Part shown: positions 1-64,000 of the stretch, piece after piece
Position numbering within the stretch: the first letter of the stretch is position 1
Layout: each line of letters starts with the position of its first letter
Source of the DNA: Sorangium aterium
Lineage (GTDB): Bacteria; Myxococcota_A; Polyangia; Polyangiales; Polyangiaceae
DNA length: 64,000 nt
Reading direction: 5' to 3'
Assembly (NCBI RefSeq): GCF_028368935.1
Contig: NZ_JAQNDK010000001.1
Span: 1 to 64,000 of the forward strand
Program-made: the position numbers and the translations under genes
Notes under the pieces: model-generated
What the model saw: the letters and a program-made list of their open reading frames with translations, nothing else
Database searches by the model: none
What the model was told of the DNA's origin: nothing

Positions 1-984
1 GCTCTTGCGGATCTGACGGGCCGGCAGGGAGATGAACTTGTCCTGAGGCACAACGGAGTTATCCCCTCGCACGAGCGCCGCGAGCACGCGCACCGACTCC
101 TTGCCATACATGTACGGATTCTGCACCACGGTGCCGACCACCTCGCCGTCCTGGATCGCGCGCAGCGTCGCGTCCTGCTCGTCGAAGCCGACGACCTTGA
201 TCGAGCTCATCTTCCCCGCCTGCTTGACCGCCTCGAGCAGGGCCGGCGTGTGGTACGCGTTCAGGCCGATCAGGCCCACGAGGTCCGGGTGCGCCGACAT
301 CATGTCTTCGGCGTTGCTCTTCGCCTTGGCGGCGTCGATCTGGTCGGTCAGGGTCGCGACGATTGTGTATTTCGCCCCCTTGATCTCCTGGTTGAGCGGG
401 TCGCTCCCGGCGCTGCTGTCCGGGCGATCGAGCAGCTCGTCGAGCACTCCTTGGCGGCGCTTGCGGGCGTTGTCCCCCTCGAGCCGCCCGACCAGGATGG
501 CCACCTTGCCGCCGGCGGGGATCGCCTCCTTCACGAGCTGCCCCGCCATCCGGCCAGCGACGTAGTTGTCGATGCCGATGTACACGATGCGCTCGCTCTT
601 CGGAGCATCCGAGTCCTGCGTGATGAGCTTTGTCTTCGCGGCCGCCTTGTTGAGCAGCGGGACCTGGTTCTCCGCGTCGATCGGGCTGATCGCGATGCCG
701 TCGACGCCGCGGATCAGGAGATCCTCGACCCGATGCATCTGGTCGTTCACGTCGCTCGGCATCACGACGCTCACCTCGGCGTCGTACTCCTTCGCGCCGT
801 CGATGACGCCCTTCTCGGCGATGGTCCAGAAGGGGGCGACGCCGTTCGTGATGTAGGCGAGCTTCGGCTTGCCCCCAGCCGCCGACGCGTCCGCCGCCGG
901 CGCGCCGCCGTTGTCGCAGCCCAGGGCCGCGAGCCCCGCCGCCACGCAGACCCCGACGATGAACCGACCGATTCTGTTCGACAT
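1..984 (-). CDS. Sugar ABC transporter substrate-binding protein (RbsB/PBP1 family), 3' end outside window
   Basis: 328 residues are visible and the frame is still open at base 1, so the C-terminus lies outside the window. The product begins with a short signal peptide and a lipoprotein-like cleavage site (AALGC), then a Gly/Ala linker and a type-I periplasmic binding fold. The opening strand is KPKLAYITNGVAPFW. DLLIRGVDGIAISPID and VVGFDEQDATLRAIQDGEVVGTVVQNPYMYGKE are typical of ribose/galactose/xylose-type binding proteins. Such proteins capture a sugar outside the inner membrane and deliver it to an ABC permease. The permease and ATPase would be expected beyond base 1. The ATG at 984 has GGGGAG five bases upstream. 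The exact sugar cannot be read from the sequence. Confidence 0.85.
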   Translation of the reverse strand, partial: MSNRIGRFIVGVCVAAGLAALGCDNGGAPAADASAAGGKPKLAYITNGVAPFWTIAEKGVIDGAKEYDAEVSVVMPSDVNDQMHRVEDLLIRGVDGIAISPIDAENQVPLLNKAAAKTKLITQDSDAPKSERIVYIGIDNYVAGRMAGQLVKEAIPAGGKVAILVGRLEGDNARKRRQGVLDELLDRPDSSAGSDPLNQEIKGAKYTIVATLTDQIDAAKAKSNAEDMMSAHPDLVGLIGLNAYHTPALLEAVKQAGKMSSIKVVGFDEQDATLRAIQDGEVVGTVVQNPYMYGKESVRVLAALVRGDNSVVPQDKFISLPARQIRKS

Positions 985-1164
985 GCGCTCTCCCCTCCAC
1001 CCGACAAGAGCCGCCTCGCGCGGCGGATCTGGGCGCCTCGTGCCGACGCACGGCGCACGACGGAGCAGGCACCCCCAGCCAACTGGCCAGCTCATGATGC
1101 GCGATCCGCTCCAGACGTGTCTACACGATTCGACGCGGACATTCCTACCGCGCCTGCCGCGCCC

Positions 1165-4100
1165 CTAGCGCCGCGTGCTCGGCGCGCTCATGCCGCCCGA
1201 TCGGCCGACGGCGTAGGCGATCCCGCTCTGCAGCGTCCCGCGGATCACGATGCGCGACATGTCGATGTCGAGCCGGAGGAGCGCCTGCGCGACCTCGCCG
1301 CGGATGCCCGTCAGCACCGCCTGGACCCCGAGCAGCCGGAGGGCGTTCGCGGCGTTGAGCAGGGCGTTCGCGACGCGTTGATCGACCCCCTTGATCCCCG
1401 TGACGTCGATGATGACGGTGCGGGTGCCGCTCCTCGTCGCGCCGTCGAGCAAGGTCGTGAGCACGTCGTGCGCGCGCTCCTCGTCCAGCGTGCCGATGAG
1501 CGGCATGACCATGACGTCGCTCGTGATCGGTACGAGCGGGGTCGACAGCTCGGAGATCTTCGCCCGCTGGAACCGGATCACCTCCTCTTGGAGCTCGGCC
1601 CGGGCCGCCTCGGCGCGCTCGCGCTCGCCGAGCTCGTGCAACAGGCGCAGGTTGGCGTCCCGTAGCTCGGCGCTCTGCGCGGAGAGGCGCACGTTGGCCA
1701 GAGAGAGCTCCTCCGTCCGCTCCTTCACCTCCTGCTCCAGCCGCTCGTTGGCCTCCCGGAGCTCGGCGCTCACGGCCGTGAGGTCCGCGTAGAGCAGCGC
1801 GTTCTCGACCGCCACGGCCGCCTGCGAGGACAGGAGCCGCAAGAGCTCGATGCGATCGGCGGTGAACGCGTGCTCCGCGAGGTGGTTCTCCAGGTACAGG
1901 ACCCCGCTCAGCCGGCCCTGGTGCAGGAGCGGCAAGCCCAAAATCGATTTCGGCCGGCGCGCGCTCACGTGCGGATCGCCGGCGAGGCGCGGGTCGTCCT
2001 CCGCGCGGCCGATCACGAGCGCCTCGCGCGAGCGCGTCACGTAATGCACGACCGAGCGGGCCAGATCGAGCCGCGCCTCCAGGGGCATCGAGAGGCCAAG
2101 GCTCACCGTATCGGGGCCGACCGCGATCATCGCCTCGACCGTCAGCACCTCGCCGCGCGCGAGGATGAGGAACCCCCGGCTCGCCCCGGCGCTCTTGATC
2201 ACGCTGCGCAAGACCTGCTCGATCACCTTGTCGAGCACGATCGCGCTCGAGATGGCCTGCGCGGTGCTGAGGACCGTGGCGAGATCGAAGCTCTCCCCCG
2301 CGACGAGGCCCTGGAGCGCGGTGCCGGTCGGCGAGAGCGGCAGAGGCTGGCCCAGGGCCGAGGGGTCGGCCGGCGCGAGCTCCTCGCGCAGCGCCTTGGC
2401 CTTCTCGGTCGCCCCCCAGCGCTCGTACAGGTAAACCGCCCTTCGCAGGAAGATGTGCGCGAACTCGACCCTGCCCTGGGCGAGCCAGAACCTGCCATAA
2501 AGCTCGTTGCCGAGCGCCTGGTTGTTGATGTAGTCGGCCTGCCGCGCGGCCTCGATGCCCCGCTCGTAGAGGTCCATCGCCTCGGCCCTCCGCCCCTCGA
2601 CGCGGGCCTGCTCGGCGAGCAGCAGCAGGTGCTTGTGGAGCACGTTGTCCGGCCCGGCGTCGGCCCAGCGCTTCATCCGCCCGAGGAGCCGCAGCAGGTG
2701 CTCCTCGTGCTCCCGCCGCTCCGCGCCCTCGGCGCTCTCCCACGCGGCGATCCGCATGAGGCCCGCGTAGAACGTCGCCTCGGGCACCTTGGCGTGCGTC
2801 GGCAAGGCGCCCTCGATCACGGCGAGCTTCGGCATCAGATCGGCAAAGCTCGCCCTGTCGCCGAACAGGTAGGCATTCCGGATCTTGGCGTAGTACAGCC
2901 ACCCCATGTGGTAGGGCGAGCCGCCATGCTTCGCCGCGTAGGCCGCCTCGTCGAACCCGTCGTCGTCGAAGCTGAGCCGGCCCCTCGTCAGCCCTTGCAG
3001 GCACCGGAGGGGCTGGATCACGCCCGCGAGGAGGATATCGATGATGTCATGGCTGCGGGCGCGCCGCAGGAACGCGAGGTGCGTCTCGGTGAGCTGCGAG
3101 AGCTCCGCGAGGTTCATCCCGTAGGTGAGCCGGTCCGAGCCGCTCTGGCTGATCATGTACCCCATGGCCGTCCAGTCGCCGGCCTGGAGCCCGAGGTCGT
3201 AGACCCGGTCGTAATAGGGATCTGCCCTCCGCAGCGGCTGCGTCCAGCTGTGCACGTCCGCGGAGAAGATGTGGTAGGTCTTCGCCCGGAGCACGAGGTT
3301 GTCGAGCTGGTCTGCGAGCTCGACGGCCATCTTGCCGAACCGATAGGCCGTCTCGTACTCGCCGAGCAGCGGGCCGACCACCATGCCGTACGCGACGTAT
3401 CCGAACGCGGACATATCGCTGTTTCCGTGCTGCAGCGAGAGCGTCACCATCTTCACGATGGCGAGGTTCGCGAGCGTCTGGTCGCTCGAGTTGTAGGCCC
3501 CGAAGAACAGGTTCACGAGCAGCTCGAGCGTCACGGGGTGCTCGGGGTTCGTCGTCCTCGGGGCGTGGGCGAGCTCCTCGATGCTGCGCGCGCCGAGGAG
3601 GACGGGCACCGCCTCGAGCTCCCGCTCGAGGAGCGCGGCGACCTCCTCCCGGGCCTCGGGGATCGGACAGCCGAGGAGCCGGAGGCCGGCCTTCTGGACG
3701 AGGGTCGCCTCGTGATTGCGCCACTGGAGCAGGTACTGGTTCGCCTGCACGAGGAGGACGGAGACCTTGTCCATGGCCGTCCGGGCGCGCGCGAGCGCCG
3801 CGGCGCAGAGCCGCTCGGCCTCCTCGAAGGCGCCGCACAGCGACTCGACCTCGGCGCGCTCCCTGTGGAGCGCGAGGGCGAGCTCGTGATGGTCGTCGAA
3901 GCCGCCGTGGGGCAGAAACCCCATGCCCGCGCGGAGATAGCCGGCCGCCGCCTCGTAGGCGGTGGCGGCCTTGGCCCTCCTGCCGGCGGCGAGGTTGAGC
4001 TCGGCGGCCGTGGCCTGCTCCGCGGGCGAGCTCACGATGGGCGCCGCGATGTTGAAGTGGTTGACGATGTCGAAGAGCGCCTCGTCCCGAGCCGCGCCCT

Positions 4101-6246
4101 CGCAGCTGGCGAGCATGAGCCGCCCGATGCGGAGGTGGACCTCCCGCTTGTGATCCTCGCTGATGAGCGAGTACGCCGCCTGCTGGACGCGATCGTGCAG
4201 GAAGCGGTAGTTGACGCGCCAGTCGACGCCGGTCTGCGCCTCGTCGTCGGTCGCGTGCGCGAGGCGGTAGTCGGTGTCCACGGGCGCGATCAGGCCCTCT
4301 TGCAGGATCTTCCACAGCGCGGCCACGGTCTCGTGCGCAGGCCGCTCGCTGATGACCGCGAGCGTGCGCAGGTCGAACTCGTGCCCGATGCAGGCCGCGA
4401 GGCGGAGGACGCGCACGAGCTCGGGCTCGAGCTCCCCGATCTTGCGCGCCATGAAGTCGACGACGTTGTCGGTGACCGTGCGCCGCCGGATGCCGTCGAG
4501 CTCCCATGTCCAGGCGCCCTTCTCGAAGCGGAGCAGGCCCTCCGTGTGGAGCGAGCCCAGGAACTGCCGCACGAAGAACGGGTTGCTCTGGGTCCGATCG
4601 AACACGACGCGGGCGAGCGGCTCGACGTCGGCGCGGGCCGCGGAGAGCGCGTCCGAGAGCAGCGCGATCACGTCGGCGAGGGCGAGCGGGCTCAGCTTGA
4701 GCTCACGGAGCGGCGCGCCTGCCTTCTCGATCTCGCCGAGCGCGACGCGGAGCGGGTGAGCCGCGTAGACCTCGTTGTCGCGGAAGGCGCCGAGGAGGAG
4801 CAGGTGGCCGCGCTCCGGATCGGCGGCCAGGACCTGGAGCAGCTTGAGCGAGGCCGGATCGGCCCATTGCAGATCGTCCAGGAAGAGGACGAGGGGGTGC
4901 TCGGCGGTCGCGAAGACGCGGACGAACGCCTTGAAGATCGCGTGAAAGCGGCCCTGCGCCTCCGCCGGCGGGAGCTGCTGGACCGGGGGCTGCTGGCCGA
5001 CGATCCACTCGAGCTCCGGGATGAGGTCGACGAGGAGCTGGCCGCTGCTCCCGAGCGCGCGGCCGAGCGCCGTGCTCCAGCGCGCGAGCTGCTCCGGTCG
5101 CTCGGTGAGGATGTGCCGGAGGAGCTCCCGGAAGGCGCGCGCGAGCGAGGCGTACGGCGCCCCGCGGTTCAGCTGCTCGAACTTGCCCGCGGTGAAGTAG
5201 CCGCCTCGCTGGGCGATGGCCCTGTGCATCTCGTTCACAAGGGCCGACTTGCCCATGCCCGCGTACCCCGACACGAGCAGGAGCTCGCCCTCCCCGCCGG
5301 CGGCGCGCTCGAAGGCGGCGAGCAGCGCGCGCTCCTCCTCGGCGCGGCCGTAGAGCTTCTGCGGGATGCGCAGCGTATCCGGGATGTCGCGCAGGCCGAG
5401 CGCGAAGGGCGCCACGGCGCCGGACGTCGAGAGCTGGCGGAGGCACGCGTCGAGGTCGGCGAAGAGCCCGAAGGCGCTCTGGTACCGGTCCTCCGCGTTC
5501 TTCTCGAGGAGCTTCATCACGATCCGGGACACCGCGTCGGGCACGCCCGGGACCTGCTCGGGCGGCGGCACCGGCGTCCGCGCGATGTGGCCATGGATGA
5601 GATCCAGCGGGTCGCTGCCGGTGAACGGCAGGACGCCGGTGAGCATCTGATAGAGGGTCACGCCGAACGAGTAGAGGTCGGTGCGGCGGTCGATCACGCG
5701 GTTCATCCGGCCGGTCTGCTCCGGCGACATGTACGCGAGCGTCCCCTCGAGCGCCTCGGGGCTTATCGCCTGCTGCGTCTCGTGCGGGAGGAGCGTCGCG
5801 ATGCCGAAGCCGACGAAGTGGACCTCGAGCGTGTCCGGGTCGACGAGGAGGTTGTGCGGCTTGATGTCCTTGTGAATCACCTTGCGGCGGTGGAACTCGT
5901 CGAGGACCCGGGCCGCAGAGCGGGCGATCGTCAACGCCGCCTTGAGCTCCAGCCGGCCGGCGCGCAGGAGGTCGTGGAGCGTCGTCCTGCTCGGCCTCTC
6001 GAGCACGAGCGCGAGGCCGTTCCTGTGCTTCTCGAGCCCGTAGGCCTTGACGACGCCCTCGACGTCGAGCGCGCAGAGCACGTTGTACTCGTGCCGGAGC
6101 GCCGCGAGCTCACGCGCGCTCGGGAACTCGCTCTTCAGGACCTTGAAGACAGCAGGCTTGCGCTCGTCACCCCAGGTCCCTTCGAACACCTCGATGCTCG
6201 AGTCGACATAGATCGGCTGGCTCACGAAACACGTCGCGGAGAGCAT
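1165..6246 (-). CDS. Multidomain signalling protein: Hanks-type kinase domain, AAA ATPase, GAF and STAS domains
   Basis: 1693 aa, cytosolic. Residues about 12-270 form a Ser/Thr kinase fold with the VAIK-type lysine K35, HKD at 125-127 and N132. The Mg-binding DFG motif reads GFG (G146) and no glycine loop is seen. A large AAA/STAND ATPase follows, with Walker A GYAGMGKS at 327-334 and Walker B LVLFLDDLQWAD, then a long helical TPR-like region. A GAF domain (about 1325-1490), a coiled coil and a C-terminal RsbR-like STAS domain complete it; both STAS threonines (DVTG, LTGIR) are present. The layout matches the large AAA-kinase hybrids of myxobacteria and cyanobacteria. Those end in histidine kinases, whereas this one ends in STAS, suggesting input to a stressosome-like partner switch. 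The ATG has GAGG four bases upstream. Loss of the DFG aspartate makes phosphotransfer doubtful. Confidence 0.9.
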   Translation of the reverse strand: MLSATCFVSQPIYVDSSIEVFEGTWGDERKPAVFKVLKSEFPSARELAALRHEYNVLCALDVEGVVKAYGLEKHRNGLALVLERPSRTTLHDLLRAGRLELKAALTIARSAARVLDEFHRRKVIHKDIKPHNLLVDPDTLEVHFVGFGIATLLPHETQQAISPEALEGTLAYMSPEQTGRMNRVIDRRTDLYSFGVTLYQMLTGVLPFTGSDPLDLIHGHIARTPVPPPEQVPGVPDAVSRIVMKLLEKNAEDRYQSAFGLFADLDACLRQLSTSGAVAPFALGLRDIPDTLRIPQKLYGRAEEERALLAAFERAAGGEGELLLVSGYAGMGKSALVNEMHRAIAQRGGYFTAGKFEQLNRGAPYASLARAFRELLRHILTERPEQLARWSTALGRALGSSGQLLVDLIPELEWIVGQQPPVQQLPPAEAQGRFHAIFKAFVRVFATAEHPLVLFLDDLQWADPASLKLLQVLAADPERGHLLLLGAFRDNEVYAAHPLRVALGEIEKAGAPLRELKLSPLALADVIALLSDALSAARADVEPLARVVFDRTQSNPFFVRQFLGSLHTEGLLRFEKGAWTWELDGIRRRTVTDNVVDFMARKIGELEPELVRVLRLAACIGHEFDLRTLAVISERPAHETVAALWKILQEGLIAPVDTDYRLAHATDDEAQTGVDWRVNYRFLHDRVQQAAYSLISEDHKREVHLRIGRLMLASCEGAARDEALFDIVNHFNIAAPIVSSPAEQATAAELNLAAGRRAKAATAYEAAAGYLRAGMGFLPHGGFDDHHELALALHRERAEVESLCGAFEEAERLCAAALARARTAMDKVSVLLVQANQYLLQWRNHEATLVQKAGLRLLGCPIPEAREEVAALLERELEAVPVLLGARSIEELAHAPRTTNPEHPVTLELLVNLFFGAYNSSDQTLANLAIVKMVTLSLQHGNSDMSAFGYVAYGMVVGPLLGEYETAYRFGKMAVELADQLDNLVLRAKTYHIFSADVHSWTQPLRRADPYYDRVYDLGLQAGDWTAMGYMISQSGSDRLTYGMNLAELSQLTETHLAFLRRARSHDIIDILLAGVIQPLRCLQGLTRGRLSFDDDGFDEAAYAAKHGGSPYHMGWLYYAKIRNAYLFGDRASFADLMPKLAVIEGALPTHAKVPEATFYAGLMRIAAWESAEGAERREHEEHLLRLLGRMKRWADAGPDNVLHKHLLLLAEQARVEGRRAEAMDLYERGIEAARQADYINNQALGNELYGRFWLAQGRVEFAHIFLRRAVYLYERWGATEKAKALREELAPADPSALGQPLPLSPTGTALQGLVAGESFDLATVLSTAQAISSAIVLDKVIEQVLRSVIKSAGASRGFLILARGEVLTVEAMIAVGPDTVSLGLSMPLEARLDLARSVVHYVTRSREALVIGRAEDDPRLAGDPHVSARRPKSILGLPLLHQGRLSGVLYLENHLAEHAFTADRIELLRLLSSQAAVAVENALLYADLTAVSAELREANERLEQEVKERTEELSLANVRLSAQSAELRDANLRLLHELGERERAEAARAELQEEVIRFQRAKISELSTPLVPITSDVMVMPLIGTLDEERAHDVLTTLLDGATRSGTRTVIIDVTGIKGVDQRVANALLNAANALRLLGVQAVLTGIRGEVAQALLRLDIDMSRIVIRGTLQSGIAYAVGRSGGMSAPSTRR

Positions 6247-6587
6247 CTCACCTCGCCGGGGCGCCGGGCGGGCCCGCCGGCGCTGCTGCTCGCATCGAGC
6301 AGGCAGGACGGACGGTGTTCTCGCACAAGCGCACCATGGGCGGATTATGTCTAGATCGCTGCCCCCGAGTCACCACCGAAATCGGAACATTGATTCGTCC
6401 ACGGTGATATTTTTCAGCATTTGTGCGCTAGATATCCAACTTGGACGGAGTCTGGCGTTCGCGCCCCGTCGCCGAGCGCGGCAGTGCGGCGCTGGCGCGG
6501 CGCTCCATGCGATGTGGGCTGGCCCTCGGAGGGCTGGACGGGGGATCGATCACGCGGCGCGCCGGGAGGGCGCGTCACGGGCGCAGG
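6247..6587 (-). promoter_or_regulatory. Intergenic region with an A+T-rich patch, probable promoter of the large kinase gene
   Basis: This 340-base gap separates the end of the VWA lipoprotein gene from the start of the kinase gene, both on the minus strand. Bases about 6375-6440 are strikingly A+T-rich for this genome, so the kinase promoter is most likely there. A TTGGAT hexamer lies about 17 bases from an A-rich block on the minus strand, but I would not call exact -35/-10 boxes. No gene is seen in the gap. Confidence 0.35.
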
Positions 6588-7814
6588 TCACTGCGGCACC
6601 TCGACGGTGGGACAGCCGAACTCGACACGGACGCTCTCCGCTCCCATGGACTTCACGTGCTCGCACGTGGCGCCCTTGATCACGAGGGTGGGCGGGGTGG
6701 TCGAATCGTCGTAATCCCAGCCGTCGTCGCCCGGCCTCGGCAGCACCTCGTCGTCGATGAAGACGTTCACCTTCGCGCGGTCCGGCGGCTCGGCCTCCAG
6801 CGAGAGCTCGCAGGTCCTCACGAGATCCCTCGTGATGCTGGTCAGCGTGTCGCCGAGGCTCGCCGCGTCCACCACCTCGAAATAACGGGGCGAGGTCTCC
6901 GACGTGGCCGTGTCGCCCTCGACGGCGAGCTGGTCCAGCACGGCGGCATAGGCCGTCGCGCCGGGGATGCCGACGACGAAGGTCTTGATACCGGCCGCGC
7001 GCAGCTCCTTCACCCGCTGCACCGTGCGCGCGTCGTCCAGGCACACGTCCGTCAGGCCCGCGACGCAGCAGTTCGGCACGCCCGAAGGGCAGTCCCCATC
7101 CATGTTCGTGGTGCAGGTCGCGGCCTCGCAGGTCATGGCCGGATCCTGGTTGCAGTTGGGACCGCCGTCGGTCGCCAGGAGGACGTACTTGTCACCTTCG
7201 AGGGCGCCGCCGGCTCCCACGGTGAGGTACCCGAGGGCGCGCGCGAGGGCGTCCGCGGTCGGCGTCGCGCCGCCGGGGTCGGTGGCATCCAGGAGGGTCT
7301 TGATGGCGGGGACCGATGTCTCGCCCGGCGCCACGGCCACGCTCAGGTCCTCGCCCGCCTCCATGCCGCAGTGGTCGTCGGAGGGAAAGAGCTGAAGCCC
7401 GACGGACATCCTGTCCTGGATCACGTCGAGCGCGGTGCCGAGGGCGCCCTTCATCATCGTCCAGCGGTCGCTCGCTTCCCACGCTTTGGTCATGCTGTCG
7501 GAGCGATCGAGCACGATCACGAGGTGAGCCTGCCGCGGCTGAGCTTCGACCTGCTGGCCGCCGCAGTCGCCGCCGCCCTCCCCCCCGCCCGAGCTGGCGC
7601 CCGGCCCGGACGCGATGAAGCCGCCTCCGAGGGAGGGCTCCCCGCCCGTTCCCCCGGAGTCCGTACCGCCGGAGCCGCCGTTTCCGGAGCCGCCGCCGCC
7701 CCCACCCGTTCCGCCATCCGATACCGAACATCCCGACGCGAGCGCCCAGCCCAGGCACCAGAGCGATGTCAGGAACAAGGAGCGGGCGTAGATCCCGCGG
7801 TTCTTGCCGGTCAT
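6588..7814 (-). CDS. VWA-domain lipoprotein
   Basis: 408 aa. A signal peptide ends in ALASGC (Cys29), followed by a long Gly/Ser linker and a von Willebrand factor A domain. The MIDAS motif is D103-R-S105-D-S107 (HLVIVLDRSDSM), and ATDGGPNC lies later in the fold. VWA domains of this kind bind ligands or partner proteins through a metal ion, and here the protein would sit at the outer membrane or in the periplasm. Several Cys pairs (DPAMTCEAATC, VPNCC) suggest disulphides. Two in-frame ATGs exist at 7820 and 7814. The second has GGAG seven bases upstream and was chosen. The gene lies 56 bases behind the Cys-rich lipoprotein gene on the same strand, so the two may be co-transcribed. The partner is unknown. 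Confidence 0.88.
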   Translation of the reverse strand: MTGKNRGIYARSLFLTSLWCLGWALASGCSVSDGGTGGGGGGSGNGGSGGTDSGGTGGEPSLGGGFIASGPGASSGGGEGGGDCGGQQVEAQPRQAHLVIVLDRSDSMTKAWEASDRWTMMKGALGTALDVIQDRMSVGLQLFPSDDHCGMEAGEDLSVAVAPGETSVPAIKTLLDATDPGGATPTADALARALGYLTVGAGGALEGDKYVLLATDGGPNCNQDPAMTCEAATCTTNMDGDCPSGVPNCCVAGLTDVCLDDARTVQRVKELRAAGIKTFVVGIPGATAYAAVLDQLAVEGDTATSETSPRYFEVVDAASLGDTLTSITRDLVRTCELSLEAEPPDRAKVNVFIDDEVLPRPGDDGWDYDDSTTPPTLVIKGATCEHVKSMGAESVRVEFGCPTVEVPQ

Positions 7815-7870
7815 ATCCATTCTCCTCGACACGAGTGAATCGACGCGAGTCAACGCGCCCGCACGCGGCG

Positions 7871-9592
7871 TCAGCCCGGAGGAATGCGGCAGATGCCGTT
7901 GTAACACTGCACGGTTCCGGCGTTGCAGCAGTCGGACGTCGCGCCGCAGAGCTGCCCGTACTCGGCGCATCGCGGCGGGGTGCCGCCCGCCCCGTCCGAG
8001 CCACCGCCGCCGCCGGCGCCGCCGGCTCCGCCGGTCGCGCTCGAGCTCCCGGTCGCGCCCGAGCTCCCGGTCGCGCCTGACGGGGAGTCCGTCGTGCACG
8101 TGCCTGAAAGGGAGCCCGGCTCGTACTCGCACGTCGTTCCGACGCAGCAGTCGCCGTTGTTCGTGCAGGGTCCGCCCGCCGTGACACAGCGGGGCGTCGT
8201 CCCTCCGGGCGTGTCGTAACACTGGAGCTTGCCAGTTTCGCTATTCCGTACGCAGGGAGCGCCGTCGCAGCAGTCGTCGGCGGAGGCGCAGTCCTCGCCT
8301 GCCTGGCGGCAGGCCGTGAGCGCGTTGCACCGAGGCACGCCGAGGGCGTCGAGGCGGCAGTTGCTGGCGTGGCCCAGGTAGCTGCAGCAGTTGTTGGGAG
8401 CGCTGGTGGACGTATCCGAGCAATAGCTGTCCTTGAAGTGACAGACGCCGCCCTGGGGCGTGCAGCCGTTCGGGTTGCGGCAGCGGCCGATCTCCCCGTC
8501 CGGATCCCCCGACTTGTCGCAGACGACGTTGCCCGCGCCCGGCAGATCGGCCGTGGGATCGCCGCCGCAGCAGTCCTCGTTGCGCCGGCACAGGGCGCCG
8601 TTCACGCGGCAGCCGCTCGGCGGCTGGCAGACAGCGATCCCGGTGGGGCCGTACGGCGCGCAGACGCGGCTGCAGCAGAAGCCGCAGCTGTCGCAGACCG
8701 CGCCGTCGATGCCGCCGCTGCTGCAGCGGCTCGCCGTCGACGGCTCCGCGCCGCAGTAGCCCGCGGGGTCGGCTGTGTTCCGCTTCACGCACACGCCGGT
8801 ACAGCAGTCGCTGTCGCCCTTGCAGACGTCGTTGCGCTGCACGCAGAACGAGGAGTAGAGGACACAGCGGTTGTCTCGCCCGCAGAGCTTGGAGCAACAC
8901 TGGCTGTCCTCGGTGCACGGGTTGCCGCCCGTCTGGCATGCGGTGGCGCCGTTGACGTCGCTGCACGTCCCGCCGACGCACATGCCGCTGCAGCACGCGG
9001 CGCCGCCTGCCGTGCAGTCGGATCCATCGGGGAGGCAGGCGGTCGCGCTGCACCTGCCCGAAGCGCAGTTGAGGGTACAGCACTCCGAGGATTCCTCGCA
9101 AGCGGCGCCGGTCCCGAGGCAGACGCTGAGCGGCGAGGCGCAGGTGCTCGTCGCGCTGTCGCAGATGCCGGAACAGCAATCTCCGGAGCGCGCGCACGTG
9201 GCCCCGTAGGGCTCGCAGGTCGGCACCTCGACCCCCGTGTCAGGACCGCCCGCGCCGCCGACGCCATCCGTGCCGCCGGCGCCCGCGCCGCTGGCGAGCG
9301 CACCGCCCGCGCCGCCCGCACCGCCGGCGCCCGCACCACCGACGCCTGTGCCCGCGCCGCCTTCTCCAGAGCCGCCCGCCGCGCCGGCGCCGCCCGTTCC
9401 GCTCATCCCGCCGCCGCCAGCGTTGGCCCCTCCGGAGCCGCTGGCGGAGGAGCTGCCCTCGGCTGCGCTGCTGGAGGGCCCTGACGTGTTGGCGACGCCA
9501 CCTTCGCCTCCCGAGCCCGTGCCTTCGGACGAGCCGCAGGCGCCGGAGAGCCATACGATGCCGACAGCCGCGAAGATTCGAGATACGCGCAT
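7871..9592 (-). CDS. Lipoprotein with about 11 tandem cystine-rich (knottin/Dickkopf-like) modules
   Basis: 573 aa. The signal peptide ends in LSGAC. A Gly/Ala/Ser linker of about 110 residues follows, and the rest is an array of Cys-rich modules. The common pattern is C-x3-G-x2-C-x5-CC-x3-C-x4-7-C, for example CLGTGAACEESSECC and CVTAGGPCTNNGDCC. I count about 11 modules; two are enlarged by insertions. The six-Cys spacing with a central CC pair resembles inhibitor-cystine-knot and Dickkopf folds, so a disulphide-stapled rod on the cell surface is likely. ATG at 9592 has AGGA six bases upstream and begins directly at the signal peptide. The VWA lipoprotein gene follows. Similar Cys-rich arrays are common in myxobacteria, but their function is not established and I do not assign one. 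Confidence 0.85.
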   Translation of the reverse strand: MRVSRIFAAVGIVWLSGACGSSEGTGSGGEGGVANTSGPSSSAAEGSSSASGSGGANAGGGGMSGTGGAGAAGGSGEGGAGTGVGGAGAGGAGGAGGALASGAGAGGTDGVGGAGGPDTGVEVPTCEPYGATCARSGDCCSGICDSATSTCASPLSVCLGTGAACEESSECCTLNCASGRCSATACLPDGSDCTAGGAACCSGMCVGGTCSDVNGATACQTGGNPCTEDSQCCSKLCGRDNRCVLYSSFCVQRNDVCKGDSDCCTGVCVKRNTADPAGYCGAEPSTASRCSSGGIDGAVCDSCGFCCSRVCAPYGPTGIAVCQPPSGCRVNGALCRRNEDCCGGDPTADLPGAGNVVCDKSGDPDGEIGRCRNPNGCTPQGGVCHFKDSYCSDTSTSAPNNCCSYLGHASNCRLDALGVPRCNALTACRQAGEDCASADDCCDGAPCVRNSETGKLQCYDTPGGTTPRCVTAGGPCTNNGDCCVGTTCEYEPGSLSGTCTTDSPSGATGSSGATGSSSATGGAGGAGGGGGSDGAGGTPPRCAEYGQLCGATSDCCNAGTVQCYNGICRIPPG

Positions 9593-10004
9593 ACACTTTC
9601 CTCGCTTGATCGCTTGCCGCAACCGACGCAGTCGGAGGAGAGATACATTCGCGCAACTCCAGCTTGTCCGTATGGCTTTTGTTTCAGGGCGTGCGCCTCT
9701 CCCTCCATTTTTGTCGCAGGTGGTGAGCCTCGTGAGCCCTGCGCGCACAGGCGCGCGCAGGCGCGCGCAGGGCAGAGCTCGCGCTCGCCTGGCCGTGATG
9801 AGCTCTGCCCCGAACGGTCAGCTAGACAGCAATCCGCGCTTTGGTGAGGTTCGTCGCAAAGAGCCCTTCCACGAGGGAGCGACGCTGTGCAGGCCTCGAG
9901 AAGAAACCGTGCTCCGCGTCGTTCGGCTCGCTGCGGCGTACTTTCGTACGCCTCACTCGCCTGCCCAGCGGCTGAGCCCGTATCCCACGAATCTGCACCC
10001 CGCT
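9593..10004. other. Intergenic region between the transporter operon and the Cys-rich lipoprotein gene
   Basis: About 410 bases without a convincing gene. It holds a perfect 11-bp inverted repeat at 9770-9810, next to a GCGCGC-rich run with three near-copies of GGCGCGCGCA at about 9748-9770. The leader and ribosome-binding site of the lipoprotein gene lie at its left end. Confidence 0.5.
9770..9810 (-). terminator. 11-bp inverted repeat, possible terminator of the transporter operon
   Basis: GGGCAGAGCTC at 9770-9780 pairs perfectly with GAGCTCTGCCC at 9800-9810 across a 19-base loop. It lies about 195 bases beyond the last transporter gene in the direction of transcription and about 180 bases before the lipoprotein start. 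No T-run follows on either strand, so it could equally be an operator or a factor-dependent termination site. Confidence 0.4.
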
Positions 10005-10886
10005 CTACGCCGATGTCCTCGTCCCCTTCCAGAGCGCGCTCCAGAACCGCCCCGTCTTCACGGCGCCTTCCGGGGCGGACGCTCGGGCGCTCTCCGCGGC
10101 GGGCTTCTCCTTGTGGGCCTGGCCCTCGAGGAAGGTGATCAGCCGCTCTCGGAGGGGGTAGTACATCGGGTCCTCCAGCACCTCCTGACGGTCCCGCGGG
10201 TGCGGGAACGGGACCTCCAGGATCTCGCCGACCCGCGCCCCCGGGCCGTTCGTCATCATCGCGATGCGGTCCGACAGGAACAGGGCCTCGTCGACGTCGT
10301 GCGTGACCATCAGCGCGGTCTTGTGGTCCTCCGCCCACAGGTTCATGAGCACCTCCTGGAGCTCGAACCGGGTGAGCGAGTCGAGCATGCCGAAGGGCTC
10401 GTCGAGGAGGAGCATCTTGGGCGACAGGGCGAAGGCGCGCGCCAGCCCGACGCGCTGCTGCATCCCCGACGACAGCTCGCGCGGCTTCTTGTGCATGGAC
10501 TCCTCGAGCCCCACGAGCTCGAGGTAGTGCGTCGCGATCTCGATGCAATCCTTCTTGCTCTTCTGCCGGTGAACCTGCTCGACCCCGAGCAGGACGTTCT
10601 CGAGCGCCGTCATCCAGTGAAGGAGGCAGGGCGACTGGAACACGACCCCGCGGTCCGGGCCCGGACCCTGGATCTGCCTGCCCGCGAGGACGATACCGCC
10701 GCTCGTGATCTCGGAGAGGCCCGCGACCATCGACAGCACGGTCGACTTCCCGCACCCGGAGTGGCCGATGAGGGACAGGAACTCTCCCTTCCTCAGGTTC
10801 AGGTCGAAGTTCCGGAGGACGACCGAGGGGCCCTTCGGCGTGGGAAAGGTCTTCGTGACATTCCAGATCTCGAGGTACTTCTTCAT
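10005..10886 (-). CDS. Nitrate/bicarbonate-type ABC transporter ATP-binding protein (NrtD/CmpD-like)
   Basis: 293 aa. Walker A is GHSGCGKST, the ABC signature is LSSGMQQR (usually LSGGMQQR), Walker B is MLLLDEP and the switch His lies in [15 protein letters not shown]. The protein would power import through the permease encoded at 11719-12516. The ATGA overlap with the preceding ATPase gene (stop at 10883) implies translational coupling. About 40 C-terminal residues rich in Ala/Lys extend past the ABC domain. [16 protein letters not shown] matches the nitrate/taurine/bicarbonate (NitT/TauT) class. The substrate rests on the binding protein and not on this ATPase. Confidence 0.88.
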
Positions 10887-11713
10887 GCGACCGCCTCCGC
10901 GCTCCGCGCTGCATCGGGCGCGCTCTCGCCCGCCCTGGGCCCGGCGCCCGGGCCGAGCAGGTAGCCGATCACCGCGCCGCGGATCTCCTTGAAGCGCGGG
11001 TCGTGGTTGAGGGCCTTGCGATCCCGAGGGCGCTCGAGATCGACGGTGATCCCGGGCCCCAGCGTGGCGCGAGGGCCCTTGCTGAGCGGCAGGATCCGGT
11101 CGGCGAGGAGGATGCCCTCGTCGACGTCGTTGGTGATGAGGAGCACGGTCTTCCGGGTGGCGCGCCAGATCCGCGCGAGCTCGTCCTGGAGCGTCGCGCG
11201 CGTGAGGGCGTCCAGCGCGCCAAACGGCTCGTCCATCAGGAGGACCTCCGGATCCATGGCGAGCGCCCGCGCCACCGAGACCCGCTGGCGCATGCCGCCG
11301 GAGAGCTGCGCCGGCTTCTTCTCGCGGGCCTCGGTGAGCTTCACCATGGCGATGTAGCGCTCGGTATGTTCCCGCTTCTTCTCTGTGGACCACGCGCCGA
11401 AGATCTGGTCGACGGCCAGGTAGACGTTCTCGTAGACGGTGAGCCAGGGCAGGAGTGAATAGTTCTGGAAGATGACGCCGCGGTCGGGGCCCGGCCCCTC
11501 GATCGCCTTCCCGTTCAGCTTGACCTCCCCGGTGTCCGGCCTGAGGAGCCCGGCGATGAGGGACATGAGCGTCGTCTTGCCGGCGCCCGAATAGCCGACC
11601 ACGGCGACGAACTCGCCCTTCTCGATCTCCAGGTGGATGTCCCTGAGCACCTCGGTGCGGGTGTCCCCGCCGCCATAGCTCTTCCCGACGTTGCAGAGCT
11701 CGACCAGCGGCAT
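10883..11713 (-). CDS. Nitrate/bicarbonate-type ABC transporter ATP-binding protein (NrtC/NrtD-like, ABC domain only)
   Basis: 276 aa. Walker [10 protein letters not shown], signature LSGGMRQR, Walker B VLLMDEP and switch region [17 protein letters not shown] are intact, although the switch-His position reads TND where TH or TNH is more usual. Cyanobacterial NrtC carries an extra binding-protein-like domain at its C-terminus; this protein does not. With the neighbouring ATPase it likely forms a heterodimer. A GTG at 11722 overlaps the permease stop as GTGA. The ATG at 11713, ten bases after GGAG, was preferred, but either start is possible. Confidence 0.87.
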
Positions 11714-11718
11714 GGACG

Positions 11719-12516
11719 TCACGCTCCCGCCAGCTTGAGCCGGCGCTCGACGAGGCTCATCAGGGCGTCCAGGAGGAAGCCGACGACCCCGATGGTGATG
11801 ATGCACAGGATGATGTGCTCGTAGATGAGGCTGTTGTACTCCTGCCAGAGGAAACCGCCGACCCCGGGCGAGCCGGTCAGCATCTCCACAGCCACGATGA
11901 CCAGCCAGGCGATTCCGAGGCTGAGCCGGAAGCCCGTGAACATGTAGGGCAGCGCCGCGGGGAGCTGCACCTTGAACAGCGTCTTCATGCGCGACAGCCG
12001 GAGCACCCGGGCGACGTTCATGTAGTCCTGCGGGATCGATCGCACCCCGAGCGCGGTGTTCAGGACCGTCGGCCACATCGAGCACATCGCGATGGTGAAG
12101 ACGCCGGCAGGATCGGGCTTCTGGAAGAGCACGAGGCCGAGCGGGAGCCACGCGAGCGGCGAGACCGGGCGGAGGATCTGGATGATGGGATCGAAGCTCG
12201 ACCTGAACAGCCTCGACGCGCCAAGGAAGAACCCGATCGGCGTCCCGAGGAGGATCGCCAGCGTGTAGCCCTTGGCGACCCGCTGGAGCGAGTACCAGGT
12301 GAAGCGGAGGATGCCCTGATCGAGCTCTCCCCGCTTCTCGAACGGCTCGAAGATATAAGGCCTGCTCACCTCCCATGTCTTGAGCGGAGAGGGCAGCGTC
12401 TGGGTCCACAGGCTGCTCGCGGCGGCCCATAGCCCGATCACGCAGGCCACCCCGAAGAGGGGCAGGATCATGTGGTCGACTCGAATCCTCGGAGAGATCG
12501 CCTTCGCCTCGCTCAT
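11719..12516 (-). CDS. Nitrate/bicarbonate-type ABC transporter permease (NrtB-like)
   Basis: 265 aa inner-membrane protein. About six hydrophobic segments are visible, for example [20 protein letters not shown] near the N-terminus and [19 protein letters not shown] near the C-terminus. The cytoplasmic EAA-like loop that docks the ATPase is seen in [23 protein letters not shown]. The family moves nitrate, bicarbonate, taurine or similar anions. It sits 69 bases behind the binding-protein gene and touches the following ATPase gene, so the four genes form one operon. Confidence 0.88.
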
Positions 12517-12585
12517 GCAACACTCCTCTTCCGCTTCCGCTTCCGCCGCCGCGCCTCCCGCCGGCGCGGCGATGGCGATGCGGGT

Positions 12586-13905
12586 TCATCCCTTCAGGGC
12601 ATGGACCGGGAACGACGTCGCGTACTTCTCCGGGTCCTTCGGATCGAACGTCATGCCGTCGAACAGCGTCTCCGGCGCGTCGCTCCGGCCGCCGTGGGCG
12701 ACCCCGAGCTCCTTCATCGCCTCCTCGTAGAGATCGGGGCGCATGACCTGCTTGACGACGCCCTCGTAGTCCGGCTTCCCCTCGACCATGCCCCACCGGC
12801 GGAACTGGCTGAGCCACCAGAGAGCGTACTTGGGCTGCGGGTAGTTGCAGCCCCGCTCGCTGAAGATCATGTAGTCCTTGTCCTCTCTCTTGCGCCCGTC
12901 GCCGTAGTCGTAGTGCCCCTGCAGCCGGCCGAGGATGAGCTCCGGCGGACAGTTGATGTACGTGGGCCTCGACACGATGTCCGCCTGCTCGGGGCGGTTG
13001 TCGAGCTTGTCCAGCCAGAGGCTCGCCTCGTGGAGCGCCTTGATCACCGCCTTCACCGTCTTCGGGTTCTTGTCGGCGAACTCCGCGGTGAACGCGCACA
13101 CCTTCTCGGGGTGGTCCCTCCAGAGCTCCTGCGTTGTGACGGCCGTGTAGCCGATCTGGTCGGAGATCGCCCTGGCGCCCCACGGCTCGCCGACGCAGAA
13201 GCCGTCCATCTTGCCCACCTTCATGTTGGCGACCATCTGGGCGGGCGGGATGGTCACGAGCGCGACGTCCTTGTCCGGGTGGACGCCGCCCGCGCCGAGG
13301 TAATAGCGGGTCCACATGGCGTGCGTTCCAGGCGGGAACGTCATCGCGAAGGTCATGGGCGCCCCCTTCTCCTTCGCCTCCTCGATGAACGGCTTGAGCG
13401 CCTTGGGATCCCCGGCCACCTTGCCCCGGAGGTCGCTCTTCATCGTGATCGCCTGGCCGTTGCGGTTGAGCAGCCACGGGATGACCATGGGCTTCTTCGG
13501 CGATCCGAGGAGCCCCATCGTCGAGGCGAGCGGCATGCCGAAGAGCATGTGCGTCGCCTGGAGATCCCCGTTCGTGAGCGAGTCGCGGATCGCCGCCCAG
13601 CTCGCGCCCTTCACGATGGTCGCGTTGATGCCGTACTTCTTGAAGAACCCCTTCTCGTGGGCGATCACGAGAGGAGAGCAATCGGTCAGCGCGATGATGC
13701 CGAAGCGCAGATCGGACACCTCCGGCCTGGCGGCGTCCGGTACGAGAGGCGCGGCGTTCGCCTCGGGCTTCGCCGACGCTTCGGACCGCGATTCGCACGC
13801 GGGGAGGAGGGCGGCTCCCCCGAGCGCGAGCGCACCGCCGAGGAAACGTCGGCGGCCCGGGGGCGCGGCGCTCGGGGCCTCACGCGAAGATTGTCGTCTC
13901 TTCAT
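12586..13905 (-). CDS. Nitrate/bicarbonate-type substrate-binding protein (NrtA/CmpA-like), Tat-exported lipoprotein
   Basis: 439 aa. The N-terminus carries a twin-arginine signal (RRRFLGG) and a lipobox LPAC (Cys37), so the protein is probably exported folded and lipid-anchored. The body has NrtA-family landmarks: [49 protein letters not shown] and [15 protein letters not shown]. The family binds nitrate/nitrite or bicarbonate; which one cannot be told from sequence alone. No nitrate reductase gene lies in the window. ATG at 13905 has an AAGGA sequence eight bases upstream. It is the first gene of the operon, downstream of a perfect inverted repeat. Confidence 0.88.
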
Positions 13906-13940
13906 TCCAAAGATCCTTTGCCTGGATGGCCTCAGCCAAC

Positions 13941-13981
13941 CACGGGCCCATGATTTGCCAAGGACGATGCATGGGCCCGTG
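13941..13981 (-). promoter_or_regulatory. Perfect 12-bp inverted repeat upstream of the transporter operon
   Basis: CACGGGCCCATG at 13941-13952 and CATGGGCCCGTG at 13970-13981 are exact reverse complements with a 17-base spacer. The repeat lies 36-76 bases before the NrtA-like start codon. An A+T-rich block (13982-14020) lies just beyond it and is the best place for a promoter. The repeat is thus either a dyad operator over the promoter or a leader hairpin in the mRNA. Confidence 0.55.
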
Positions 13982-14041
13982 TTTCTATGAAGTTTCTGTA
14001 GGATATTTTCTTCATTCACTTCGCGTTGTTGCGTTCGTCGC

Positions 14042-14104
14042 GCTCGTCACGCTCGTCACGCTCGTCACGTTGGTTGCGTTCGTCACGTTGGTTGCGTTCG
14101 TCAC
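14042..14104. repeat. Nested 9-bp and 18-bp tandem repeats
   Basis: Three perfect copies of GCTCGTCAC (14042-14068) are followed by two perfect copies of an 18-bp unit (14069-14104) that ends in TTCGTCAC. The units share the CGTCAC core. They lie between the divergent NrtA-like and fibrinogen-like genes. The rest of the 13906-14293 gap shows no gene. Confidence 0.7.
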
Positions 14105-14293
14105 GTCGCCTTCGTCTTCCGTTTCAATGCCTGCGGGGCAGCGGCGCGCCCGTGCGCGCGGTCGGGGAGCGTCGCGAACGGACCGGTTGCTTGCCAGGCC
14201 CGGGGTGAGGCTGTAGCGTCCGCGCGGCGCAGGAGGAGCGCCACGCCGCTCCGGCGGGTGCGACGCGGCAGGCAGCAGGTCATGGGAGCGAGG

Positions 14294-15148
14294 ATGACGA
14301 GCGGGTCCGCGACGTGGGTGGGAGCGGCGGCATGCCTTCTGGCGTGCGGGTGTACGGCCCTCGCCGGGCTCGATAGGCCCTACCACCTGGAGGCGGACGG
14401 GGGCGCCGGTGGTGGAGGTGGGGGTGGCGGGGGCGCCGGCGGGCAAGACTGCGCCGAAGAGGCGAGCGCAGGGTGCGTCTATGACCGGTGCGGCGCCGTC
14501 CCCGAGAGCGCCCCGAGCGGCGTCTACGCGCTCGATCCCGACGGGCCCGGCCCACAGGAGCAGATCGAGGTCTACTGCGGTGAGCCGGTGGACGGCGATC
14601 GCTGGGCGCTCGTCTACAACAGCGTCGGATCAACGGACGGCGCGACGCTCCCGTTCTGGAAGATCCTGTACGCCGATCGGCTCGCCGCCAAGGGGACGCC
14701 GTCGCTCGACGACAACCATTACCAGCCGTCGCTGTACATCGCCGGCCGGGAATACCGCGACGAGATCGAGGACATCGCAGGGACCGTCGCCGAGGTGATG
14801 CGCGCGACCGCCGAGGGCATCGACACCGGGGATATGCACCTCCTCACGCCGATACGCGTCGGCGGCGATGATCACCTCTTTTCGTGGCAATTCGCCACCG
14901 GATGGTCGTCGCCGGATTTCGACTCAGACACCAAGGACGACGGCAATTGCGCGGGCGCCTATGCGGGCGTCACGCAGCACTACGGGCACTGCTTCGTCTA
15001 CAACCTCGGCGCGGACGACGATGATCCGATCGAGGACGAGGGCTGGGGCCCGCACGTCAGCACGCCGGACGCGACGTCGTACGGGCTCTCCGACGACGGG
15101 AGCGGTTATACACGCGTGCAGCGGATCTCCCGCTGGACGCGCTGGTGA
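14294..15148 (+). CDS. Lipoprotein with a fibrinogen C-terminal-like domain
   Basis: 284 aa. A signal peptide (ATWVGAAACLLACGC) is followed by a poly-Gly linker and a Cys-containing region. Then SGVYALDPDGPGPQ and IEVYCGEPVDGDRWALVYNS match the start of fibrinogen-like (FReD/COLFI-like) domains. Acidic loops (DSDTKDDGNC, NLGADDDDP) may bind calcium. Such domains usually bind sugars or proteins at surfaces. Starts at 14258 (GTG), 14282 and 14294 are in frame. The ATG at 14294 has GGGAG five bases upstream and gives a good signal peptide. The gene is single, divergent from the transporter operon. Confidence 0.75.
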   Translation: MTSGSATWVGAAACLLACGCTALAGLDRPYHLEADGGAGGGGGGGGGAGGQDCAEEASAGCVYDRCGAVPESAPSGVYALDPDGPGPQEQIEVYCGEPVDGDRWALVYNSVGSTDGATLPFWKILYADRLAAKGTPSLDDNHYQPSLYIAGREYRDEIEDIAGTVAEVMRATAEGIDTGDMHLLTPIRVGGDDHLFSWQFATGWSSPDFDSDTKDDGNCAGAYAGVTQHYGHCFVYNLGADDDDPIEDEGWGPHVSTPDATSYGLSDDGSGYTRVQRISRWTRW

Positions 15149-15286
15149 TCGCGGCCCGCCGGTTCAGCGCGCCGACGGCGCTCGCGAGCGACATCCGCGT
15201 TGAGCACGATTCATGACGCGGCTTCGCCCTTGACGTTCAATCATGGATTCGGCGACCTTTGCGTGACCTACGCCACAGGAGCCTTC

Positions 15287-16180
15287 ATGCGCCATCGCTT
15301 TCCCATCCTCGCGACGTTGACCGCTGTTTCCCTCCTGCTCGGCGGGAGCGCCCGCGCCGACGACGGGGAGGACGAGGTCACGCTCAAGAACGGCGGCACG
15401 ATCCGGGGCACCGTCGTCTCCTCCGAACCCGGGGAGAGCGTGAAGATCATCGAGCTGGGCGCGAAGGAGGTGCGCGTCGTCCCGTGGGCCCAGGTGTCGG
15501 ACGTGGAGCGCGGGAAGTTCGCGCCGAAGAGCGCCCCGCAGCCCGGGCCTGCGGGGCCGGGCTATGGCGCAGCACCACCCCCGAAGGCGATCCCGGCCCC
15601 CGAGCCTGCGCTCGGCGCGCCCGGCGTGGTGAGGCTGCATGTCGAGAGCCCGCAGCCCGTGCGGGTGGTCACGGAAGGCGCCACGACCTACGGCGCTGTT
15701 CGAGGCTACGGCTTCGCCATCCAGGAGATCCGGCACGTCTGCGCCTCGCCGTGCGACAAGGTGATCGACGGCAGCGACGGGCGCCGGTTCTCGCTCTCGC
15801 CGGAGGATGTGCCGCCGCCGGATCCGTTCACGTTCGCGCAGATGACGGGCGACGTCACCCTTCGCGTGGAGCCCGGCAGCTACGGGCGCCGCACCGCCGG
15901 GGCCTGGCTGAACGTGCTGGGCGCCACCGCCGTGGTCACGGGCGGCACCCTGATGCTCTTGAGCGGCCTGAGCTCGGGGGCCGACGACTCCTCGAGCGAC
16001 GTGGGCGGGAGCTTCATGACCGCGGGCCTCGTCTCGCTCATCGGCGGCGGCGCGGCGCTCGTCGGCGGCATCGTGCTGGTCGCGACGTCGGGCACGTCGG
16101 TCACGGTCGAGCAGCGCGGTGAGAAGCCGGCTGGCAAGGCGGCGCAGGTCAAGCCGCGCTACTGGCTGGGCGAGTTCTGA
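15287..16180 (+). CDS. Exported protein with C-terminal membrane segments, unknown function
   Basis: 297 aa. A cleavable signal peptide ends at SARA. A small beta-rich module (DEVTLKNGGTIRGTVV...VPWAQVSDVERG) recalls bacterial proteins that sense or display an outer-membrane cue, but no family can be named safely. A Pro-rich stretch, a PEGA-like region (RLHVESPQPVRVV) and two hydrophobic segments near the C-terminus follow (WLNVLGATAVVTGGTLMLL; ALVGGIVLVATS). ATG at 15287 has AGGAG five bases upstream. It is the first gene of a tight plus-strand run to 22640; its stop overlaps the next start (TGATG). Confidence 0.75.
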   Translation: MRHRFPILATLTAVSLLLGGSARADDGEDEVTLKNGGTIRGTVVSSEPGESVKIIELGAKEVRVVPWAQVSDVERGKFAPKSAPQPGPAGPGYGAAPPPKAIPAPEPALGAPGVVRLHVESPQPVRVVTEGATTYGAVRGYGFAIQEIRHVCASPCDKVIDGSDGRRFSLSPEDVPPPDPFTFAQMTGDVTLRVEPGSYGRRTAGAWLNVLGATAVVTGGTLMLLSGLSSGADDSSSDVGGSFMTAGLVSLIGGGAALVGGIVLVATSGTSVTVEQRGEKPAGKAAQVKPRYWLGEF

Positions 16181-18057
16181 TGCGCCGGCGCGGACGCCAC
16201 GGGCTCCTCGCGCTCTGGCTCGCCGCGGGCTGCAGCCACGGCGCGACGCCCGCCGGCCCGCCGCGCAGCCCCGGAGAGCCCGCGGCGTCGGCGCCACGGA
16301 GGGCGTTCACGCTCGGCGATCGCGCCATCGAGGAGGTCGTGCGCGCCGTGAGCGCCGCGCGGCAGCTGTCGCCGCAGAGGCCGGTCGCCGTCGAGCGGCT
16401 CGATCACGCGCGCTTCGTGGAGCGCCTGCTGGGCAGCCGAGACGAGGAGCCTTCATCGGAGGGGTCGCTCAGCTCGGAGGCCGCGTTCCTGCTCGGCTTC
16501 AACTTCCTGCCGCAGCCCGGGCAGCGCGGCGGGCTCTCCACCGTCGACGAGGTGCTGAAGGAGCAGGTCGTCGGTTTCTACAGCCGCGTGGCCGACAAGG
16601 TCTTCATCCCCGACGTGGCGCTCGCGTCCGAAGACGACCTGCTCGAGCAGCGCGCCGTGCTCGCGCACGAGGTGCAGCACGCGCTCCAGGCGCAGCATTT
16701 CCCCGACATGCCCGAGCCGAAGAGCTCGGACGAGGCCATCGCGCAGCTCGCGCTCATCGAGGGCGACGCCATGGTGGCGATGGGGGCATGGCTCGGCGCC
16801 GAGGCCGGCGCGCCGGTGGGGCGCACGCTGCGGCGGATCGTCGAGGTGACGAGGCGCATCCCGCTCGCGAGCGTCACGCGCGGCGAGGCGAGCACCAAGC
16901 TCGACAAGGCGCTCGATCTGACGAAGAAGCGCCTCGAGTTCCCGTACCGCGACGGGATGCTGCTGGTCACCGACGTGTACCGCGCCGGCGGCTTCCCGCT
17001 CGTCGACAGGATGTACACGCGCCTCCCGCGCAGCACCGAGCAGGTGCTGCACCCCGAGAAGTACCTGGCAGGCGAGCCCCCGCGGCCATTCGCCGATCCC
17101 CGGCCGCCGCCGGGCTACGCGCTGTCTGCCGCCGACACGCTCGGCGAGCTCGACACGCGCATCCTCCTCGAGCGCTGCGTCGCCGCGGAGGTCGCCGAGC
17201 GCGCGGCCGCCGGCTGGGCGGGCGATCGCTTCGGCGTGTTCGCCGGGCCGGATCGGCGCCTCGCGACGGCGTGGATCAGCGCGTGGGACACCGAGAAGGA
17301 CGCGGAGGAGCTCGAGGCGGCGCTCGGCCAGAGCGCGGCCTGCTGGCACGAGAACGCGCTCGGGATCGAGCGAGGCGACTACACGATCGGCGCCAACATC
17401 GCCGTCCGCCGTCAGGGCAAGCTCGTCGCGTTCGTGCGCGGCCTCCCCGAGGGCGCCCAAGCTGCGCTCGCGCCGCATCTCTTCACGCTCGCCGGGCCGG
17501 AGCCGAAGCCGACGCCGCTCACCGATCGCCCGATCCCGCCGCGCGTCCGCCTCCCCGAGCCGACGCCGGGCCGACTCGAAGGCGACGTGTACCGCAACGG
17601 CTGGCTCGACGTCGTCGGCCGCGTGCCGCAGGGCATGCTCGGCCACGTGGGCGGCGACGTCGAGTTCGTGGTCGAGCGGCCCGACGCGCTCGTGCGCGGC
17701 GGCATGTCGGTGTCCACGCGCATCACCAGCGACGCCGAGAACGAGAAGACCTTCGGCGAAGTGCAGGCGTCGTTCGTCCGCGATGTCGCCGAGCTCTCGA
17801 TGCGGGTCGAGGCGCTCGGCGGCGGCCCGGTGACGACGGCGCTCGGCGCGGGCGTCGAGCGGGCGTGGCGGGTCGCCGGCACATCGATGGAGCTCCGGCT
17901 CGTGCTCGTCCCGATCTGCGCCGGTACGGGGTCGATCGTGTTCGTTCAGGCGTACGGCGATCCCTATGCGCGCAGCGTGCTCGACGGATGGATGGACAGC
18001 TTCCGCTGGACCAACGGGCGCAACCTCACCGCGTGCGATTTTCTCGATCCGAAGTAG
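16180..18057 (+). CDS. Lipoprotein with HExxH zinc-metalloprotease-like domain
   Basis: 625 aa. A short signal peptide ends in LAAGC. Residues 163-167 are HEVQH in the context VLAHEVQHALQAQHFPDM, and a probable third metal ligand is E194 in ALIEGDA. This HExxHALQxQHF...EGDA pattern is shared with a class of uncharacterised bacterial gluzincin-like proteins. A role in cell-envelope proteolysis is plausible but unproven. The C-terminal 250 residues show no recognised motif. The start codon overlaps the stop of the gene before it by one base, implying translational coupling. Confidence 0.8.
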   Translation: MRRRGRHGLLALWLAAGCSHGATPAGPPRSPGEPAASAPRRAFTLGDRAIEEVVRAVSAARQLSPQRPVAVERLDHARFVERLLGSRDEEPSSEGSLSSEAAFLLGFNFLPQPGQRGGLSTVDEVLKEQVVGFYSRVADKVFIPDVALASEDDLLEQRAVLAHEVQHALQAQHFPDMPEPKSSDEAIAQLALIEGDAMVAMGAWLGAEAGAPVGRTLRRIVEVTRRIPLASVTRGEASTKLDKALDLTKKRLEFPYRDGMLLVTDVYRAGGFPLVDRMYTRLPRSTEQVLHPEKYLAGEPPRPFADPRPPPGYALSAADTLGELDTRILLERCVAAEVAERAAAGWAGDRFGVFAGPDRRLATAWISAWDTEKDAEELEAALGQSAACWHENALGIERGDYTIGANIAVRRQGKLVAFVRGLPEGAQAALAPHLFTLAGPEPKPTPLTDRPIPPRVRLPEPTPGRLEGDVYRNGWLDVVGRVPQGMLGHVGGDVEFVVERPDALVRGGMSVSTRITSDAENEKTFGEVQASFVRDVAELSMRVEALGGGPVTTALGAGVERAWRVAGTSMELRLVLVPICAGTGSIVFVQAYGDPYARSVLDGWMDSFRWTNGRNLTACDFLDPK

Positions 18058-18194
18058 CCGCCGCGTGACCGCGGCCTCCGGGGGGCGGCGGGCTCGGCGA
18101 CCTCACGCTGCCCGACGCCCGCCTGCCGCTCGGCCCCCTGCCCTCTCCGATCCGGGTGATGTTCGAGCCCCACGGTGGCAGACTCCGGCGACGC

Positions 18195-18776
18195 ATGAGC
18201 GACCGTTCGACCCTCATCGAAGTGCCGCCTCGCTTTCGCGTGATCACCGATCCGCGTGACGCGGTTGTCGACGAGCGCACCATCGTCCTCGGCCCGAGCC
18301 ACGCGTTCGGCGACGGCCGGCACGAGAGCACGCGGATGTGCCTCCAGGCGCTCGCGTCGTTCGCGCCACGCAGCGGCTTCCGCCTCTTCGACGTGGGGAG
18401 CGGGACGGGGATCCTCTCGATCGGCGCCGCGAAGCTCGGCGGCGAGGCGATCGGGGTCGACATCGACGCCGCCGCGAACGCGATCGCGGCGGACAACGCA
18501 CGGCGGAGCGCGGTGGAAGCGCGCGTGAGCTTCTCGGCGACGTGGCCGGACGGGACCTTCGACATCGTCGTGGCCAACATCCTCCGCGACGTCCTCACGG
18601 CGCTCGCCCCTCGGATCGTGGCTCGCCTGGCTCCCCGCGGGACGTTGATCCTCTCGGGGCTCGTGTCCACCGACGTTCCGGAGATCGTGGCGCGTTATGC
18701 GCCGCTCCTCGCCGGGCGTCGACCGGAGATCTTCGAGCGGGGCGCGTGGCGCGCGCTCGTGTGGCTCGGGCGTTGA
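18195..18776 (+). CDS. SAM-dependent methyltransferase, ribosomal protein L11 methyltransferase (PrmA)-like
   Basis: 193 aa. The SAM-binding motif LFDVGSGTGILSIGAAKLG, the acidic loop GVDID and the catalytic-region motif VVANILRDVL match PrmA. AFGDGRHESTRMCL is the PrmA-type substrate segment. PrmA usually carries an extra N-terminal domain that recognises L11 and totals about 290 aa. That domain is missing here, so the true substrate may be another protein or a small molecule. In-frame starts at 18156 (GTG), 18159 and 18195 exist with weak ribosome-binding sites; the last was chosen by domain fit. Confidence 0.78.
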   Translation: MSDRSTLIEVPPRFRVITDPRDAVVDERTIVLGPSHAFGDGRHESTRMCLQALASFAPRSGFRLFDVGSGTGILSIGAAKLGGEAIGVDIDAAANAIAADNARRSAVEARVSFSATWPDGTFDIVVANILRDVLTALAPRIVARLAPRGTLILSGLVSTDVPEIVARYAPLLAGRRPEIFERGAWRALVWLGR

Positions 18777-18813
18777 CCCGGGGCGCGAGGGCGCGCGAAC
18801 ATCCGGCGATCCC

Positions 18814-20961
18814 TTGCCGCCCCTCCCTGCGACACGCCACCTCGCCGCGCTCCTCGCGCTCGCCGCGAGCGCCTGCTCCCGCGGGTCCACACCCGGCACG
18901 GACGCGGGGCCTGGCCCAGCCAGCGGCGCGAGCGCCTCGGCCAGCGGCGCGGGCGCTCCGGCCGCTCCCGAGCCACCGTCCACGGCCGCGCCGCTGCGCG
19001 CGCCGGTCCGCGAGGGCGGCGCCCTGTCCCGCGCGGCGCGCGAGGACGCGCTCTATGTGGCCGACGAGGACCACGGCGTGGTGCGCGTCGTGCCGCTGCC
19101 ACTCGATCCTGCGCGGGCCGGCGCAGGCGTCCCCACACCAGGCAGGCCCGCGCAGGTGCTCGCGCTCGGCGGGCGCGGCGAGCACGAAGCGCGCGTCCTC
19201 GCCACCGTCCGCGACCCGGGGCTGCTGCTGATCTTCCGGCCGGATCCCGCGGCTGGTCTCGTGGAGGTGGGCCGCGTGCCGCTGCCCGCCGACGCGTGGG
19301 GCATCGCAGTCACGCCCGACGAGAAGACCGCGATCGTGACCTCGGCGTGGACCCACAAGGTCTCGGCCGTCGACCTCGAGACCAGGCAGACGCGGTGGAC
19401 CGTCGACGTGGCGCGCGAGCCGCGGGGCGTGGCGGTGCTGCCCGACGGCAGCGCCGCGTACGTGAGCCACCTCGTCGGCGCCGACCTCACGAGGATCGAC
19501 GATCTCGGCGGGGCGCCGAAGGTCCGGCGCGTCGCCCTGCCCGCCTCGCCGCTGCGCGCCCCGTCGGGCGAGCGCCTCGCCGCGTCGCTGGGGTATGCGC
19601 TCTCGCTCTCCGAGGACGGGCGGCGCCTGTTCGCGGCCCGGCACGCGCTCGGCGCCATGGGCCACGCCGCGTGGTTCGGCGCCGCGACGGTGGACGTGCT
19701 GATCACCGGCCGGGACGAGCCGCTCGCCCCGCCGCACCACGGCAACCTGCCGGTGCTCCGGTCGGCGTTCGCGGAGCAGGTGATCACCCCGGAGAGCGTC
19801 ATCACCCTGCCGGGCGCGGGCGTCACGCCCGTCACGCAGCCGCGCGCCATGGCGTACCGCAAGCGCGCGCGCACGCTGCTCGTCGCGGGCGAGGGCGACG
19901 ACCTCGTGCTCGAGGTGGACGCGACCGCGGTGGATCCGACGCTCGCGATCGTGAAGAGCTACCCGGTCGGCGGCCGCTACGATCCGCACCTCCGCGTGGC
20001 CGGCACGTGCGGCGCGCCGACCGGCCTCGCGCTCTCCGCGGACGAGGCGACCGCGTGGGTCTTCTGCCGCTCGACCGGCGACGTGGCGGCGATCCGGCTG
20101 CACGACGCGGCGGCGGGCCCGGACGCGGCGCCCGCTGGAGCGGCGGGCGCGGCGGAAGGCCCGTCGGCGCTCGTGCACCTCGCCGAGGATCCGCTCGGCC
20201 CGGAGGTCGCGAAGGGCCGCCGGCTCTTCTACAACGCGCTCGACGCCACGGTGAGCGGCAATCTCGGCTGCGCGGGGTGCCACCCCGACGGGCGCGACGA
20301 CGGGTACGTCTGGCGCGAGGCCACCTTCAGCACGGCCGACGGCGAGCACGCGAACTTCGTCGGGCGGCCGGAGAACATCCCCGAGGTCGCGAAGAAGCGA
20401 GGGTTTCCGCGGCGCACCCCGATGCTCGCCGGCAACGTGGGCGCGGCCGGGCCGTACGGCTGGCACGGCGAGAACGAGGACCTCGTGAGCAGGCTCCAGA
20501 CGGGCATGGGGCTGCACCGCTGGGGCGGGCTGCCGATCGACCACACGCCGGCCGGCCTCGCGGCACGGGCGACCTATCTCGCGATGTTCCTCCGCCGGGG
20601 CCTCGTGACGCCGCCGCGCGCCGAGGGGGCGCCGGACGAGCGCGTGCAGCGCGGCCGGGAGATCTTCCACAGCGACGAGGCGAAGTGCTCCCGCTGCCAC
20701 GTGCCCTCGAGCGATTACACCGATCGCACGGCGTACCCGATGCCGAAGCGACCGCCGCCGCCGGGCTACGACGAGGATCCGCGCCCCGAGTACAAGACGC
20801 CGTCGCTGCGCTTCGTGGGAGGCCGCCCGCCCTACCTTCACGACGGGCGCGCCGGCACGCTGTCGGAGCTCATCGAGCAGAACGCCGACTGGATGGGCAA
20901 GACCAGCCACCTGTCGCCCGAGGACAGGGTGGCGCTCGTGGCGTTCCTGGAGACGTTATGA
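18814..20961 (+). CDS. Lipoprotein: YncE-like beta-propeller fused to a MauG/cytochrome c peroxidase-like di-haem domain
   Basis: About 715 aa if a TTG at 18814 is used. No ATG lies before the signal peptide (RHLAALLALAASAC), so the start is uncertain; a longer form would overlap the methyltransferase gene. Residues to about 450 form a WD/YncE-like propeller (ITPDEKT-type repeats, VAREPRGVAVLPDGSAAYVSH). The C-terminal part holds two c-type haem sites, C486AGC489H and C625SRC628H. It also has the peroxidase-like ending RFVGGRPPYLHDGRAGTLSELIEQN. Periplasmic electron transfer or oxidation of an unknown substrate is likely. The stop overlaps the next start (ATGA). Confidence 0.82.
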   Translation: MPPLPATRHLAALLALAASACSRGSTPGTDAGPGPASGASASASGAGAPAAPEPPSTAAPLRAPVREGGALSRAAREDALYVADEDHGVVRVVPLPLDPARAGAGVPTPGRPAQVLALGGRGEHEARVLATVRDPGLLLIFRPDPAAGLVEVGRVPLPADAWGIAVTPDEKTAIVTSAWTHKVSAVDLETRQTRWTVDVAREPRGVAVLPDGSAAYVSHLVGADLTRIDDLGGAPKVRRVALPASPLRAPSGERLAASLGYALSLSEDGRRLFAARHALGAMGHAAWFGAATVDVLITGRDEPLAPPHHGNLPVLRSAFAEQVITPESVITLPGAGVTPVTQPRAMAYRKRARTLLVAGEGDDLVLEVDATAVDPTLAIVKSYPVGGRYDPHLRVAGTCGAPTGLALSADEATAWVFCRSTGDVAAIRLHDAAAGPDAAPAGAAGAAEGPSALVHLAEDPLGPEVAKGRRLFYNALDATVSGNLGCAGCHPDGRDDGYVWREATFSTADGEHANFVGRPENIPEVAKKRGFPRRTPMLAGNVGAAGPYGWHGENEDLVSRLQTGMGLHRWGGLPIDHTPAGLAARATYLAMFLRRGLVTPPRAEGAPDERVQRGREIFHSDEAKCSRCHVPSSDYTDRTAYPMPKRPPPPGYDEDPRPEYKTPSLRFVGGRPPYLHDGRAGTLSELIEQNADWMGKTSHLSPEDRVALVAFLETL

Positions 20962-21689
20962 GGCCGCGCTCCGTGCTGCTCGCCTTGATGGGCGCTGGCG
21001 TGGCCTCCGTCCTGGCCGCCGCGTCCGGGGCGCCCGGCGCGCTGCCCGGCGGCGCCGCAAAGGCCGCGGCGCCTGCCACGCAGCCCGGCGGCACGTCCAG
21101 GGCCGCGGCGGGCGCCGCGACCGACGCCGGCGCGCCCACGGCCGCGGCAGGCGCCGCGAAGACCTCGGCGAGCGCCACGACCGACGCCGGCGCGAAGAAC
21201 GCCACCGCGAGCGACGCCGGCGCGAAGAACGCCGCCGCGACCGATGCCGGCGCGATCGACGCCGGCGACGAGCTGCCCCTCGACGCCGCGCCCTTCCCGC
21301 CCGAGCCGTCCAAGCAGCCCACGGCCGCGGAGTGGAAGGCGGCGCCTCGCGTCCGCCTCTCCCGCGCCGGCCCCGCGGCCGCGGGCTGCCGCGCGTACAG
21401 GGCGAGGGAGTGGCTGCGCATCCGCTGCCCGGAGCTCACCGTCTCGGCCATCTCGCTGCTCGGCGGGAAGCCCGATGGCGTGGCCTTCTGGATCGATCCG
21501 CCCCGGGGCGGCAGCGAGCTCCCGCGCGGGGGCGAGGTGATGTTCCCCATCCGCCGCGGCGATCGGCGGGTGATCCAGATCCTGACCTTCGGTCCGGGCT
21601 ACGACGGGCCGTTCACCTTGTTGCCGGCGATCGTCATCCAGGAGCAATGGCTGGAAGACGAGCCGGCGCCGACCGTGACCGCCTCCTGA
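20958..21689 (+). CDS. Ala-rich secreted protein, unknown function
   Basis: 243 aa. A signal peptide is followed by a low-complexity region with repeated TDAGAKNA-type units. A compact C-terminal domain of about 120 aa follows, with a Cys pair (GCRAYRAREWLRIRCPEL) and the ending LPAIVIQEQWLEDE. The ATGA overlap with the di-haem lipoprotein gene and the six-base gap to the FGE-like gene show that the three are expressed together. Probably a small partner of the di-haem protein, but this rests only on position. Confidence 0.7.
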   Translation: MRPRSVLLALMGAGVASVLAAASGAPGALPGGAAKAAAPATQPGGTSRAAAGAATDAGAPTAAAGAAKTSASATTDAGAKNATASDAGAKNAAATDAGAIDAGDELPLDAAPFPPEPSKQPTAAEWKAAPRVRLSRAGPAAAGCRAYRAREWLRIRCPELTVSAISLLGGKPDGVAFWIDPPRGGSELPRGGEVMFPIRRGDRRVIQILTFGPGYDGPFTLLPAIVIQEQWLEDEPAPTVTAS

Positions 21690-21695
21690 GACACC

Positions 21696-22640
21696 ATGCG
21701 ATCCCACACCACGCTCCGCGCCATCTCCTCGCTGTTCCTCCTCGCCGCTGCGAGCGGCGTCCTCGTCGTCGCTTGCGGCGCCGCCCCCGCGGCTCCCGGC
21801 GGCCTGCCGGCCGGTCAGGCGCCCGCTGCGCAGCCCACGGCCGCGAGCCCCGCCTCGACAGGGGCGGCGCTCGCCCCGGCGGCCCCGCCCCCGTCCGAGC
21901 CGGCGGTGGCCTCGGCTCCGGCGAGCGCCGGGCAGCTCGGCGCCGAGCCGACCGCCGCGCCGGCGGGGGCGGCGAAGCCATCGGACGGCTGCCCCGACGG
22001 CATGGCCCGGGTCCCGGGCGGCAGCTTCGTGATGGGCCCGCTCAAGGTGAAGGCCACCGTGGGTGACCTCTGCGTCGACAGGACCGAGGTCACCGCCGAG
22101 GCCTTCGCGGCGTGCGTCAAGGATGGCAAGTGCACGGATACATTGGCGAATTGCGCCAAGGAGGCGTCGACCTACGGCGTGGCCGGCAAGGAGAAGCAGC
22201 CGATGGTCTGCGTCGACTTCTCGCAGGCCCAGGCCTACTGCGCGGCGCAGGGCAAGCGGTTGCCGCGCGACGACGAGTGGGAGTGGGCGGCCCGCGGCGG
22301 CGAGGAGGCGCGGCCGTATCCGTGGGGCGAGGAGGCCCCGAAGGATCAGCTCTGCTGGTCCGGCGGCGGCGCCGCGCGCAAGACCGCGTGCGACGTGGGG
22401 AGATTCCCGGCCGGCGCGAGCCCGCAGGGAATCCAGGACCTGGCGGGCAACGTCTTCGAGTGGACAACCAGCGCCAACGACGGTAGCGGCAAGATGCGCA
22501 TCGCCCGCGGCGGCAGCTGGCGCGACGGCATCGCGCCGCTCGTCAGGACCGCGCGGCCGGGCGGCTTCGAGGCGACGTACCGCTGCGGGTTCCTCGGCAT
22601 CCGCTGCGTCGTCGAGCCGGCGGCCCAGGCGACCAAGTAA
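21696..22640 (+). CDS. Lipoprotein with an FGE-like (sulfatase-modifying factor) domain
   Basis: 314 aa. The signal peptide ends in LVVAC and an Ala/Pro linker follows. The FGE-sulfatase domain is clear: MARVPGGSFVMG, CVDRTEVT, VCVDFSQAQAYCAAQGKRLP, EWEWAARGG, DLAGNVFEWT and IARGGSWRDG, ending with GIRCV in place of GFRCA. The paired active-site cysteines of true formylglycine-generating enzymes (CxxxxC before the GFRC motif) are not seen in the aligned segment (LVRTARPGG). Formylglycine formation is therefore unlikely, and a binding or structural role is more probable. It is the last gene of the plus-strand run and converges on the next gene, 14 bases away. Confidence 0.85.
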   Translation: MRSHTTLRAISSLFLLAAASGVLVVACGAAPAAPGGLPAGQAPAAQPTAASPASTGAALAPAAPPPSEPAVASAPASAGQLGAEPTAAPAGAAKPSDGCPDGMARVPGGSFVMGPLKVKATVGDLCVDRTEVTAEAFAACVKDGKCTDTLANCAKEASTYGVAGKEKQPMVCVDFSQAQAYCAAQGKRLPRDDEWEWAARGGEEARPYPWGEEAPKDQLCWSGGGAARKTACDVGRFPAGASPQGIQDLAGNVFEWTTSANDGSGKMRIARGGSWRDGIAPLVRTARPGGFEATYRCGFLGIRCVVEPAAQATK

Positions 22641-22654
22641 GCCGCGCAGAGGCG

Positions 22655-24124
22655 TCAATAGCAGTCCGGCGTGGCGTCGCCACCGGGGCAAGCCCCGTCG
22701 ACCTTCGGCTGAGTGACGCTGCACGCTGCGAGGCCCTCGAATACGTTGTTCGACGTCAGATCGGGGCCCGCTTGGTCCGAGTCCCACCCGCTCACGATGC
22801 CGCCTCCCGCCGATTCGACGAAGCTCGAGTTTTCGATGAAAGCGTCGTCGGGACGCCAGCCGGTGAGGATGAGCGCCGCGTCGTTGACGTTCGGGCCGCA
22901 TCCAAAGCTCGCGATCTGCGAAGGAGCGCCCGCATACTCGATCCGCACGAAGTCGAACACGTTGCCGCCTGCCGGCGCGCCCCCCCAATCGACACCCACC
23001 CAATCACCGGCGGCCTTCGTGTCCTTCGCCGAGGTGAAGACGATGGGCTTGGCCGCCGTGCCCTGCGCGACGACGCGCACGGGGCCCGAGGCCGAGCCGA
23101 GCGCCAGACGGGAATCGCCTGGGAATGCCACGGTGACCCCCGCTTCGATCGTGAAATCGAGGGCGTTCGCGCCGTCGGGCTCGAGGTGGAAGTCGCCTGA
23201 GGAGACATAAGGCACGCCGCGATCCCGGAGCACGACGTCGGCGGGATACCGATCGGCCGCGTCGACAAGGACCGCGTCGCGCGCGTTGTTCACGTAGTCT
23301 CCGCGCGGGATCGAGCTCAGCGCAGCCGTCGTCACCGCCAGGGGGTAGAGGGTCTCTTCGCTGCCGACCGGCGTCACGGCGCCGGCACCCTCGATGACGA
23401 GACCATCCGAGGCCGCCGAGAATGCCGTGAAGTCCCCCAGATGGACGCCGATCCCGGCCGAGTCCGAGAGGGTGACGTCGACCAGGTGCACGCTGTCGTT
23501 CGCTGGCAGGCCGAGCGGGCCGATGGCGACGATGGCGCCGTTCATGGTCCCCGTATTGACGCTGCCGCCTCCGACAATGACGGTATTCTCGAGCTCGAGC
23601 GACCCCGTCACGTCGACCCAGAGGCTGCCGAAGTAGGAGCCCTCGCCCTCCGAGGTGAAGGTGGCGGGGCGAAGGGTGCCTGCGTCGACCTCTCCCGTGG
23701 CACGCAGCGCAGCGGGCTCGCCGGACGAATCGCCAATCTCGATGGTCTGGTCTTCACCGATCACGACGACCGCGCACGCTTCGACCGTCACCGTCGCTCC
23801 GCGGATGGCGATGCTCGAAGGAACGTGATGCGGGCTCCCTTCGGCCGTCCAGGTCTCGTCCGCTTCGATGAGGAACGTGTCGTGGACGGTGCCGGCTCCC
23901 GTCGGCTCCGGGCAAGGGGATCCCTGCGTGGAGGGGGAGCCGCCCGTTCCCGCAGAGCCATTCACCGTTCCGCTTGAGCTCGACGTTCCCCCCGCGCCAC
24001 CCGTGGGCTCTTCGGGAGAGTCGCTCCCGTCGCAGCCGGAGGCGACCGCGCCAGCGGCGAGGGCGAGCGTGACGAAGACCGCGGCGTGTTTCCTGTGACC
24101 GAAGAAGCGCTGATGTCTTTTCAT
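22655..24124 (-). CDS. Lipoprotein with probable right-handed beta-helix repeats
   Basis: 489 aa. The signal peptide ends in GAVASGC, followed by a short Gly/Ser linker. The body has repeated short strands typical of parallel beta-helices (IEGAGAV..., FIENSSFVESAGGGIVSGW, LTSNNVFEGL) with few charged residues. Such proteins often bind or cut polysaccharides, but no catalytic motif is recognised. ATG at 24124 lacks a clear Shine-Dalgarno sequence; it was chosen because the signal peptide starts there. Confidence 0.75.
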   Translation of the reverse strand: MKRHQRFFGHRKHAAVFVTLALAAGAVASGCDGSDSPEEPTGGAGGTSSSSGTVNGSAGTGGSPSTQGSPCPEPTGAGTVHDTFLIEADETWTAEGSPHHVPSSIAIRGATVTVEACAVVVIGEDQTIEIGDSSGEPAALRATGEVDAGTLRPATFTSEGEGSYFGSLWVDVTGSLELENTVIVGGGSVNTGTMNGAIVAIGPLGLPANDSVHLVDVTLSDSAGIGVHLGDFTAFSAASDGLVIEGAGAVTPVGSEETLYPLAVTTAALSSIPRGDYVNNARDAVLVDAADRYPADVVLRDRGVPYVSSGDFHLEPDGANALDFTIEAGVTVAFPGDSRLALGSASGPVRVVAQGTAAKPIVFTSAKDTKAAGDWVGVDWGGAPAGGNVFDFVRIEYAGAPSQIASFGCGPNVNDAALILTGWRPDDAFIENSSFVESAGGGIVSGWDSDQAGPDLTSNNVFEGLAACSVTQPKVDGACPGGDATPDCY

Positions 24125-24191
24125 GGCGGCGTGGCTCAGCCGGTCGTCGGCGCGCCCGAACGGCTCGAGAATACGGCGCTGGTCGCGCCGG

Positions 24192-24764
24192 TCAAGCGCG
24201 ATGACTCGCGAGAGCCATCGCGCGGGTCCCCACCTTGCACGCCTCGAGGATCGGGCCACATACCCCGGCAGACAAGCTCGGAAGCGAGAAGGCAAGCCCA
24301 CCAAAGCTGTCTTGACAAACACAGCTGGCAACCCCACCGATAAGCCGGCAGTTCGCGGAGATCGTGTTACCGGTGCACACCTGGCGCGCCGAACAAAAAT
24401 CGTCCCCCTCCTGCACCGTGGAGGGTAAACACGTCCCCGGATCGTGCACACCTGGCGACCGGTCGGGTTGCAACGGCGCTATCGGACCATCCGTCTCTAT
24501 CGGACCATCCTCTATCGGACCGCCCGCCTGACCCTCCGTATCTATCGGGGGCGAGTCAGCCTCATCGCTCGACTCGCTCGTATCTGTCTCACCCTCCTGT
24601 GGAGGGGTGGGATTCGTCTCTTCCTCTGGAGCCGCATCTTCGCCGGACTCGTCATGCCCGCCCACGAGGTCGGCGGCCTCGGTCCCAGGCTGCCCACTAC
24701 CGATGAAACAGCCGGCGCAAAGACTGAACGCGAGGATCCCAAGGCAGCAAAGAGGCAGGCGCAT
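24192..24764 (-). CDS. Small Cys-containing lipoprotein, unknown function
   Basis: 190 aa. The signal peptide ends in FSLCAGC. A strongly acidic, Pro/Glu/Asp-rich linker follows. The C-terminal 75 residues contain eight cysteines (CLPSTVQEGDDFC, CTGNTISANC, CVCQDSF, CGPILEAC), suggesting a disulphide-bonded domain. A TTG at 24803 would add 13 residues; ATG at 24764 begins right at the signal peptide and was chosen, though no strong ribosome-binding site is present. It lies 67 bases before the beta-helix lipoprotein gene on the same strand and may be transcribed with it. Confidence 0.7.
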   Translation of the reverse strand: MRLPLCCLGILAFSLCAGCFIGSGQPGTEAADLVGGHDESGEDAAPEEETNPTPPQEGETDTSESSDEADSPPIDTEGQAGGPIEDGPIETDGPIAPLQPDRSPGVHDPGTCLPSTVQEGDDFCSARQVCTGNTISANCRLIGGVASCVCQDSFGGLAFSLPSLSAGVCGPILEACKVGTRAMALASHRA

Positions 24765-25101
24765 GGTGGGATCCAGAGAATCCAAGAGCGATCCGAGCGT
24801 CAAGCTCGTCGTAGCGGCCGTCTACCGTACAGCCACGCTACACACGTTGGTTAACATAGAACCCCCCTTCCACGATCGACCTTCCTTCTGAAAAAGTGGC
24901 GCCGTATCAAAATATTAGCCATGAATCGACGATGAGGCAGCCATGAGCTCAAGGGCTTGAGCGCTCTCTTTGCGCAGCTGGTCGGCTTCGGCTCGGCAGC
25001 GGCGGCGCTCGGCGTCGTCAGTGCAGGTCGTTTCGGCGCGGACGTCTCCCTTCGCCGCTCCCGGGCGACATGCCGCGCGTCGCGAGGCGTCGGGCCGCAC
25101 C
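24765..25101 (-). other. Intergenic region with an A+T-rich patch and a possible 61-codon frame
   Basis: The 24840-24940 part is A+T-rich and probably holds the promoter of the lipoprotein gene to its left. A minus-strand frame at 24915-25100 begins with GTG one base after the stop of the next gene. It encodes a Cys-containing, charged peptide (CTDDAERRRCRAEADQLRK). It may be a small protein or the tail of a degraded gene; no ribosome-binding site supports it. Confidence 0.3.
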
Positions 25102-25641
25102 TCAACCGAGGTCGCCGGTGAAGCGGATCGGCACGCGGAACGCCGTGAACATGGCCTTCACGTGCCTGGGCGAGAAGAGAGCGCCGAGCGTCGTGTCCTC
25201 GACCCCGCGGCTCTTCACCAGCTCGTGGAGCTCGAGCAGCGAGTACGCGCAGAAGAGCTCGAGGCGCTTTCCGATGTGCTTCAGGATCCTGCCGCGATTC
25301 CTGGTATACGGCGCGTAGTCGCCCTTGTACCGGAGATCGAGCGCTTCGATGCGGTACCCGTACTGCACGTAGGAGCGCTCCCCGAGCGCGCGATTGCAAA
25401 GGAGCTCGGCTTCGACGTACGCGCCGGTGTCGCCCACCTCGACGCCGGGCCCATCCCCGAAGACCCAGAGCCCGTCGAAATGCGGCGCTTCAGCCTCTCG
25501 CGGCTCCTCGTGCGTCTTCGGGTGTCCGGGCGACACGGAAAAGCACGCTCGAAACTCGTCGCGGATCTCGGCGCTGCGTGCGAAGAGCGCCTCCATCTGC
25601 CGCTCGTTCGGGACCGAGAACAGCTTGGCCGGTTTTCCCAT
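25102..25641 (-). CDS. Conserved-looking cytosolic protein, unknown function
   Basis: 179 aa, no signal peptide or membrane segment. The composition is balanced (FDGLWVFGDGPGVEVGDTGAYVEAELL; LDLRYKGDYAPYTRNRGRIL), with aromatic and charged residues unlike the neighbouring out-of-frame translations, so it is probably a real gene. I do not recognise a family. No strong ribosome-binding site precedes the ATG at 25641. Confidence 0.6.
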   Translation of the reverse strand: MGKPAKLFSVPNERQMEALFARSAEIRDEFRACFSVSPGHPKTHEEPREAEAPHFDGLWVFGDGPGVEVGDTGAYVEAELLCNRALGERSYVQYGYRIEALDLRYKGDYAPYTRNRGRILKHIGKRLELFCAYSLLELHELVKSRGVEDTTLGALFSPRHVKAMFTAFRVPIRFTGDLG

Positions 25642-25844
25642 GAGCGGTGTTTATAACATCACGGCCGCCCCGACCGTCAACCGGGGCGATGACCGGGACG
25701 CTCGCCGAGCGTCGCACTCTCCAGGGAGCCGCTCTCGTCGAACGCCCCAGCAATTTCGGGCTCGCGGAGGTCGGGGACCTCGCGCGCCCAATCCGTGAGC
25801 GCGGCTCGCGCCACGTGGCTCATGAAGGGCGCTTCCGTCGAGGG

Positions 25845-26626
25845 TCAGGCCGCTCGCGAGCGCGACCGCTGGCGTCGAGCCGTGATCGCGGCTGCGAAGA
25901 GCGCGAAGGCGACGGCCGCTTGAGCGGGCGCGCTCGTGCTGGACGCGGAGCGCGCGCCCGCGGCCTCGCAGGAGAAGCCGCCTTGTTCGCCAGGACCGGT
26001 GGGTGAGCCGCCGGAGCTCGCGTCCCCACATCCGCCGGTGTCGGAATTCTCCCCTCCCGGAGCCACCTCGGGGATGAATGCGAGAAACGTCGGCCCGTTC
26101 AGCCCGCCGCTGCCCGATGCGATGAACGTGTCGACGAAGGCGCCGGTCGCCAACTCGAAATAGCATCGGGCCACGCCAGGCCCCCTTGCGCGAACACACC
26201 GAGGAACGTCCCCGTCGCGTCGAACCGAAGGATGCTCGCCGTCGCGCGGTCAGCGATGTACAGGTTGCCGTCAGGACCGAAGCTCAACCCCACCGGCTCG
26301 GCGATCCCGCCCATCGCGTTCGAGACGACCACATCGAGGAAGGCGCCCGTCGTACCGTCGAACCGTTGAACGATGTCGGATCCATAACTCGCGACGTGGA
26401 GGCGCCCGTCGTCGTCGAAGGCCAGTCCCTCGGGACGGTTCATCCCGTTGCCGCTCGCGAACGTGCCGACGAACACCCCTGTTTCGTCGTAGCGCAGCAC
26501 GGAGTGGGTCTCTTCGCTGCTGACCAGCAGATCGGCCGCCAGCGCGTGCCGTCCGGTCGTCGCCGTCACCAAGAGGAGCAAGGTCCCGAGGGTTCGACAT
26601 CCAAACAAACGTCTACGAATAGTCAT
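25845..26626 (-). pseudogene. Frameshifted secreted NHL/beta-propeller-repeat protein with a MYXO-CTERM-like tail
   Basis: The first part (start 26626, GGAGGA five bases upstream) has a signal peptide and NHL-type repeats (SVLRYDETGVFVGTFASGNGMNRPEGLAFDDDG; IVQRFDGTTGAFLD; ILRFDATGTFLG). At about 26160-26180 the reading frame shifts: the repeat theme resumes in another frame as FELATGAFVDTFIASG. Roughly half a repeat seems missing, so a deletion plus frameshift is likely. The second part continues to a Cys/Gly/Ser-rich segment, a hydrophobic stretch (AAVAFALFAAAI) and a basic end (ARRQRSRS), the layout of MYXO-CTERM surface-sorting tags. In its present form the product would stop at 26099 without its anchor. 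Confidence 0.75.
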
Positions 26627-26782
26627 AATAGTCCTCCGTTCAAGGGGCGTCATGAGCGTCGAGGGGTCGCCATACCCTTGTTCCCACCGGGTAACGGGCG
26701 GCCTCCATGTTCGGGCCCGGCGCCCGCTCGCGTCGCCTCGTGAATGGATTACGCCGTGTGGCGGCCGATCTATCGAAGGTAC

Positions 26783-26819
26783 AAAAAAAAAAGAGGCGGA
26801 GGTCGCCGACCTCCGCCTC
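26783..26819 (-). terminator. Strong rho-independent terminator on the minus strand
   Basis: GAGGCGGAGGTC (26793-26804) pairs perfectly with GACCTCCGCCTC (26808-26819) over a 3-base loop. On the minus strand the stem is followed by ten T residues (complement of the A-run 26783-26792). This is a textbook intrinsic terminator, and it follows only the relic at 26846-27050. Confidence 0.85.
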
Positions 26820-26845
26820 CCTTCGCCGCAGGGTGCGCCGCAGCT

Positions 26846-27050
26846 TCACGACCTCACGGCTCCCGGGCCTGCCACCACGAACGCCTGCGCCAGGCCGGGG
26901 CCCTCGGCCCGGCCCGTCTCGCAGCCGGAGAGGACGACCTGCGCGGGGCTCCGGATCCGGGCCGAGGAGCCGGCCGCCGGCTGGGCGAGCTTCCGGGTGA
27001 TCGTTCCCCGAAAAAATCCTCCGCGCTCGATAGATCGGTGTTCCTCGGAG
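26846..27050 (-). pseudogene. Relic of a CHAT-domain (caspase-like) protein
   Basis: One minus-strand frame reads AQVVLSGCETGRAE, then GLAQAFVVAGPGAV, before a stop at 26846. This is the CHAT protease signature, usually (L/V)VLSACETG...GLxxAFLxAGAxxVV, with the catalytic Cys. The upstream part of the domain is not readable in one frame and the conserved His region is not found. It appears to be the decayed 3' end of a gene. A strong terminator lies just downstream in the same direction. Confidence 0.5.
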
Positions 27051-27351
27051 CGTAGAGCAGGAGAGGCCGCGGATCGCGCGCGCCGACCCGCGGCTCGCCC
27101 CGCTCCCGCAGCAGGACCGGGACCTCGGCGTAACCCATTGAAGGGGCAGGACACGACCGGGCAGAGGGCCCGGCCGTGGAGGATGCCCGCCCACACTCTG
27201 AGAAGAAGGAACGACCATGCAACTCCAACTCGGCAAGCGCATGCCTATCAGCAGGAAGGACACGGAGATCGAGCCGGCCCGCGTGGGTAGAGCTCGGTTC
27301 TCCGACACGAGAGCTCGCGCGACGATCAATGTTCGGTCAGGGAGGAGCACG
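27051..27351 (+). other. Leader region of the BNR-like pseudogene
   Basis: An ATG at 27217 has AAGGA seven bases upstream and opens a 45-codon basic segment that runs in frame into the BNR-like gene. The stronger start at 27352 follows GGAGG. The upstream segment may be a short leader peptide or an N-terminal extension. Nothing else is seen. Confidence 0.3.
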
Positions 27352-28168
27352 ATGGCATCGAACCTGTTGCACCGGTACGCAGGGGCTGCAGCGACTTGTT
27401 GCATCCTACCGATGGCGAGCGGTTGTGTCGGCGAGAGCGAGGGCAACGAGCCACGCCAGGAGCCTGTGGCCGAAGTGGCCGAGGCGCTCACCATCACCGC
27501 CCCGGTCTACCAGAGCACGACGCAGGGCCTCCTTGCCGACACCAACGGGAAGAAGACCGTCGCGTCGTCGAGCGGCCTTCATACGGTCTGGGCCGACGGG
27601 GGCACGGTCTACTATTCGAGTTCCACGGATGGCATCACCTGGGCCTCCCCTTCGCCATCGACACTGCAGGTGCCTACAGGCCGGCCATCGCGGCCGCTTC
27701 GAACGGCACCATCGGGGTCCGGAACTCCACCACACAAATGCCAATGATCCTAACAACACTTGGCAGAGCGAGCAGATCGTACCGCGGGCCTCGGTCATCG
27801 ACGTCGCAACGACGATGAAGGGCTGCGATCCGATCCTGCGAATCGTGTATTCTGATTTCTTGCTTGGACCCAACGGCGGCGTCTACGGTCCCACCTACTA
27901 TCGTACGGGGATCTGGGCAGGCGCCGCGGCGGCCACTCCTACCTGGACGGATGCGGCTCCTGTCCTCCTCGACTCGAACGGCAGCTACGGGACGGCCTTG
28001 TTCTGGGAGAGACCCGTCTCCAAGTTCTCATTGCAGAAGCGTGTCTTCTACTCGCTCTTCGAGCGCGAGACGTATCCGGGCGGGAGCCCCAGCTACTCGC
28101 TCGTCGACGCGTACGATACGGTGCCGAACGTAAGTGGCCCGGCTTGCGTTGTCGGTAAAACGCTGTGA
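27352..28168 (+). pseudogene. Frameshifted secreted BNR/sialidase-like repeat lipoprotein
   Basis: The start at 27352 has GGAGG six bases upstream and leads into a lipoprotein signal (ILPMASGC). Sense continues as VYYSSSTDGITWASP, a BNR/sialidase-type Asp-box repeat (SxDGxTW). At 27648-27656 sense passes to a second frame (AGAYRPAIAAASNGTIGV). At 27712-27724 it passes to a third (HTNANDPNNTWQSEQIV...CDPILRIVYSDF), which runs to 28168. Each shift equals the loss of one base, near short C or G runs. The gene is either a pseudogene or carries sequencing errors. A translated product would stop at 27747. Confidence 0.75.
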
Positions 28169-28169
28169 G

Positions 28170-28373
28170 GTGAGCGGGTGGGACCTGCCCTGGGTTGCAA
28201 GCCACGTTGACGCCGGCACGAGCGCATAGAGCACATCGACATCCTCATTGGTCAGGCCGATGCAGCCGTCGGTGGGCCCCCAAAGCTTCTGAAGACCGGT
28301 GGTGTTGGCGAAACGGATCCAGGCGCGCGCGAGGCCGGCGAGGCGGGGGTCGCTGCTGTGGATGCCGCGGCCG
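28170..28373 (-). pseudogene. Possible relic of an L,D-transpeptidase (YkuD) domain
   Basis: A minus-strand frame reads DGCIGLTNEDVDVLYALVP, close to the YkuD active-site motif (S)HGCIRLxNxDVxxLYxLVP with the catalytic Cys. The His before Gly-Cys is Asp and the Arg after it is Gly. The conserved upstream HGT segment appears at best as IHSSD. No full domain or start is present, so this is a degraded fragment. It lies between the BNR-like pseudogene and a small intact gene. Confidence 0.4.
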
Positions 28374-28769
28374 TCACCCGCGATCGTCGGCCGCCATGGA
28401 GCGCAGGACGCGCTCGGAGGCTTCGGCGTGCTTGAGCAGCAGCGCCGCAAAACCGCGCTGAAGCTCGATCTTGCGGCGCATCCACGCTTCGAAGGCGCCG
28501 CGGTCGAAGCGCGCGAGGTCGTGGGGCGCGGCGGGCAAATCGCCCGCAGCCCGCATCGTCTCCGCGGCGCGGCCCGCCGCCTCGCCGATCTCGCGATAGC
28601 CGGCGGCCACCCGGCGCATCGCGTCGTGTTCGAGGCGGGCCTCGGGCGTTGCGCTGCCCACCCAGCGCGCGTGGGCTTCCAGGTTGTCGGCCACGTGTCG
28701 GAACAGCTCCGCCAGCCGCTCGGGAACCACCGCGTCGTTCGCCAGATCTTGTCCACAGGGCTCGTCCAT
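28374..28769 (-). CDS. Small helical cytosolic protein, unknown function
   Basis: 131 aa with no signal peptide. The sequence is almost entirely amphipathic helix, rich in Ala, Arg and Glu (PERLAELFRHVADNLEAHARWVG; MRRKIELQRGFAALLLKHAEASERVL), suggesting a four-helix bundle. ATG at 28769 has a strong GGAGG five bases upstream. It is divergent from the NTF2-like gene at 28933; the 163-base gap between them must hold both promoters. I recognise no family. Confidence 0.7.
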   Translation of the reverse strand: MDEPCGQDLANDAVVPERLAELFRHVADNLEAHARWVGSATPEARLEHDAMRRVAAGYREIGEAAGRAAETMRAAGDLPAAPHDLARFDRGAFEAWMRRKIELQRGFAALLLKHAEASERVLRSMAADDRG

Positions 28770-28932
28770 CGGTACCTCCTGCCCATGCGCCCCAACGCGC
28801 GAGGCGTCGGGTCGTGACCGCAGGCCACAGTCCAGGAGCGGGCGGCCGGGCGTGTGTTATCCATGGCGGCAGCAGTCTTGTCGTCCCCCGCGCCCGCCAC
28901 GATGGCGGGTTGCCCGTCCCGGAGCCCTGCCG

Positions 28933-29319
28933 ATGACCGACGTCCACCACGCCGAAGCCACCGCCTTCTTCGACGACTTCGTCGCCGCGTTCGCGCACTT
29001 CGACGGGCCGCTGATCGCCCGCCGCTACCACGTGCCGTACCTCGCGATGCACGCCGCCGGCCTGCACGACCTGCTGACGAGCGCGGAGGCCGTCGGAGCC
29101 TACTTCCAGCGCATCGTCGACCAGTACCGCGGCGACGGCTGCACGGCCTGCCGCCACCGCGGGCTCCAGGTGCTCACGATGGGGGGCGAGGCGCTGCTCG
29201 CCACCGTGTCGTGGGACCTGCTGGACGCGTCAGGCGGCGTGCTGTCGACCTGGCGCGAGAGCTACAACCTGCTGCGCACGCCGCAGGGGCTGCGCATCTT
29301 CGCGTCGACGGACCACTGA
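28933..29319 (+). CDS. NTF2/SnoaL-like fold protein
   Basis: 128 aa. The pattern FFDDFVAAFAHFDGPLIARRYHVPYLAMHAAG, a central helix with VGAYFQRIVDQY, then LTMGGEALLATVSWDLLDASG and SYNLLRTPQGLRIFASTDH, fits the cone-shaped NTF2-like fold (SnoaL/DUF4440 group). Members bind small hydrophobic ligands or act as isomerases; none of those functions can be assigned here. ATG at 28933 has GGAG eight bases upstream. Confidence 0.7.
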   Translation: MTDVHHAEATAFFDDFVAAFAHFDGPLIARRYHVPYLAMHAAGLHDLLTSAEAVGAYFQRIVDQYRGDGCTACRHRGLQVLTMGGEALLATVSWDLLDASGGVLSTWRESYNLLRTPQGLRIFASTDH

Positions 29320-29497
29320 TTGAGCAGCTCCGCCGTCGCGTGGCGGGGGTGGCATCCATTTGAAATTCAGACTCCTCGTAGCGGCCGCGCGCTCCCGGCG
29401 CGGAAGCGCAAGAAAGCGACCGCCTGAGCGCGAGCGGCCAACGAAGCCGAGCGCGCGACGGTCCTCGAGAGGATCGCCGGCGCCGGACCTCGGCCGA

Positions 29498-30325
29498 TCA
29501 GATGCTGCACTCCACGAAGCCCTGCGTGTTCGTGGAGACGTTCATCTCCCACCTGGACTGGGCGGCGTCGTACTGGACGACCACGCCGGTGGAGACGCCG
29601 CCGCGGAGAATGCCGCCAATCCCCTTGAGCCAGCACGTCTTGCCGGTCACCGCGGGGCCGAGGTCCACCGACCCTGCCTGGATGCCGTGGTAAGCCTCGC
29701 CGAGGTAGTCCGTCACCTGTACGCAGCTCGCGTAGCCGGCGACCTTCCCCTGCCCGTGGAGGTACCAGGAGCCGCCGTCTTTCTCCACGCCGATGTAGTC
29801 CGACGCGCTGGCGAAATTGTCGCTGCCCTCGTAGTTGATGACCTGCGTCAGGAAGCAGCGTCGGTTGTTGCTGGTGGACGCGAGGTACACCCTGGGGTTG
29901 GTCGTGGTGTAGCTGTTGTTGGAGTAACCGACTTGCGTGATCATGGTGCCGGGGTTGGCGAGCCCGCCGTAGGCGCGAACCGACACCCCCGAGTCGGCGT
30001 GCGCGAACACGCGCGCCGTTCCGAGCCAGCTGTACATCGCCACGTTGCCACCGTCCCGGAGGTTGCCGGTCACGCCCATGATGTAGGCCGCGTTCCCGCT
30101 CCAGGTGCCGAGGTTCTGAAAGGCGTTGCCCGACGTCGCGGTGGCGCTGCTGTACCCGAACGCGGCAAACGTCTGCTCGGCGGTGCCGATCGCCTCGTCC
30201 TCGCCCCCGTCGACGTCGCCGTTGCCCTGATCCGGGCTCTCGACCCCGACGTTGCACCCCAGGAGGGCGACGACCGAAGCGACCGACAGCACGCGAAAAC
30301 AAGCGCGAGCTAGTTGCATGTGCAT
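29498..30325 (-). CDS. Secreted lipoprotein, unknown function
   Basis: 275 aa. The signal peptide ends in VVALLGC, followed by an acidic linker. The rest is rich in Gly, Ser, Thr, Asn and Tyr with a beta-strand pattern (NAAYIMGVTGNLRDGGNVAMYSW; RVYLASTSNNRRCFLTQVINYEG) and four cysteines near RRCFLT, YASCVQV, KTCWLKG and the C-terminal VECSI. It looks like a surface beta-sandwich protein. ATG at 30325 has GGGGA seven bases upstream; a second ATG lies six bases on. Confidence 0.7.
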   Translation of the reverse strand: MHMQLARACFRVLSVASVVALLGCNVGVESPDQGNGDVDGGEDEAIGTAEQTFAAFGYSSATATSGNAFQNLGTWSGNAAYIMGVTGNLRDGGNVAMYSWLGTARVFAHADSGVSVRAYGGLANPGTMITQVGYSNNSYTTTNPRVYLASTSNNRRCFLTQVINYEGSDNFASASDYIGVEKDGGSWYLHGQGKVAGYASCVQVTDYLGEAYHGIQAGSVDLGPAVTGKTCWLKGIGGILRGGVSTGVVVQYDAAQSRWEMNVSTNTQGFVECSI

Positions 30326-30655
30326 AGGATGTTCCCCTTTTCGAACGCAGCGGGCCGAGGCGGCGCGCTGCAACGGCGATGCTACGCTGACCCGACCCGG
30401 TGACAACGGACACGCGGCTTACGGCTCGCGCGGGGCGGCGTTTTCGAAAAGAGCGTCGAGGGAGGCTGCGCGCGCCACAGGTTCGCGGCAAACGCGCTCG
30501 GTCGCGCAGCGCCCACCGACCCGAGGCGCCCCGACAGCCGGCGACTGGGCGGTAGAAGGCGCATTCGACGTCCTAGCCTCCCACTGCGACGACCCGTTGG
30601 CGTCGCGCTGGGCCGGATACTCCAATCAACTGCAACTGTGGTACCAGGCTGGACC
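30326..30655. other. Intergenic region, nothing recognised
   Basis: About 330 bases between divergent genes. The left end carries the lipoprotein ribosome-binding site. No repeat, terminator or gene is seen; both promoters should lie here. Confidence 0.4.
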
Positions 30656-31594
30656 ATGTTCGAATTTTTGAAGCCGGCGCGCTTGGTCGACATCGTGGGC
30701 ACGGAGTTCATCGTGGGCGTCGGGATCCACGCCTTGCGCGCGCGCGGTCCCGTGCGGGTGGTCGAAGCCGGTGGACGTTTCGACTTGCGGGTCGGCCCCG
30801 CGACGCTGGAGACGTTGGACGGCGCCGCGTGGTCGGCGTATCCGTTCGCGCTCACAGCAGGGCTTGGCGGGGACGCGCAGTTCGAGGGACGGACTTTTGC
30901 CGTCGAGCCGCGCGAATTCACCGTGCTCGAGTTCCCGGGTGAGGTTTGGTTTGGCTTGGAAGTGCGCTTGACGGAGCAGCGCACCACGAGCGGCCCCTGC
31001 CTCGTCAGTTCGCAGACCGTGAGCCTCGGCGTCACGCCAACGCGGCGCTTCGCCAGGCCACTGGAGAAAGCCCAATGGATCGCTGGATCCCCGTGGCGCG
31101 CGTCGACCGCGCCGGAGGTATGGCCACCCGAAGTCGTGCATCGCAGTCTGCTCCCCGAGCAGCACACCGCGGTGCACGTCGCGCCCGAGCTCTATGGCGT
31201 CTTGCGCGATCGCGAGGAAGGAGACTTGCGCTTCAGCTTTCCTCGCGAGAAATACGATGAAGCCCTCCGGATCTGGCGCAGCGCCGCCATCGCCGTCGAG
31301 GACACCGAGATGCGGCAGTCGACGAGCCCGTCGCTGCGCGACCTGACAGGCCCGCAGCTCTCCGCATCCTCGCTCTTGTTGCTACCGTGGCTCGGCCTCG
31401 AGCTCACGCGACGCGCCCGCGGAAATCCCATCGTGCAACTCTTCAACGATCAGCTGTGCTGTATCGACGACGAGGACCCGGACTGGCGCGAAGCTCTGGC
31501 AGCGGAGGGCACGCGCCTTTCAAGCAGCCCCGACGGTCTTGTTCAGAGCACGCCCTTGACCTTTCGCGACGGCGCGTGGGTGGCCGTTGAGTGA
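30656..31594 (+). CDS. Cytosolic protein, unknown function
   Basis: 312 aa with no signal peptide. The composition is ordinary for a globular protein (FEFLKPARLVDIVGTEFIVGVGIHALRARG; LLPWLGLELTRRARGNPIVQLF; DEDPDWREALAAEGTRLSSS). N- and C-terminal parts look like alpha/beta folds but no motif is recognised. ATG at 30656 lacks a strong ribosome-binding site; a GTG at 30638 is the only other nearby choice. The mid-region codon use is slightly less G+C-biased than in neighbours, which could reflect a more recent arrival. Confidence 0.65.
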   Translation: MFEFLKPARLVDIVGTEFIVGVGIHALRARGPVRVVEAGGRFDLRVGPATLETLDGAAWSAYPFALTAGLGGDAQFEGRTFAVEPREFTVLEFPGEVWFGLEVRLTEQRTTSGPCLVSSQTVSLGVTPTRRFARPLEKAQWIAGSPWRASTAPEVWPPEVVHRSLLPEQHTAVHVAPELYGVLRDREEGDLRFSFPREKYDEALRIWRSAAIAVEDTEMRQSTSPSLRDLTGPQLSASSLLLLPWLGLELTRRARGNPIVQLFNDQLCCIDDEDPDWREALAAEGTRLSSSPDGLVQSTPLTFRDGAWVAVE

Positions 31595-31740
31595 TTGCTT
31601 TGGGCGCCCCGGCAAAACCCCGCGCCAGCGGCGCAGGGCGCTGCTCCCCGCCCGAGTGGCGTCGCCGTGTGTCGTGCGCCGATTGGTGATCGGCTGTCAA
31701 CTCGGCGAGGGGTAGGCGCGGTGGGTGCGAGGCGGCGCGC

Positions 31741-32130
31741 TCAGAACATGGCGCGGGGGTTCGGCGCGTCGGCCGGGATGTCCTGGAGCACGTCCCAGTG
31801 CTCGCAGAAGCGCCCGTCGGCGACGCGGAAGATGTCGACCACCGCGACTCCGCGCGGCCGCCGCGGGTTCACGAGCTTGTAGTGCACCACGGCGTACTCG
31901 GCGTCGGCGATCATGCGCTGGATCTCGACCTGCGCGCCGTGAAGCGGCGTCTCGCCGTCGCGGAAATAGGCGATGAAGGCCTCGCAGCCGTTCGTCCCGG
32001 GCGCGGCGCGCGCGTCGGGGTTGTGGTCGACGAAGTCGGCGGTCAACAGCGCGCGGACGGCGTCCCAGTGCTTGCCGACCACGGCGTCGTACAGCTCGAG
32101 CAGCATCCGCTTGTTGCGTTCGGGGTTCAT
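31741..32130 (-). CDS. SnoaL/NTF2-like protein
   Basis: 129 aa. The pattern NKRMLLELYDAVVGKHWDAVRALLTADFVDHNPDA, CEAFIAYFRDGET and VVDIFRVADGRFCEHWDVLQDIPADAPNP is the classic SnoaL-like (polyketide cyclase / DUF4440) layout, with the HWD end motif. Such proteins bind small hydrophobic molecules; the substrate is unknown. It lies 140 bases behind an AraC-family regulator on the same strand, which may control it. No clear ribosome-binding site precedes the ATG at 32130. Confidence 0.82.
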   Translation of the reverse strand: MNPERNKRMLLELYDAVVGKHWDAVRALLTADFVDHNPDARAAPGTNGCEAFIAYFRDGETPLHGAQVEIQRMIADAEYAVVHYKLVNPRRPRGVAVVDIFRVADGRFCEHWDVLQDIPADAPNPRAMF

Positions 32131-32270
32131 ACGGAGGGGGCGTGCCTTTCTGCACCGGGGGGCATGGTCGCTCGCCGGTGCGTGCTCACCCTCGCAGCGG
32201 GGCGCGCGGCGGGCTTGAACCTGCGCGCCAATCGTCGGCCGCAGCGCGCGCACCGCGCCGTGGGCGCGTG

Positions 32271-33194
32271 CTAGCGCGTGCGCGCGACCGCGCGGTACGC
32301 GCTCGGCGGCATGCCCGACGCGGCGCGGAACTCGCGCGCCAGGTGGGCCGCGTCGCTGAACCCGTACGCGTGCGCGATCTCGGTGAGCGGCCGAAGCGAG
32401 CCGGCGATCGCGACGGTGGCGTCGCGCATGCGCACGCGGCGCGCGAGCGCCGAGGCAGTGGTGCCGTGTGCCGCGAGCCGGCGTTGCAGCGTGCGGACCG
32501 ACTGGCGCGTGGCGTGCGCGAGGCCCTGCGACGTCCACGGCGCGTGCGGCTCGCGCACGATCGCCGCGAGCGTGGTGGCGACCGGGTCGTCCGCGGCGCT
32601 CGGCGGGTGCAACGTCTGGCGCGCGGACGGCGCCGGCGCGGTCCGGCGCGACCACGCGAGGCGGAGCGCGACCGGCGGCTCGGCTAGCGACGCGGGCCCG
32701 AGCCAATGGGCGTCGCAGGCGAGCTCGCGCCACGGTCCGCGCGCGGCGCGCGCCGCGACGACGAGCTCGCCGTGGCCCATCCGGCGGAGCAACGCGGCGA
32801 GCACCCCGGTGATCATCACGGTCTGGCTCGCGGGGGCGAGCGCGCCGGCGTACGGCTGCGCCGCGAGCTGCAGGGCGCCGGCGCCGTCGGGCGCGAACCG
32901 CGTCTGGTGGCGCACGCCCCACGCGCGCTCGAGCGCGCTCCAGCGATGCGCGAGCTGCGCCACGCTCGCGGCGCTCTCGAGCAGGTAGAGCGTCGGCGAG
33001 AAGGTCAGCGCGTCGAGCCCGTCGCCCAGCGCGAAGACGGCGCCGAGCCCACCGACGCGTGCGCGCTCCGCGACGAGCGCCCGCAGCGGCGCCGCGGGGC
33101 TGAGGGCCTGCAGGGCGGGGTCGGGCGCGCGCGCGACGTGCGCGCGGACGCGCTGCGCGAGGTGGAGCAGCTGCAGGCTGACGTTCTGCGACAC
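32271..33194 (-). CDS. AraC-family transcriptional regulator
   Basis: About 307 aa from a GTG at 33194; an upstream GTG at 33266 would add 24 Arg-rich residues. The N-terminal part resembles the ligand-sensing domain of AraC regulators of the Arabinose_bd type. The C-terminal 100 residues hold two helix-turn-helix motifs (GLAHATRQSVRTLQRRLAAHG; PLTEIAHAYGFSDAAHLAREFRAASG), the second in the usual family form with GFSDxAHLxRxF. The SnoaL-like gene downstream on the same strand is a likely target. Confidence 0.85.
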   Translation of the reverse strand: MSQNVSLQLLHLAQRVRAHVARAPDPALQALSPAAPLRALVAERARVGGLGAVFALGDGLDALTFSPTLYLLESAASVAQLAHRWSALERAWGVRHQTRFAPDGAGALQLAAQPYAGALAPASQTVMITGVLAALLRRMGHGELVVAARAARGPWRELACDAHWLGPASLAEPPVALRLAWSRRTAPAPSARQTLHPPSAADDPVATTLAAIVREPHAPWTSQGLAHATRQSVRTLQRRLAAHGTTASALARRVRMRDATVAIAGSLRPLTEIAHAYGFSDAAHLAREFRAASGMPPSAYRAVARTR

Positions 33195-33640
33195 GGCGTG
33201 TGGGCGCAGCGACAGGCGTGTGGCCGGCCGCGCGCGAGTGTGGCATCTGCGCGCGCGGGCCGCCACGGTCGTGCGCCCGCGAGGGCGAAGGGCGCGCGCG
33301 CTAACCTCTCCCTCCTGGGCGATCTCTCGCCGCCCGAGCGCGAGTTCGCCTTCGGCGCGCCCGCAGGCTGTGGAGTGAAGGCTGCCTCATCGTTGGTGCT
33401 AGCGAGGTCGACGACACGCACTACCCGCGGCATCGCCTGCGGGGCGCTGACGAGCCCCGAGAGGGTGCGAGCGGCGATCTGCGCGGTCGTGAGGTTGCCC
33501 GTCGCGTGGGCGGCGGTGATGGTCTGCGTCAGGGTCGCGACGAGCACCTGGCGCGGACCGCTCGCCGGGAGCGAAAGCTGCCTCGGTCACGGGAAGGTTC
33601 GCGGGCCGAACGACTGTGGAGGCGCGCCGGGCACGTCATG
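33195..33640 (-). other. Intergenic region with a possible gene fragment
   Basis: About 445 bases. On the minus strand, 33300-33547 reads as a sensible peptide (TITAAHATGNLTTAQIAARTLSGLV) from a GTG at 33547. It then runs into out-of-frame sequence across the AraC start. It may be the remains of a small gene; nothing supports a whole one. Confidence 0.3.
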
Positions 33641-34630
33641 TCAGCGATCGCAACCTGCGCCGACCGGCTCGAAGGTGATGTGATCGAACATGGAGACGTA
33701 GTCGGGAGACGGCACGCCCGTGTAGGCGATCATGCCGACCTGAAGCGTCGCCGGCAGATCGGCGCGGGTGATGGGCGCGACCGACGTCGGCCACCCCGTG
33801 TCGCCGGGGTGGCGGTAGTAAATCGTGAATGTCGCGCCCGTCCGGCAGAGCCGCAGCTCGGCGTCGGCGGTGAAGGCCGTCTCGCCGTACGTGCTCCTGC
33901 TGTTGGTGGTGCTCTTGTGCTCGACGGCGAGCTGGTTCATCTCGGCGTAGCCGACCACGCCCAACACGTAGTTCTCGGAGCTCCCGCTCGGGTTCCGGCC
34001 CATGAGGCCGCCGACGTCGGCGAACTGGTTCGGCGTCTGGTCGCGGTTCGACGCCCGCCGGGCGTGGACGGTGGCGGTGACCTTGAAGTCGCCGGTCACG
34101 AGCTTGTAGACAAGCACGCCCTGGCTCGCCTGGTACCACAGCGCCCCGCGGTGCGGCGTGAGCGAGAGCGCGCCGCCGCTCACCACCACGTCCGCGAGGT
34201 CGGGCCGCAGCACGGTCCAGTCCGGCGAGAGCGCGCTGCCTTCGAACTCGTCGCCGACCGGGAACGCGCCGCCCGTGCCACCGGTCGGCGCCGCGCCCGC
34301 CGTGCCGGCGCCGCCAGCTCCCGCTGCGCCGCCCGCGCCGCCGTTCCCCGCCCCTCCGGCTGTCTCGCTGATGCCGCCCATCGCAGCCGTGCTGCCTTCG
34401 GTTTCAGATCCGCCGGCCGTCCCCGACGCGTCTGCCGCGGGCCCCCCGCCCGTCCCCGGCGCGCCTGCGGTCGCGGAGCCGCCGGTGGCGGACGCGCCTC
34501 CCGTCGCGCCCGATCCCGCCGCGCCGCCCGTGCCCGCTGCGTCCCCGCCTGCGCTGCAACCGGCGGCGGCAATGAGCGCCGCCGCCAGCGATCCGAGGAA
34601 CTCGGCAAGTCGCCGTCCGACTGCGTTCAT
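33641..34630 (-). CDS. Lipoprotein with a concanavalin-like/DUF1349-type beta-sandwich domain
   Basis: 329 aa. The signal peptide ends in LIAAAGC. A long Gly/Ala/Thr linker follows, then a beta-rich domain: DEFEGSALSPDWTVLRP, GALWYQASQGVLVYKLVTGDFKVTATVHA, ENYVLGVVGYAEMNQLAVEHK and PDYVSMFDHITFEPV. This order matches the DUF1349/regulation-of-enolase-like jelly-roll found in secreted glycan-related proteins. Binding to polysaccharides is plausible. ATG at 34630 has a weak AGG three bases upstream. Confidence 0.78.
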   Translation of the reverse strand: MNAVGRRLAEFLGSLAAALIAAAGCSAGGDAAGTGGAAGSGATGGASATGGSATAGAPGTGGGPAADASGTAGGSETEGSTAAMGGISETAGGAGNGGAGGAAGAGGAGTAGAAPTGGTGGAFPVGDEFEGSALSPDWTVLRPDLADVVVSGGALSLTPHRGALWYQASQGVLVYKLVTGDFKVTATVHARRASNRDQTPNQFADVGGLMGRNPSGSSENYVLGVVGYAEMNQLAVEHKSTTNSRSTYGETAFTADAELRLCRTGATFTIYYRHPGDTGWPTSVAPITRADLPATLQVGMIAYTGVPSPDYVSMFDHITFEPVGAGCDR

Positions 34631-34830
34631 GGGCCTATCGTCTCCGACGTCTCGGAGAAGGACAACGGCGCCGCGCGCGGGCTTGCCCTCAGCGCGGGCA
34701 GCAGAGGGCCCGGTGGGACTTCCTTGAGCTACGGGCCCATGCTCCGGGAGGACTGGAAACAGGGGCGTGCTGGAGCGCACGCGCGGGATGCTCGCGCAGG
34801 TGGCAGCGGGCGAGCGATGAGGCTCCCTCT

Positions 34831-35437
34831 TCAACTCCTGCATTCGGTCGCCAGCGCTCCGCCGGCTGTCGTCGGCGTGCAGACCGAGCAATCGATCTCG
34901 CCGATGACGCAGCTACAGCTCGGATCGTTCGCGCACGCTGCAGGCAGCGCCATGCAGGCCAGGGCGCCGTCGCTCCCCTGCCGGCAATACTCGTCCGTCA
35001 GGCTGCAGTACCCGGTGCCGCAGGGGAACGCCGCACTCGGTGACGGAGAGATAGGCGCTCTCGCCCGCCGCGGCGGCGGCACAGGCGTTGTCGTAGGAGA
35101 CGCCGTCGCATCCGCACACGGAGTCCGCGTCGGGGGGGCAGTCGGCGGGGACGGGCGTGCAATCGCCGATCGGGTAACAGTTGATCTTCAGGCAATACTC
35201 GTTCGCTGCGCACTCGGAGCTGCTGTGGCACTGGCCCGGGTCGAGGCAGCCGCCGCCGCAACCGTCGGTGCCGCCGGTGCCGCCAGTGCCGGTCGTGGAG
35301 CTCGAAGAGCCGCCCGTCCCCGCCGTGGTCGTGGAGGACGACGTATCGCCAGAGGTCTCGACGTCGCCGTCACACGCAATGAAGGCGCCGAGCATCGAGA
35401 GGGCGACGAAGCAGGTGGTCTTGTAGAGTGAGCTCAT
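34831..35437 (-). pseudogene. Frameshifted lipoprotein with a Kazal-like Cys-rich domain
   Basis: From ATG 35437 the protein has a lipoprotein signal (LGAFIAC), a Ser/Thr/Gly linker and Cys-rich sequence including VCGCDGVSYDNAC, the Kazal-type protease-inhibitor core. At about 35022-35036 (a G-run) the frame changes. Sense goes on in the next frame as PCGTGYCSLTDEYC...CANDPSCSCVIGEIDCSVC to the stop at 34831. In the present frame the end of the protein is replaced by basic nonsense. This is either a pseudogene or a sequencing error. If intact, it would be a protease inhibitor or structural surface protein. Confidence 0.75.
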
Positions 35438-35784
35438 GTCGACCTCTCGAAGAAGTACGTGGTCGACGTCGGAGGCACAATCGAGATCGGCTCATGCACG
35501 ATGTCGGCGATGCCCGAGGCGTCGGCCAGGCGCTCGGGCGGCGCGCCGGTCACGCGGACGTCGCCCGAGCCTGAGGCCTGATTGCGCAAACGCATTGTGC
35601 GTCGAGAAGCCAGCGCAGAATCTGCCCGGAGAGCGGCATTGCCTATCCGCACCAGAGTCCGTTCCGCTCTCTCGATCCGGTCGCGCAGCCAGCAGACCGC
35701 CGGGCTCGCGGGCGGCCGCTGCCCCGCCCGGCGCTCGCGCCTTGCCTTCCGGCCCGGCGCAGCGCACCTTCGCGCCCAGCGACC
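35438..35784. other. Intergenic region, nothing recognised
   Basis: About 350 bases between divergent genes. Short open frames exist on both strands but none has a convincing start, composition or motif. Confidence 0.4.
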
Positions 35785-36180
35785 ATGCCCAGCGACGATC
35801 CCTATGTGATGCCCTCCTACGTCAAGCTCCTCGTCGCCGACGCGGAGCGCTCCGCCTCGTTCTACGAGCTCCTCGGCTTCACCCGCGTCCACCAGGATCC
35901 GGTGTTCGTCCACCTGCGCTGGGCGCGCCACGCCGATCTCTTCCTCGTCGCGACGCCGCCGGGGGTCTCGCTCGCCGGGCAGCGCGGCCTGGGCGTCATC
36001 GTCTGCTTCAGCGCCGCCGGCGATCGCGGCATCGAGACCATCGCCGCGCGCGCCGCGGCGGCCGGCGCCGCCGTCGATGGGCCGCGCGACCAGCCGTGGC
36101 ACACGCGGGAGGTCGTCGTCACCGACCCCGACGGCTACCGCGTCTGCTTCGTCGAGCCGAGCACGCCTCTGCAGGGCTGA
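35785..36180 (+). CDS. VOC-family (glyoxalase/bleomycin-resistance-like) protein
   Basis: 131 aa. The typical paired beta-alpha-beta3 unit is seen: YVKLLVADAERSASFYELLGFTRV, DLFLVATPPG, GIETIAARAAAAGAAVDGP and the final VVVTDPDGYRVCFVEPS. The family binds a metal and small substrates and includes glyoxalases and antibiotic-binding proteins. The specific function is unknown. ATG at 35785 has no strong ribosome-binding site; a second ATG lies eight codons on. Confidence 0.85.
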   Translation: MPSDDPYVMPSYVKLLVADAERSASFYELLGFTRVHQDPVFVHLRWARHADLFLVATPPGVSLAGQRGLGVIVCFSAAGDRGIETIAARAAAAGAAVDGPRDQPWHTREVVVTDPDGYRVCFVEPSTPLQG

Positions 36181-36316
36181 CGGCACGCGCGCAGAGACGA
36201 AGACGAACGACGTCAATCGACACGAGCCCGTCGCTCCATCTCCTTCACAGGGGTGGGCCCGGCGCCGGCGCCTCCCAGGGGCGGCGCCGGGCGTGCTCGT
36301 GTATCATCCCATCGGC

Positions 36317-38038
36317 ATGTCGCCGGAGCCGTCGCAGCCCAGGCCCATCGGGCGATATCTGCTGTACAGCCCGATCGCGTCCGGCGGGATGGCGTCCGTG
36401 CACCTCGGCCGGCTCGTCGGCGACGCGGGCTTCTCGCGCACCGTGGCCATCAAGCGGCTGCACCCCGCGCTCGCCGAGGCGCCCGAGATCGCCGAGAGCC
36501 TGCGCGACGAGGCCCGCATCGTCGCGCGCATCCAGCACCCCAACGTCGTCGCCATGGTCGACCTCCTCCTCGCCGAGGACGAGGCGTTCCTGGTCATGGA
36601 GTACGTGCGGGGCGAGTCGCTCGCGCGGCTGCTCCGGGCGGCGCGCGCGCGCGGCGCGCCGGCGCCGGTCCCCATCGTCGCGAGCATCGCGTGCGGCGCG
36701 CTCCACGGCCTGCACGCGGCCCACGAGGCGTGCAGCGAGTCGGGCGATCCGCTGGGCATCGTGCACCGGGACGTCTCGCCCGAGAACGTGCTCGTCGGCG
36801 TCGACGGAACGGCGCGGCTGCTCGACTTCGGCATCGCCAAGGCGCGCGGGCGGCTCAGCACCACCCGCGGCGGGCAGATCAAGGGCAAGCTCGCGTACAT
36901 GGCGCCCGAGCAGCTCCTCTGCGCCGACGTGACCCGACGGACCGACGTGTTCGCGGCGGGCGCGGTCCTCTGGGAGGCGCTCGCAGGCTGCCGGCTCTTC
37001 GACGGCGGCGACGAGGGCGCCCTCATCCGGGCCGTGCTCGAGAAGCCGATCCTGCCCCCGAGCTCGCTCGCGGCGCACGTGCCGCCTGCGCTCGACGCCA
37101 TCGTCCTCCGTGCGCTCGAGCGGAACGCGGAGGGCCGCTACCCGACCGCCCGCGAGCTCGCGGTCGCCATCGAGGACGCCGTCCCGCTCGCGTCGCCGCG
37201 CGCCGTGGGCGAGTGGGTGGAGGAGCTCGCCGGCGACGCGCTCGCGCGGCGGGCGGCCCGCGTCGCCGCGATCGAGAGCGCGTCGGCGGCGATCCCGAGC
37301 GCCCCCGCGACGCCGAGCGCGGGCGCGGCCGCGCTCGGGGGGCCGAGCGAGCCCCGCGGCGGGAGCGGACTTGAGTCCATCTCGCAGCGCCATCCGGGGC
37401 GCGGACTGGCAGAGACCGCGCCCGCGATCCCGTCGAGGGCCCTCGATCAGGGGATGCTCGCAGCCGAGCCCCCGCCCGGGTCGGTGACGTCCAGCGTGGT
37501 CTCGCTGGGACTCCCCGCGACGGACGGCACGCGGCGCGACGGTCCGCCCCCCATGGCGAGGAAGCGCGCGCGTCCGCGGCTCGCGCTGCTCGGCGCGCTG
37601 GTCCTCGGCGGCGCGGCTGTGCTCGCGGCGCAGTCGTGGCGCCGCGCCCCTCCCGGCCCGGAGGACGCCGCGCGCGCGGTCCACGCGCCCGCGGCGCAGC
37701 CGGCCAGCGCCTCGGCGGCGAGCCCGACGAGCGCCGTCGCGGCGAGCCCGACGAGCGCCGTCGCAGCGAGCCCGACGAGCACCGCCGCGGCTGACCCGGC
37801 GAGCGCTGCCGCAGCTGACCCGGCGAGCGCCGCCGCGGCTGACCCGGCGAGCGCTGCCGCGGCTGACCCGGCGAACGCGGTCGCGCCGGCGCCCGCACAG
37901 CGCCCTGCGCGACCTGCCGCCGGCACGCGCGCGCCCATACCCGCGGCGCGCGCGACCCGCGCCGACGCCCAGCGCTGCTCCCCGCCCTATACCGTGGACA
38001 AGGCCGGCATACGCCGGCTCAAGCCCGAGTGCCTGTGA
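36317..38038 (+). CDS. Membrane Ser/Thr protein kinase (Hanks type)
   Basis: 573 aa. The kinase domain (about 10-275) is complete: glycine loop ASGGMASVHLG, VAIK lysine, IVHRDVSPEN, LLDFGIAKA and MAPEQ. A Pro/Ala linker, one membrane segment (LALLGALVLGGAAVLA, near residue 430) and an Ala-rich periplasmic part of seven octapeptide repeats follow. The last 20 residues contain a lone Cys-Ser-Pro-Pro and end in PECL. The two genes behind it begin 4 bases after its stop and then by a 1-base overlap, so the kinase probably works with these surface proteins. ATG at 36317 has no Shine-Dalgarno sequence. Confidence 0.88.
   Translation: MSPEPSQPRPIGRYLLYSPIASGGMASVHLGRLVGDAGFSRTVAIKRLHPALAEAPEIAESLRDEARIVARIQHPNVVAMVDLLLAEDEAFLVMEYVRGESLARLLRAARARGAPAPVPIVASIACGALHGLHAAHEACSESGDPLGIVHRDVSPENVLVGVDGTARLLDFGIAKARGRLSTTRGGQIKGKLAYMAPEQLLCADVTRRTDVFAAGAVLWEALAGCRLFDGGDEGALIRAVLEKPILPPSSLAAHVPPALDAIVLRALERNAEGRYPTARELAVAIEDAVPLASPRAVGEWVEELAGDALARRAARVAAIESASAAIPSAPATPSAGAAALGGPSEPRGGSGLESISQRHPGRGLAETAPAIPSRALDQGMLAAEPPPGSVTSSVVSLGLPATDGTRRDGPPPMARKRARPRLALLGALVLGGAAVLAAQSWRRAPPGPEDAARAVHAPAAQPASASAASPTSAVAASPTSAVAASPTSTAAADPASAAAADPASAAAADPASAAAADPANAVAPAPAQRPARPAAGTRAPIPAARATRADAQRCSPPYTVDKAGIRRLKPECL
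37716..37883 (+). repeat. Seven tandem 24-bp units in the kinase gene
   Basis: Three units encode AASPTSAV-like octapeptides and four encode AADPASAA-like octapeptides. The two blocks are nearly identical at the DNA level within themselves, pointing to recent slippage or unequal exchange. The edges are approximate. Confidence 0.7.
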
Positions 38039-38042
38039 ACCG

Positions 38043-38924
38043 ATGAACCCTCCGTGTCCCGCCCGCGCCCGGCTCGCGCTCTCCTTCGCCACCGCCGCGG
38101 CGCTCTCGCTCACCGGCGCCCGCGCGGACGCCGCGCCGGACAAGCAGGCGTGCGCCGCCGCCTACGAGCGCGCGCAGGGCCTCCGCCGCGACGGCCGGCT
38201 GATCGAGGCGCGCGACGCGCTCGTCGCCTGCTCGCAGCCGACGTGCCCGGCGGCCGCCGTGGCCGACTGCGGGCCGTGGCTCGCCGAGGTCGAGCAGAGC
38301 CTGCCCTCCGTGGTCGTCGTCGCGAGGGACGCGCACGGGCGAGAGCGCCTCGACGTGCGCGTGCTCGTGGACGGGCGCCCCCTCGCCGCGGCGCTCGACG
38401 GCAAGGCGCTGCCGGTGGACCCGGGGCCGCACACCTTCCGCTTCGAGCCCGCGACGGGCCCTGCGGTCGAGGAGCGCGTGCTCATCCGCGAAGGCGAGAA
38501 GAACCGCCCGCTCACCGTGACCCTGGGCGCGGCTTCGGCCGGCGCGCCCGCCTCGCCTCGCCCGCTCGCCCCGCGCGCCGCCGCGCTGCCGGCGGAGCCC
38601 TCGGTCCCGGGGCTCGTGTGGGCCTCCGGCGCCGTCGGCGTCGCGGGGCTCGCCGTCTTCACCGTTGCCGGCGCCCTCTCGCTGAGCGCCGAGGCCGACC
38701 TGCGCGCCACGTGCGCCCCGCGCTGCACCGAGGCCGAGGTGCGCGCCATCCGGGTCCAGCACGCGGTCGCCGACATCGGCCTCGGGGTGGGCGTCGTCGC
38801 GCTGGGCGCCGCGACGTGGCTCTACATGACCCGGCCGGCCGCGGCGCAGCCCCCGAAGGCCGGCGCGGCGGCGCTCTGGCCGTTCGTCGCCGGCAACGCC
38901 GCGGGCGTCGCGGGGGCCTTCTGA
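38043..38924 (+). CDS. Exported protein with PEGA-like region and C-terminal membrane segments
   Basis: 293 aa. The signal peptide ends at TGARADA. A TPR-like helical unit with four cysteines follows (ACAAAYERAQGLRRDGRLIEARDALVACSQPTC), then a beta-rich PEGA-like region (DVRVLVDGRPL; PVDPGPHTFRFEPA). Two membrane segments near the end flank a CAPRC pair (VWASGAVGVAGLAVFTVAG; GLGVGVVALGAATWLYM). Many myxobacterial kinase operons carry such a protein; a periplasmic sensor role is plausible. It starts four bases after the kinase stop and its own stop overlaps the next start by one base. Confidence 0.8.
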   Translation: MNPPCPARARLALSFATAAALSLTGARADAAPDKQACAAAYERAQGLRRDGRLIEARDALVACSQPTCPAAAVADCGPWLAEVEQSLPSVVVVARDAHGRERLDVRVLVDGRPLAAALDGKALPVDPGPHTFRFEPATGPAVEERVLIREGEKNRPLTVTLGAASAGAPASPRPLAPRAAALPAEPSVPGLVWASGAVGVAGLAVFTVAGALSLSAEADLRATCAPRCTEAEVRAIRVQHAVADIGLGVGVVALGAATWLYMTRPAAAQPPKAGAAALWPFVAGNAAGVAGAF

Positions 38925-39784
38925 TGCGCGCGTCGGCCCGCGCCCGCGGCGGCGCCGCCGCCCTGGCGGCCGCCCTCCTCTCGGCGTGCTCGCTCGTGCG
39001 CCCGCTGCACGGCCTCACCTGCGAGCCCGGGGCCGGCAACGCCTCGTGCCTGTACGGCCAGCCCTGCGACGCCAGCGCCGACTGCACGACGGCCGCCTGC
39101 ACCGAGGGCGTCTGCCAGTGCCCCGCCAGCATGGTGACGATCGAGAGCTCGTTCTGCATCGACCAGACCGAGGTGTCGAACGCCGCCTACCGCGCCTTCC
39201 TCGCCACGCAGCCGGACGTCGCGGCGCAGGAGCCGTTCTGCTCGTTCAACAGCACCTTCGATTTCGACGACACCGGGCCCGACGCGCCCCCCGTGTGCAC
39301 GGCGCGCCGCAAGGAGGACGAGCACCCCGCCACCTGCATCGACTGGTGCGACGCCCGCGCCTTCTGCAAGAGCCAGGGCAAGCGCCTCTGCGGCGAGCGC
39401 CACGGCGGCCCGCTGCCGTTCCGCGGCGACGTGGCGCAGGGCGAGTGGTTCGACGCGTGCAGCAAGCGCGGCGCGCTCGCATACTCCACCGGTGAGTTCG
39501 ACGCTCTCCAGTGCAACGGCGACGGCACCGAGACGGTGCCGGTCGGCGACGACACCAGCCTGGCGTGCGAGGGTGGCTATCTCGGCCTGCAGCACATGAG
39601 TGGAAACGTCCGCGAGTGGGAAGACGCGTGCTCCGACGACGTCGGCCCCGGCGACCTCTGCAGGACCCGAGGCGGGGCGTTCGACAGCGAGGGAACGCTC
39701 GAAGAGCTCCGGTGCGACGCGCGCGACGAGCGCGAGCGCGCCGACACCGATCACACGATCGGCTTCCGCTGCTGCAGCGGGTAG
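38924..39784 (+). CDS. Lipoprotein with an FGE-like (sulfatase-modifying factor) domain
   Basis: 286 aa. The signal peptide ends in LLSAC. A Cys-rich segment (CLYGQPCDASADCTTAACTEGVCQC) precedes the FGE-sulfatase fold: FCIDQTEVSNAAYRAFL, TCIDWCDARAFCKSQGKRLC, HMSGNVREWED, TRGGAFDSEG, LRCDARDE and IGFRCCSG. The two-Cys catalytic pair of true formylglycine enzymes is only half present (LRC), so catalysis is doubtful. It closes the kinase operon. Confidence 0.85.
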   Translation: MRASARARGGAAALAAALLSACSLVRPLHGLTCEPGAGNASCLYGQPCDASADCTTAACTEGVCQCPASMVTIESSFCIDQTEVSNAAYRAFLATQPDVAAQEPFCSFNSTFDFDDTGPDAPPVCTARRKEDEHPATCIDWCDARAFCKSQGKRLCGERHGGPLPFRGDVAQGEWFDACSKRGALAYSTGEFDALQCNGDGTETVPVGDDTSLACEGGYLGLQHMSGNVREWEDACSDDVGPGDLCRTRGGAFDSEGTLEELRCDARDERERADTDHTIGFRCCSG

Positions 39785-40087
39785 CGCCGCGACGGCGCCG
39801 ACGGCCGCTCCCCCTCTCCCTTCGAGGCCGAGAGGAGCGCGCGAGCTCGTCGAAGGGCACCCCCGGACGCGGCCGGCCGCGGTCCAGGACGAACCTGCGC
39901 TCATCGTCGCTCGACTTCTGGCCGCCAGAGCACCACAGGAGCCCCCGGCTCCCAGCAGTTTCGTCCAGGAACGTGCGGTCACGACCGCGCAGGGTGACGA
40001 GCGCACCGGCCCGAGGGGGCGCGGACGCCGTTCGTGCTCGGCGAGGTCGACCATTCGATCGTCAATGGCAGGAGCGATGAGAGAGAT
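39785..40087. other. Intergenic region, nothing recognised
   Basis: About 300 bases between the FGE-like lipoprotein and the next operon. Only weak inverted repeats are seen. The expected N-terminal third of the isochorismatase-like gene would lie here in an intact copy, but is not readable in any frame. Confidence 0.4.
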
Positions 40088-40555
40088 ATGAACCAGTATC
40101 AAAAGCTGTACACACCGCAGGACACCGGCAGCTCGATGAACTCGTGGGACGACCCGGCGTTCCGGAAGGCCATCGAGGCGACGGGGAGAAAGAACCTCCT
40201 GATGACGGGGCTCTGGACCGAGGTCTGCGTGACCTGGCCGACCATCGAGCTCCTGGGCGCCGGCTACAACGTCTATGTCGTCGAGGATTGCTGTGGTGCC
40301 ACCTCTCCCGCGGCCCAGGAAGCGGCCTTGTCTCGCATGGTCCAGGCGGGCGCCGTGCGCCTCACGACGCTCCCCGCGCTGCTGGAGTGGCAGCGCGACT
40401 GGGCGCGTCGCGAGCACTACAACAACCTGATGGCCCTGCTCAAGCAGCACGCCGGCGCGTACGGCGTGGGCGTCGAGTACGCCTACACCATGGTCCACCA
40501 CGCGCCCCAGTCCGCGGCGAAGCCGCAGATCGTGCCGAAGAAACCCGGCCACTAG
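40088..40555 (+). CDS. Isochorismatase-like hydrolase, N-terminally shortened
   Basis: 155 aa. SMNSWDDPAFRKAIEATGRKNLLMTGLWTEVCVTWPTIELLGAGY is typical of the isochorismatase-like cysteine hydrolases, with nucleophile Cys47. The usual opening segment with the catalytic Asp (IxxDxQ) and the middle Lys is absent; family members are about 180-220 aa. The gene may be truncated and inactive. ATG at 40088 has GAGAG upstream. The next gene starts 11 bases after the stop. Confidence 0.7.
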   Translation: MNQYQKLYTPQDTGSSMNSWDDPAFRKAIEATGRKNLLMTGLWTEVCVTWPTIELLGAGYNVYVVEDCCGATSPAAQEAALSRMVQAGAVRLTTLPALLEWQRDWARREHYNNLMALLKQHAGAYGVGVEYAYTMVHHAPQSAAKPQIVPKKPGH

Positions 40556-40566
40556 GCGGCCCGCAT

Positions 40567-41118
40567 ATGAGCCAGACGATCCACGTCGCCATCACCCGGC
40601 GTGTCCAGAAGGAGCACGCCGAGGCGTTCGAGCGGGACCTGGCCGAGTTCGCGCGCCGGTCCCTGGACGAGCCCGGAGCGCTCGGGGTGCACCTCCTGCG
40701 CCCGGCTCCGGGCTCGGGCTCGATGGAGTACGGCATCCTTCGCAGCTTCGCCAGCGAGGCCGATCGAGAGGCGTTCTACAGGACAGACCTCTACAAGGAC
40801 TGGCTCGCGAAGGTCGAGCCGATGGTGGAAGGAAAGCCCATCTACAGGGAGCTCGGCGGGCTCGAGGCCTGGTTCCCCCACCCGCGCGGGGCGAGCCCGC
40901 CACGCTGGAAGATGGCGCTGCTGACGTGGATCGCGGTCTGGCCGGTGAGCATGGCGGTGCCGGCCGCGCTCGTGCCCTTGCTCGGAGAGCGCCTCCCTCG
41001 CGCGCTCGCGGCGGCGGTCATCGCGGCCGGCATCGTCGTCACGCTGACATGGGCTGTGATGCCCCTCCTCGTGAAGCTGGCTGCGCCGTGGCTCAACCCG
41101 ACGAACGGAGACCCATGA
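40567..41118 (+). CDS. Antibiotic biosynthesis monooxygenase (ABM)-domain membrane protein
   Basis: 183 aa. The first 100 residues form an ABM fold (IHVAITRRVQKEHAEAFERDLAEFARRSLDEPG; MEYGILRSFASEADREAFY). The C-terminal part holds two membrane segments (MALLTWIAVWPVSMAVPAAL; AAAVIAAGIVVTLTWAVMPLL). ABM proteins include quinone-forming oxygenases and small ligand-binding proteins; this fused form is known in bacteria but its function is not settled. The stop overlaps the next start (ATGA). Confidence 0.82.
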   Translation: MSQTIHVAITRRVQKEHAEAFERDLAEFARRSLDEPGALGVHLLRPAPGSGSMEYGILRSFASEADREAFYRTDLYKDWLAKVEPMVEGKPIYRELGGLEAWFPHPRGASPPRWKMALLTWIAVWPVSMAVPAALVPLLGERLPRALAAAVIAAGIVVTLTWAVMPLLVKLAAPWLNPTNGDP

Positions 41119-42941
41119 AACCTGCCGATCTCATCCTCTCCAACGGACGCATCACCACGCTCGATCCGCGGCGTCCCGAGGCGCGCGAGGTCGTCGTGGC
41201 CGGTGGGCGAATCGCCGGGGTCGACAACGCCTCGGAGTTCCACCGCGGGCCGGACACCAAGGTCGTCGACCTCGGCGGGCGCAGGGTCATCCCTGGCCTC
41301 AACGACTCGCACCTCCACGTCATCCGCGGCGGCCTGAACTACAACATGGAGCTGCGCTGGGAGGGCGTGCCCTCGCTGTCCATCGCCCTCCGGATGCTCC
41401 GCGAGCAGGCGGCGCGCACGCCGGCCCCGCAGTGGGTGCGCGTCGTCGGCGGATTCAGCGAGCTCCAGTTCGCCGAGCGCCGCCTGCCGACGCTGGACGA
41501 GATCAACGCCGCGGCGCCGGACACGCCGGTCTTCATCCTGCACCTCTACGGCCAGGCCTTGCTCAACCGCGCGGCCCTGCGGGCCTGCGGCTACACCCGG
41601 GAGACGCCCGACCCGCCCGGGGGCGAGATCGCCCGCGACAGGGCGGGCAACCCCACCGGCCTCCTGATCGCCCGGCCGAACGCGACCATCCTCTACGCGA
41701 CGCTGGCCAAGGGGCCAAAGCTCCCGCCGGAGTACCAAGTCAACTCGACACGCCACTTCATGCGGGAGCTGAACCGCCTGGGCGTCACGAGCGTGTGCGA
41801 CGCCGGCGGCGGCTTCCAGCGTTATCCCGAGGACTACGAGATCATCCAGCAGCTGCACGAGCGCGGCGAGATGACCTTGCGCATCGCCTACAACCTGTTC
41901 ACGCAGAAGGCCGGCGCGGAGCTCGAGGACTTCATGCGTTGGTCCACGGTCGTCAAGCCGGGCGAGGGCGATGACCTCCTCCGCTGCAACGGCGCCGGGG
42001 AGATGCTCGTCTTCTCCGCGGCGGACTTCGAGGACTTCCTGGAGCCGCGCCCGGATCTCCCGGAGACGATGGAGGCCGAGCTCGAGCGCGTCGTGCGCTT
42101 CCTGGCCGAGAACCGCTGGCCCTTCCGGATCCATGCCACATACGACGAGTCCATCGCGCGTTTCCTGGACGTCTTCGAGAAGGTCGACCGGGACGCGCCG
42201 CTCGGAGGGCTGCGCTGGTTCTTCGATCACTGCGAGACGATCTCCGACCGCAACATGGAGCGCGTGAGGGCGCTCGGCGGCGGCATTGCCGTCCAGCACC
42301 GGATGGCGTTCCAGGGCGAGTATTTCGTGGAGCGGTACGGCGCGCGGGCGGCCGAGCGCACGCCGCCCATCCGGCGCATGCTGGAGCTCGGCATCCCGGT
42401 CGGCGCAGGGACCGACGCCACGCGCGTGGCGAGCTACAACCCGTTCGTCGCGCTGTGCTGGATGACCACGGGAAAGACGCTGGGAGGGCTCTCCCTCTAT
42501 CCCGCAAAATCGCGGCTGACACGGGAAGAGGCGCTCCGGCTGTACACGCAAGGGAGCACGTGGATGTCGCGAGACGAGGGCACCCGCGGCACGATCGCGG
42601 TTGGCCAGCTCGCCGATCTGGCGGTCTTGAGCGACGACTACTTCCGTGTCCCTGACGAGGAGATCCAGTCGCTCGAGTCGGTGCTCACGATCCTCGGCGG
42701 CAAGCCGGTGTACGCCGCCGGCGACTTCAAGCCGCTCGATCCGGGCGACCTGCCCGTCATGCCCGACTGGTCGCCGCTCCACCATCACCCGGGCGCGTGG
42801 CGGCGCTCCTCGGCGGGCCAGGAGCCCGCGGGCCAGGCGCTCTCGCGGGCGCCCGCCCTCCAGCGCAGGGCGGAGCTCCCGCGATGGCTCTCGGAGCTGC
42901 GCGGCCTGCTCGACGACGGGTGCGAATGCTTCGCGTTCTGA
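41115..42941 (+). CDS. Amidohydrolase family protein (YtcJ-like)
   Basis: 608 aa cytosolic metal-dependent hydrolase. Landmarks are VVDLGGRRVIPGLNDSHLHVIRGG with the HxH metal site, RIHATYDESIARFLDVF, WFFDHCE, VQHRMA, PVGAGTDATRVASYNP and a C-terminal GTIAVGQLADLAVLSDDYF. This is the amidohydrolase-3/YtcJ pattern, which cleaves C-N bonds in amides or related small molecules. GGAG lies four bases before the ATG. Translational coupling to the ABM gene suggests a short catabolic operon; the substrate is unknown. Confidence 0.88.
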   Translation: MKPADLILSNGRITTLDPRRPEAREVVVAGGRIAGVDNASEFHRGPDTKVVDLGGRRVIPGLNDSHLHVIRGGLNYNMELRWEGVPSLSIALRMLREQAARTPAPQWVRVVGGFSELQFAERRLPTLDEINAAAPDTPVFILHLYGQALLNRAALRACGYTRETPDPPGGEIARDRAGNPTGLLIARPNATILYATLAKGPKLPPEYQVNSTRHFMRELNRLGVTSVCDAGGGFQRYPEDYEIIQQLHERGEMTLRIAYNLFTQKAGAELEDFMRWSTVVKPGEGDDLLRCNGAGEMLVFSAADFEDFLEPRPDLPETMEAELERVVRFLAENRWPFRIHATYDESIARFLDVFEKVDRDAPLGGLRWFFDHCETISDRNMERVRALGGGIAVQHRMAFQGEYFVERYGARAAERTPPIRRMLELGIPVGAGTDATRVASYNPFVALCWMTTGKTLGGLSLYPAKSRLTREEALRLYTQGSTWMSRDEGTRGTIAVGQLADLAVLSDDYFRVPDEEIQSLESVLTILGGKPVYAAGDFKPLDPGDLPVMPDWSPLHHHPGAWRRSSAGQEPAGQALSRAPALQRRAELPRWLSELRGLLDDGCECFAF

Positions 42942-42995
42942 CGCCCGCGAGCGCGCCGGCTCCCGGGCGCGGCGCCCATGCGCGCTCCCCGACGC

Positions 42996-44480
42996 TCATC
43001 GCCTGATGTCGTACTTGTCCAGCTTGTAGAGCAGCGCGCGCCGCGAGATGCCGAGCCGCTTCGCCGCGCGCGTCTGGTTGTTCCCCTCGGCGGCGAGGGC
43101 GTCCTCGATGCTCCGCTTCTCCAGCTCGGCGAGGCGCGCCGGCATCGTCCCGCCGTCGGTGGACGGCGGCGGCGCCCCCGCGCTCGACGGGGGCGCGCCC
43201 GCGCTGGCGGGGGGCGCGGCGCCCTCGGCGCCCTCCACCACGGAGGCCGGCAGGTGCTCGACCTCGATGACGCCGCCCTCGGCCAGCACGACGGCGTGCT
43301 CCACCGCGTTGCGCAGCTCGCGCAGGTTGCCGGGCCACGCGTGCGCCTCGAGCGCCTGCATCGCCGCGGGCGCGAAGCGCGGCGCCCGCTCCCCCATGCG
43401 CGCGGCGACCTGCTGCGCGAAGCGGTGTACGAGCAGCGCGATCTCGGCGCGCCGCTCGCGCAGCGGCGGGACGCGGAGGACGAACGTGCTGATGCGGTAG
43501 TAGAGATCCTGCCGGAACCTCCCGGCCGCCACCTCGGCCTGGAGGTCCCGGTGCGTGGCGCACACGACGCGCACGTCGAGTTCGATCTCCTGCGTGCCGC
43601 CGATCCGGGCCACGCGCCGGCTCTCGAGCACGCGCAGCAGCTTGGCCTGCATGGCGAGGGGCATCTCGCCGATCTCGTCGAGCAGCAGCGTGCCGCCCTG
43701 CGCCGCCTCGAAGTAGCCGATCTTGCGGCGATCCGCCCCGGTGAAGGCGGCCTTCTCGTGCCCGAAGAGCTCGCTCTCGAGCAGCGCCTCGGGCAGCGCC
43801 GCGCAGCTGAGCCGCACGAACGGGCCGCCTGCGCGCGGGCTGGCGCGGTGGAGCTGCTCGGAGACGACCTCTTTCCCCGCGCCCGTCTCGCCGAGCACGA
43901 GCACCGTCGTCTGCGCGCGCGCGAGGCGCTGCACCACCTGGAAGACCTTCACCATCGCCTCGTCCGCGACGACGAAGCCGGCGCCGGGGCCGGAGGGCGG
44001 GCCCTCCAGCGCCTCCGGCGCGGCCCCCGGCGGCGCCGCCTCGACGGGCGCCGGCGCCGCGATCGCGACGACGATCTCGGCCGGGCCGATGCGGATCACG
44101 TCGCCGCCGGCGAGGGGCCGCACGGCGTCGCGCAAGACGGCGCCGTTCACCGAGGTACCGTTGCGGCTCCCGCAGTCGATGACCTCGATGGCGTCGCCGT
44201 GCCGCGCGACGATCGCGTGGTTGCGCGACACGCGGGGGTCGTCGACGTGGACCGCGGACTCCGGCGCGCGGCCGATCGCGACCACGTCGCCTTCGGTCAG
44301 GTCAATCACCCGCGCCGCGCCATCACCGGCGCGGATGATCAGGGAGGCCTGACCCTGCGGCGTCCGCTCGCCGGGCGCGCTCTCCGCGGCGTCGAGCTCT
44401 GTCGCGACCTCGGCCGCGGCGCGCGGCGGCTCCGCGCTCGGCGGAGAAGCTGCCTGTCGACGAGGGTCTTGCTCCGCCAT
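42996..44480 (-). CDS. FHA-domain sigma54-dependent transcriptional activator
   Basis: 494 aa. An FHA domain (VAIGRAPESAVHVDDPRVSRNH; DCGSRNGTSVNG) is followed by a sigma54 AAA+ domain: Walker A GETGAGKE, Walker B LLLDEIGE, sensor residues near CATHRDL and FRQDLYYRI. A C-terminal Fis-type helix-turn-helix ends the protein (NNQTRAAKRLGISRRALLYKLDKYDIRR). The sigma54-contact loop reads AAFTGA rather than the usual GAFTGA. FHA activators in myxobacteria respond to kinase-phosphorylated proteins. A perfect inverted repeat lies just before the start. ATG at 44480 has no clear Shine-Dalgarno sequence. Confidence 0.92.
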   Translation of the reverse strand: MAEQDPRRQAASPPSAEPPRAAAEVATELDAAESAPGERTPQGQASLIIRAGDGAARVIDLTEGDVVAIGRAPESAVHVDDPRVSRNHAIVARHGDAIEVIDCGSRNGTSVNGAVLRDAVRPLAGGDVIRIGPAEIVVAIAAPAPVEAAPPGAAPEALEGPPSGPGAGFVVADEAMVKVFQVVQRLARAQTTVLVLGETGAGKEVVSEQLHRASPRAGGPFVRLSCAALPEALLESELFGHEKAAFTGADRRKIGYFEAAQGGTLLLDEIGEMPLAMQAKLLRVLESRRVARIGGTQEIELDVRVVCATHRDLQAEVAAGRFRQDLYYRISTFVLRVPPLRERRAEIALLVHRFAQQVAARMGERAPRFAPAAMQALEAHAWPGNLRELRNAVEHAVVLAEGGVIEVEHLPASVVEGAEGAAPPASAGAPPSSAGAPPPSTDGGTMPARLAELEKRSIEDALAAEGNNQTRAAKRLGISRRALLYKLDKYDIRR

Positions 44481-44490
44481 GCCGTTCGAG

Positions 44491-44521
44491 GGTTGCGCAA
44501 GTGTACGACGCTTGCGCAACC
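44491..44521. promoter_or_regulatory. Perfect 11-bp inverted repeat before the sigma54-activator gene
   Basis: GGTTGCGCAAG at 44491-44501 and CTTGCGCAACC at 44511-44521 are exact reverse complements with a 9-base spacer. The repeat begins 11 bases before the activator start codon and lies in the 264-base divergent gap to the GH114 gene. It is well placed as an autoregulatory operator or an upstream activator site for the divergent gene. Confidence 0.6.
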
Positions 44522-44744
44522 CGCGGCAACGGCAGCGCGCACCGCCGCGCGGAAGACGCGGGGCGCGCGCTGGTCTCTGCCTTGCAATGCTTCTGCGGCG
44601 CGCACGGACCGGCGCCGCTGCGGCGCGCGGAGATGCTGCGGGAGCCGCCATCGCCCGGGCCATCGCGGGGACCGGAGCGTCTGGAGACGCGTCGCGCCGA
44701 CGTGCGCCTGGCTTCACCTACGACCAACACGACAGGAGACGAGC

Positions 44745-46292
44745 ATGACTTATCCCATCCGACCGGCGTCCTCTCTCGCGATCTGCGGCGCCCTGCGCCA
44801 TGCCCTCGTGAGCCTGGTCGCGACGCTCGCCGCCGCAGGGTGCGGCGCGGATTCGGGCTCCGACGCGGAGATCGCCTCGGCGGCGAGCGGCGACGCGGTC
44901 ACCGGCGCCCTCACGATGACCTGCTCCAAGCTGACGGTGAGCCGGGGGAGCATCGGCGCCGGGCAGACGGCCGCCGCGCTCGCGACGGCGGATCTCACGG
45001 GCCAGCAGGACGTGTGGAGCAAGTACGTCGAGTTCGCGCCCGGCACGAGCGCGACGTGCGAGTACGCGCTCCCCTCGGGCACCTCGGCGGCGCAGCTCGC
45101 GTCCCTCGCGCTGGGCGTGAATTATCGCGGCCCCGCGAGGACGGCCATGCGCTGGACCTTCGAGGCGTGGGACGCGGCCGCCCGCGCCTGGGTCCCGGTC
45201 GGCGACAACACGTTCGCGCGCGACTGGTCCTGGACGAGCGCGAGCCTGAGCCTGCCGGGGCCGCTCGGGCGATTCGTGGCGGGCGGTACCCTCAAGATCC
45301 GGTACGCGACGAGCAGCTCCGCCGACAGCTCGATGCTCGACAAGCTCGTCCTCACGGGCACGACCAGCGGCAGCTCCACCGGCACCGGCGGCTCCGGCGC
45401 CGGCGGCTCCACCGGCACCGGCGGCTCCGGCGCCGGCGGCTCCACCGGCACCGGCGGCTCCGGCGCCGGCGGCTCTACCGGCACCGGCGGCACCGGCGGC
45501 ACCGGCGGCTCCGGCGCCGGCGGCTCCACCGGCACCGGCGGCTCCGGCACCGGCGGCTCCACCGGCACCGGTGGCTCCACCGGCGGCATCTGGGTCCCCG
45601 CGCCGGGGACGACGTGGCAATGGCAGCTCACGGGCACCATCGACACCAGCCTCGATGTCGCCATGTACGATATCGACCTCTTCGACGCCCCGCAGGCGAA
45701 GATCGACACACTGCGCGCGGCCGGAAAGAAGGTGATCTGCTACTTCAGCGCAGGGAGCAGCGAGGACTGGCGCGACGACGCGTCGAGCTTCCCCGCCGCA
45801 GGGCTCGGCAATCCGCTCGACGGCTGGCCGGGCGAGCGGTGGCTCGACACCCGCAACGCCGGCGTGCGCAACGTCATGAAGGCTAGGCTGGATCTGGCGG
45901 TGCAGAAGCGCTGCGACGGCGTGGAGCCCGACAACGTCGACGGCTACACCAACAGCCCCGGCTTCCCGCTGACGGCGGCGACGCAGCTCGATTACAACCG
46001 CTTCCTGGCCGCCGAGGCGCACGCGCGGGGGCTGTCCATCGGGCTGAAGAACGATCTCGATCAGGTGAAAGATCTGGTGGGGAGCTTCGATTGGGCCCTG
46101 AACGAGGAGTGCCACGAATACGGCGAGTGCGAGATGCTCACCCCGTTCATCCGCGCCGGCAAGGCGGTGTTCCACGCGGAGTACGTCGACGCCTCGAAGG
46201 CGAACGCCGTCTGCTCCGCCACGAAGCCGCTCGGGCTCTCGACCTTGATCAAGAAGCTCGACCTCGACGCCTGGCGCGTCGCCTGCCCCTGA
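44745..46292 (+). CDS. GH114 (endo-alpha-1,4-polygalactosaminidase-like) lipoprotein
   Basis: 515 aa. The signal peptide ends in LAAAGC. A beta-rich region (AGQTAAALATADLTGQQDVW; RWTFEAWDAAARAWVPVGDN) and a repeated Gly/Ser/Thr linker follow. The C-terminal 230 residues are GH114: WQWQLTGTID, DVAMYDIDLFD, KKVICYFSAGS, ERWLDTRNAGV and CDGVEPDNVDGY, which carries the likely catalytic acid. GH114 enzymes cut galactosamine-containing polysaccharides and help degrade biofilms. ATG at 44745 has AGGAG six bases upstream. The divergent sigma54 activator may regulate it. Confidence 0.88.
   Translation: MTYPIRPASSLAICGALRHALVSLVATLAAAGCGADSGSDAEIASAASGDAVTGALTMTCSKLTVSRGSIGAGQTAAALATADLTGQQDVWSKYVEFAPGTSATCEYALPSGTSAAQLASLALGVNYRGPARTAMRWTFEAWDAAARAWVPVGDNTFARDWSWTSASLSLPGPLGRFVAGGTLKIRYATSSSADSSMLDKLVLTGTTSGSSTGTGGSGAGGSTGTGGSGAGGSTGTGGSGAGGSTGTGGTGGTGGSGAGGSTGTGGSGTGGSTGTGGSTGGIWVPAPGTTWQWQLTGTIDTSLDVAMYDIDLFDAPQAKIDTLRAAGKKVICYFSAGSSEDWRDDASSFPAAGLGNPLDGWPGERWLDTRNAGVRNVMKARLDLAVQKRCDGVEPDNVDGYTNSPGFPLTAATQLDYNRFLAAEAHARGLSIGLKNDLDQVKDLVGSFDWALNEECHEYGECEMLTPFIRAGKAVFHAEYVDASKANAVCSATKPLGLSTLIKKLDLDAWRVACP
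45384..45592 (+). repeat. Tandem 30-bp units encoding a Gly/Ser/Thr linker
   Basis: Near-perfect copies encode GSTGTGGSGA-type decapeptides, with one shortened and one altered copy. The DNA identity is much higher than needed for the amino acids, indicating recent expansion. Confidence 0.75.
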
Positions 46293-46299
46293 TCCACGC

Positions 46300-46330
46300 G
46301 CCAGCGCCCCGCCGGCGCAGGGGCGCTGGC
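46300..46330. terminator. Bidirectional terminator hairpin between convergent genes
   Basis: GCCAGCGCCCC (46300-46310) pairs perfectly with GGGGCGCTGGC (46320-46330) over a 9-base loop. It lies in the 51-base gap between the convergent GH114 and alpha-2-macroglobulin genes. No T-run follows, as is usual in very G+C-rich bacteria. Confidence 0.6.
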
Positions 46331-46343
46331 CGCGCACCCGCGG

Positions 46344-49300
46344 TCAGCGCCCTCGCCCGGTCAGCCCTTCACTCCCCGCCACCTCGAGGAGCTGCGCTCC
46401 GGAGTAGCTCTGCTGTTCCGGCTGGTAGTACGGGTGGACCTCGGCGCCGCCGTCCTCCGCCCTGACAGGCATGGTCGCCTGCAACCGGTAAGCGAAGGCG
46501 ACCGCGCGGCCCGCAGGGATCTCCTTCACATAGAGGATCAGCTGCTTGCCCGTGATCTCGAACTTCGAGAGCTGGCCCGCGGCGATGTACTCCTGGAGAT
46601 CCGCGGTCAGGAGCTGGAAGCCGGGCGGCAGCCCGACGGTCACGAGGACCATGCTCTGCACCGAGTCCGTCTTGTTCTGGACGCTCAGCGACGCCGTCAC
46701 GATGTCGTCCACGTACAGCTGGGTCTTGTCGTACGCCACGCTGACCGCGAGCGGGCCTCCCCCGTCGTTCGGGACCGCGGCCCACGGCAGGTTGTGGCGG
46801 CTCACCAGGTTGTAGCTGAGCTTCCCCTCCCCAGAGAACGAGAGCGCGACGTCGTGCGCGCCCGCGGTCGCGAGGTGCGTGAGGTCGACCGTCGTCATGA
46901 CGTCGGCCTGGTCCTCGCGAAGGGAGACCGTGCCCGCCGCCGCGCCGTCGACCGCGACGGTCACCGTCCCCGTAGCGCCCTCCGTCCCCTTGCTCGCGGC
47001 GAGGAGCAGGGTGCGCAGGCTCCAGATCGTCGCCTGGGTGGAGCCGAAGTTGCCGTTCGGGTCCTTCGACTGGGTCAGGAACTTCACGCCGCCGTCGGCG
47101 CTCGGCCGGTGGGCGCCCGCGGAGAGCAGCGCGTGGGCCGCGAGCGCGGTGGTCGTGACCTTGGCGTCGTTCCCGGACTCGTAGAACGAGGTCTGCGTGC
47201 CGCCGTCATCCCAGTAAACCGCGTCTCCTTCCGCGGTCTTGCGCTCATCCAAGGCGTCGAGCACCTGGTCCGTCAGCGCCGCGGAGGGGTCGGCCACGGC
47301 GAGCGCGTTGGCCGCGATCGCCAGCGTGTACAGGTCGTCGGTCGCCGGCTTCAGCGAGCGGCCCAGGTAGGCGAGCCCCGTCCCGATCTCGGGCCCCGTG
47401 TACCCCGCGCTCGCGAGCGCCCAGAGCACGAAGGCGCTGTTGCGGAGCGTGCCCGTGTGGAAGCTGAAGAACTCGGTCTGGTCGCCTTCCCACGTGCCGT
47501 CCGCCTTCTGCTGCCCGGCGAGCCAGTTGACGGTCCGGGCGAGCATCGCCTCGTCCACGGTGTGGACCTTGATCATGTCGGCGAACTCCATGACGCCGAA
47601 CGCGGTGACCGACAGGTACGGATGCCCGTCCTGCTCGCCGAACCACGAGAAGCCGCCGCCGGAGTGCTCGAACGTGAGCAATCGCTGGTACCCGGCCGAG
47701 ATCAGCGACTCGGCCTTCATCTGGATCTCCGGGGTGATCTGGCCTGTCTGCTTCATGTACTGCGTGACGAGCACGTTGGGCCAGGTCGTCGAGGTGGTCT
47801 GCTCGAAGCAGCCGTTCGGGACCTGGAGCATGCTGTCCATGCCGCTCACGACCTGCGACAGGAACGCGGGGTAGATCTCGAGATAGAGCTGATTCGAGCC
47901 GGGAACCGCGTCCGCAGGGAACGACAGCGCGTGTTCGGCGCTGCCCGGCGCGAGCATGCCAGACTCGCTCTCTGCGAAGGGCTTCCCGTCCGGGACCACG
48001 CGCACGGTGCGGGCCACGGCGTCGGCGCCCGCGCTGCCCCGCGCGGTGACCGTGAGCGAGTTGACGCCCACCGTGTTCACCTTCACCGGGAACCGGACGC
48101 CGCGCACCTCGCCCGCCGCGAGGGACACCGTCGTCGACGTCGCGCCGAGCGGCGTATACCAGCTCCCCGGCTCGAGGCTGAGATCGACCGTCTGCGGCGT
48201 CTCCAGGTAGTTGTAGACGGCGATCGGGAACTCGACCTCATCGCCGCGCGTGAGCGTGGCCGGGAAGCTCACGTCGACGAAGAAGTCCTGGAACACCTTG
48301 AAGCCGCTCTGGATGCCGCCGAGCTTGCCGTCGGTCGAGTTCGCCAGCGCCGAGAGCCGCCACTCGGTGATGCTGTCCGCGAGCGGGATGCTCAGGGTGG
48401 CCGTGCCGTCGGGGCTCGTGATCACGCTCGGGTTGACGTAGAGGGTCTCCGGGAACTCGCGCCGGACGCGCGGCCCGCCGGCGCCGCCGGGCTCCTCGGT
48501 GGGATTCCCGGCCGAGCCGCCGCCCGCTCCGGTCCCCCCGCTGCTCGCGCTCGCGACGCCACCATTGGCCCAGCCGCCGTCCGCGCCGGGGACGCCCCCT
48601 TCTGCCCAGTCCTGCGTGGGCACCTGGACCCCGAGATCGCTGAACGCGAACGCGAACGTCGCGTCGTCCTGGCTCTGCGCCACCTCGTCGGGCCCCGACG
48701 ATTGCAGCGTGAACCCGCTCCAGCTGGAGGCCACCCGGTACGCGTTGCCCCACACGTCGAAGGCGCGCAGGCGCTCGGCGACCCGGCTCCCCAGCAGCTC
48801 GACGTACGCGCCCCCGGTGCACTGGAACTGGGTGCCGTCGCAGCCGAGCGCCTTCAGCTCCTGCGCGGCGGCCGCGGTGGCCTCCGCGAGCCAGGGCTTC
48901 ATCACGCCCTTCTGGCGCTCGTAGAACGGCGCGAGCTCCTCCGGCACCTTCGCCAGCACGGCGGGCCACGTGCGCGCCTGCAGGCCGGTGAGCGACGTGC
49001 CGGCGAGCGCGGCGAGCGAGGCCTGGGTCTTCACCTGCGCGGCCTCGGCCTTCTCGGGGTCCTCGCTCGCGGTCGCGTTGAACAACAGGTCCTGGAGGTT
49101 CGCGGCCGGGCCGTGGATCTCGTAGCTCGGCTTCGCGAACTCGTCCTCCAGCTCGAAGTAGGTGCGGAGCAGCCCGGGCTGGGCGTCGACGAGCGCGAAG
49201 ACCGCCTGATCGACCACCTGGACGCCGAGCGCGGCGACCTTCGGGTTCCCCGCGTCGTCCTTGACCGACAGCCGCAGCGTCGCCGTCTCCCCCGGCGCAT

Positions 49301-51305
49301 ACAGGGGCTTGTCGGCCTCGACCTCGACGCTCAGCGCGGAGTCGCCGCGCGCGAACACGGTGCGGCCGGAGCGGACCAGATTGCCGTCGTCGTCGACCAG
49401 GTAGGCCTCGACCCGGTTGCTGCCGAGCAGGCCGGCGTCGACAGGCATGCTGAAATGGGCGCGCCCGCCATCGAGCTCGAGAGAGCGCATGTCGACGGCC
49501 TGGCCGTCGTTGAGCCAGTCGACGTAGACGCTGCCGGCCTCCTCGCTGGACTCGATGGTGACCTCGACCGTCTCGCCGGTCTCGTAGACGGCCCGGTCGG
49601 TGCGCACGAGGAGGTGCTCGCCGCCCGTCTGTGTGACGAACGAGAACTTCCGCGTGACCGCCCGCTCCCCCACCGTCGCCCGCACCTCGAACGCGCCGTC
49701 CGCCGTCGCGACCGGCGGGGTGAAGCTCACCACGGCCTGGCCGAAGGCGTCGGTGCGCGCGGTGAGCTGCGTGCCGTCCGGCGCCGTGATGACCGCCTCC
49801 GTGTCGGGGAGCGGCGCCCCGAGCGGGTCGGTGACGAAGAGAAGAAGGGTGTTGGGGATCCCCGGGACGAGCTCGCGCGCCTCGGGCACGAGCACGATCG
49901 AGGCCGCGTCGGCGGCGACCTTGACCGGGATCGCCTTCGTGACCTCCTGCCCCGCCGTGTCCGCGACGGTGACGGTGAGCGTCACGGCCGCGTCGCCCTG
50001 CTCCAGCGGCAGGCCCGCGAGGCTCCGCGGAAGCGTCAGGCTGAACCCGTAATGGCCCTCGGCGTCGAGCTCGCCCACGATGCGCTGGAACGTCGTCTGA
50101 CCTACGTCCAGCGACGCCGCCTCGATGGTCACGCCGCCGCCGGCGACGTTCTTGCCGAAAAAATAGCGCGCGTCGATGGTGCCTGTCAGCGTGTCGCCCG
50201 CCGTGTACCACGGCCTGTCGGTCCTCACGGCGACCTCGAACTTGGGCAGCGCGTACTGCCCCACGGTCACGACCTTCTCCGTCGTGGTCTCCCCGCTCAC
50301 GAGGCGCACCTTGAACTCGCCGGTGTTCACGATGGAGCCGATCCGGAACGTCGTCGCGGCGACGCCATAAGCGTCGGTCACGATGGGCTTCTTGAAGATC
50401 TTGTTGCCCTTGCCGTCCTCCACCTCGAACGTGATCGGCTCGCGGACGAGCGGCGCGTTGTTCCCCCGCTCGAGCGCGAGCGCGCGCAGGTGGATCGTCT
50501 GGCCGGGCTTGTAGAGCGGCTTGTCGGTGGTGAGGAGCAGCTTCGGGCCGGGGCCCTCGACGGTGACGCTCGCGGTGAGGGCCGCGTTGACGCCGAAGCC
50601 GAGCGCCTGCGCGGAGACGGGGTGCGCCCCGAGCGCGCCGGGCTCCACCTCGAACACCGCGGCGCCGAGCGCGTCCGTCGTCCCGCGGAGCGGCCGCGCC
50701 CCCTCGCCCACCGCGAGCTCGACATCCACCTTGGGCACCGGCTGGTGGGTGAAGGCGTCGGTCGCGCGCACGCGGTAGCTCGCGGTGCGGCCGCGCACCA
50801 CGCGCGCCGGCCCCTCGAGCTGCACGTCGTAGGGCGGGATGACGCGGAGGAGGCTGCGCGTGACGAGCAGCCCCTCCTCCGACCCGTCGTCGACGCGGAC
50901 GAGGTACCGCGCGAGGCCCGGCTGCGCGCTCACGGCCGGCGCCGGAAGGCGCGCCTCCGCGGTCGTCGCCGTCCCGCCCGCGATCTCCAGGTCGACATCG
51001 GTCGTGCCTTGTTCCTTGTCCGCGTCGAGATCGACGAGCGTGACGCGCAGGTGGCCGCTCGTCGCGCCGGCGGTCAGGTTGCGCACCGGGATCTGGAGGC
51101 GCAGATCGCTCCCGTCGATCACGCCCAGCAGCCTCGCTTCGTCGATCTCGAGCGTGCCGTTCCGGGGTTGATCGGGGCGACCGAGCGTCGTTGGCGGGGC
51201 CTCATCGGAGGAGCACCCCGCCGCGAACGCGCTCGCCAGCGCCAGCGCGGCGAGCAGGTGGGGAGAGCTCCAGCGTCGGCGGAGAGCATCGAAGCGTACG
51301 CGCAT
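46344..51305 (-). CDS. Bacterial alpha-2-macroglobulin lipoprotein
   Basis: 1653 aa, lipid-anchored (LASAFAAGC, Cys31). The N-terminal half is a chain of MG-type beta-sandwich domains (LLLTTDKPLYKPGQTIHLRAL is the classic MG opening). A Gly/Ser-rich low-complexity stretch with RVRREFPETLY (about 945) is a plausible bait for trapped proteases. The thioester motif is NGCFEQ with C1166 and Q1169, so covalent trapping should be possible. The alpha-helical thioester domain (LTFEHSGGGFSWFGEQ) and a C-terminal receptor-binding-like domain follow. These proteins protect the periplasm from foreign proteases, which suits a predator. The usual partner, penicillin-binding protein 1C, is not adjacent. ATG at 51305 has GGAGGA about nine bases upstream. 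Confidence 0.92.
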   Translation of the reverse strand: MRVRFDALRRRWSSPHLLAALALASAFAAGCSSDEAPPTTLGRPDQPRNGTLEIDEARLLGVIDGSDLRLQIPVRNLTAGATSGHLRVTLVDLDADKEQGTTDVDLEIAGGTATTAEARLPAPAVSAQPGLARYLVRVDDGSEEGLLVTRSLLRVIPPYDVQLEGPARVVRGRTASYRVRATDAFTHQPVPKVDVELAVGEGARPLRGTTDALGAAVFEVEPGALGAHPVSAQALGFGVNAALTASVTVEGPGPKLLLTTDKPLYKPGQTIHLRALALERGNNAPLVREPITFEVEDGKGNKIFKKPIVTDAYGVAATTFRIGSIVNTGEFKVRLVSGETTTEKVVTVGQYALPKFEVAVRTDRPWYTAGDTLTGTIDARYFFGKNVAGGGVTIEAASLDVGQTTFQRIVGELDAEGHYGFSLTLPRSLAGLPLEQGDAAVTLTVTVADTAGQEVTKAIPVKVAADAASIVLVPEARELVPGIPNTLLLFVTDPLGAPLPDTEAVITAPDGTQLTARTDAFGQAVVSFTPPVATADGAFEVRATVGERAVTRKFSFVTQTGGEHLLVRTDRAVYETGETVEVTIESSEEAGSVYVDWLNDGQAVDMRSLELDGGRAHFSMPVDAGLLGSNRVEAYLVDDDGNLVRSGRTVFARGDSALSVEVEADKPLYAPGETATLRLSVKDDAGNPKVAALGVQVVDQAVFALVDAQPGLLRTYFELEDEFAKPSYEIHGPAANLQDLLFNATASEDPEKAEAAQVKTQASLAALAGTSLTGLQARTWPAVLAKVPEELAPFYERQKGVMKPWLAEATAAAAQELKALGCDGTQFQCTGGAYVELLGSRVAERLRAFDVWGNAYRVASSWSGFTLQSSGPDEVAQSQDDATFAFAFSDLGVQVPTQDWAEGGVPGADGGWANGGVASASSGGTGAGGGSAGNPTEEPGGAGGPRVRREFPETLYVNPSVITSPDGTATLSIPLADSITEWRLSALANSTDGKLGGIQSGFKVFQDFFVDVSFPATLTRGDEVEFPIAVYNYLETPQTVDLSLEPGSWYTPLGATSTTVSLAAGEVRGVRFPVKVNTVGVNSLTVTARGSAGADAVARTVRVVPDGKPFAESESGMLAPGSAEHALSFPADAVPGSNQLYLEIYPAFLSQVVSGMDSMLQVPNGCFEQTTSTTWPNVLVTQYMKQTGQITPEIQMKAESLISAGYQRLLTFEHSGGGFSWFGEQDGHPYLSVTAFGVMEFADMIKVHTVDEAMLARTVNWLAGQQKADGTWEGDQTEFFSFHTGTLRNSAFVLWALASAGYTGPEIGTGLAYLGRSLKPATDDLYTLAIAANALAVADPSAALTDQVLDALDERKTAEGDAVYWDDGGTQTSFYESGNDAKVTTTALAAHALLSAGAHRPSADGGVKFLTQSKDPNGNFGSTQATIWSLRTLLLAASKGTEGATGTVTVAVDGAAAGTVSLREDQADVMTTVDLTHLATAGAHDVALSFSGEGKLSYNLVSRHNLPWAAVPNDGGGPLAVSVAYDKTQLYVDDIVTASLSVQNKTDSVQSMVLVTVGLPPGFQLLTADLQEYIAAGQLSKFEITGKQLILYVKEIPAGRAVAFAYRLQATMPVRAEDGGAEVHPYYQPEQQSYSGAQLLEVAGSEGLTGRGR

Positions 51306-51497
51306 AAGTCCAAATCCTCCCGAGCGGCGCTGGCACATCCCCAGCGGCCGGCGCGTTGATTGCATACGACGTACCAAGATGTTTTACGGCCCACGAGCAG
51401 TAAATCCGCGGGAATAGACACAGACCGCGCGCGGGAGATGCGCCACGCTGTGCCAAGGTTCTGGCTCACCGGCGCCTCCCGGCGCGCCGGTGTCCGT

Positions 51498-52421
51498 TCA
51501 CATTGGGAACTCGGGGAGATAGCCGAGGTTCTTGTCGGGGTGCGCCGCGCGTGCGGCGTCGATGCTCTCGGCGCAGCAGGTCCCCTCGCCGGTGAGGGCG
51601 CCGTCGATGGCGAACTCGACCCGGAGCGGCCCCGCGTCTCCGGGGCGGGAAGGGACGATGTACCCGTCGACGCGCCGGAGCGCGGGCACCTCTCCGGCGG
51701 TCACCCGGGACTGACCCGGCAGCACGATCATGTTCTTGCCCGGGTACGCGCTCCGCGCCTCCGCGATGGTATCGGCGCAGCAAAAGCCGCCGGCGGTGGC
51801 CACGCCATCGTTGGCGAAGTTGACGTGGAATCGCCCTCCGAGCGAGCCCTCCTGCAGGATGTAGCCGTCGATGCCGATCAGCGACGGGTGCGCCGCGCAG
51901 CGGTTCACCTCGCCGCCGCCCCCGCAGCGCGCCGGGAGGGCGCACCCGCTGCAGACGACCTGCCTGGCCTTGCCGCACCGATCGACGGCCTCGAAGCCGC
52001 CGCACTCCTGGCCGCGCGCGGTGCAGAGCTCGCCGTCGGTCTCCGGCGTACACACCGGCCCACCCCCGCCTTCGCCGCCGCTGCCGCCTTCGCCGCTGCC
52101 GCCGCCCTGGCCAACGCTACTGCCTTCGCCGCTGCTACCGCCTTCGCCGCTGCTGCCGCCTTCGCCGCTGCTGCCGCCTTCGCCGCTGCCGCCGCCTTGG
52201 CCGACGCTACCGCTTTCGCCGTTGCTCACGCCTTCACCGCCGCTCGCCCCGGCGCCATGACCGCTGCCGCTGCCGCTGCCGTCACCGCCGCTGCCGCCGT
52301 CGCCGCCGCTGCTGCTGCCACCTCCGAAGTCTCGTACTGTCGTCGAACAGCCCTGCGCCGCAGCCAACCACAGAACGGCTGGCCCCATCAGCATTGCGTA
52401 TCGAGCTCGCATCATCCCCAT
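51498..52421 (-). CDS. Lipoprotein with a duplicated ~55-residue CC-containing domain
   Basis: 307 aa. The signal peptide ends in LAAAQGC. A long Gly/Ser/Glu linker with SSGEGG repeats follows, then a Cys-rich module (CTPETDGELCTARGQECGG...CGKARQVVCSGC) common in Sorangium lipoproteins. The C-terminal half holds two copies of one unit. Each opens with DGYI, contains an NDG or IDG turn, then GGFCCADTIAEARSAYP in copy 1 and GTCCAESIDAARAAHP in copy 2, and ends in K-N. I know no named family for this unit. The start among several close ATGs is uncertain. Confidence 0.75.
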   Translation of the reverse strand: MGMMRARYAMLMGPAVLWLAAAQGCSTTVRDFGGGSSSGGDGGSGGDGSGSGSGHGAGASGGEGVSNGESGSVGQGGGSGEGGSSGEGGSSGEGGSSGEGSSVGQGGGSGEGGSGGEGGGGPVCTPETDGELCTARGQECGGFEAVDRCGKARQVVCSGCALPARCGGGGEVNRCAAHPSLIGIDGYILQEGSLGGRFHVNFANDGVATAGGFCCADTIAEARSAYPGKNMIVLPGQSRVTAGEVPALRRVDGYIVPSRPGDAGPLRVEFAIDGALTGEGTCCAESIDAARAAHPDKNLGYLPEFPM

Positions 52422-52855
52422 GATCTCGAGCGATAACACCACTTCAGTCACGGCTCAACGCAAAGCCTATGGCGCCTCGCCGGCGCGCGAGATCGCAAAC
52501 GACCGCGCCCCGGCGATACATCCGCGCAGGATCGCGGCAACACGGTTTCTCACAGCGTCACGGCATTTCGAGGTCATGGTATCGCGCTGTCACGGCATCA
52601 CGAGGTCACGGCAATACGGCGTCGCGCGGCCGTCAGCCCTCTCGTGCGCGTCGACGACGCCGCTGCGACTCGACGACTCGATGAGCCGAGGATCGGCGAC
52701 CACCTGCGTGCGATGGCGAGGCCGCGCGGCGCGCCCGGCCCATGGGATGGGGTCGACCGGTCACGAGGGTCCGCGCCGTGCTCCCCTGGACATCGGGATC
52801 CGACCGTCTCAGGTTCTCGCCCGAGCGCGAGGCGCTTCGCCGCCGAGGAGGGACC
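52422..52855. other. Intergenic region with imperfect short repeats
   Basis: About 435 bases between divergent genes. Two imperfect 26-27-base direct repeats (52557-52582 and 52588-52614) share GTCACGGCAT and GAGGTCA words. They could be regulatory or simply a slippage product. The right end carries the GGAGG site of the next gene. Confidence 0.4.
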
Positions 52856-53653
52856 ATGCAGTTCGACTTCGAGATGCCCGTGTTGGCCGACGGAGGCCTC
52901 GATGCGGGCGTGCTCGACCGCGTCCTGGTCGACCGGGAGCGGGGCGTGCTGACCCACGTGGTGCTCCGTTCTCCGCTGGCGAGCGAGGAGCTGCTGATCT
53001 CGATGGATCTCGTGCAGGGCACGGCGGACGGGCGCCTCCGCTTACGGCCCGGCCGTGACGAGCTCCTGGCGCTGCCTCGGTACTACGAAGGGCGGACGAC
53101 GGCGCAGCCGCCGGGGCGCGTCGATACCTCGCTCGTGCCGCAGCCGCCCGAGCGGAGGCAGGAGCTGGAGGAGGCGCTCGGGGTCACGGACGATACGGTC
53201 GAGCTCGGCCCTGACACGCGGGTGATGACCGCCGACGAGGCCGAGGCGCAGCTCGTGGGCATCGGCGCGAACGATCCCGGCAATGACATCTCGCGGATCC
53301 GCGTGCGCGGCCCCGCGGGCGCCGAGGCCGACTTCCCCGCATCCTGGATCGACGTGATGCGCGAGGACGTGGTGGCGCTGAAGGTGACCCGGGACGATGT
53401 CTTGCGCTCTCGTCCGGCGCCCAGACGCCGGGACGGAAACGTCGCGAGCCTCGAGGGGCTCTCGGGCATGGGCGGACGCGACGGCGACACGCCCGAGGAG
53501 GTGTTCGGAGCGAATTTCGTCGATGAGCTGCGCGGCAAGGGCGGTATGGTCCTCCGCGTGCCCGGCGCCGGCAGCCCCGCCGAGACCGAGGGCAACCGCG
53601 TGGCGGCGCCCGCGGTGGACACGGGCCCGGAGCAGCGGTCCTCCTCGCGATGA
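52856..53653 (+). CDS. PRC-barrel-like domain protein
   Basis: 265 aa, no signal peptide. The N-terminal part (FEMPVLADGGLDAGVLDRVLVDRERGVLTHVVLRSP) fits the PRC-barrel pattern of a sequence-inserted beta-barrel, and a second partly similar barrel may lie at DNDISRIRVRG-like sequence further on (NDISRIRVRGPAGAEADFP). Between them is a charged helical linker. PRC-barrels occur in ribosome-maturation and photosynthetic proteins and in many stress-related proteins of unknown role. ATG at 52856 has GGAGG four bases upstream. Confidence 0.7.
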   Translation: MQFDFEMPVLADGGLDAGVLDRVLVDRERGVLTHVVLRSPLASEELLISMDLVQGTADGRLRLRPGRDELLALPRYYEGRTTAQPPGRVDTSLVPQPPERRQELEEALGVTDDTVELGPDTRVMTADEAEAQLVGIGANDPGNDISRIRVRGPAGAEADFPASWIDVMREDVVALKVTRDDVLRSRPAPRRRDGNVASLEGLSGMGGRDGDTPEEVFGANFVDELRGKGGMVLRVPGAGSPAETEGNRVAAPAVDTGPEQRSSSR

Positions 53654-53853
53654 GCTCGTGAGCCGGGCGCGGCGGCGCTCCGGAGGGCTGGAGTCTCCGC
53701 CCCCGGCCCGCTCCCCTCCTCCGCCCCTGCAGGAGCCATGGCTGGGATGGGGCACGTCGCGCGTCCAGCGCGGCGCGATACCGCCCTGCGGGGAACTCCA
53801 TCCCACGAAGCGCCCGAGTCAACGACCGCGGATCGCGCCGGCGGGAATCGACG

Positions 53854-53916
53854 GGAATCGACGGAACCTGCGAGGGAATCGACGGAACCTGCGAGGGAAT
53901 CGACGGAACCTGCGAG
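53854..53916 (+). repeat. Three perfect 21-bp tandem repeats
   Basis: Each 21-bp unit starts GGAATCGACGGAACC and ends TGCGAG; three exact copies are followed directly by AAGG. They lie in the leader of the methylenetetrahydrofolate dehydrogenase gene, 106 bases before the chosen start. The rest of the gap 53654-54021 shows no gene. Read as codons, the units would encode ESTEPAR. Confidence 0.8.
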
Positions 53917-54021
53917 AAGGAACGTAAGAGTCGGCAGGGCTGGCAGCGCAGGCAGAGTCGAGAGTGTTGCCCCGCTGGAAACTTGACACCGATGCTCGCG
54001 CGTGCTCGTCTCCGCCCCAGG

Positions 54022-54966
54022 ATGGACCCTCACCACATTCCGCCGAGCCCGGGCGCTCGCACGGCCAGCGTCCTCGATCCGACCGCGGTGGCGGAGACGT
54101 TCCGCAGCGGGATCCGGGCGGAGCTCGCGGCGCTGCCCGAGCCGCTGGTCCTGGTCGGTGTGCTCGCGGCGGATCACGGGCCGTCGTACACGTACGCGGA
54201 GTACACGCGCAAGGCGTGCGAGGACGTGGGGGTCCGCTTCGAGATCCGCCACGCGACGCGGCTCGACGCCGAGGAGGCCATCCGCGCGGCGAACGAGGAC
54301 GCGCGCGTGCACGGGATGATGGTGTATTACCCGATCTTCGGCACGGAGCAGGACGTGTACTTGCGGGACAGCGTCGATCCCGCGAAGGACATCGAGGGGC
54401 TCCACACGTTCTGGGCACGTTGCCTGTACCAGAACCAGCGCTTCCTGGACGAGGCGAAGACCAGGAAGGCGATCCTGCCGTGCACGCCGCTGGCGATCCT
54501 CAAGCTGGTCGAGGCGGCCGGCTTCTTCGGCGAGGGGGAGCGGCCGCTCGAGGGCCGGCGCGTGTGCATCTTCAACCGGAGCGAGGTCGTCGGGAGGCCG
54601 CTCGCGAGCATGATGGCGCACGACGGAGCCCACGTGACGTCGTTCGACATCGACGGTCCGTTGCTCTTCGTGCCCAGCGCCTCGGGCGACTCGCACGAGG
54701 TGCGCGAGACGACGGTGGACCGGGCGACCGCGCTGCGGCAGGCGGACGTCGTTGTGACCGGCGTGCCCTCACGGAGCTTCCCGGTCGTGCAAGGCGCCGA
54801 GATCCGCGAGGGCGCCCTCTGCATCAACTTCTCCACCTTCAAGAACTTCAGCGACGATATCCAGAGCAAGGCGAGCGTGTTCGTGCCCCGCGTCGGCCCC
54901 ATGACGGTGACGATGGCGATCCGAAACAGCCTGCGGCTCTACAAGAACACCCACCCGGGCGGGTGA
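54022..54966 (+). CDS. Monofunctional methylenetetrahydrofolate dehydrogenase, fungal MTD1-like
   Basis: 314 aa. The protein lines up with the FolD family: SYTYAEYTRKACEDVG, HGMMVYYPIFG, KDIEGLH, ILPCTPLAILKLVE, NRSEVVGRPLASMMAHDGA and a C-terminal GPMTVTMAIRNSL. The Tyr (Y58) is kept but the catalytic Lys of cyclohydrolases is Thr (T62), and KDVDG reads KDIEG. As I recall, yeast MTD1 shows both changes and is an NAD-dependent dehydrogenase without cyclohydrolase activity. It would oxidise 5,10-methylene-THF in one-carbon metabolism. Start choice among 53983, 53992 and 54022 is uncertain. Confidence 0.82.
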   Translation: MDPHHIPPSPGARTASVLDPTAVAETFRSGIRAELAALPEPLVLVGVLAADHGPSYTYAEYTRKACEDVGVRFEIRHATRLDAEEAIRAANEDARVHGMMVYYPIFGTEQDVYLRDSVDPAKDIEGLHTFWARCLYQNQRFLDEAKTRKAILPCTPLAILKLVEAAGFFGEGERPLEGRRVCIFNRSEVVGRPLASMMAHDGAHVTSFDIDGPLLFVPSASGDSHEVRETTVDRATALRQADVVVTGVPSRSFPVVQGAEIREGALCINFSTFKNFSDDIQSKASVFVPRVGPMTVTMAIRNSLRLYKNTHPGG

Positions 54967-55118
54967 GCTCGCTCGCGGCGGCGGGCGCGAGCGCACGGGC
55001 TCCTCGCTGCGCGGCGGCCGGTCACATGGGGTCGGTGGGAGTGAGCTCGCTCGCGGCGGCGGGCGCGAGCGCATGGGCTCCTCGCTGCGCGGCGGCCGGT
55101 CACATGTGATCGGTGGGA
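54963..55118. repeat. 78-bp tandem duplication between convergent genes, each copy with a hairpin
   Basis: Copies at 54963-55040 and 55041-55118 differ at about three positions. Each contains the hairpin GCTCGCG (8-base loop) CGCGAGC, at 54971-54992 and 55049-55070, a plausible terminator for both converging genes. The duplication covers the last codons and stop of the kinase gene, so the second copy carries a spare kinase end. Confidence 0.8.
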
Positions 55119-56692
55119 TCGTCCCGAGGGATCCGGGGCCTCTGGGGCAGCGGCGCCCGTTTTCTGGCGGACGATGACGGCGCCAGCGGCGCGGGCGCGC
55201 TGGTCGGCGCCTCGGAGGCCGAAGGCGCGCCCGGGGCGGCCGGCGCGCTGTGGGAGGGCGGCGGCGCAGGCTCCGGTGACGCGGTCGACGGCGCAGCGGC
55301 GGGCAGCGCGGACGCGGAGGCAGGCGAGGCGGCCGGGTCGGGCGGCGACGTCGGTTCGCCGCCCGGCGCGGGGGCGCGAAGGACCGCGTAGATGACGAGC
55401 CCGAGGGCGAGCGCGCTCGCGCCCAGGGCCAGCGAGATCCAGGCGCGGCGGCTGTCGGCTTTCGTCGGGGCGAGGGTATTTCCAGCCGACGTCAACGTGC
55501 TGACGGCCCCCTGGAACGCCGGCGCAACGCCCTCCGAGGCGCCGCCGCGTGGAGAGCCGTGGAGGGGGGGGCCTGCTTGGTTCGGCAGCGTGGGCACGGA
55601 CGCGCTGGAGGCGGCGCCCATCGTGCCGGGGCTCGGTCCCATCATTCCAGGGCTCGCCGCATCTGGACGCGCCCCTGTCGCATCTGGACGCGCCCCTATC
55701 GCATCTGGACGCGCCCCTATCGCATCTGGACGCACCCCTATCGCATCTGGGCTCGCGGCCATCGTGCCGCCACGGACGGCGAGCAGCGGAGACGGGCCCT
55801 CCGCAGGAACCGACGGCTGGAGACGTCGGGTCTCCGATCGCGCCGCGGAGGCCGCCGCGCCGAACGCCTCGGCGAGCTCGCTCGCGCCCTGAAACCGATG
55901 CGCCGGGTCGCGCGCGAGCGCCCGCGAAAAGAACCCATCCACATCGGGCCCGAGCTCCGGCACGACGCTGGATGCGAGGGGGGCGTCCTCCGTGCAGATC
56001 GCCACGAACACCTCGCCGATCTCCTCGCCCGGGAACGGAAGACCGCCAGTGAGGCAGCGATAGGCGATCACGCCGACGGACCAGAGATCGCTGCGCCAGT
56101 CGAGGGTCTTGCTGCGGCGCACCTGCTCGGGGCTCATGTAGTAGGGCGAGCCGACGAGCGTGCCTGTCTTCGTCTCGTTGCCGGCCAGCAGCGTGCCGTG
56201 GGCCTTGGCGATCCCGAAGTCGAGGACCTTCACGAGTTCGTCCTCGTCCTGCCGCGAGAGAAAGAGGTTCGCCGGCTTGAGGTCGCGGTGGACGATCCCC
56301 ATCTCGTGCGCGCGACGCAGGGCCTTGCACACCTGCGTGACGATGCCGAGCGTGGCCGCCATGGAGAGGCGCCCCTCCCGCGAGAGCCGCGTCTCGAGAT
56401 CCTCGCCGTCGAGGAGCTCCATCACGAGGAAAGGCGTGTCGCCCTCGACCCCATAATCGTGCACGTGGACGACGTTCGGTATCTTGAGCTGCGCCGCGGC
56501 CCTCGCCTCGCGCTCGAAGCGCGCCCGCGCGGTGGACGAGGCAGCGTACTCGGGCGCCATGAGCTTGACCGCGACCGTGGCGTCGAGCTGGAGGTGCCGG
56601 GCCACCCAGATGGCCCCCATCCCGCCCCGCGCGAGCGTGCGCTCGAGGCGGTATCTACCGGCGACGACGCTGCCTTCTGCGAGCGAATTCAT
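55100..56692 (-). CDS. Membrane Ser/Thr protein kinase (Hanks type)
   Basis: 530 aa. The kinase domain (about 12-275) is complete: LARGGMGAIWVARH, VAVKLM, IVHRDLKPANLFL, VLDFGIAKA and MSPEQ. A low-complexity linker contains about four DAIGARP heptads. A single membrane segment follows (AWISLALGASALALGLVIYAVL, near 425), then a Pro/Ala-rich tail of about 80 residues, probably periplasmic, ending in TDHM. This layout is that of a PknB-like sensor without a recognised sensory domain. ATG at 56692 has GAGG three bases upstream, which is close; a longer form is possible. Confidence 0.88.
   Translation of the reverse strand: MNSLAEGSVVAGRYRLERTLARGGMGAIWVARHLQLDATVAVKLMAPEYAASSTARARFEREARAAAQLKIPNVVHVHDYGVEGDTPFLVMELLDGEDLETRLSREGRLSMAATLGIVTQVCKALRRAHEMGIVHRDLKPANLFLSRQDEDELVKVLDFGIAKAHGTLLAGNETKTGTLVGSPYYMSPEQVRRSKTLDWRSDLWSVGVIAYRCLTGGLPFPGEEIGEVFVAICTEDAPLASSVVPELGPDVDGFFSRALARDPAHRFQGASELAEAFGAAASAARSETRRLQPSVPAEGPSPLLAVRGGTMAASPDAIGVRPDAIGARPDAIGARPDATGARPDAASPGMMGPSPGTMGAASSASVPTLPNQAGPPLHGSPRGGASEGVAPAFQGAVSTLTSAGNTLAPTKADSRRAWISLALGASALALGLVIYAVLRAPAPGGEPTSPPDPAASPASASALPAAAPSTASPEPAPPPSHSAPAAPGAPSASEAPTSAPAPLAPSSSARKRAPLPQRPRIPRDDPTDHM
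55659..55750 (-). repeat. Four-and-a-bit 21-bp tandem units in the kinase linker
   Basis: Units of 21 bp encode DAIGARP heptads; four are nearly identical in DNA (55659-55742), with a partial fifth. One has a G-to-A change and one has T for I. Confidence 0.8.
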
Positions 56693-56850
56693 GAGCCTCG
56701 GCCTCTCGCTGGGAACGCGCGCCCAGGGCTCAGGAATCGAGCAGCCGGGGCGCCTCGCGCCCAACGAAGCAAACGAACGGGCCCACCGCAACAGGATCCG
56801 ACCCGGACCGCGCGCCGCGTCCTTGCGCCTCGACCGGATCGCCGAGCGCG

Positions 56851-56946
56851 CGGCCTATTTGCGCCTCGGCCGTGTCGCCGAGCTCGCGGCGTCGCGCGCG
56901 GCCTATTTGCGCCTCGGCCGTGTCGCCGAGCTCGCGGCGTCGCGCG
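56851..56946. repeat. Perfect 48-bp tandem duplication at a gene end
   Basis: Two identical 48-bp copies at 56851-56898 and 56899-56946. The stop of the gene at 56903-57718 lies in the second copy, and the first copy repeats its last codons and stop downstream. A weaker third copy precedes them. Confidence 0.85.
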
Positions 56947-57718
56947 GCGCCGTCGCGAGGGCGCCTCGCCCGGCGCCCTGCGGCGCGCGGAGGTCGCTCG
57001 CGCGCGCCCGCCGCGCGGGAGGGCTGCCGTGCGACGTCAGCGCCTCCAGGGCGGCGCGCAGCTCGGCGCGCACGTGCGGGCCGAGGAGCTTCTCCGCCAT
57101 GGCGCTCAGGCGTCCTGCGAACGCGGCCATGATGCAGCCCGCGCGCTGGTCGTCGCGCTCCGGCGCGCCCGAGCGCCGGTAGTGCCGCGCGTAGTCGCCC
57201 GTGATCGCCCCGAGATCGCCGCCGACGTGGACCGCCTGCCTCATGAAGAGCCGCGCGGCGCGCTCGTTGGTGATCGACGGCATCTGCGCCAGGGTCATGG
57301 CCACCTCGGTCCTGCCCACGGCGAGCAGCATGGAGACCACCCGCTGGCGTGCGAGCTCGACGAGCCTCGGCGCGAGGGCGTGCTCATCGAAGACGTGGAC
57401 GTTCGCCGGCACGAGCGCTCCGCCTTCCGTGCCGAGCTCGCTCAGGAACGCGTTCAGCACCGGCGAGCGCGTCGGCGCGGCGCGCACGTACTCCCGGGCG
57501 CCGCCCGCGTTCGACGGGCCGCCCGGCGGGTGCGGGCCGGCGGCGGGCTTCGCGCGCGGCCCGGGCTGCGCCGACCGCCCCCGCCGTGCCCGCTCGAAGT
57601 GCCGCTCCGCCCTCCCCGCGCGCTCGTTCTCCGCGGCAGCGCCCGTCGCGCCGAGCAGCGCGGCCAGCCCCGCCGCGTGGGCGGCGGTGACGTGCGGAGG
57701 TGGTTGCTTGCTGGACAT
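56903..57718 (-). CDS. Unknown protein, possibly exported
   Basis: 271 aa. The start MSSKQPPPHVTAAHAAGLAALLGATGAAAENERAG could be a weak signal or a helical region. The middle (PANVHVFDEHALAPRLVELARQRVVSMLLAVGRTEVAMTLAQMPSI; LFMRQAVHVGGDLGAITGDYARHYRR; MAAFAGRLSAMAEKLLGPHVRAELR) looks like a helical globular domain. The Arg/Ala-rich tail is low-complexity. No family is recognised. ATG at 57718 has GAGAG nine bases upstream. Confidence 0.6.
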   Translation of the reverse strand: MSSKQPPPHVTAAHAAGLAALLGATGAAAENERAGRAERHFERARRGRSAQPGPRAKPAAGPHPPGGPSNAGGAREYVRAAPTRSPVLNAFLSELGTEGGALVPANVHVFDEHALAPRLVELARQRVVSMLLAVGRTEVAMTLAQMPSITNERAARLFMRQAVHVGGDLGAITGDYARHYRRSGAPERDDQRAGCIMAAFAGRLSAMAEKLLGPHVRAELRAALEALTSHGSPPARRARASDLRAPQGAGRGALATAPRDAASSATRPRRK

Positions 57719-58053
57719 TCGAGCAGACTCTCTCGCTTGGAGAGCTCATCGAGCGCTTATCACGCCGCACGAACGGTTGTACAGCGCTGAACGTCGGTTC
57801 CCGGGCGGGCGTACGCGGCCATGGGGTCGTGGCGCGGCAGCACGCCGCGCGAGGTCACGGGGTCATGGCGCGGCGCCCCCTTGCGCGCGGCGGGACGCTG
57901 CGAGTGCGAGCGTCCAACCGCGTGGGCGGGCGCCCCCTCCGACGGTCCCCGACGGTTGAAGATTGTTCAATGAAAACTTAGTCTTGCCGTCCTTCGGCTG
58001 GCAGAACTGCGCGGGAGCGCGGCGGAGGAGGCGTCCTGCAACGAGTGGGTTCC
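57719..58053. other. Intergenic region with short repeats and an A+T-rich patch
   Basis: About 335 bases between divergent genes. GGGGTCRTGGCGCGGC occurs twice (near 57823 and 57860), each beside a small G+C inverted repeat. An A+T-rich patch at 57955-57990 is the likely promoter of the hydantoinase-like gene. Confidence 0.4.
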
Positions 58054-61000
58054 ATGACCTCGACCTCGCACAAGTGGCAGTTCTGGATCGATCGCGGAGG
58101 CACGTTCACGGACGTCGTGGCCCGGCGGCCGGACGGCTCGCTCACCACGGCCAAGCTCCTGTCGGAGAACCCCGAGCAGTACGCCGACGCGGCGGTCGAG
58201 GGGATCCGCCGCCTGCTCGGCCTCGCGCCCGGTCAGGTCATCTCTCCCGCCGACGTCGAGTGCGTGAAGATGGGCACCACGGTCGCCACGAACGCGCTGC
58301 TCGAGCGCAAAGGGGACCGCACTGTGCTGGTCACGACGCGCGGCTTCCGCGACGCGCTGCGCATCGGGTACCAGAACCGCCCTCGCCTGTTCGATCGTCA
58401 CATCGCGCTGCACGACCTGCTGTACGAGCGCGTGATCGAGGCCCGCGAGCGCGTCGGCGCGCGCGGCGAGGTGATCGAGCCGCTCGACGGCGAGGCGCTG
58501 CGCGGCCCGCTCTCGGAGGCGTTCGAGGCCGGCATCCGCGCCTGCGCGATCGTCTTCCTGCACGGCTACAGGTTCGCCGCGCACGAGCGGCGGGCGGCCG
58601 ATATCGCGCGCGAGGTCGGCTTCACCCAGGTCTCCGCGTCGCACGAGGTGAGCCCGCTGATGAAGCTCGTCTCGCGCGGCGACACAACGGTGGTCGACGC
58701 GTACCTGTCGCCCATCCTGCGGCGCTACGTCGAGCAGGTGGCCAGCCAGATGCCCGGCGTGCCGCTCTACTTCATGCAGTCGAGCGGCGGTCTGACGCTG
58801 GCCGGCCGCTTCCAGGGCAAGGACGCGATCCTGAGCGGCCCGGCGGGCGGCATCGTCGGCATGGTGCGCACCGCGCTCGCTGGCGGGCACGAGAAGGTGA
58901 TCGGCTTCGACATGGGCGGCACCTCGACCGACGTGTCGCACTACGCCGGTGAGCTCGAGCGCGCCTTCGAGACGCAGGTGGCCGGCGTCCGGATGCGCGC
59001 GCCGATGATGAGCATCCACACCGTGGCCGCGGGGGGTGGCTCGCTGCTCGGCTTCGACGGCGCGCGGCTGCGCGTGGGGCCGGAGTCGGCCGGCGCGAAC
59101 CCGGGGCCGGCGTGCTACCGCCGCGGCGGGCGGCTGGCCGTCACCGACGCGAACGTGATGCTCGGCAAGATCCAGCCGGAGTTCTTCCCGCACGTGTTTG
59201 GCCCGGGCGCCGACGCGCCGCTCGACCGCGAGGTCGTCGAGCAGCGCTTCCGGGCCATGGCGGCCGACGTGCAGCGCGACACGTCGCGCCCGATCACGCC
59301 GGAGCAGCTGGCCGAAGGCTTCCTGCAGATCGCGGTCGCGAACATGGCCAACGCGGTGAAGAAGATCTCGGTGGCGCGCGGGCACGACGTCACCCAGTAC
59401 ACCCTGCAGTGCTTCGGCGGCGCCGGCGGCCAGCACGCGTGCGCGGTGGCCGACGCGCTCGGCGTGCGCCGCGTCTTCGTCCACCCGCTCGCGGGGGTCC
59501 TGTCCGCCTACGGCATGGGCCTCTCGGACCAGAGCGCGATCCGCGAGGCGGCCGTGGAGCGGCGCCTCGACGAGGCGGGGCTCTCCGCGGCGCGCGAGGC
59601 GCTCGCGCGCATCGGCCGCGACGCGGAGGCCGAGCTCGTGGGGCAAGGGTTCTCGCCGGAGCGGGTGCGGCTCGTCCGGCGCGTCCACGTGCGCTACGAG
59701 GGCACCGACACCGCGCTCATCGTGCCCGATGGCAGCGCGGAGGCGATCCGCGCCGCCTTCGACGCGGCCTACCGCAGGCGATTCGCCTTCCTGATGCCGG
59801 ACAAGGCGCTCGTCCTGGAGAGCGTCTCCGTCGAGGCGATCGGGCCGGGCGAGGCCGCCGAGGAGCGGCCCGCGGAGGCGCGCCCGCACCGCCCCGAGGC
59901 CGACGCGCGGGCGCGGATGTACGCCGAGGGGGCGTTCCACGACGCGGCGCTGTACCGGCGCGAGCGGCTCGGGCGCGGCGCGGTGATCGACGGGCCGGCC
60001 ATCGTCGCCGAGGCCAACGCGACGACCGTCGTCGAGCCGGGCTGGCGGGCCGAGATCACCGCGCTCGGCCACATGGTGCTCACCCGGGTGGCGCCGCGTC
60101 CCGAGCGGCGCGCGGTGGGCACCGAGGTCGACCCGGTGATGCTCGAGGTGTTCAACAACCTGTTCATGAACATCGCCGAGCAGATGGGCCTGCGGCTCCA
60201 GAACACCGCCCACTCGGTCAACATCAAGGAGCGGCTCGACTTCTCGTGCGCGCTGTTCGACGCGGAGGGCAGCCTGATCGCGAACGCGCCGCACATGCCG
60301 GTGCACCTCGGCTCGATGGGCGAGTCGATCAAGACCGTGATCGCGCGGAACCCAGGGATGAAGCCGGGGGACGTGGTCGCGCTCAACGATCCGTACCGCG
60401 GCGGCACCCACCTGCCGGACGTGACGGTGGTGACGCCGGTGTGGGACGAGGCGGGCGAGCGCGTGCTGTTCTACGTGGCGTCGCGCGGCCATCACGCGGA
60501 CATCGGGGGCGTCACGCCGGGCTCGATGCCGCCGTTCTCCAGGACGATCGAGGAGGAGGGCGTCCTCCTCGACAACGTGAAGCTGGTCGAGGCCGGGCGG
60601 CTCCGCGAGGCGGAGATCCTGGCGCTGCTCGGCGGAGGGCCGTACCCGGCGCGCAACCCGCAGCAGAACGTGGCCGATCTGCGCGCGCAGATCGCGGCGA
60701 ACGAGAAGGGCGCGCAGGAGCTCGCCGCGATGGTGGCGCAGTTCGGCCTCCCGACGGTGCAGGCGTACATGAAGCACGTGCAGGACAACGCCGAGGAGAG
60801 CGTGCGCCTCGCGATCGCGCGGCTCGACCCGGCGCTCCTCCACGACGGGCGCTTCTCGCTGCCGCTCGACAACGGCGCGACGATCGAGGTGGCCCTCCGG
60901 ATCGATCGGGAGCGCCGCGCGGCGGTCGTGGACTTCACCGGCACGTCCGGGCAGATGGAGAACAACTTCAACGCGCCCCGCGCGGTGACGATGGCCGCGG

Positions 61001-61719
61001 TGCTCTACGTCTTCCGCACGCTCGTCGACGACGACATCCCGCTCAACGCGGGGTGCCTGAAGCCGATCGAGGTCGTCATCCCCGAGGGCTCGATGCTGAG
61101 CCCGCGCCCGCCGGCCGCGGTGGTGGCCGGCAACGTCGAGGTGTCGACCTGCGTCACGAACGCGCTGTACGGGGCCCTCGGCGTGCTCGCGAGCAGCCAG
61201 CCGACGATGAACAACTTCACGTTCGGCAACGAGCGGCTCCAGTACTACGAGACGATCTCGGGCGGCTCGGGGGCGGGCATCGAGATCGGCGGGAGCGGCG
61301 GCGGCGGCACGCGCGCCGATCGCGGCTTCGCGGGGACGAGCGTCGTGCAGACGCACATGACGAACTCGCGCCTGACGGATCCGGAGGTGCTGGAGCACCG
61401 ATTCCCGGTGCGGCTGGATCGCTACGAGATCCGCGAGGGCTCCGGCGGGGCCGGGCGCTTTCCGGGCGGGAACGGCGGCACGCGCGCCGTGCGCTTCCTG
61501 GAGCCGATGACGGCGTCGATCCTGTCGAACGGGCGCTCGACGGCCGCGTTCGGCCTGGCGGGCGGGCGGGCGGGCGCGCCCGGGCGCAACCTGGTGGTGC
61601 GCGCGGACGGCTCGGTCGAGGTGCTGGGGCACATCGGATCGGTCGAGATGGGGAGCGGCGATGTGTTCGTGATCGAGACGCCGGGGGGCGGCGGGTACGG
61701 GACGCCGGAGGCCGGCTGA
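58054..61719 (+). CDS. Fused HyuA-HyuB protein (5-oxoprolinase / hydantoinase family)
   Basis: 1221 aa. The N-terminal half is Hyu[64 protein letters not shown] and [13 protein letters not shown], with the ATP-binding actin-like fold. The C-terminal half, from about residue 690, is Hyu[41 protein letters not shown] and [22 protein letters not shown]. Enzymes of this fused form open 5-oxoproline or hydantoin-like rings using ATP. ATG at 58054 is preceded by GTGGG; a GTG at 58045 is also possible. The gene appears to be transcribed alone. Confidence 0.9.
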
Positions 61720-61736
61720 GGGGGCGCGTTCCCCCT
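61719..61736 (+). terminator. Short hairpin after the HyuA-HyuB gene
   Basis: AGGGGG (61719-61724) and CCCCCT (61731-61736) pair over a 6-base loop directly after the stop codon and before the convergent mannonate dehydratase gene. No T-run follows. Confidence 0.4.
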
Positions 61737-61782
61737 GATGTCGCGGCGCCCTGCTCCCCTACCCGCTCGCCCGCTCACCCGC

Positions 61783-62856
61783 TCATCCAGCGGCGGGCGC
61801 CTTGGCGGCGGGTCCGGGCGATAGCTTGCACGTGGCCTCCCACAGCCCATTGAGGTACACGAGGCCCAGCGCGCGGTCGTACAGCCCATACCCCGGCTTG
61901 CCCGTCTCGCCCCAGATCATGCGGCCATGATCCGGGCGCACATAGCCGTCGAAGCCGACGTCATGGTAGGCCTTCACGATGGCGGCCATGTCGAGCGAGC
62001 CCTCGCAGGACAGGTGGGCAGATTCGAAGAAGGTGCCGTCCTCCTGGACCGCCACGTTGCGCAGATGCCCGAAGGGAATGCGGCCCATGCCGCCGAACTC
62101 GCGCACCAGCGATACGATGTTGTTGCACAGGTCGGCCCCGAGCGAGCCTGAGCACAGCGTGATGCCGTTGGCCGGAGAGTCGACGGTCTTCACGAGGCGC
62201 ATCAGGTCGTCCCGGTTCTTGACGATGCGCGGCAGGCCGAAGATCGGCCGGGGCGGGTCGTCCGGGTGCATGGCCATGCGGACCCCGACCTCCTCGGCGA
62301 CAGGGATGATGCGCCGGAGGAAGTGTTCGAGGTGCGCCCACAGCGCCTCTTCGCCGACGTTCCTGTACTCGTCGAGGACGGCGCGGAGCTGCTCCGGCCT
62401 GTAGCTCGAGTCCCAGCCGGGCAGCGAGATGCCTTGTTCCGGGTCGATCTCGGCCACCGCCGCGGCGTCGAAGGCCAGGGTCAGCGAGCCGTCGGGGAGC
62501 TCTCTGGCCATCTCGGTGCGGGTCCAGTCGAAGACCGGCATGAAGTTGTAGCAGATCACCTTCACGCCGGCGGCCGCGCAGTTGCGGATGTTCTGGCAGA
62601 AATTGTCGATCAGCCGCTCGCGGGTCGGCTTGCCGAGCTTGATGTCCTCGTGCACCGGCACGCTCTCGACCACCTCGAACCGGAGGCCGGCGCCCTCGAT
62701 GCGCGCCCTGAGCGCCTGCAGCCGCTCGACCGGCCACACCTCGCCCACCGGCACATCGTAAATAGCCGAGACGATGCCGTAGATGCCCGGGATCTGACGG
62801 ATGTACTCGAGCTTCACGGGGTCGTTCTCGCCGTACCAGCGAAAGGTCATCTTCAT
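61783..62856 (-). CDS. uxuA: Mannonate dehydratase
   Basis: 357 aa. Family landmarks: [78 protein letters not shown] and [12 protein letters not shown]. The Cys, two His and Asp that hold the metal are present. The enzyme turns D-mannonate into 2-keto-3-deoxygluconate in glucuronate/pectin breakdown. ATG at 62856 has AAGGA eight bases upstream. A pectinesterase gene lies 70 bases upstream on the same strand, so an operon for pectin use is likely. Confidence 0.93.
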
Positions 62857-62926
62857 CGTTTCGGTCCTTCCAGCGTCACGGATCATCCCGCGCAGAGTTC
62901 AGCGTTCGAGGCGCCGCGCGGCCGGC

Positions 62927-64000
62927 TCAGCGCGGAGGGGCCCATCCGCCGAGCACGATCGCTGGATCGCGCATCATCGCCGCTTGCGCCGCGGAGATCT
63001 GCGTCGATCCGGCGATACGCCCGCTGGTGTCGATGAGGCGCCCTTCCGCGTCCCGGCTCTGGTACTCCCAGAAGCGGAGGGAGCGCGGCGCGGCCCCGCC
63101 GGTGATCGTCCACCCCGCCCGCGAGACGTGGCTGCCGAGCGTGCAGTTGATGTACGCGACGTGGCTCGCGGGATACTGGCTCACGTCGATCCTCGCCAGC
63201 GTGCTCCCCGTGATGCCCGCGTCGCTGGTGATGCGCGAGTCGACGAAGACATAGCCATCGCCAGCGTCGCCGTTGCGCGCCTGCACGACGTAGCCGGATC
63301 GACCGACGGTCTTGATCTCGCACCGGTTGAAATACGCCGCGCCCGTGCCCCACACGAAGTCGACGTTGCCGGCGATCGTACAGTTGTCCGCGTAGATACG
63401 CCCGGACCAGAGCAGCGTGTCCTGGAGGCTCAGGATGTCGGCGTCGCGCACGACGCACTTGTCGCAGTCCTGGATGCGCAGCGCCTCCGCCTGGGAGCCG
63501 CCCTGCGGCGTGAGGTTGTGGATGGTGAGGTTCTCGATGACGAGGCCGCTCACCTTGTCGGCGCCGACGAGCGCGCGCCCCCTGGTGCTCGGGTTCAGGT
63601 TGTTGTTGTTCGTGCCCGACAGGACCGTGCCTTTGCGGTCGGCCCCGCGCAGCGTGATGTTGTGTTTGTTTTCGAAGTAGACGACCCCGTGGTGGACGCC
63701 GCGCTGAACGGTGATGACGACGCTGTCCCGGTTGTTCGCCGGGATTGCGTCGAGCGCGCCTTGCACGGAGCAGAAGTCGCCGGAGCCGTCGAGCGCCACC
63801 TCGAGCGACGAGAGGCTCGATGGGCCTGCATCCGCCGTATCGAAGCGCCACGCCGTCGCGTCCGCGATCGCGAACGAGCCGCCCCCCGGCGGGACGATGG
63901 CGCCGGGATCGATCGTGACGTAATAGGACTCGCCGTAGTCGAGCGCGCGCGCCGGCAAGGACACGACGGCATCGTTGCCGTCCACGTACACCGGGCGAGG
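62927..64000 (-). CDS. Secreted pectinesterase (CE8), 5' end outside window
   Basis: 358 residues are visible; the N-terminus lies past base 64000. After a short Ig-like strand region (YVDGNDAVVSLPARALDYGESYYV) the CE8 beta-helix begins: GSGDFCSVQGALDAIPANN and YFENKHNITLRGADRKGTVL. Then come ADILSLQDTLLWSGRIY, with the active-site QDT, GNVDFVWGTGAAYFNRCEI, with the catalytic Asp, and SLRFWEYQSRD. Pectinesterases remove methyl groups from pectin outside the cell, feeding uronates to pathways that include the mannonate dehydratase downstream. The signal peptide cannot be seen. Confidence 0.9.
   Translation of the reverse strand, partial: PRPVYVDGNDAVVSLPARALDYGESYYVTIDPGAIVPPGGGSFAIADATAWRFDTADAGPSSLSSLEVALDGSGDFCSVQGALDAIPANNRDSVVITVQRGVHHGVVYFENKHNITLRGADRKGTVLSGTNNNNLNPSTRGRALVGADKVSGLVIENLTIHNLTPQGGSQAEALRIQDCDKCVVRDADILSLQDTLLWSGRIYADNCTIAGNVDFVWGTGAAYFNRCEIKTVGRSGYVVQARNGDAGDGYVFVDSRITSDAGITGSTLARIDVSQYPASHVAYINCTLGSHVSRAGWTITGGAAPRSLRFWEYQSRDAEGRLIDTSGRIAGSTQISAAQAAMMRDPAIVLGGWAPPR

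What the first reader, a model, noticed from the sequence alone, without database searches (positions are those of the whole stretch)
7871..9592. Lipoprotein built of about eleven cystine-knot-like modules
The repeating C-x3-G-x2-C-x5-CC-x3-C-x4-7-C spacing recalls knottins and Dickkopf modules but is arrayed 11 times on a lipid-anchored Gly-rich stalk. Such an array could be a rigid surface fibre, a protease-resistant shield or a receptor for other cells. I know of no assigned function.
Basis: partly seen in the sequence, partly recalled or inferred. Interest (0 to 1): 0.6.

Follow-up and report, generated by a model that had tools for sequence, protein, structure and literature searches.

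The report
Eleven-knot cysteine-rich bacterial surface lipoprotein
A soil-bacterium (myxobacterial) gene encodes a probable lipid-anchored surface protein made of eleven tiny disulphide-knotted modules, the mini-fold known from spider and cone-snail toxins, and in its closest relatives it is usually paired with a gene for an integrin-like adhesion protein, which suggests a tough attachment device that nobody has named or studied.

Summary
The gene lies on the minus strand (9592..7871): lipoprotein signal and Cys19, a 105-residue Gly/Ala/Ser-rich tether, ten cysteine modules, a 42-residue Gly/Ser linker and an eleventh module. The 68 mature cysteines fit 11 modules (nine with 6, two with 7). 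Spacing C-x6-C-x5-CC-x3/4-C-xn-C is that of inhibitor-cystine-knot (ICK) miniproteins. The module profile matches only ICK knottins in the PDB, and AlphaFold2 gives pLDDT 85, pTM 0.82.

It is an unnamed family found almost wholly in Myxococcota: 33 of 108 Polyangiaceae genomes, but none of the 5 other genomes of the window's genus. The 11 modules are position-specific and old: each resembles its positional counterpart in relatives more than any sister module.

In ten loci, window included, a VWA lipoprotein gene lies just 3' on the same strand. It resembles the Myxococcus gliding adhesin CglB and has an intact MIDAS signature; its model resembles bacterial pilus adhesins and integrin I domains. 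A further locus has a different VWA protein there.

Best reading: a disulphide-hardened, lipid-tethered surface rod that works with a VWA adhesin in attachment. The fold class is well supported; function is inferred from gene pairing, and some relatives lack the partner.

The parts
7871..9592 (-). ICK-array lipoprotein gene, 573 aa
   Evidence: ORF and translation; relatives at 40-53% identity over the array
9536..9592 (-). signal peptide and lipobox, aa 1-19 (LSGA-C19)
   Evidence: PROSITE-style lipobox pattern match; C19 nearly invariant in 11 relatives
9218..9535 (-). Gly/Ala/Ser-rich tether, aa 20-125
   Evidence: 46 Gly, 19 Ala, 15 Ser in 105 residues
9140..9217 (-). ICK module 1 (aa 126-151)
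9050..9121 (-). ICK module 2 (aa 158-181)
8963..9037 (-). ICK module 3 (aa 186-210)
8864..8938 (-). ICK module 4 (aa 219-243)
8753..8845 (-). ICK module 5 (aa 250-280)
8627..8725 (-). module 6, 7 Cys (aa 290-322), the most conserved module (CCSRxCAPYGPTG)
8480..8611 (-). module 7, long loop 4 (aa 328-371)
8327..8464 (-). module 8, 7 Cys (aa 377-422)
8219..8311 (-). ICK module 9 (aa 428-458)
8096..8188 (-). ICK module 10 (aa 469-499)
7970..8095 (-). Gly/Ser linker, aa 500-541; its core is the only low-confidence stretch of the model
7889..7969 (-). terminal ICK module 11 (aa 542-568); its Cys columns are filled in only 65-75% of rows, partly because several rows were cut short
6588..7820 (-). 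VWA-domain (MIDAS) lipoprotein, CglB-like, 50 nt downstream on the same strand
   Evidence: Pfam VWA 1.2e-7; NCBIfam CglB 2.5e-27 but under its cut-off; model resembles VWA adhesins

Best explanation
A lipid-anchored surface protein whose Gly-rich tether carries a compact array of ten cystine-knot modules plus a detached terminal knot. The array serves as a disulphide-hardened, protease-resistant rod or platform that works with the MIDAS-bearing VWA lipoprotein encoded just downstream, in adhesion to a substrate, prey or kin cell. Shown or strongly supported by computation: the gene, the lipoprotein signal, eleven modules of ICK type, an old position-specific architecture, and recurrent adjacency to VWA lipoproteins. 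Inferred: surface exposure, rod shape, physical interaction with the VWA protein, and adhesion as the role.
For: ICK modules: spacing; the PDB profile search returns 29 hits, all ICK-type miniproteins, best 1.5e-4; only knottin-type Pfam families are hit by the 40 relatives; AF2 pLDDT 84.6, pTM 0.82; single modules superpose at 0.7-0.8 A on solved knottins. Fixed architecture: for all 11 modules the positional ortholog scores above any sister module, and most cysteines are invariant. Pairing: a VWA lipoprotein gene lies directly 3', same strand, in ten loci, plus L076 with a different VWA protein, against only about 8 homologues in the whole 13.5-Mb genome. The DxSxS signature is intact in all ten partners. 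The partner model matches bacterial pilus adhesins, the LapA VWA domain and integrin I domains. Precedents: CglB is a VWA surface lipoprotein adhesin of gliding motility (PMC12288465), and the Cys-rich repeats of TraA were proposed as a rigid stalk (PMC3325183).
Against: Most ICK loci outside one branch lack the VWA neighbour, and three related loci have a different lipoprotein there. VWA relatives nested among the partners have no ICK array within about 1.5 kb, so the pair is separable. Foldseek gave no PDB match at E <= 0.001 and VIA-align none at Z >= 2. No coordinates were returned, so the rod shape and disulphide connectivity were not measured. Nothing here shows surface exposure or binding.
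Confidence: 0.4

Rival explanations
1. Multi-headed protease inhibitor: each knot, or a few of them, blocks a protease and shields the predator's envelope from its own or prey enzymes.
For: Some solved knottins that match the module profile are trypsin inhibitors, and predatory myxobacteria secrete many proteases (own knowledge).
Against: Loop 1 shows no shared basic or hydrophobic P1-like residue; its strongest position is Gly (74 of 85). The most conserved module is the non-canonical module 6. The VWA pairing is not explained.
Confidence: 0.15
2. Passive stalk or spacer: a rigid stem that only presents the terminal module or another protein away from the membrane, without its own ligand.
For: Tether, array and detached last knot; stalk role proposed for TraA Cys-rich repeats.
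Against: Conservation is highest inside the array (modules 6 and 10), not at the tip; module 11 is among the least conserved and its columns are the least filled. Pure spacers usually vary in repeat number, but the module plan here is nearly constant.
Confidence: 0.2
3. Receptor or recognition protein for other cells or a soluble ligand, for instance in kin or prey sensing.
For: Patchy presence in the family (33 of 108 genomes), two or more copies in some genomes, and conserved non-Cys residues in central modules.
Against: No polymorphic segment like that of TraA stands out; conservation is even and old.
Confidence: 0.15
4. Cysteine-rich metal-binding or redox-buffering surface protein.
For: 12% cysteine.
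Against: Spacing and fold prediction fit disulphide knots, and the envelope exterior is oxidising (own knowledge).
Confidence: 0.05

Closest known systems
Inhibitor cystine knot (knottin) miniproteins of spiders, cone snails and plants
   Same: Cys spacing, module length, profile matches, backbone match of 0.7-0.8 A over 24-25 residues
   Different: Those are mostly single, free, secreted peptides; this is an array of 11 non-interchangeable knots in one lipid-anchored, acidic (net -18 over the array) bacterial protein. Common ancestry was not tested and convergence is possible.
Colipase / Dickkopf Cys-rich domains
   Same: Colipase is the top-ranked Foldseek match (E 0.43, weak); a more distant ICK array, L042, passes Pfam Dickkopf_N
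   Different: This protein has no Dickkopf_N match
Double-knot toxin (two tandem ICK domains)
   Same: Tandem knots
   Different: Two knots, not eleven; the relative arrangement does not superpose (rmsd 13 A)
TraA Cys-rich repeats (TIGR04201) of myxobacterial outer-membrane exchange
   Same: Disulphide-rich tandem array on a myxobacterial surface protein, proposed rigid stalk (PMC3325183)
   Different: No NCBIfam hit for this protein or 39 relatives; no PA14 domain; anchored by a lipobox rather than MYXO-CTERM
CglB gliding adhesin (partner gene only)
   Same: VWA lipoprotein with DxSxS signature, NCBIfam NF033757 at 2.5e-27
   Different: 95.9 bits against a cut-off of 200; no gene in 11 sampled genomes passes

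Membership tests
ICK knottin fold | Six-Cys pattern with adjacent CIII-CIV and short loops | tested here: met
ICK knottin fold | Profile similarity to solved knottins | tested here: met
   29 of 29 PDB hits at E <= 1 are ICK-type miniproteins, best 1.5e-4
ICK knottin fold | Predicted fold matches solved knottins | tested here: inconclusive
   Good superposition of single modules, but no match at E <= 0.001 or Z >= 2
ICK knottin fold | Disulphides C1-C4, C2-C5, C3-C6 | not testable with these tools
   No coordinates returned; needs mass spectrometry or a structure
Dickkopf_N (PF04706) | Pfam gathering score | tested here: not met
   No hit for this protein
TraA Cys-rich repeat (TIGR04201) | NCBIfam match | tested here: not met
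Bacterial lipoprotein | Signal peptide with lipobox Cys | tested here: met
   Pattern match; C19 nearly invariant
Bacterial lipoprotein | Outer-membrane surface exposure | not testable with these tools
   needs surface labelling
CglB equivalog (partner gene) | NF033757 above 200 bits | tested here: not met
   95.9 bits; none over the cut-off in 11 genomes
VWA domain with MIDAS (partner gene) | VWA fold and DxSxS...T...D | tested here: met
   Pfam above cut-off; invariant D17, S19, S21, T98, D130 in A4; fold

The most novel reading that the evidence does not exclude
A new type of bacterial attachment device: an eleven-knot cystine-knot array that is the structural partner of a CglB-like VWA adhesin, making knottin arrays a myxobacterial counterpart of the disulphide-rich extracellular proteins of animals.
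Probability: 0.3. Interest if true: 0.75.

Novelty: new variant of a known kind. Interest (0 to 1): 0.55.

Why it matters
The ICK fold is best known from small eukaryotic peptides. A bacterial protein with eleven of them, fixed in order across a lineage and often next to an integrin-like VWA adhesin gene, would add a surface architecture to predatory, gliding bacteria. It would also give a direct test of whether Polyangiaceae use a CglB-type adhesion machine with extra parts, and a natural source of long, disulphide-hardened knottin scaffolds. Neither Pfam nor NCBIfam names it, and I found no paper on it in the open-access library.

Tried and rejected
Duplication in the genome: rejected, the second copy is a contig-end overlap. 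Chance Cys pattern: rejected. Recent tandem expansion: rejected, modules match positional orthologs better than sisters. Named family: none in Pfam or NCBIfam for this protein. Partner as true CglB: not met. Monophyly of the ICK-linked VWA genes: seen in a first tree but lost when closer relatives were added (3 changes), so I do not claim it. A VWA search over 108 Polyangiaceae found ICK arrays beside the six best hits and none within about 1.5 kb of the next 24, but those six are in the query alignment, so this is not independent. VIA-align gave nothing. The VWA partner profile has no PDB sequence hit. The promoter and terminator scan was uninformative: its one terminator-like site near the junction lies inside the VWA gene, and sites were no more frequent than in shuffles. 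Papers on knottins or Dickkopf domains in myxobacteria: none relevant.

Full report
What is there. The finding's coordinates hold a single gene on the minus strand, 9592 down to 7871, 573 codons. It starts with a Shine-Dalgarno and an ATG. Residues 1-19 form a signal peptide ending in a lipobox (LSGA-C19) whose cysteine is nearly invariant in relatives. A 105-residue Gly/Ala/Ser-rich tether follows, then ten cysteine modules in close succession (linkers of 4-10 residues), a 42-residue Gly/Ser linker and an eleventh module. The 68 mature cysteines are accounted for by 11 modules, nine with six cysteines and two (modules 6 and 8) with seven. An identical second copy reported by the genome search is an assembly overlap: the end of contig C3 and the start of C1 share 9,599 bases without mismatch.

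Is it more than chance? Seven modules fit one strict pattern; shuffles of the same composition give 0.0036 on average and never more than one, and no other frame in the window has any. In 40 relatives the loop lengths are almost fixed.

What the modules are. The spacing is that of the inhibitor cystine knot. A profile of 60 modules finds 29 sequences in the PDB at E <= 1, all of them ICK-type miniproteins from animals or plants, best E 1.5e-4. The protein itself has no Pfam or NCBIfam hit, but 18 of 40 relatives match Conotoxin_I2 at E <= 0.01, others match further knottin-type families, and nothing else is matched. AlphaFold2 on 40 aligned sequences gives mean pLDDT 84.6 and pTM 0.82, low only in the last linker. 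Foldseek ranks colipase, single knottins and the double-knot toxin, with 0.7-0.8 A superposition of single modules, but no match reaches E <= 0.001, and VIA-align finds none at Z >= 2. For such short modules this is supportive rather than decisive. Disulphide connectivity was not tested.

The family. Fifty-five loci in GTDB-species genomes carry relatives, nearly all labelled Myxococcota or Deltaproteobacteria. Thirty-three of 108 Polyangiaceae genomes have it, but none of the five other genomes of the window's genus, so it is an accessory trait. In a sample across the phylum, strong matches lie in Polyangiaceae and one other family of the order, with weaker matches elsewhere. The architecture is old and position-specific: for all eleven modules the counterpart in other species scores higher than the best sister module. 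Modules 6 and 10 are the most conserved outside cysteines; modules 1, 2 and 11 the least.

The neighbour. Fifty nucleotides downstream, on the same strand, lies a VWA lipoprotein (6588-7820; Pfam VWA 1.2e-7) related to the gliding adhesin CglB but below that family's cut-off (2.5e-27, 95.9 of 200 bits). The same arrangement occurs in ten loci including the window; an eleventh, L076, has a different VWA protein in the same place. The own genome has only about eight detectable homologues of this VWA protein in 13.5 Mb, so the recurrence is not chance, although part of it is shared descent. The partner also sits beside L038, an array with 15 recognised knots. In the array tree, eight of the nine VWA-linked arrays fall in one half of 14 rows, and two of its six unlinked members have too little sequence to judge. 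Partners carry an intact DxSxS signature. The predicted partner structure matches pilus adhesins, the LapA VWA domain and integrin I domains. The pair is separable: many arrays lack it, three have another lipoprotein there, and VWA relatives nested among the partners are not near an array.

How it most likely works. I propose that the array is a disulphide-hardened rod or platform on a flexible lipid tether, acting with the VWA adhesin at the cell surface. CglB is a documented VWA surface lipoprotein adhesin of gliding (PMC12288465; PMC4488436), and Cys-rich repeats of TraA were proposed as a rigid stalk (PMC3325183). Steps shown by computation: gene, lipobox, ICK-type modules, fixed architecture, recurrent pairing. 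Steps inferred: exposure, shape, interaction and role. Protease inhibition, passive spacing and recognition remain open.

Novelty. The fold is known; an eleven-knot, lipid-anchored bacterial array is not named in Pfam or NCBIfam, and no paper in the open-access library described it. I class it as a new variant of a known kind.

Noticed in passing
G000:C4:1361611-1362498 (L146, L156): A second ICK-array lipoprotein of another subfamily (426 aa, at least nine module matches) in the same genome, next to a divergently oriented gene with a VWA-like DxSxS motif.
   Followed up: partly
window 1-9599: The first 9,599 bases of the window's contig repeat the end of contig C3 exactly, so the two contigs probably join and C3 continues to the left of the window.
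   Followed up: yes
L041:627-3275 (Polyangiaceae genome G021): An 883-aa protein with 19 Dicty_CTDC Cys-rich repeats and a C-terminal sorting-tag-like end, a repeat type otherwise named for slime moulds.
   Followed up: no
L082, L093, L097, L035, L066, L068, L096: Several ICK-array loci have a sigma-70-type regulator gene nearby (ECF type and FecR partner confirmed by Pfam in L035; sigma in L058 and L096); in L082 a Stig1-domain Cys-rich protein also lies beside the array.
   Followed up: partly
L092 (PLXR01000034.1): A full-size ICK array on a contig binned as Opitutaceae (Verrucomicrobiota): horizontal transfer or mis-binning.
   Followed up: no
L042:6000-7193: Array of nine knots passing Pfam Dickkopf_N, ending in a segment that by eye resembles a somatomedin-B domain.
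   Followed up: no
window 1165-6246 (-): A 1,693-aa kinase-AAA-GAF-STAS signalling protein directly downstream of the pair.
   Followed up: no
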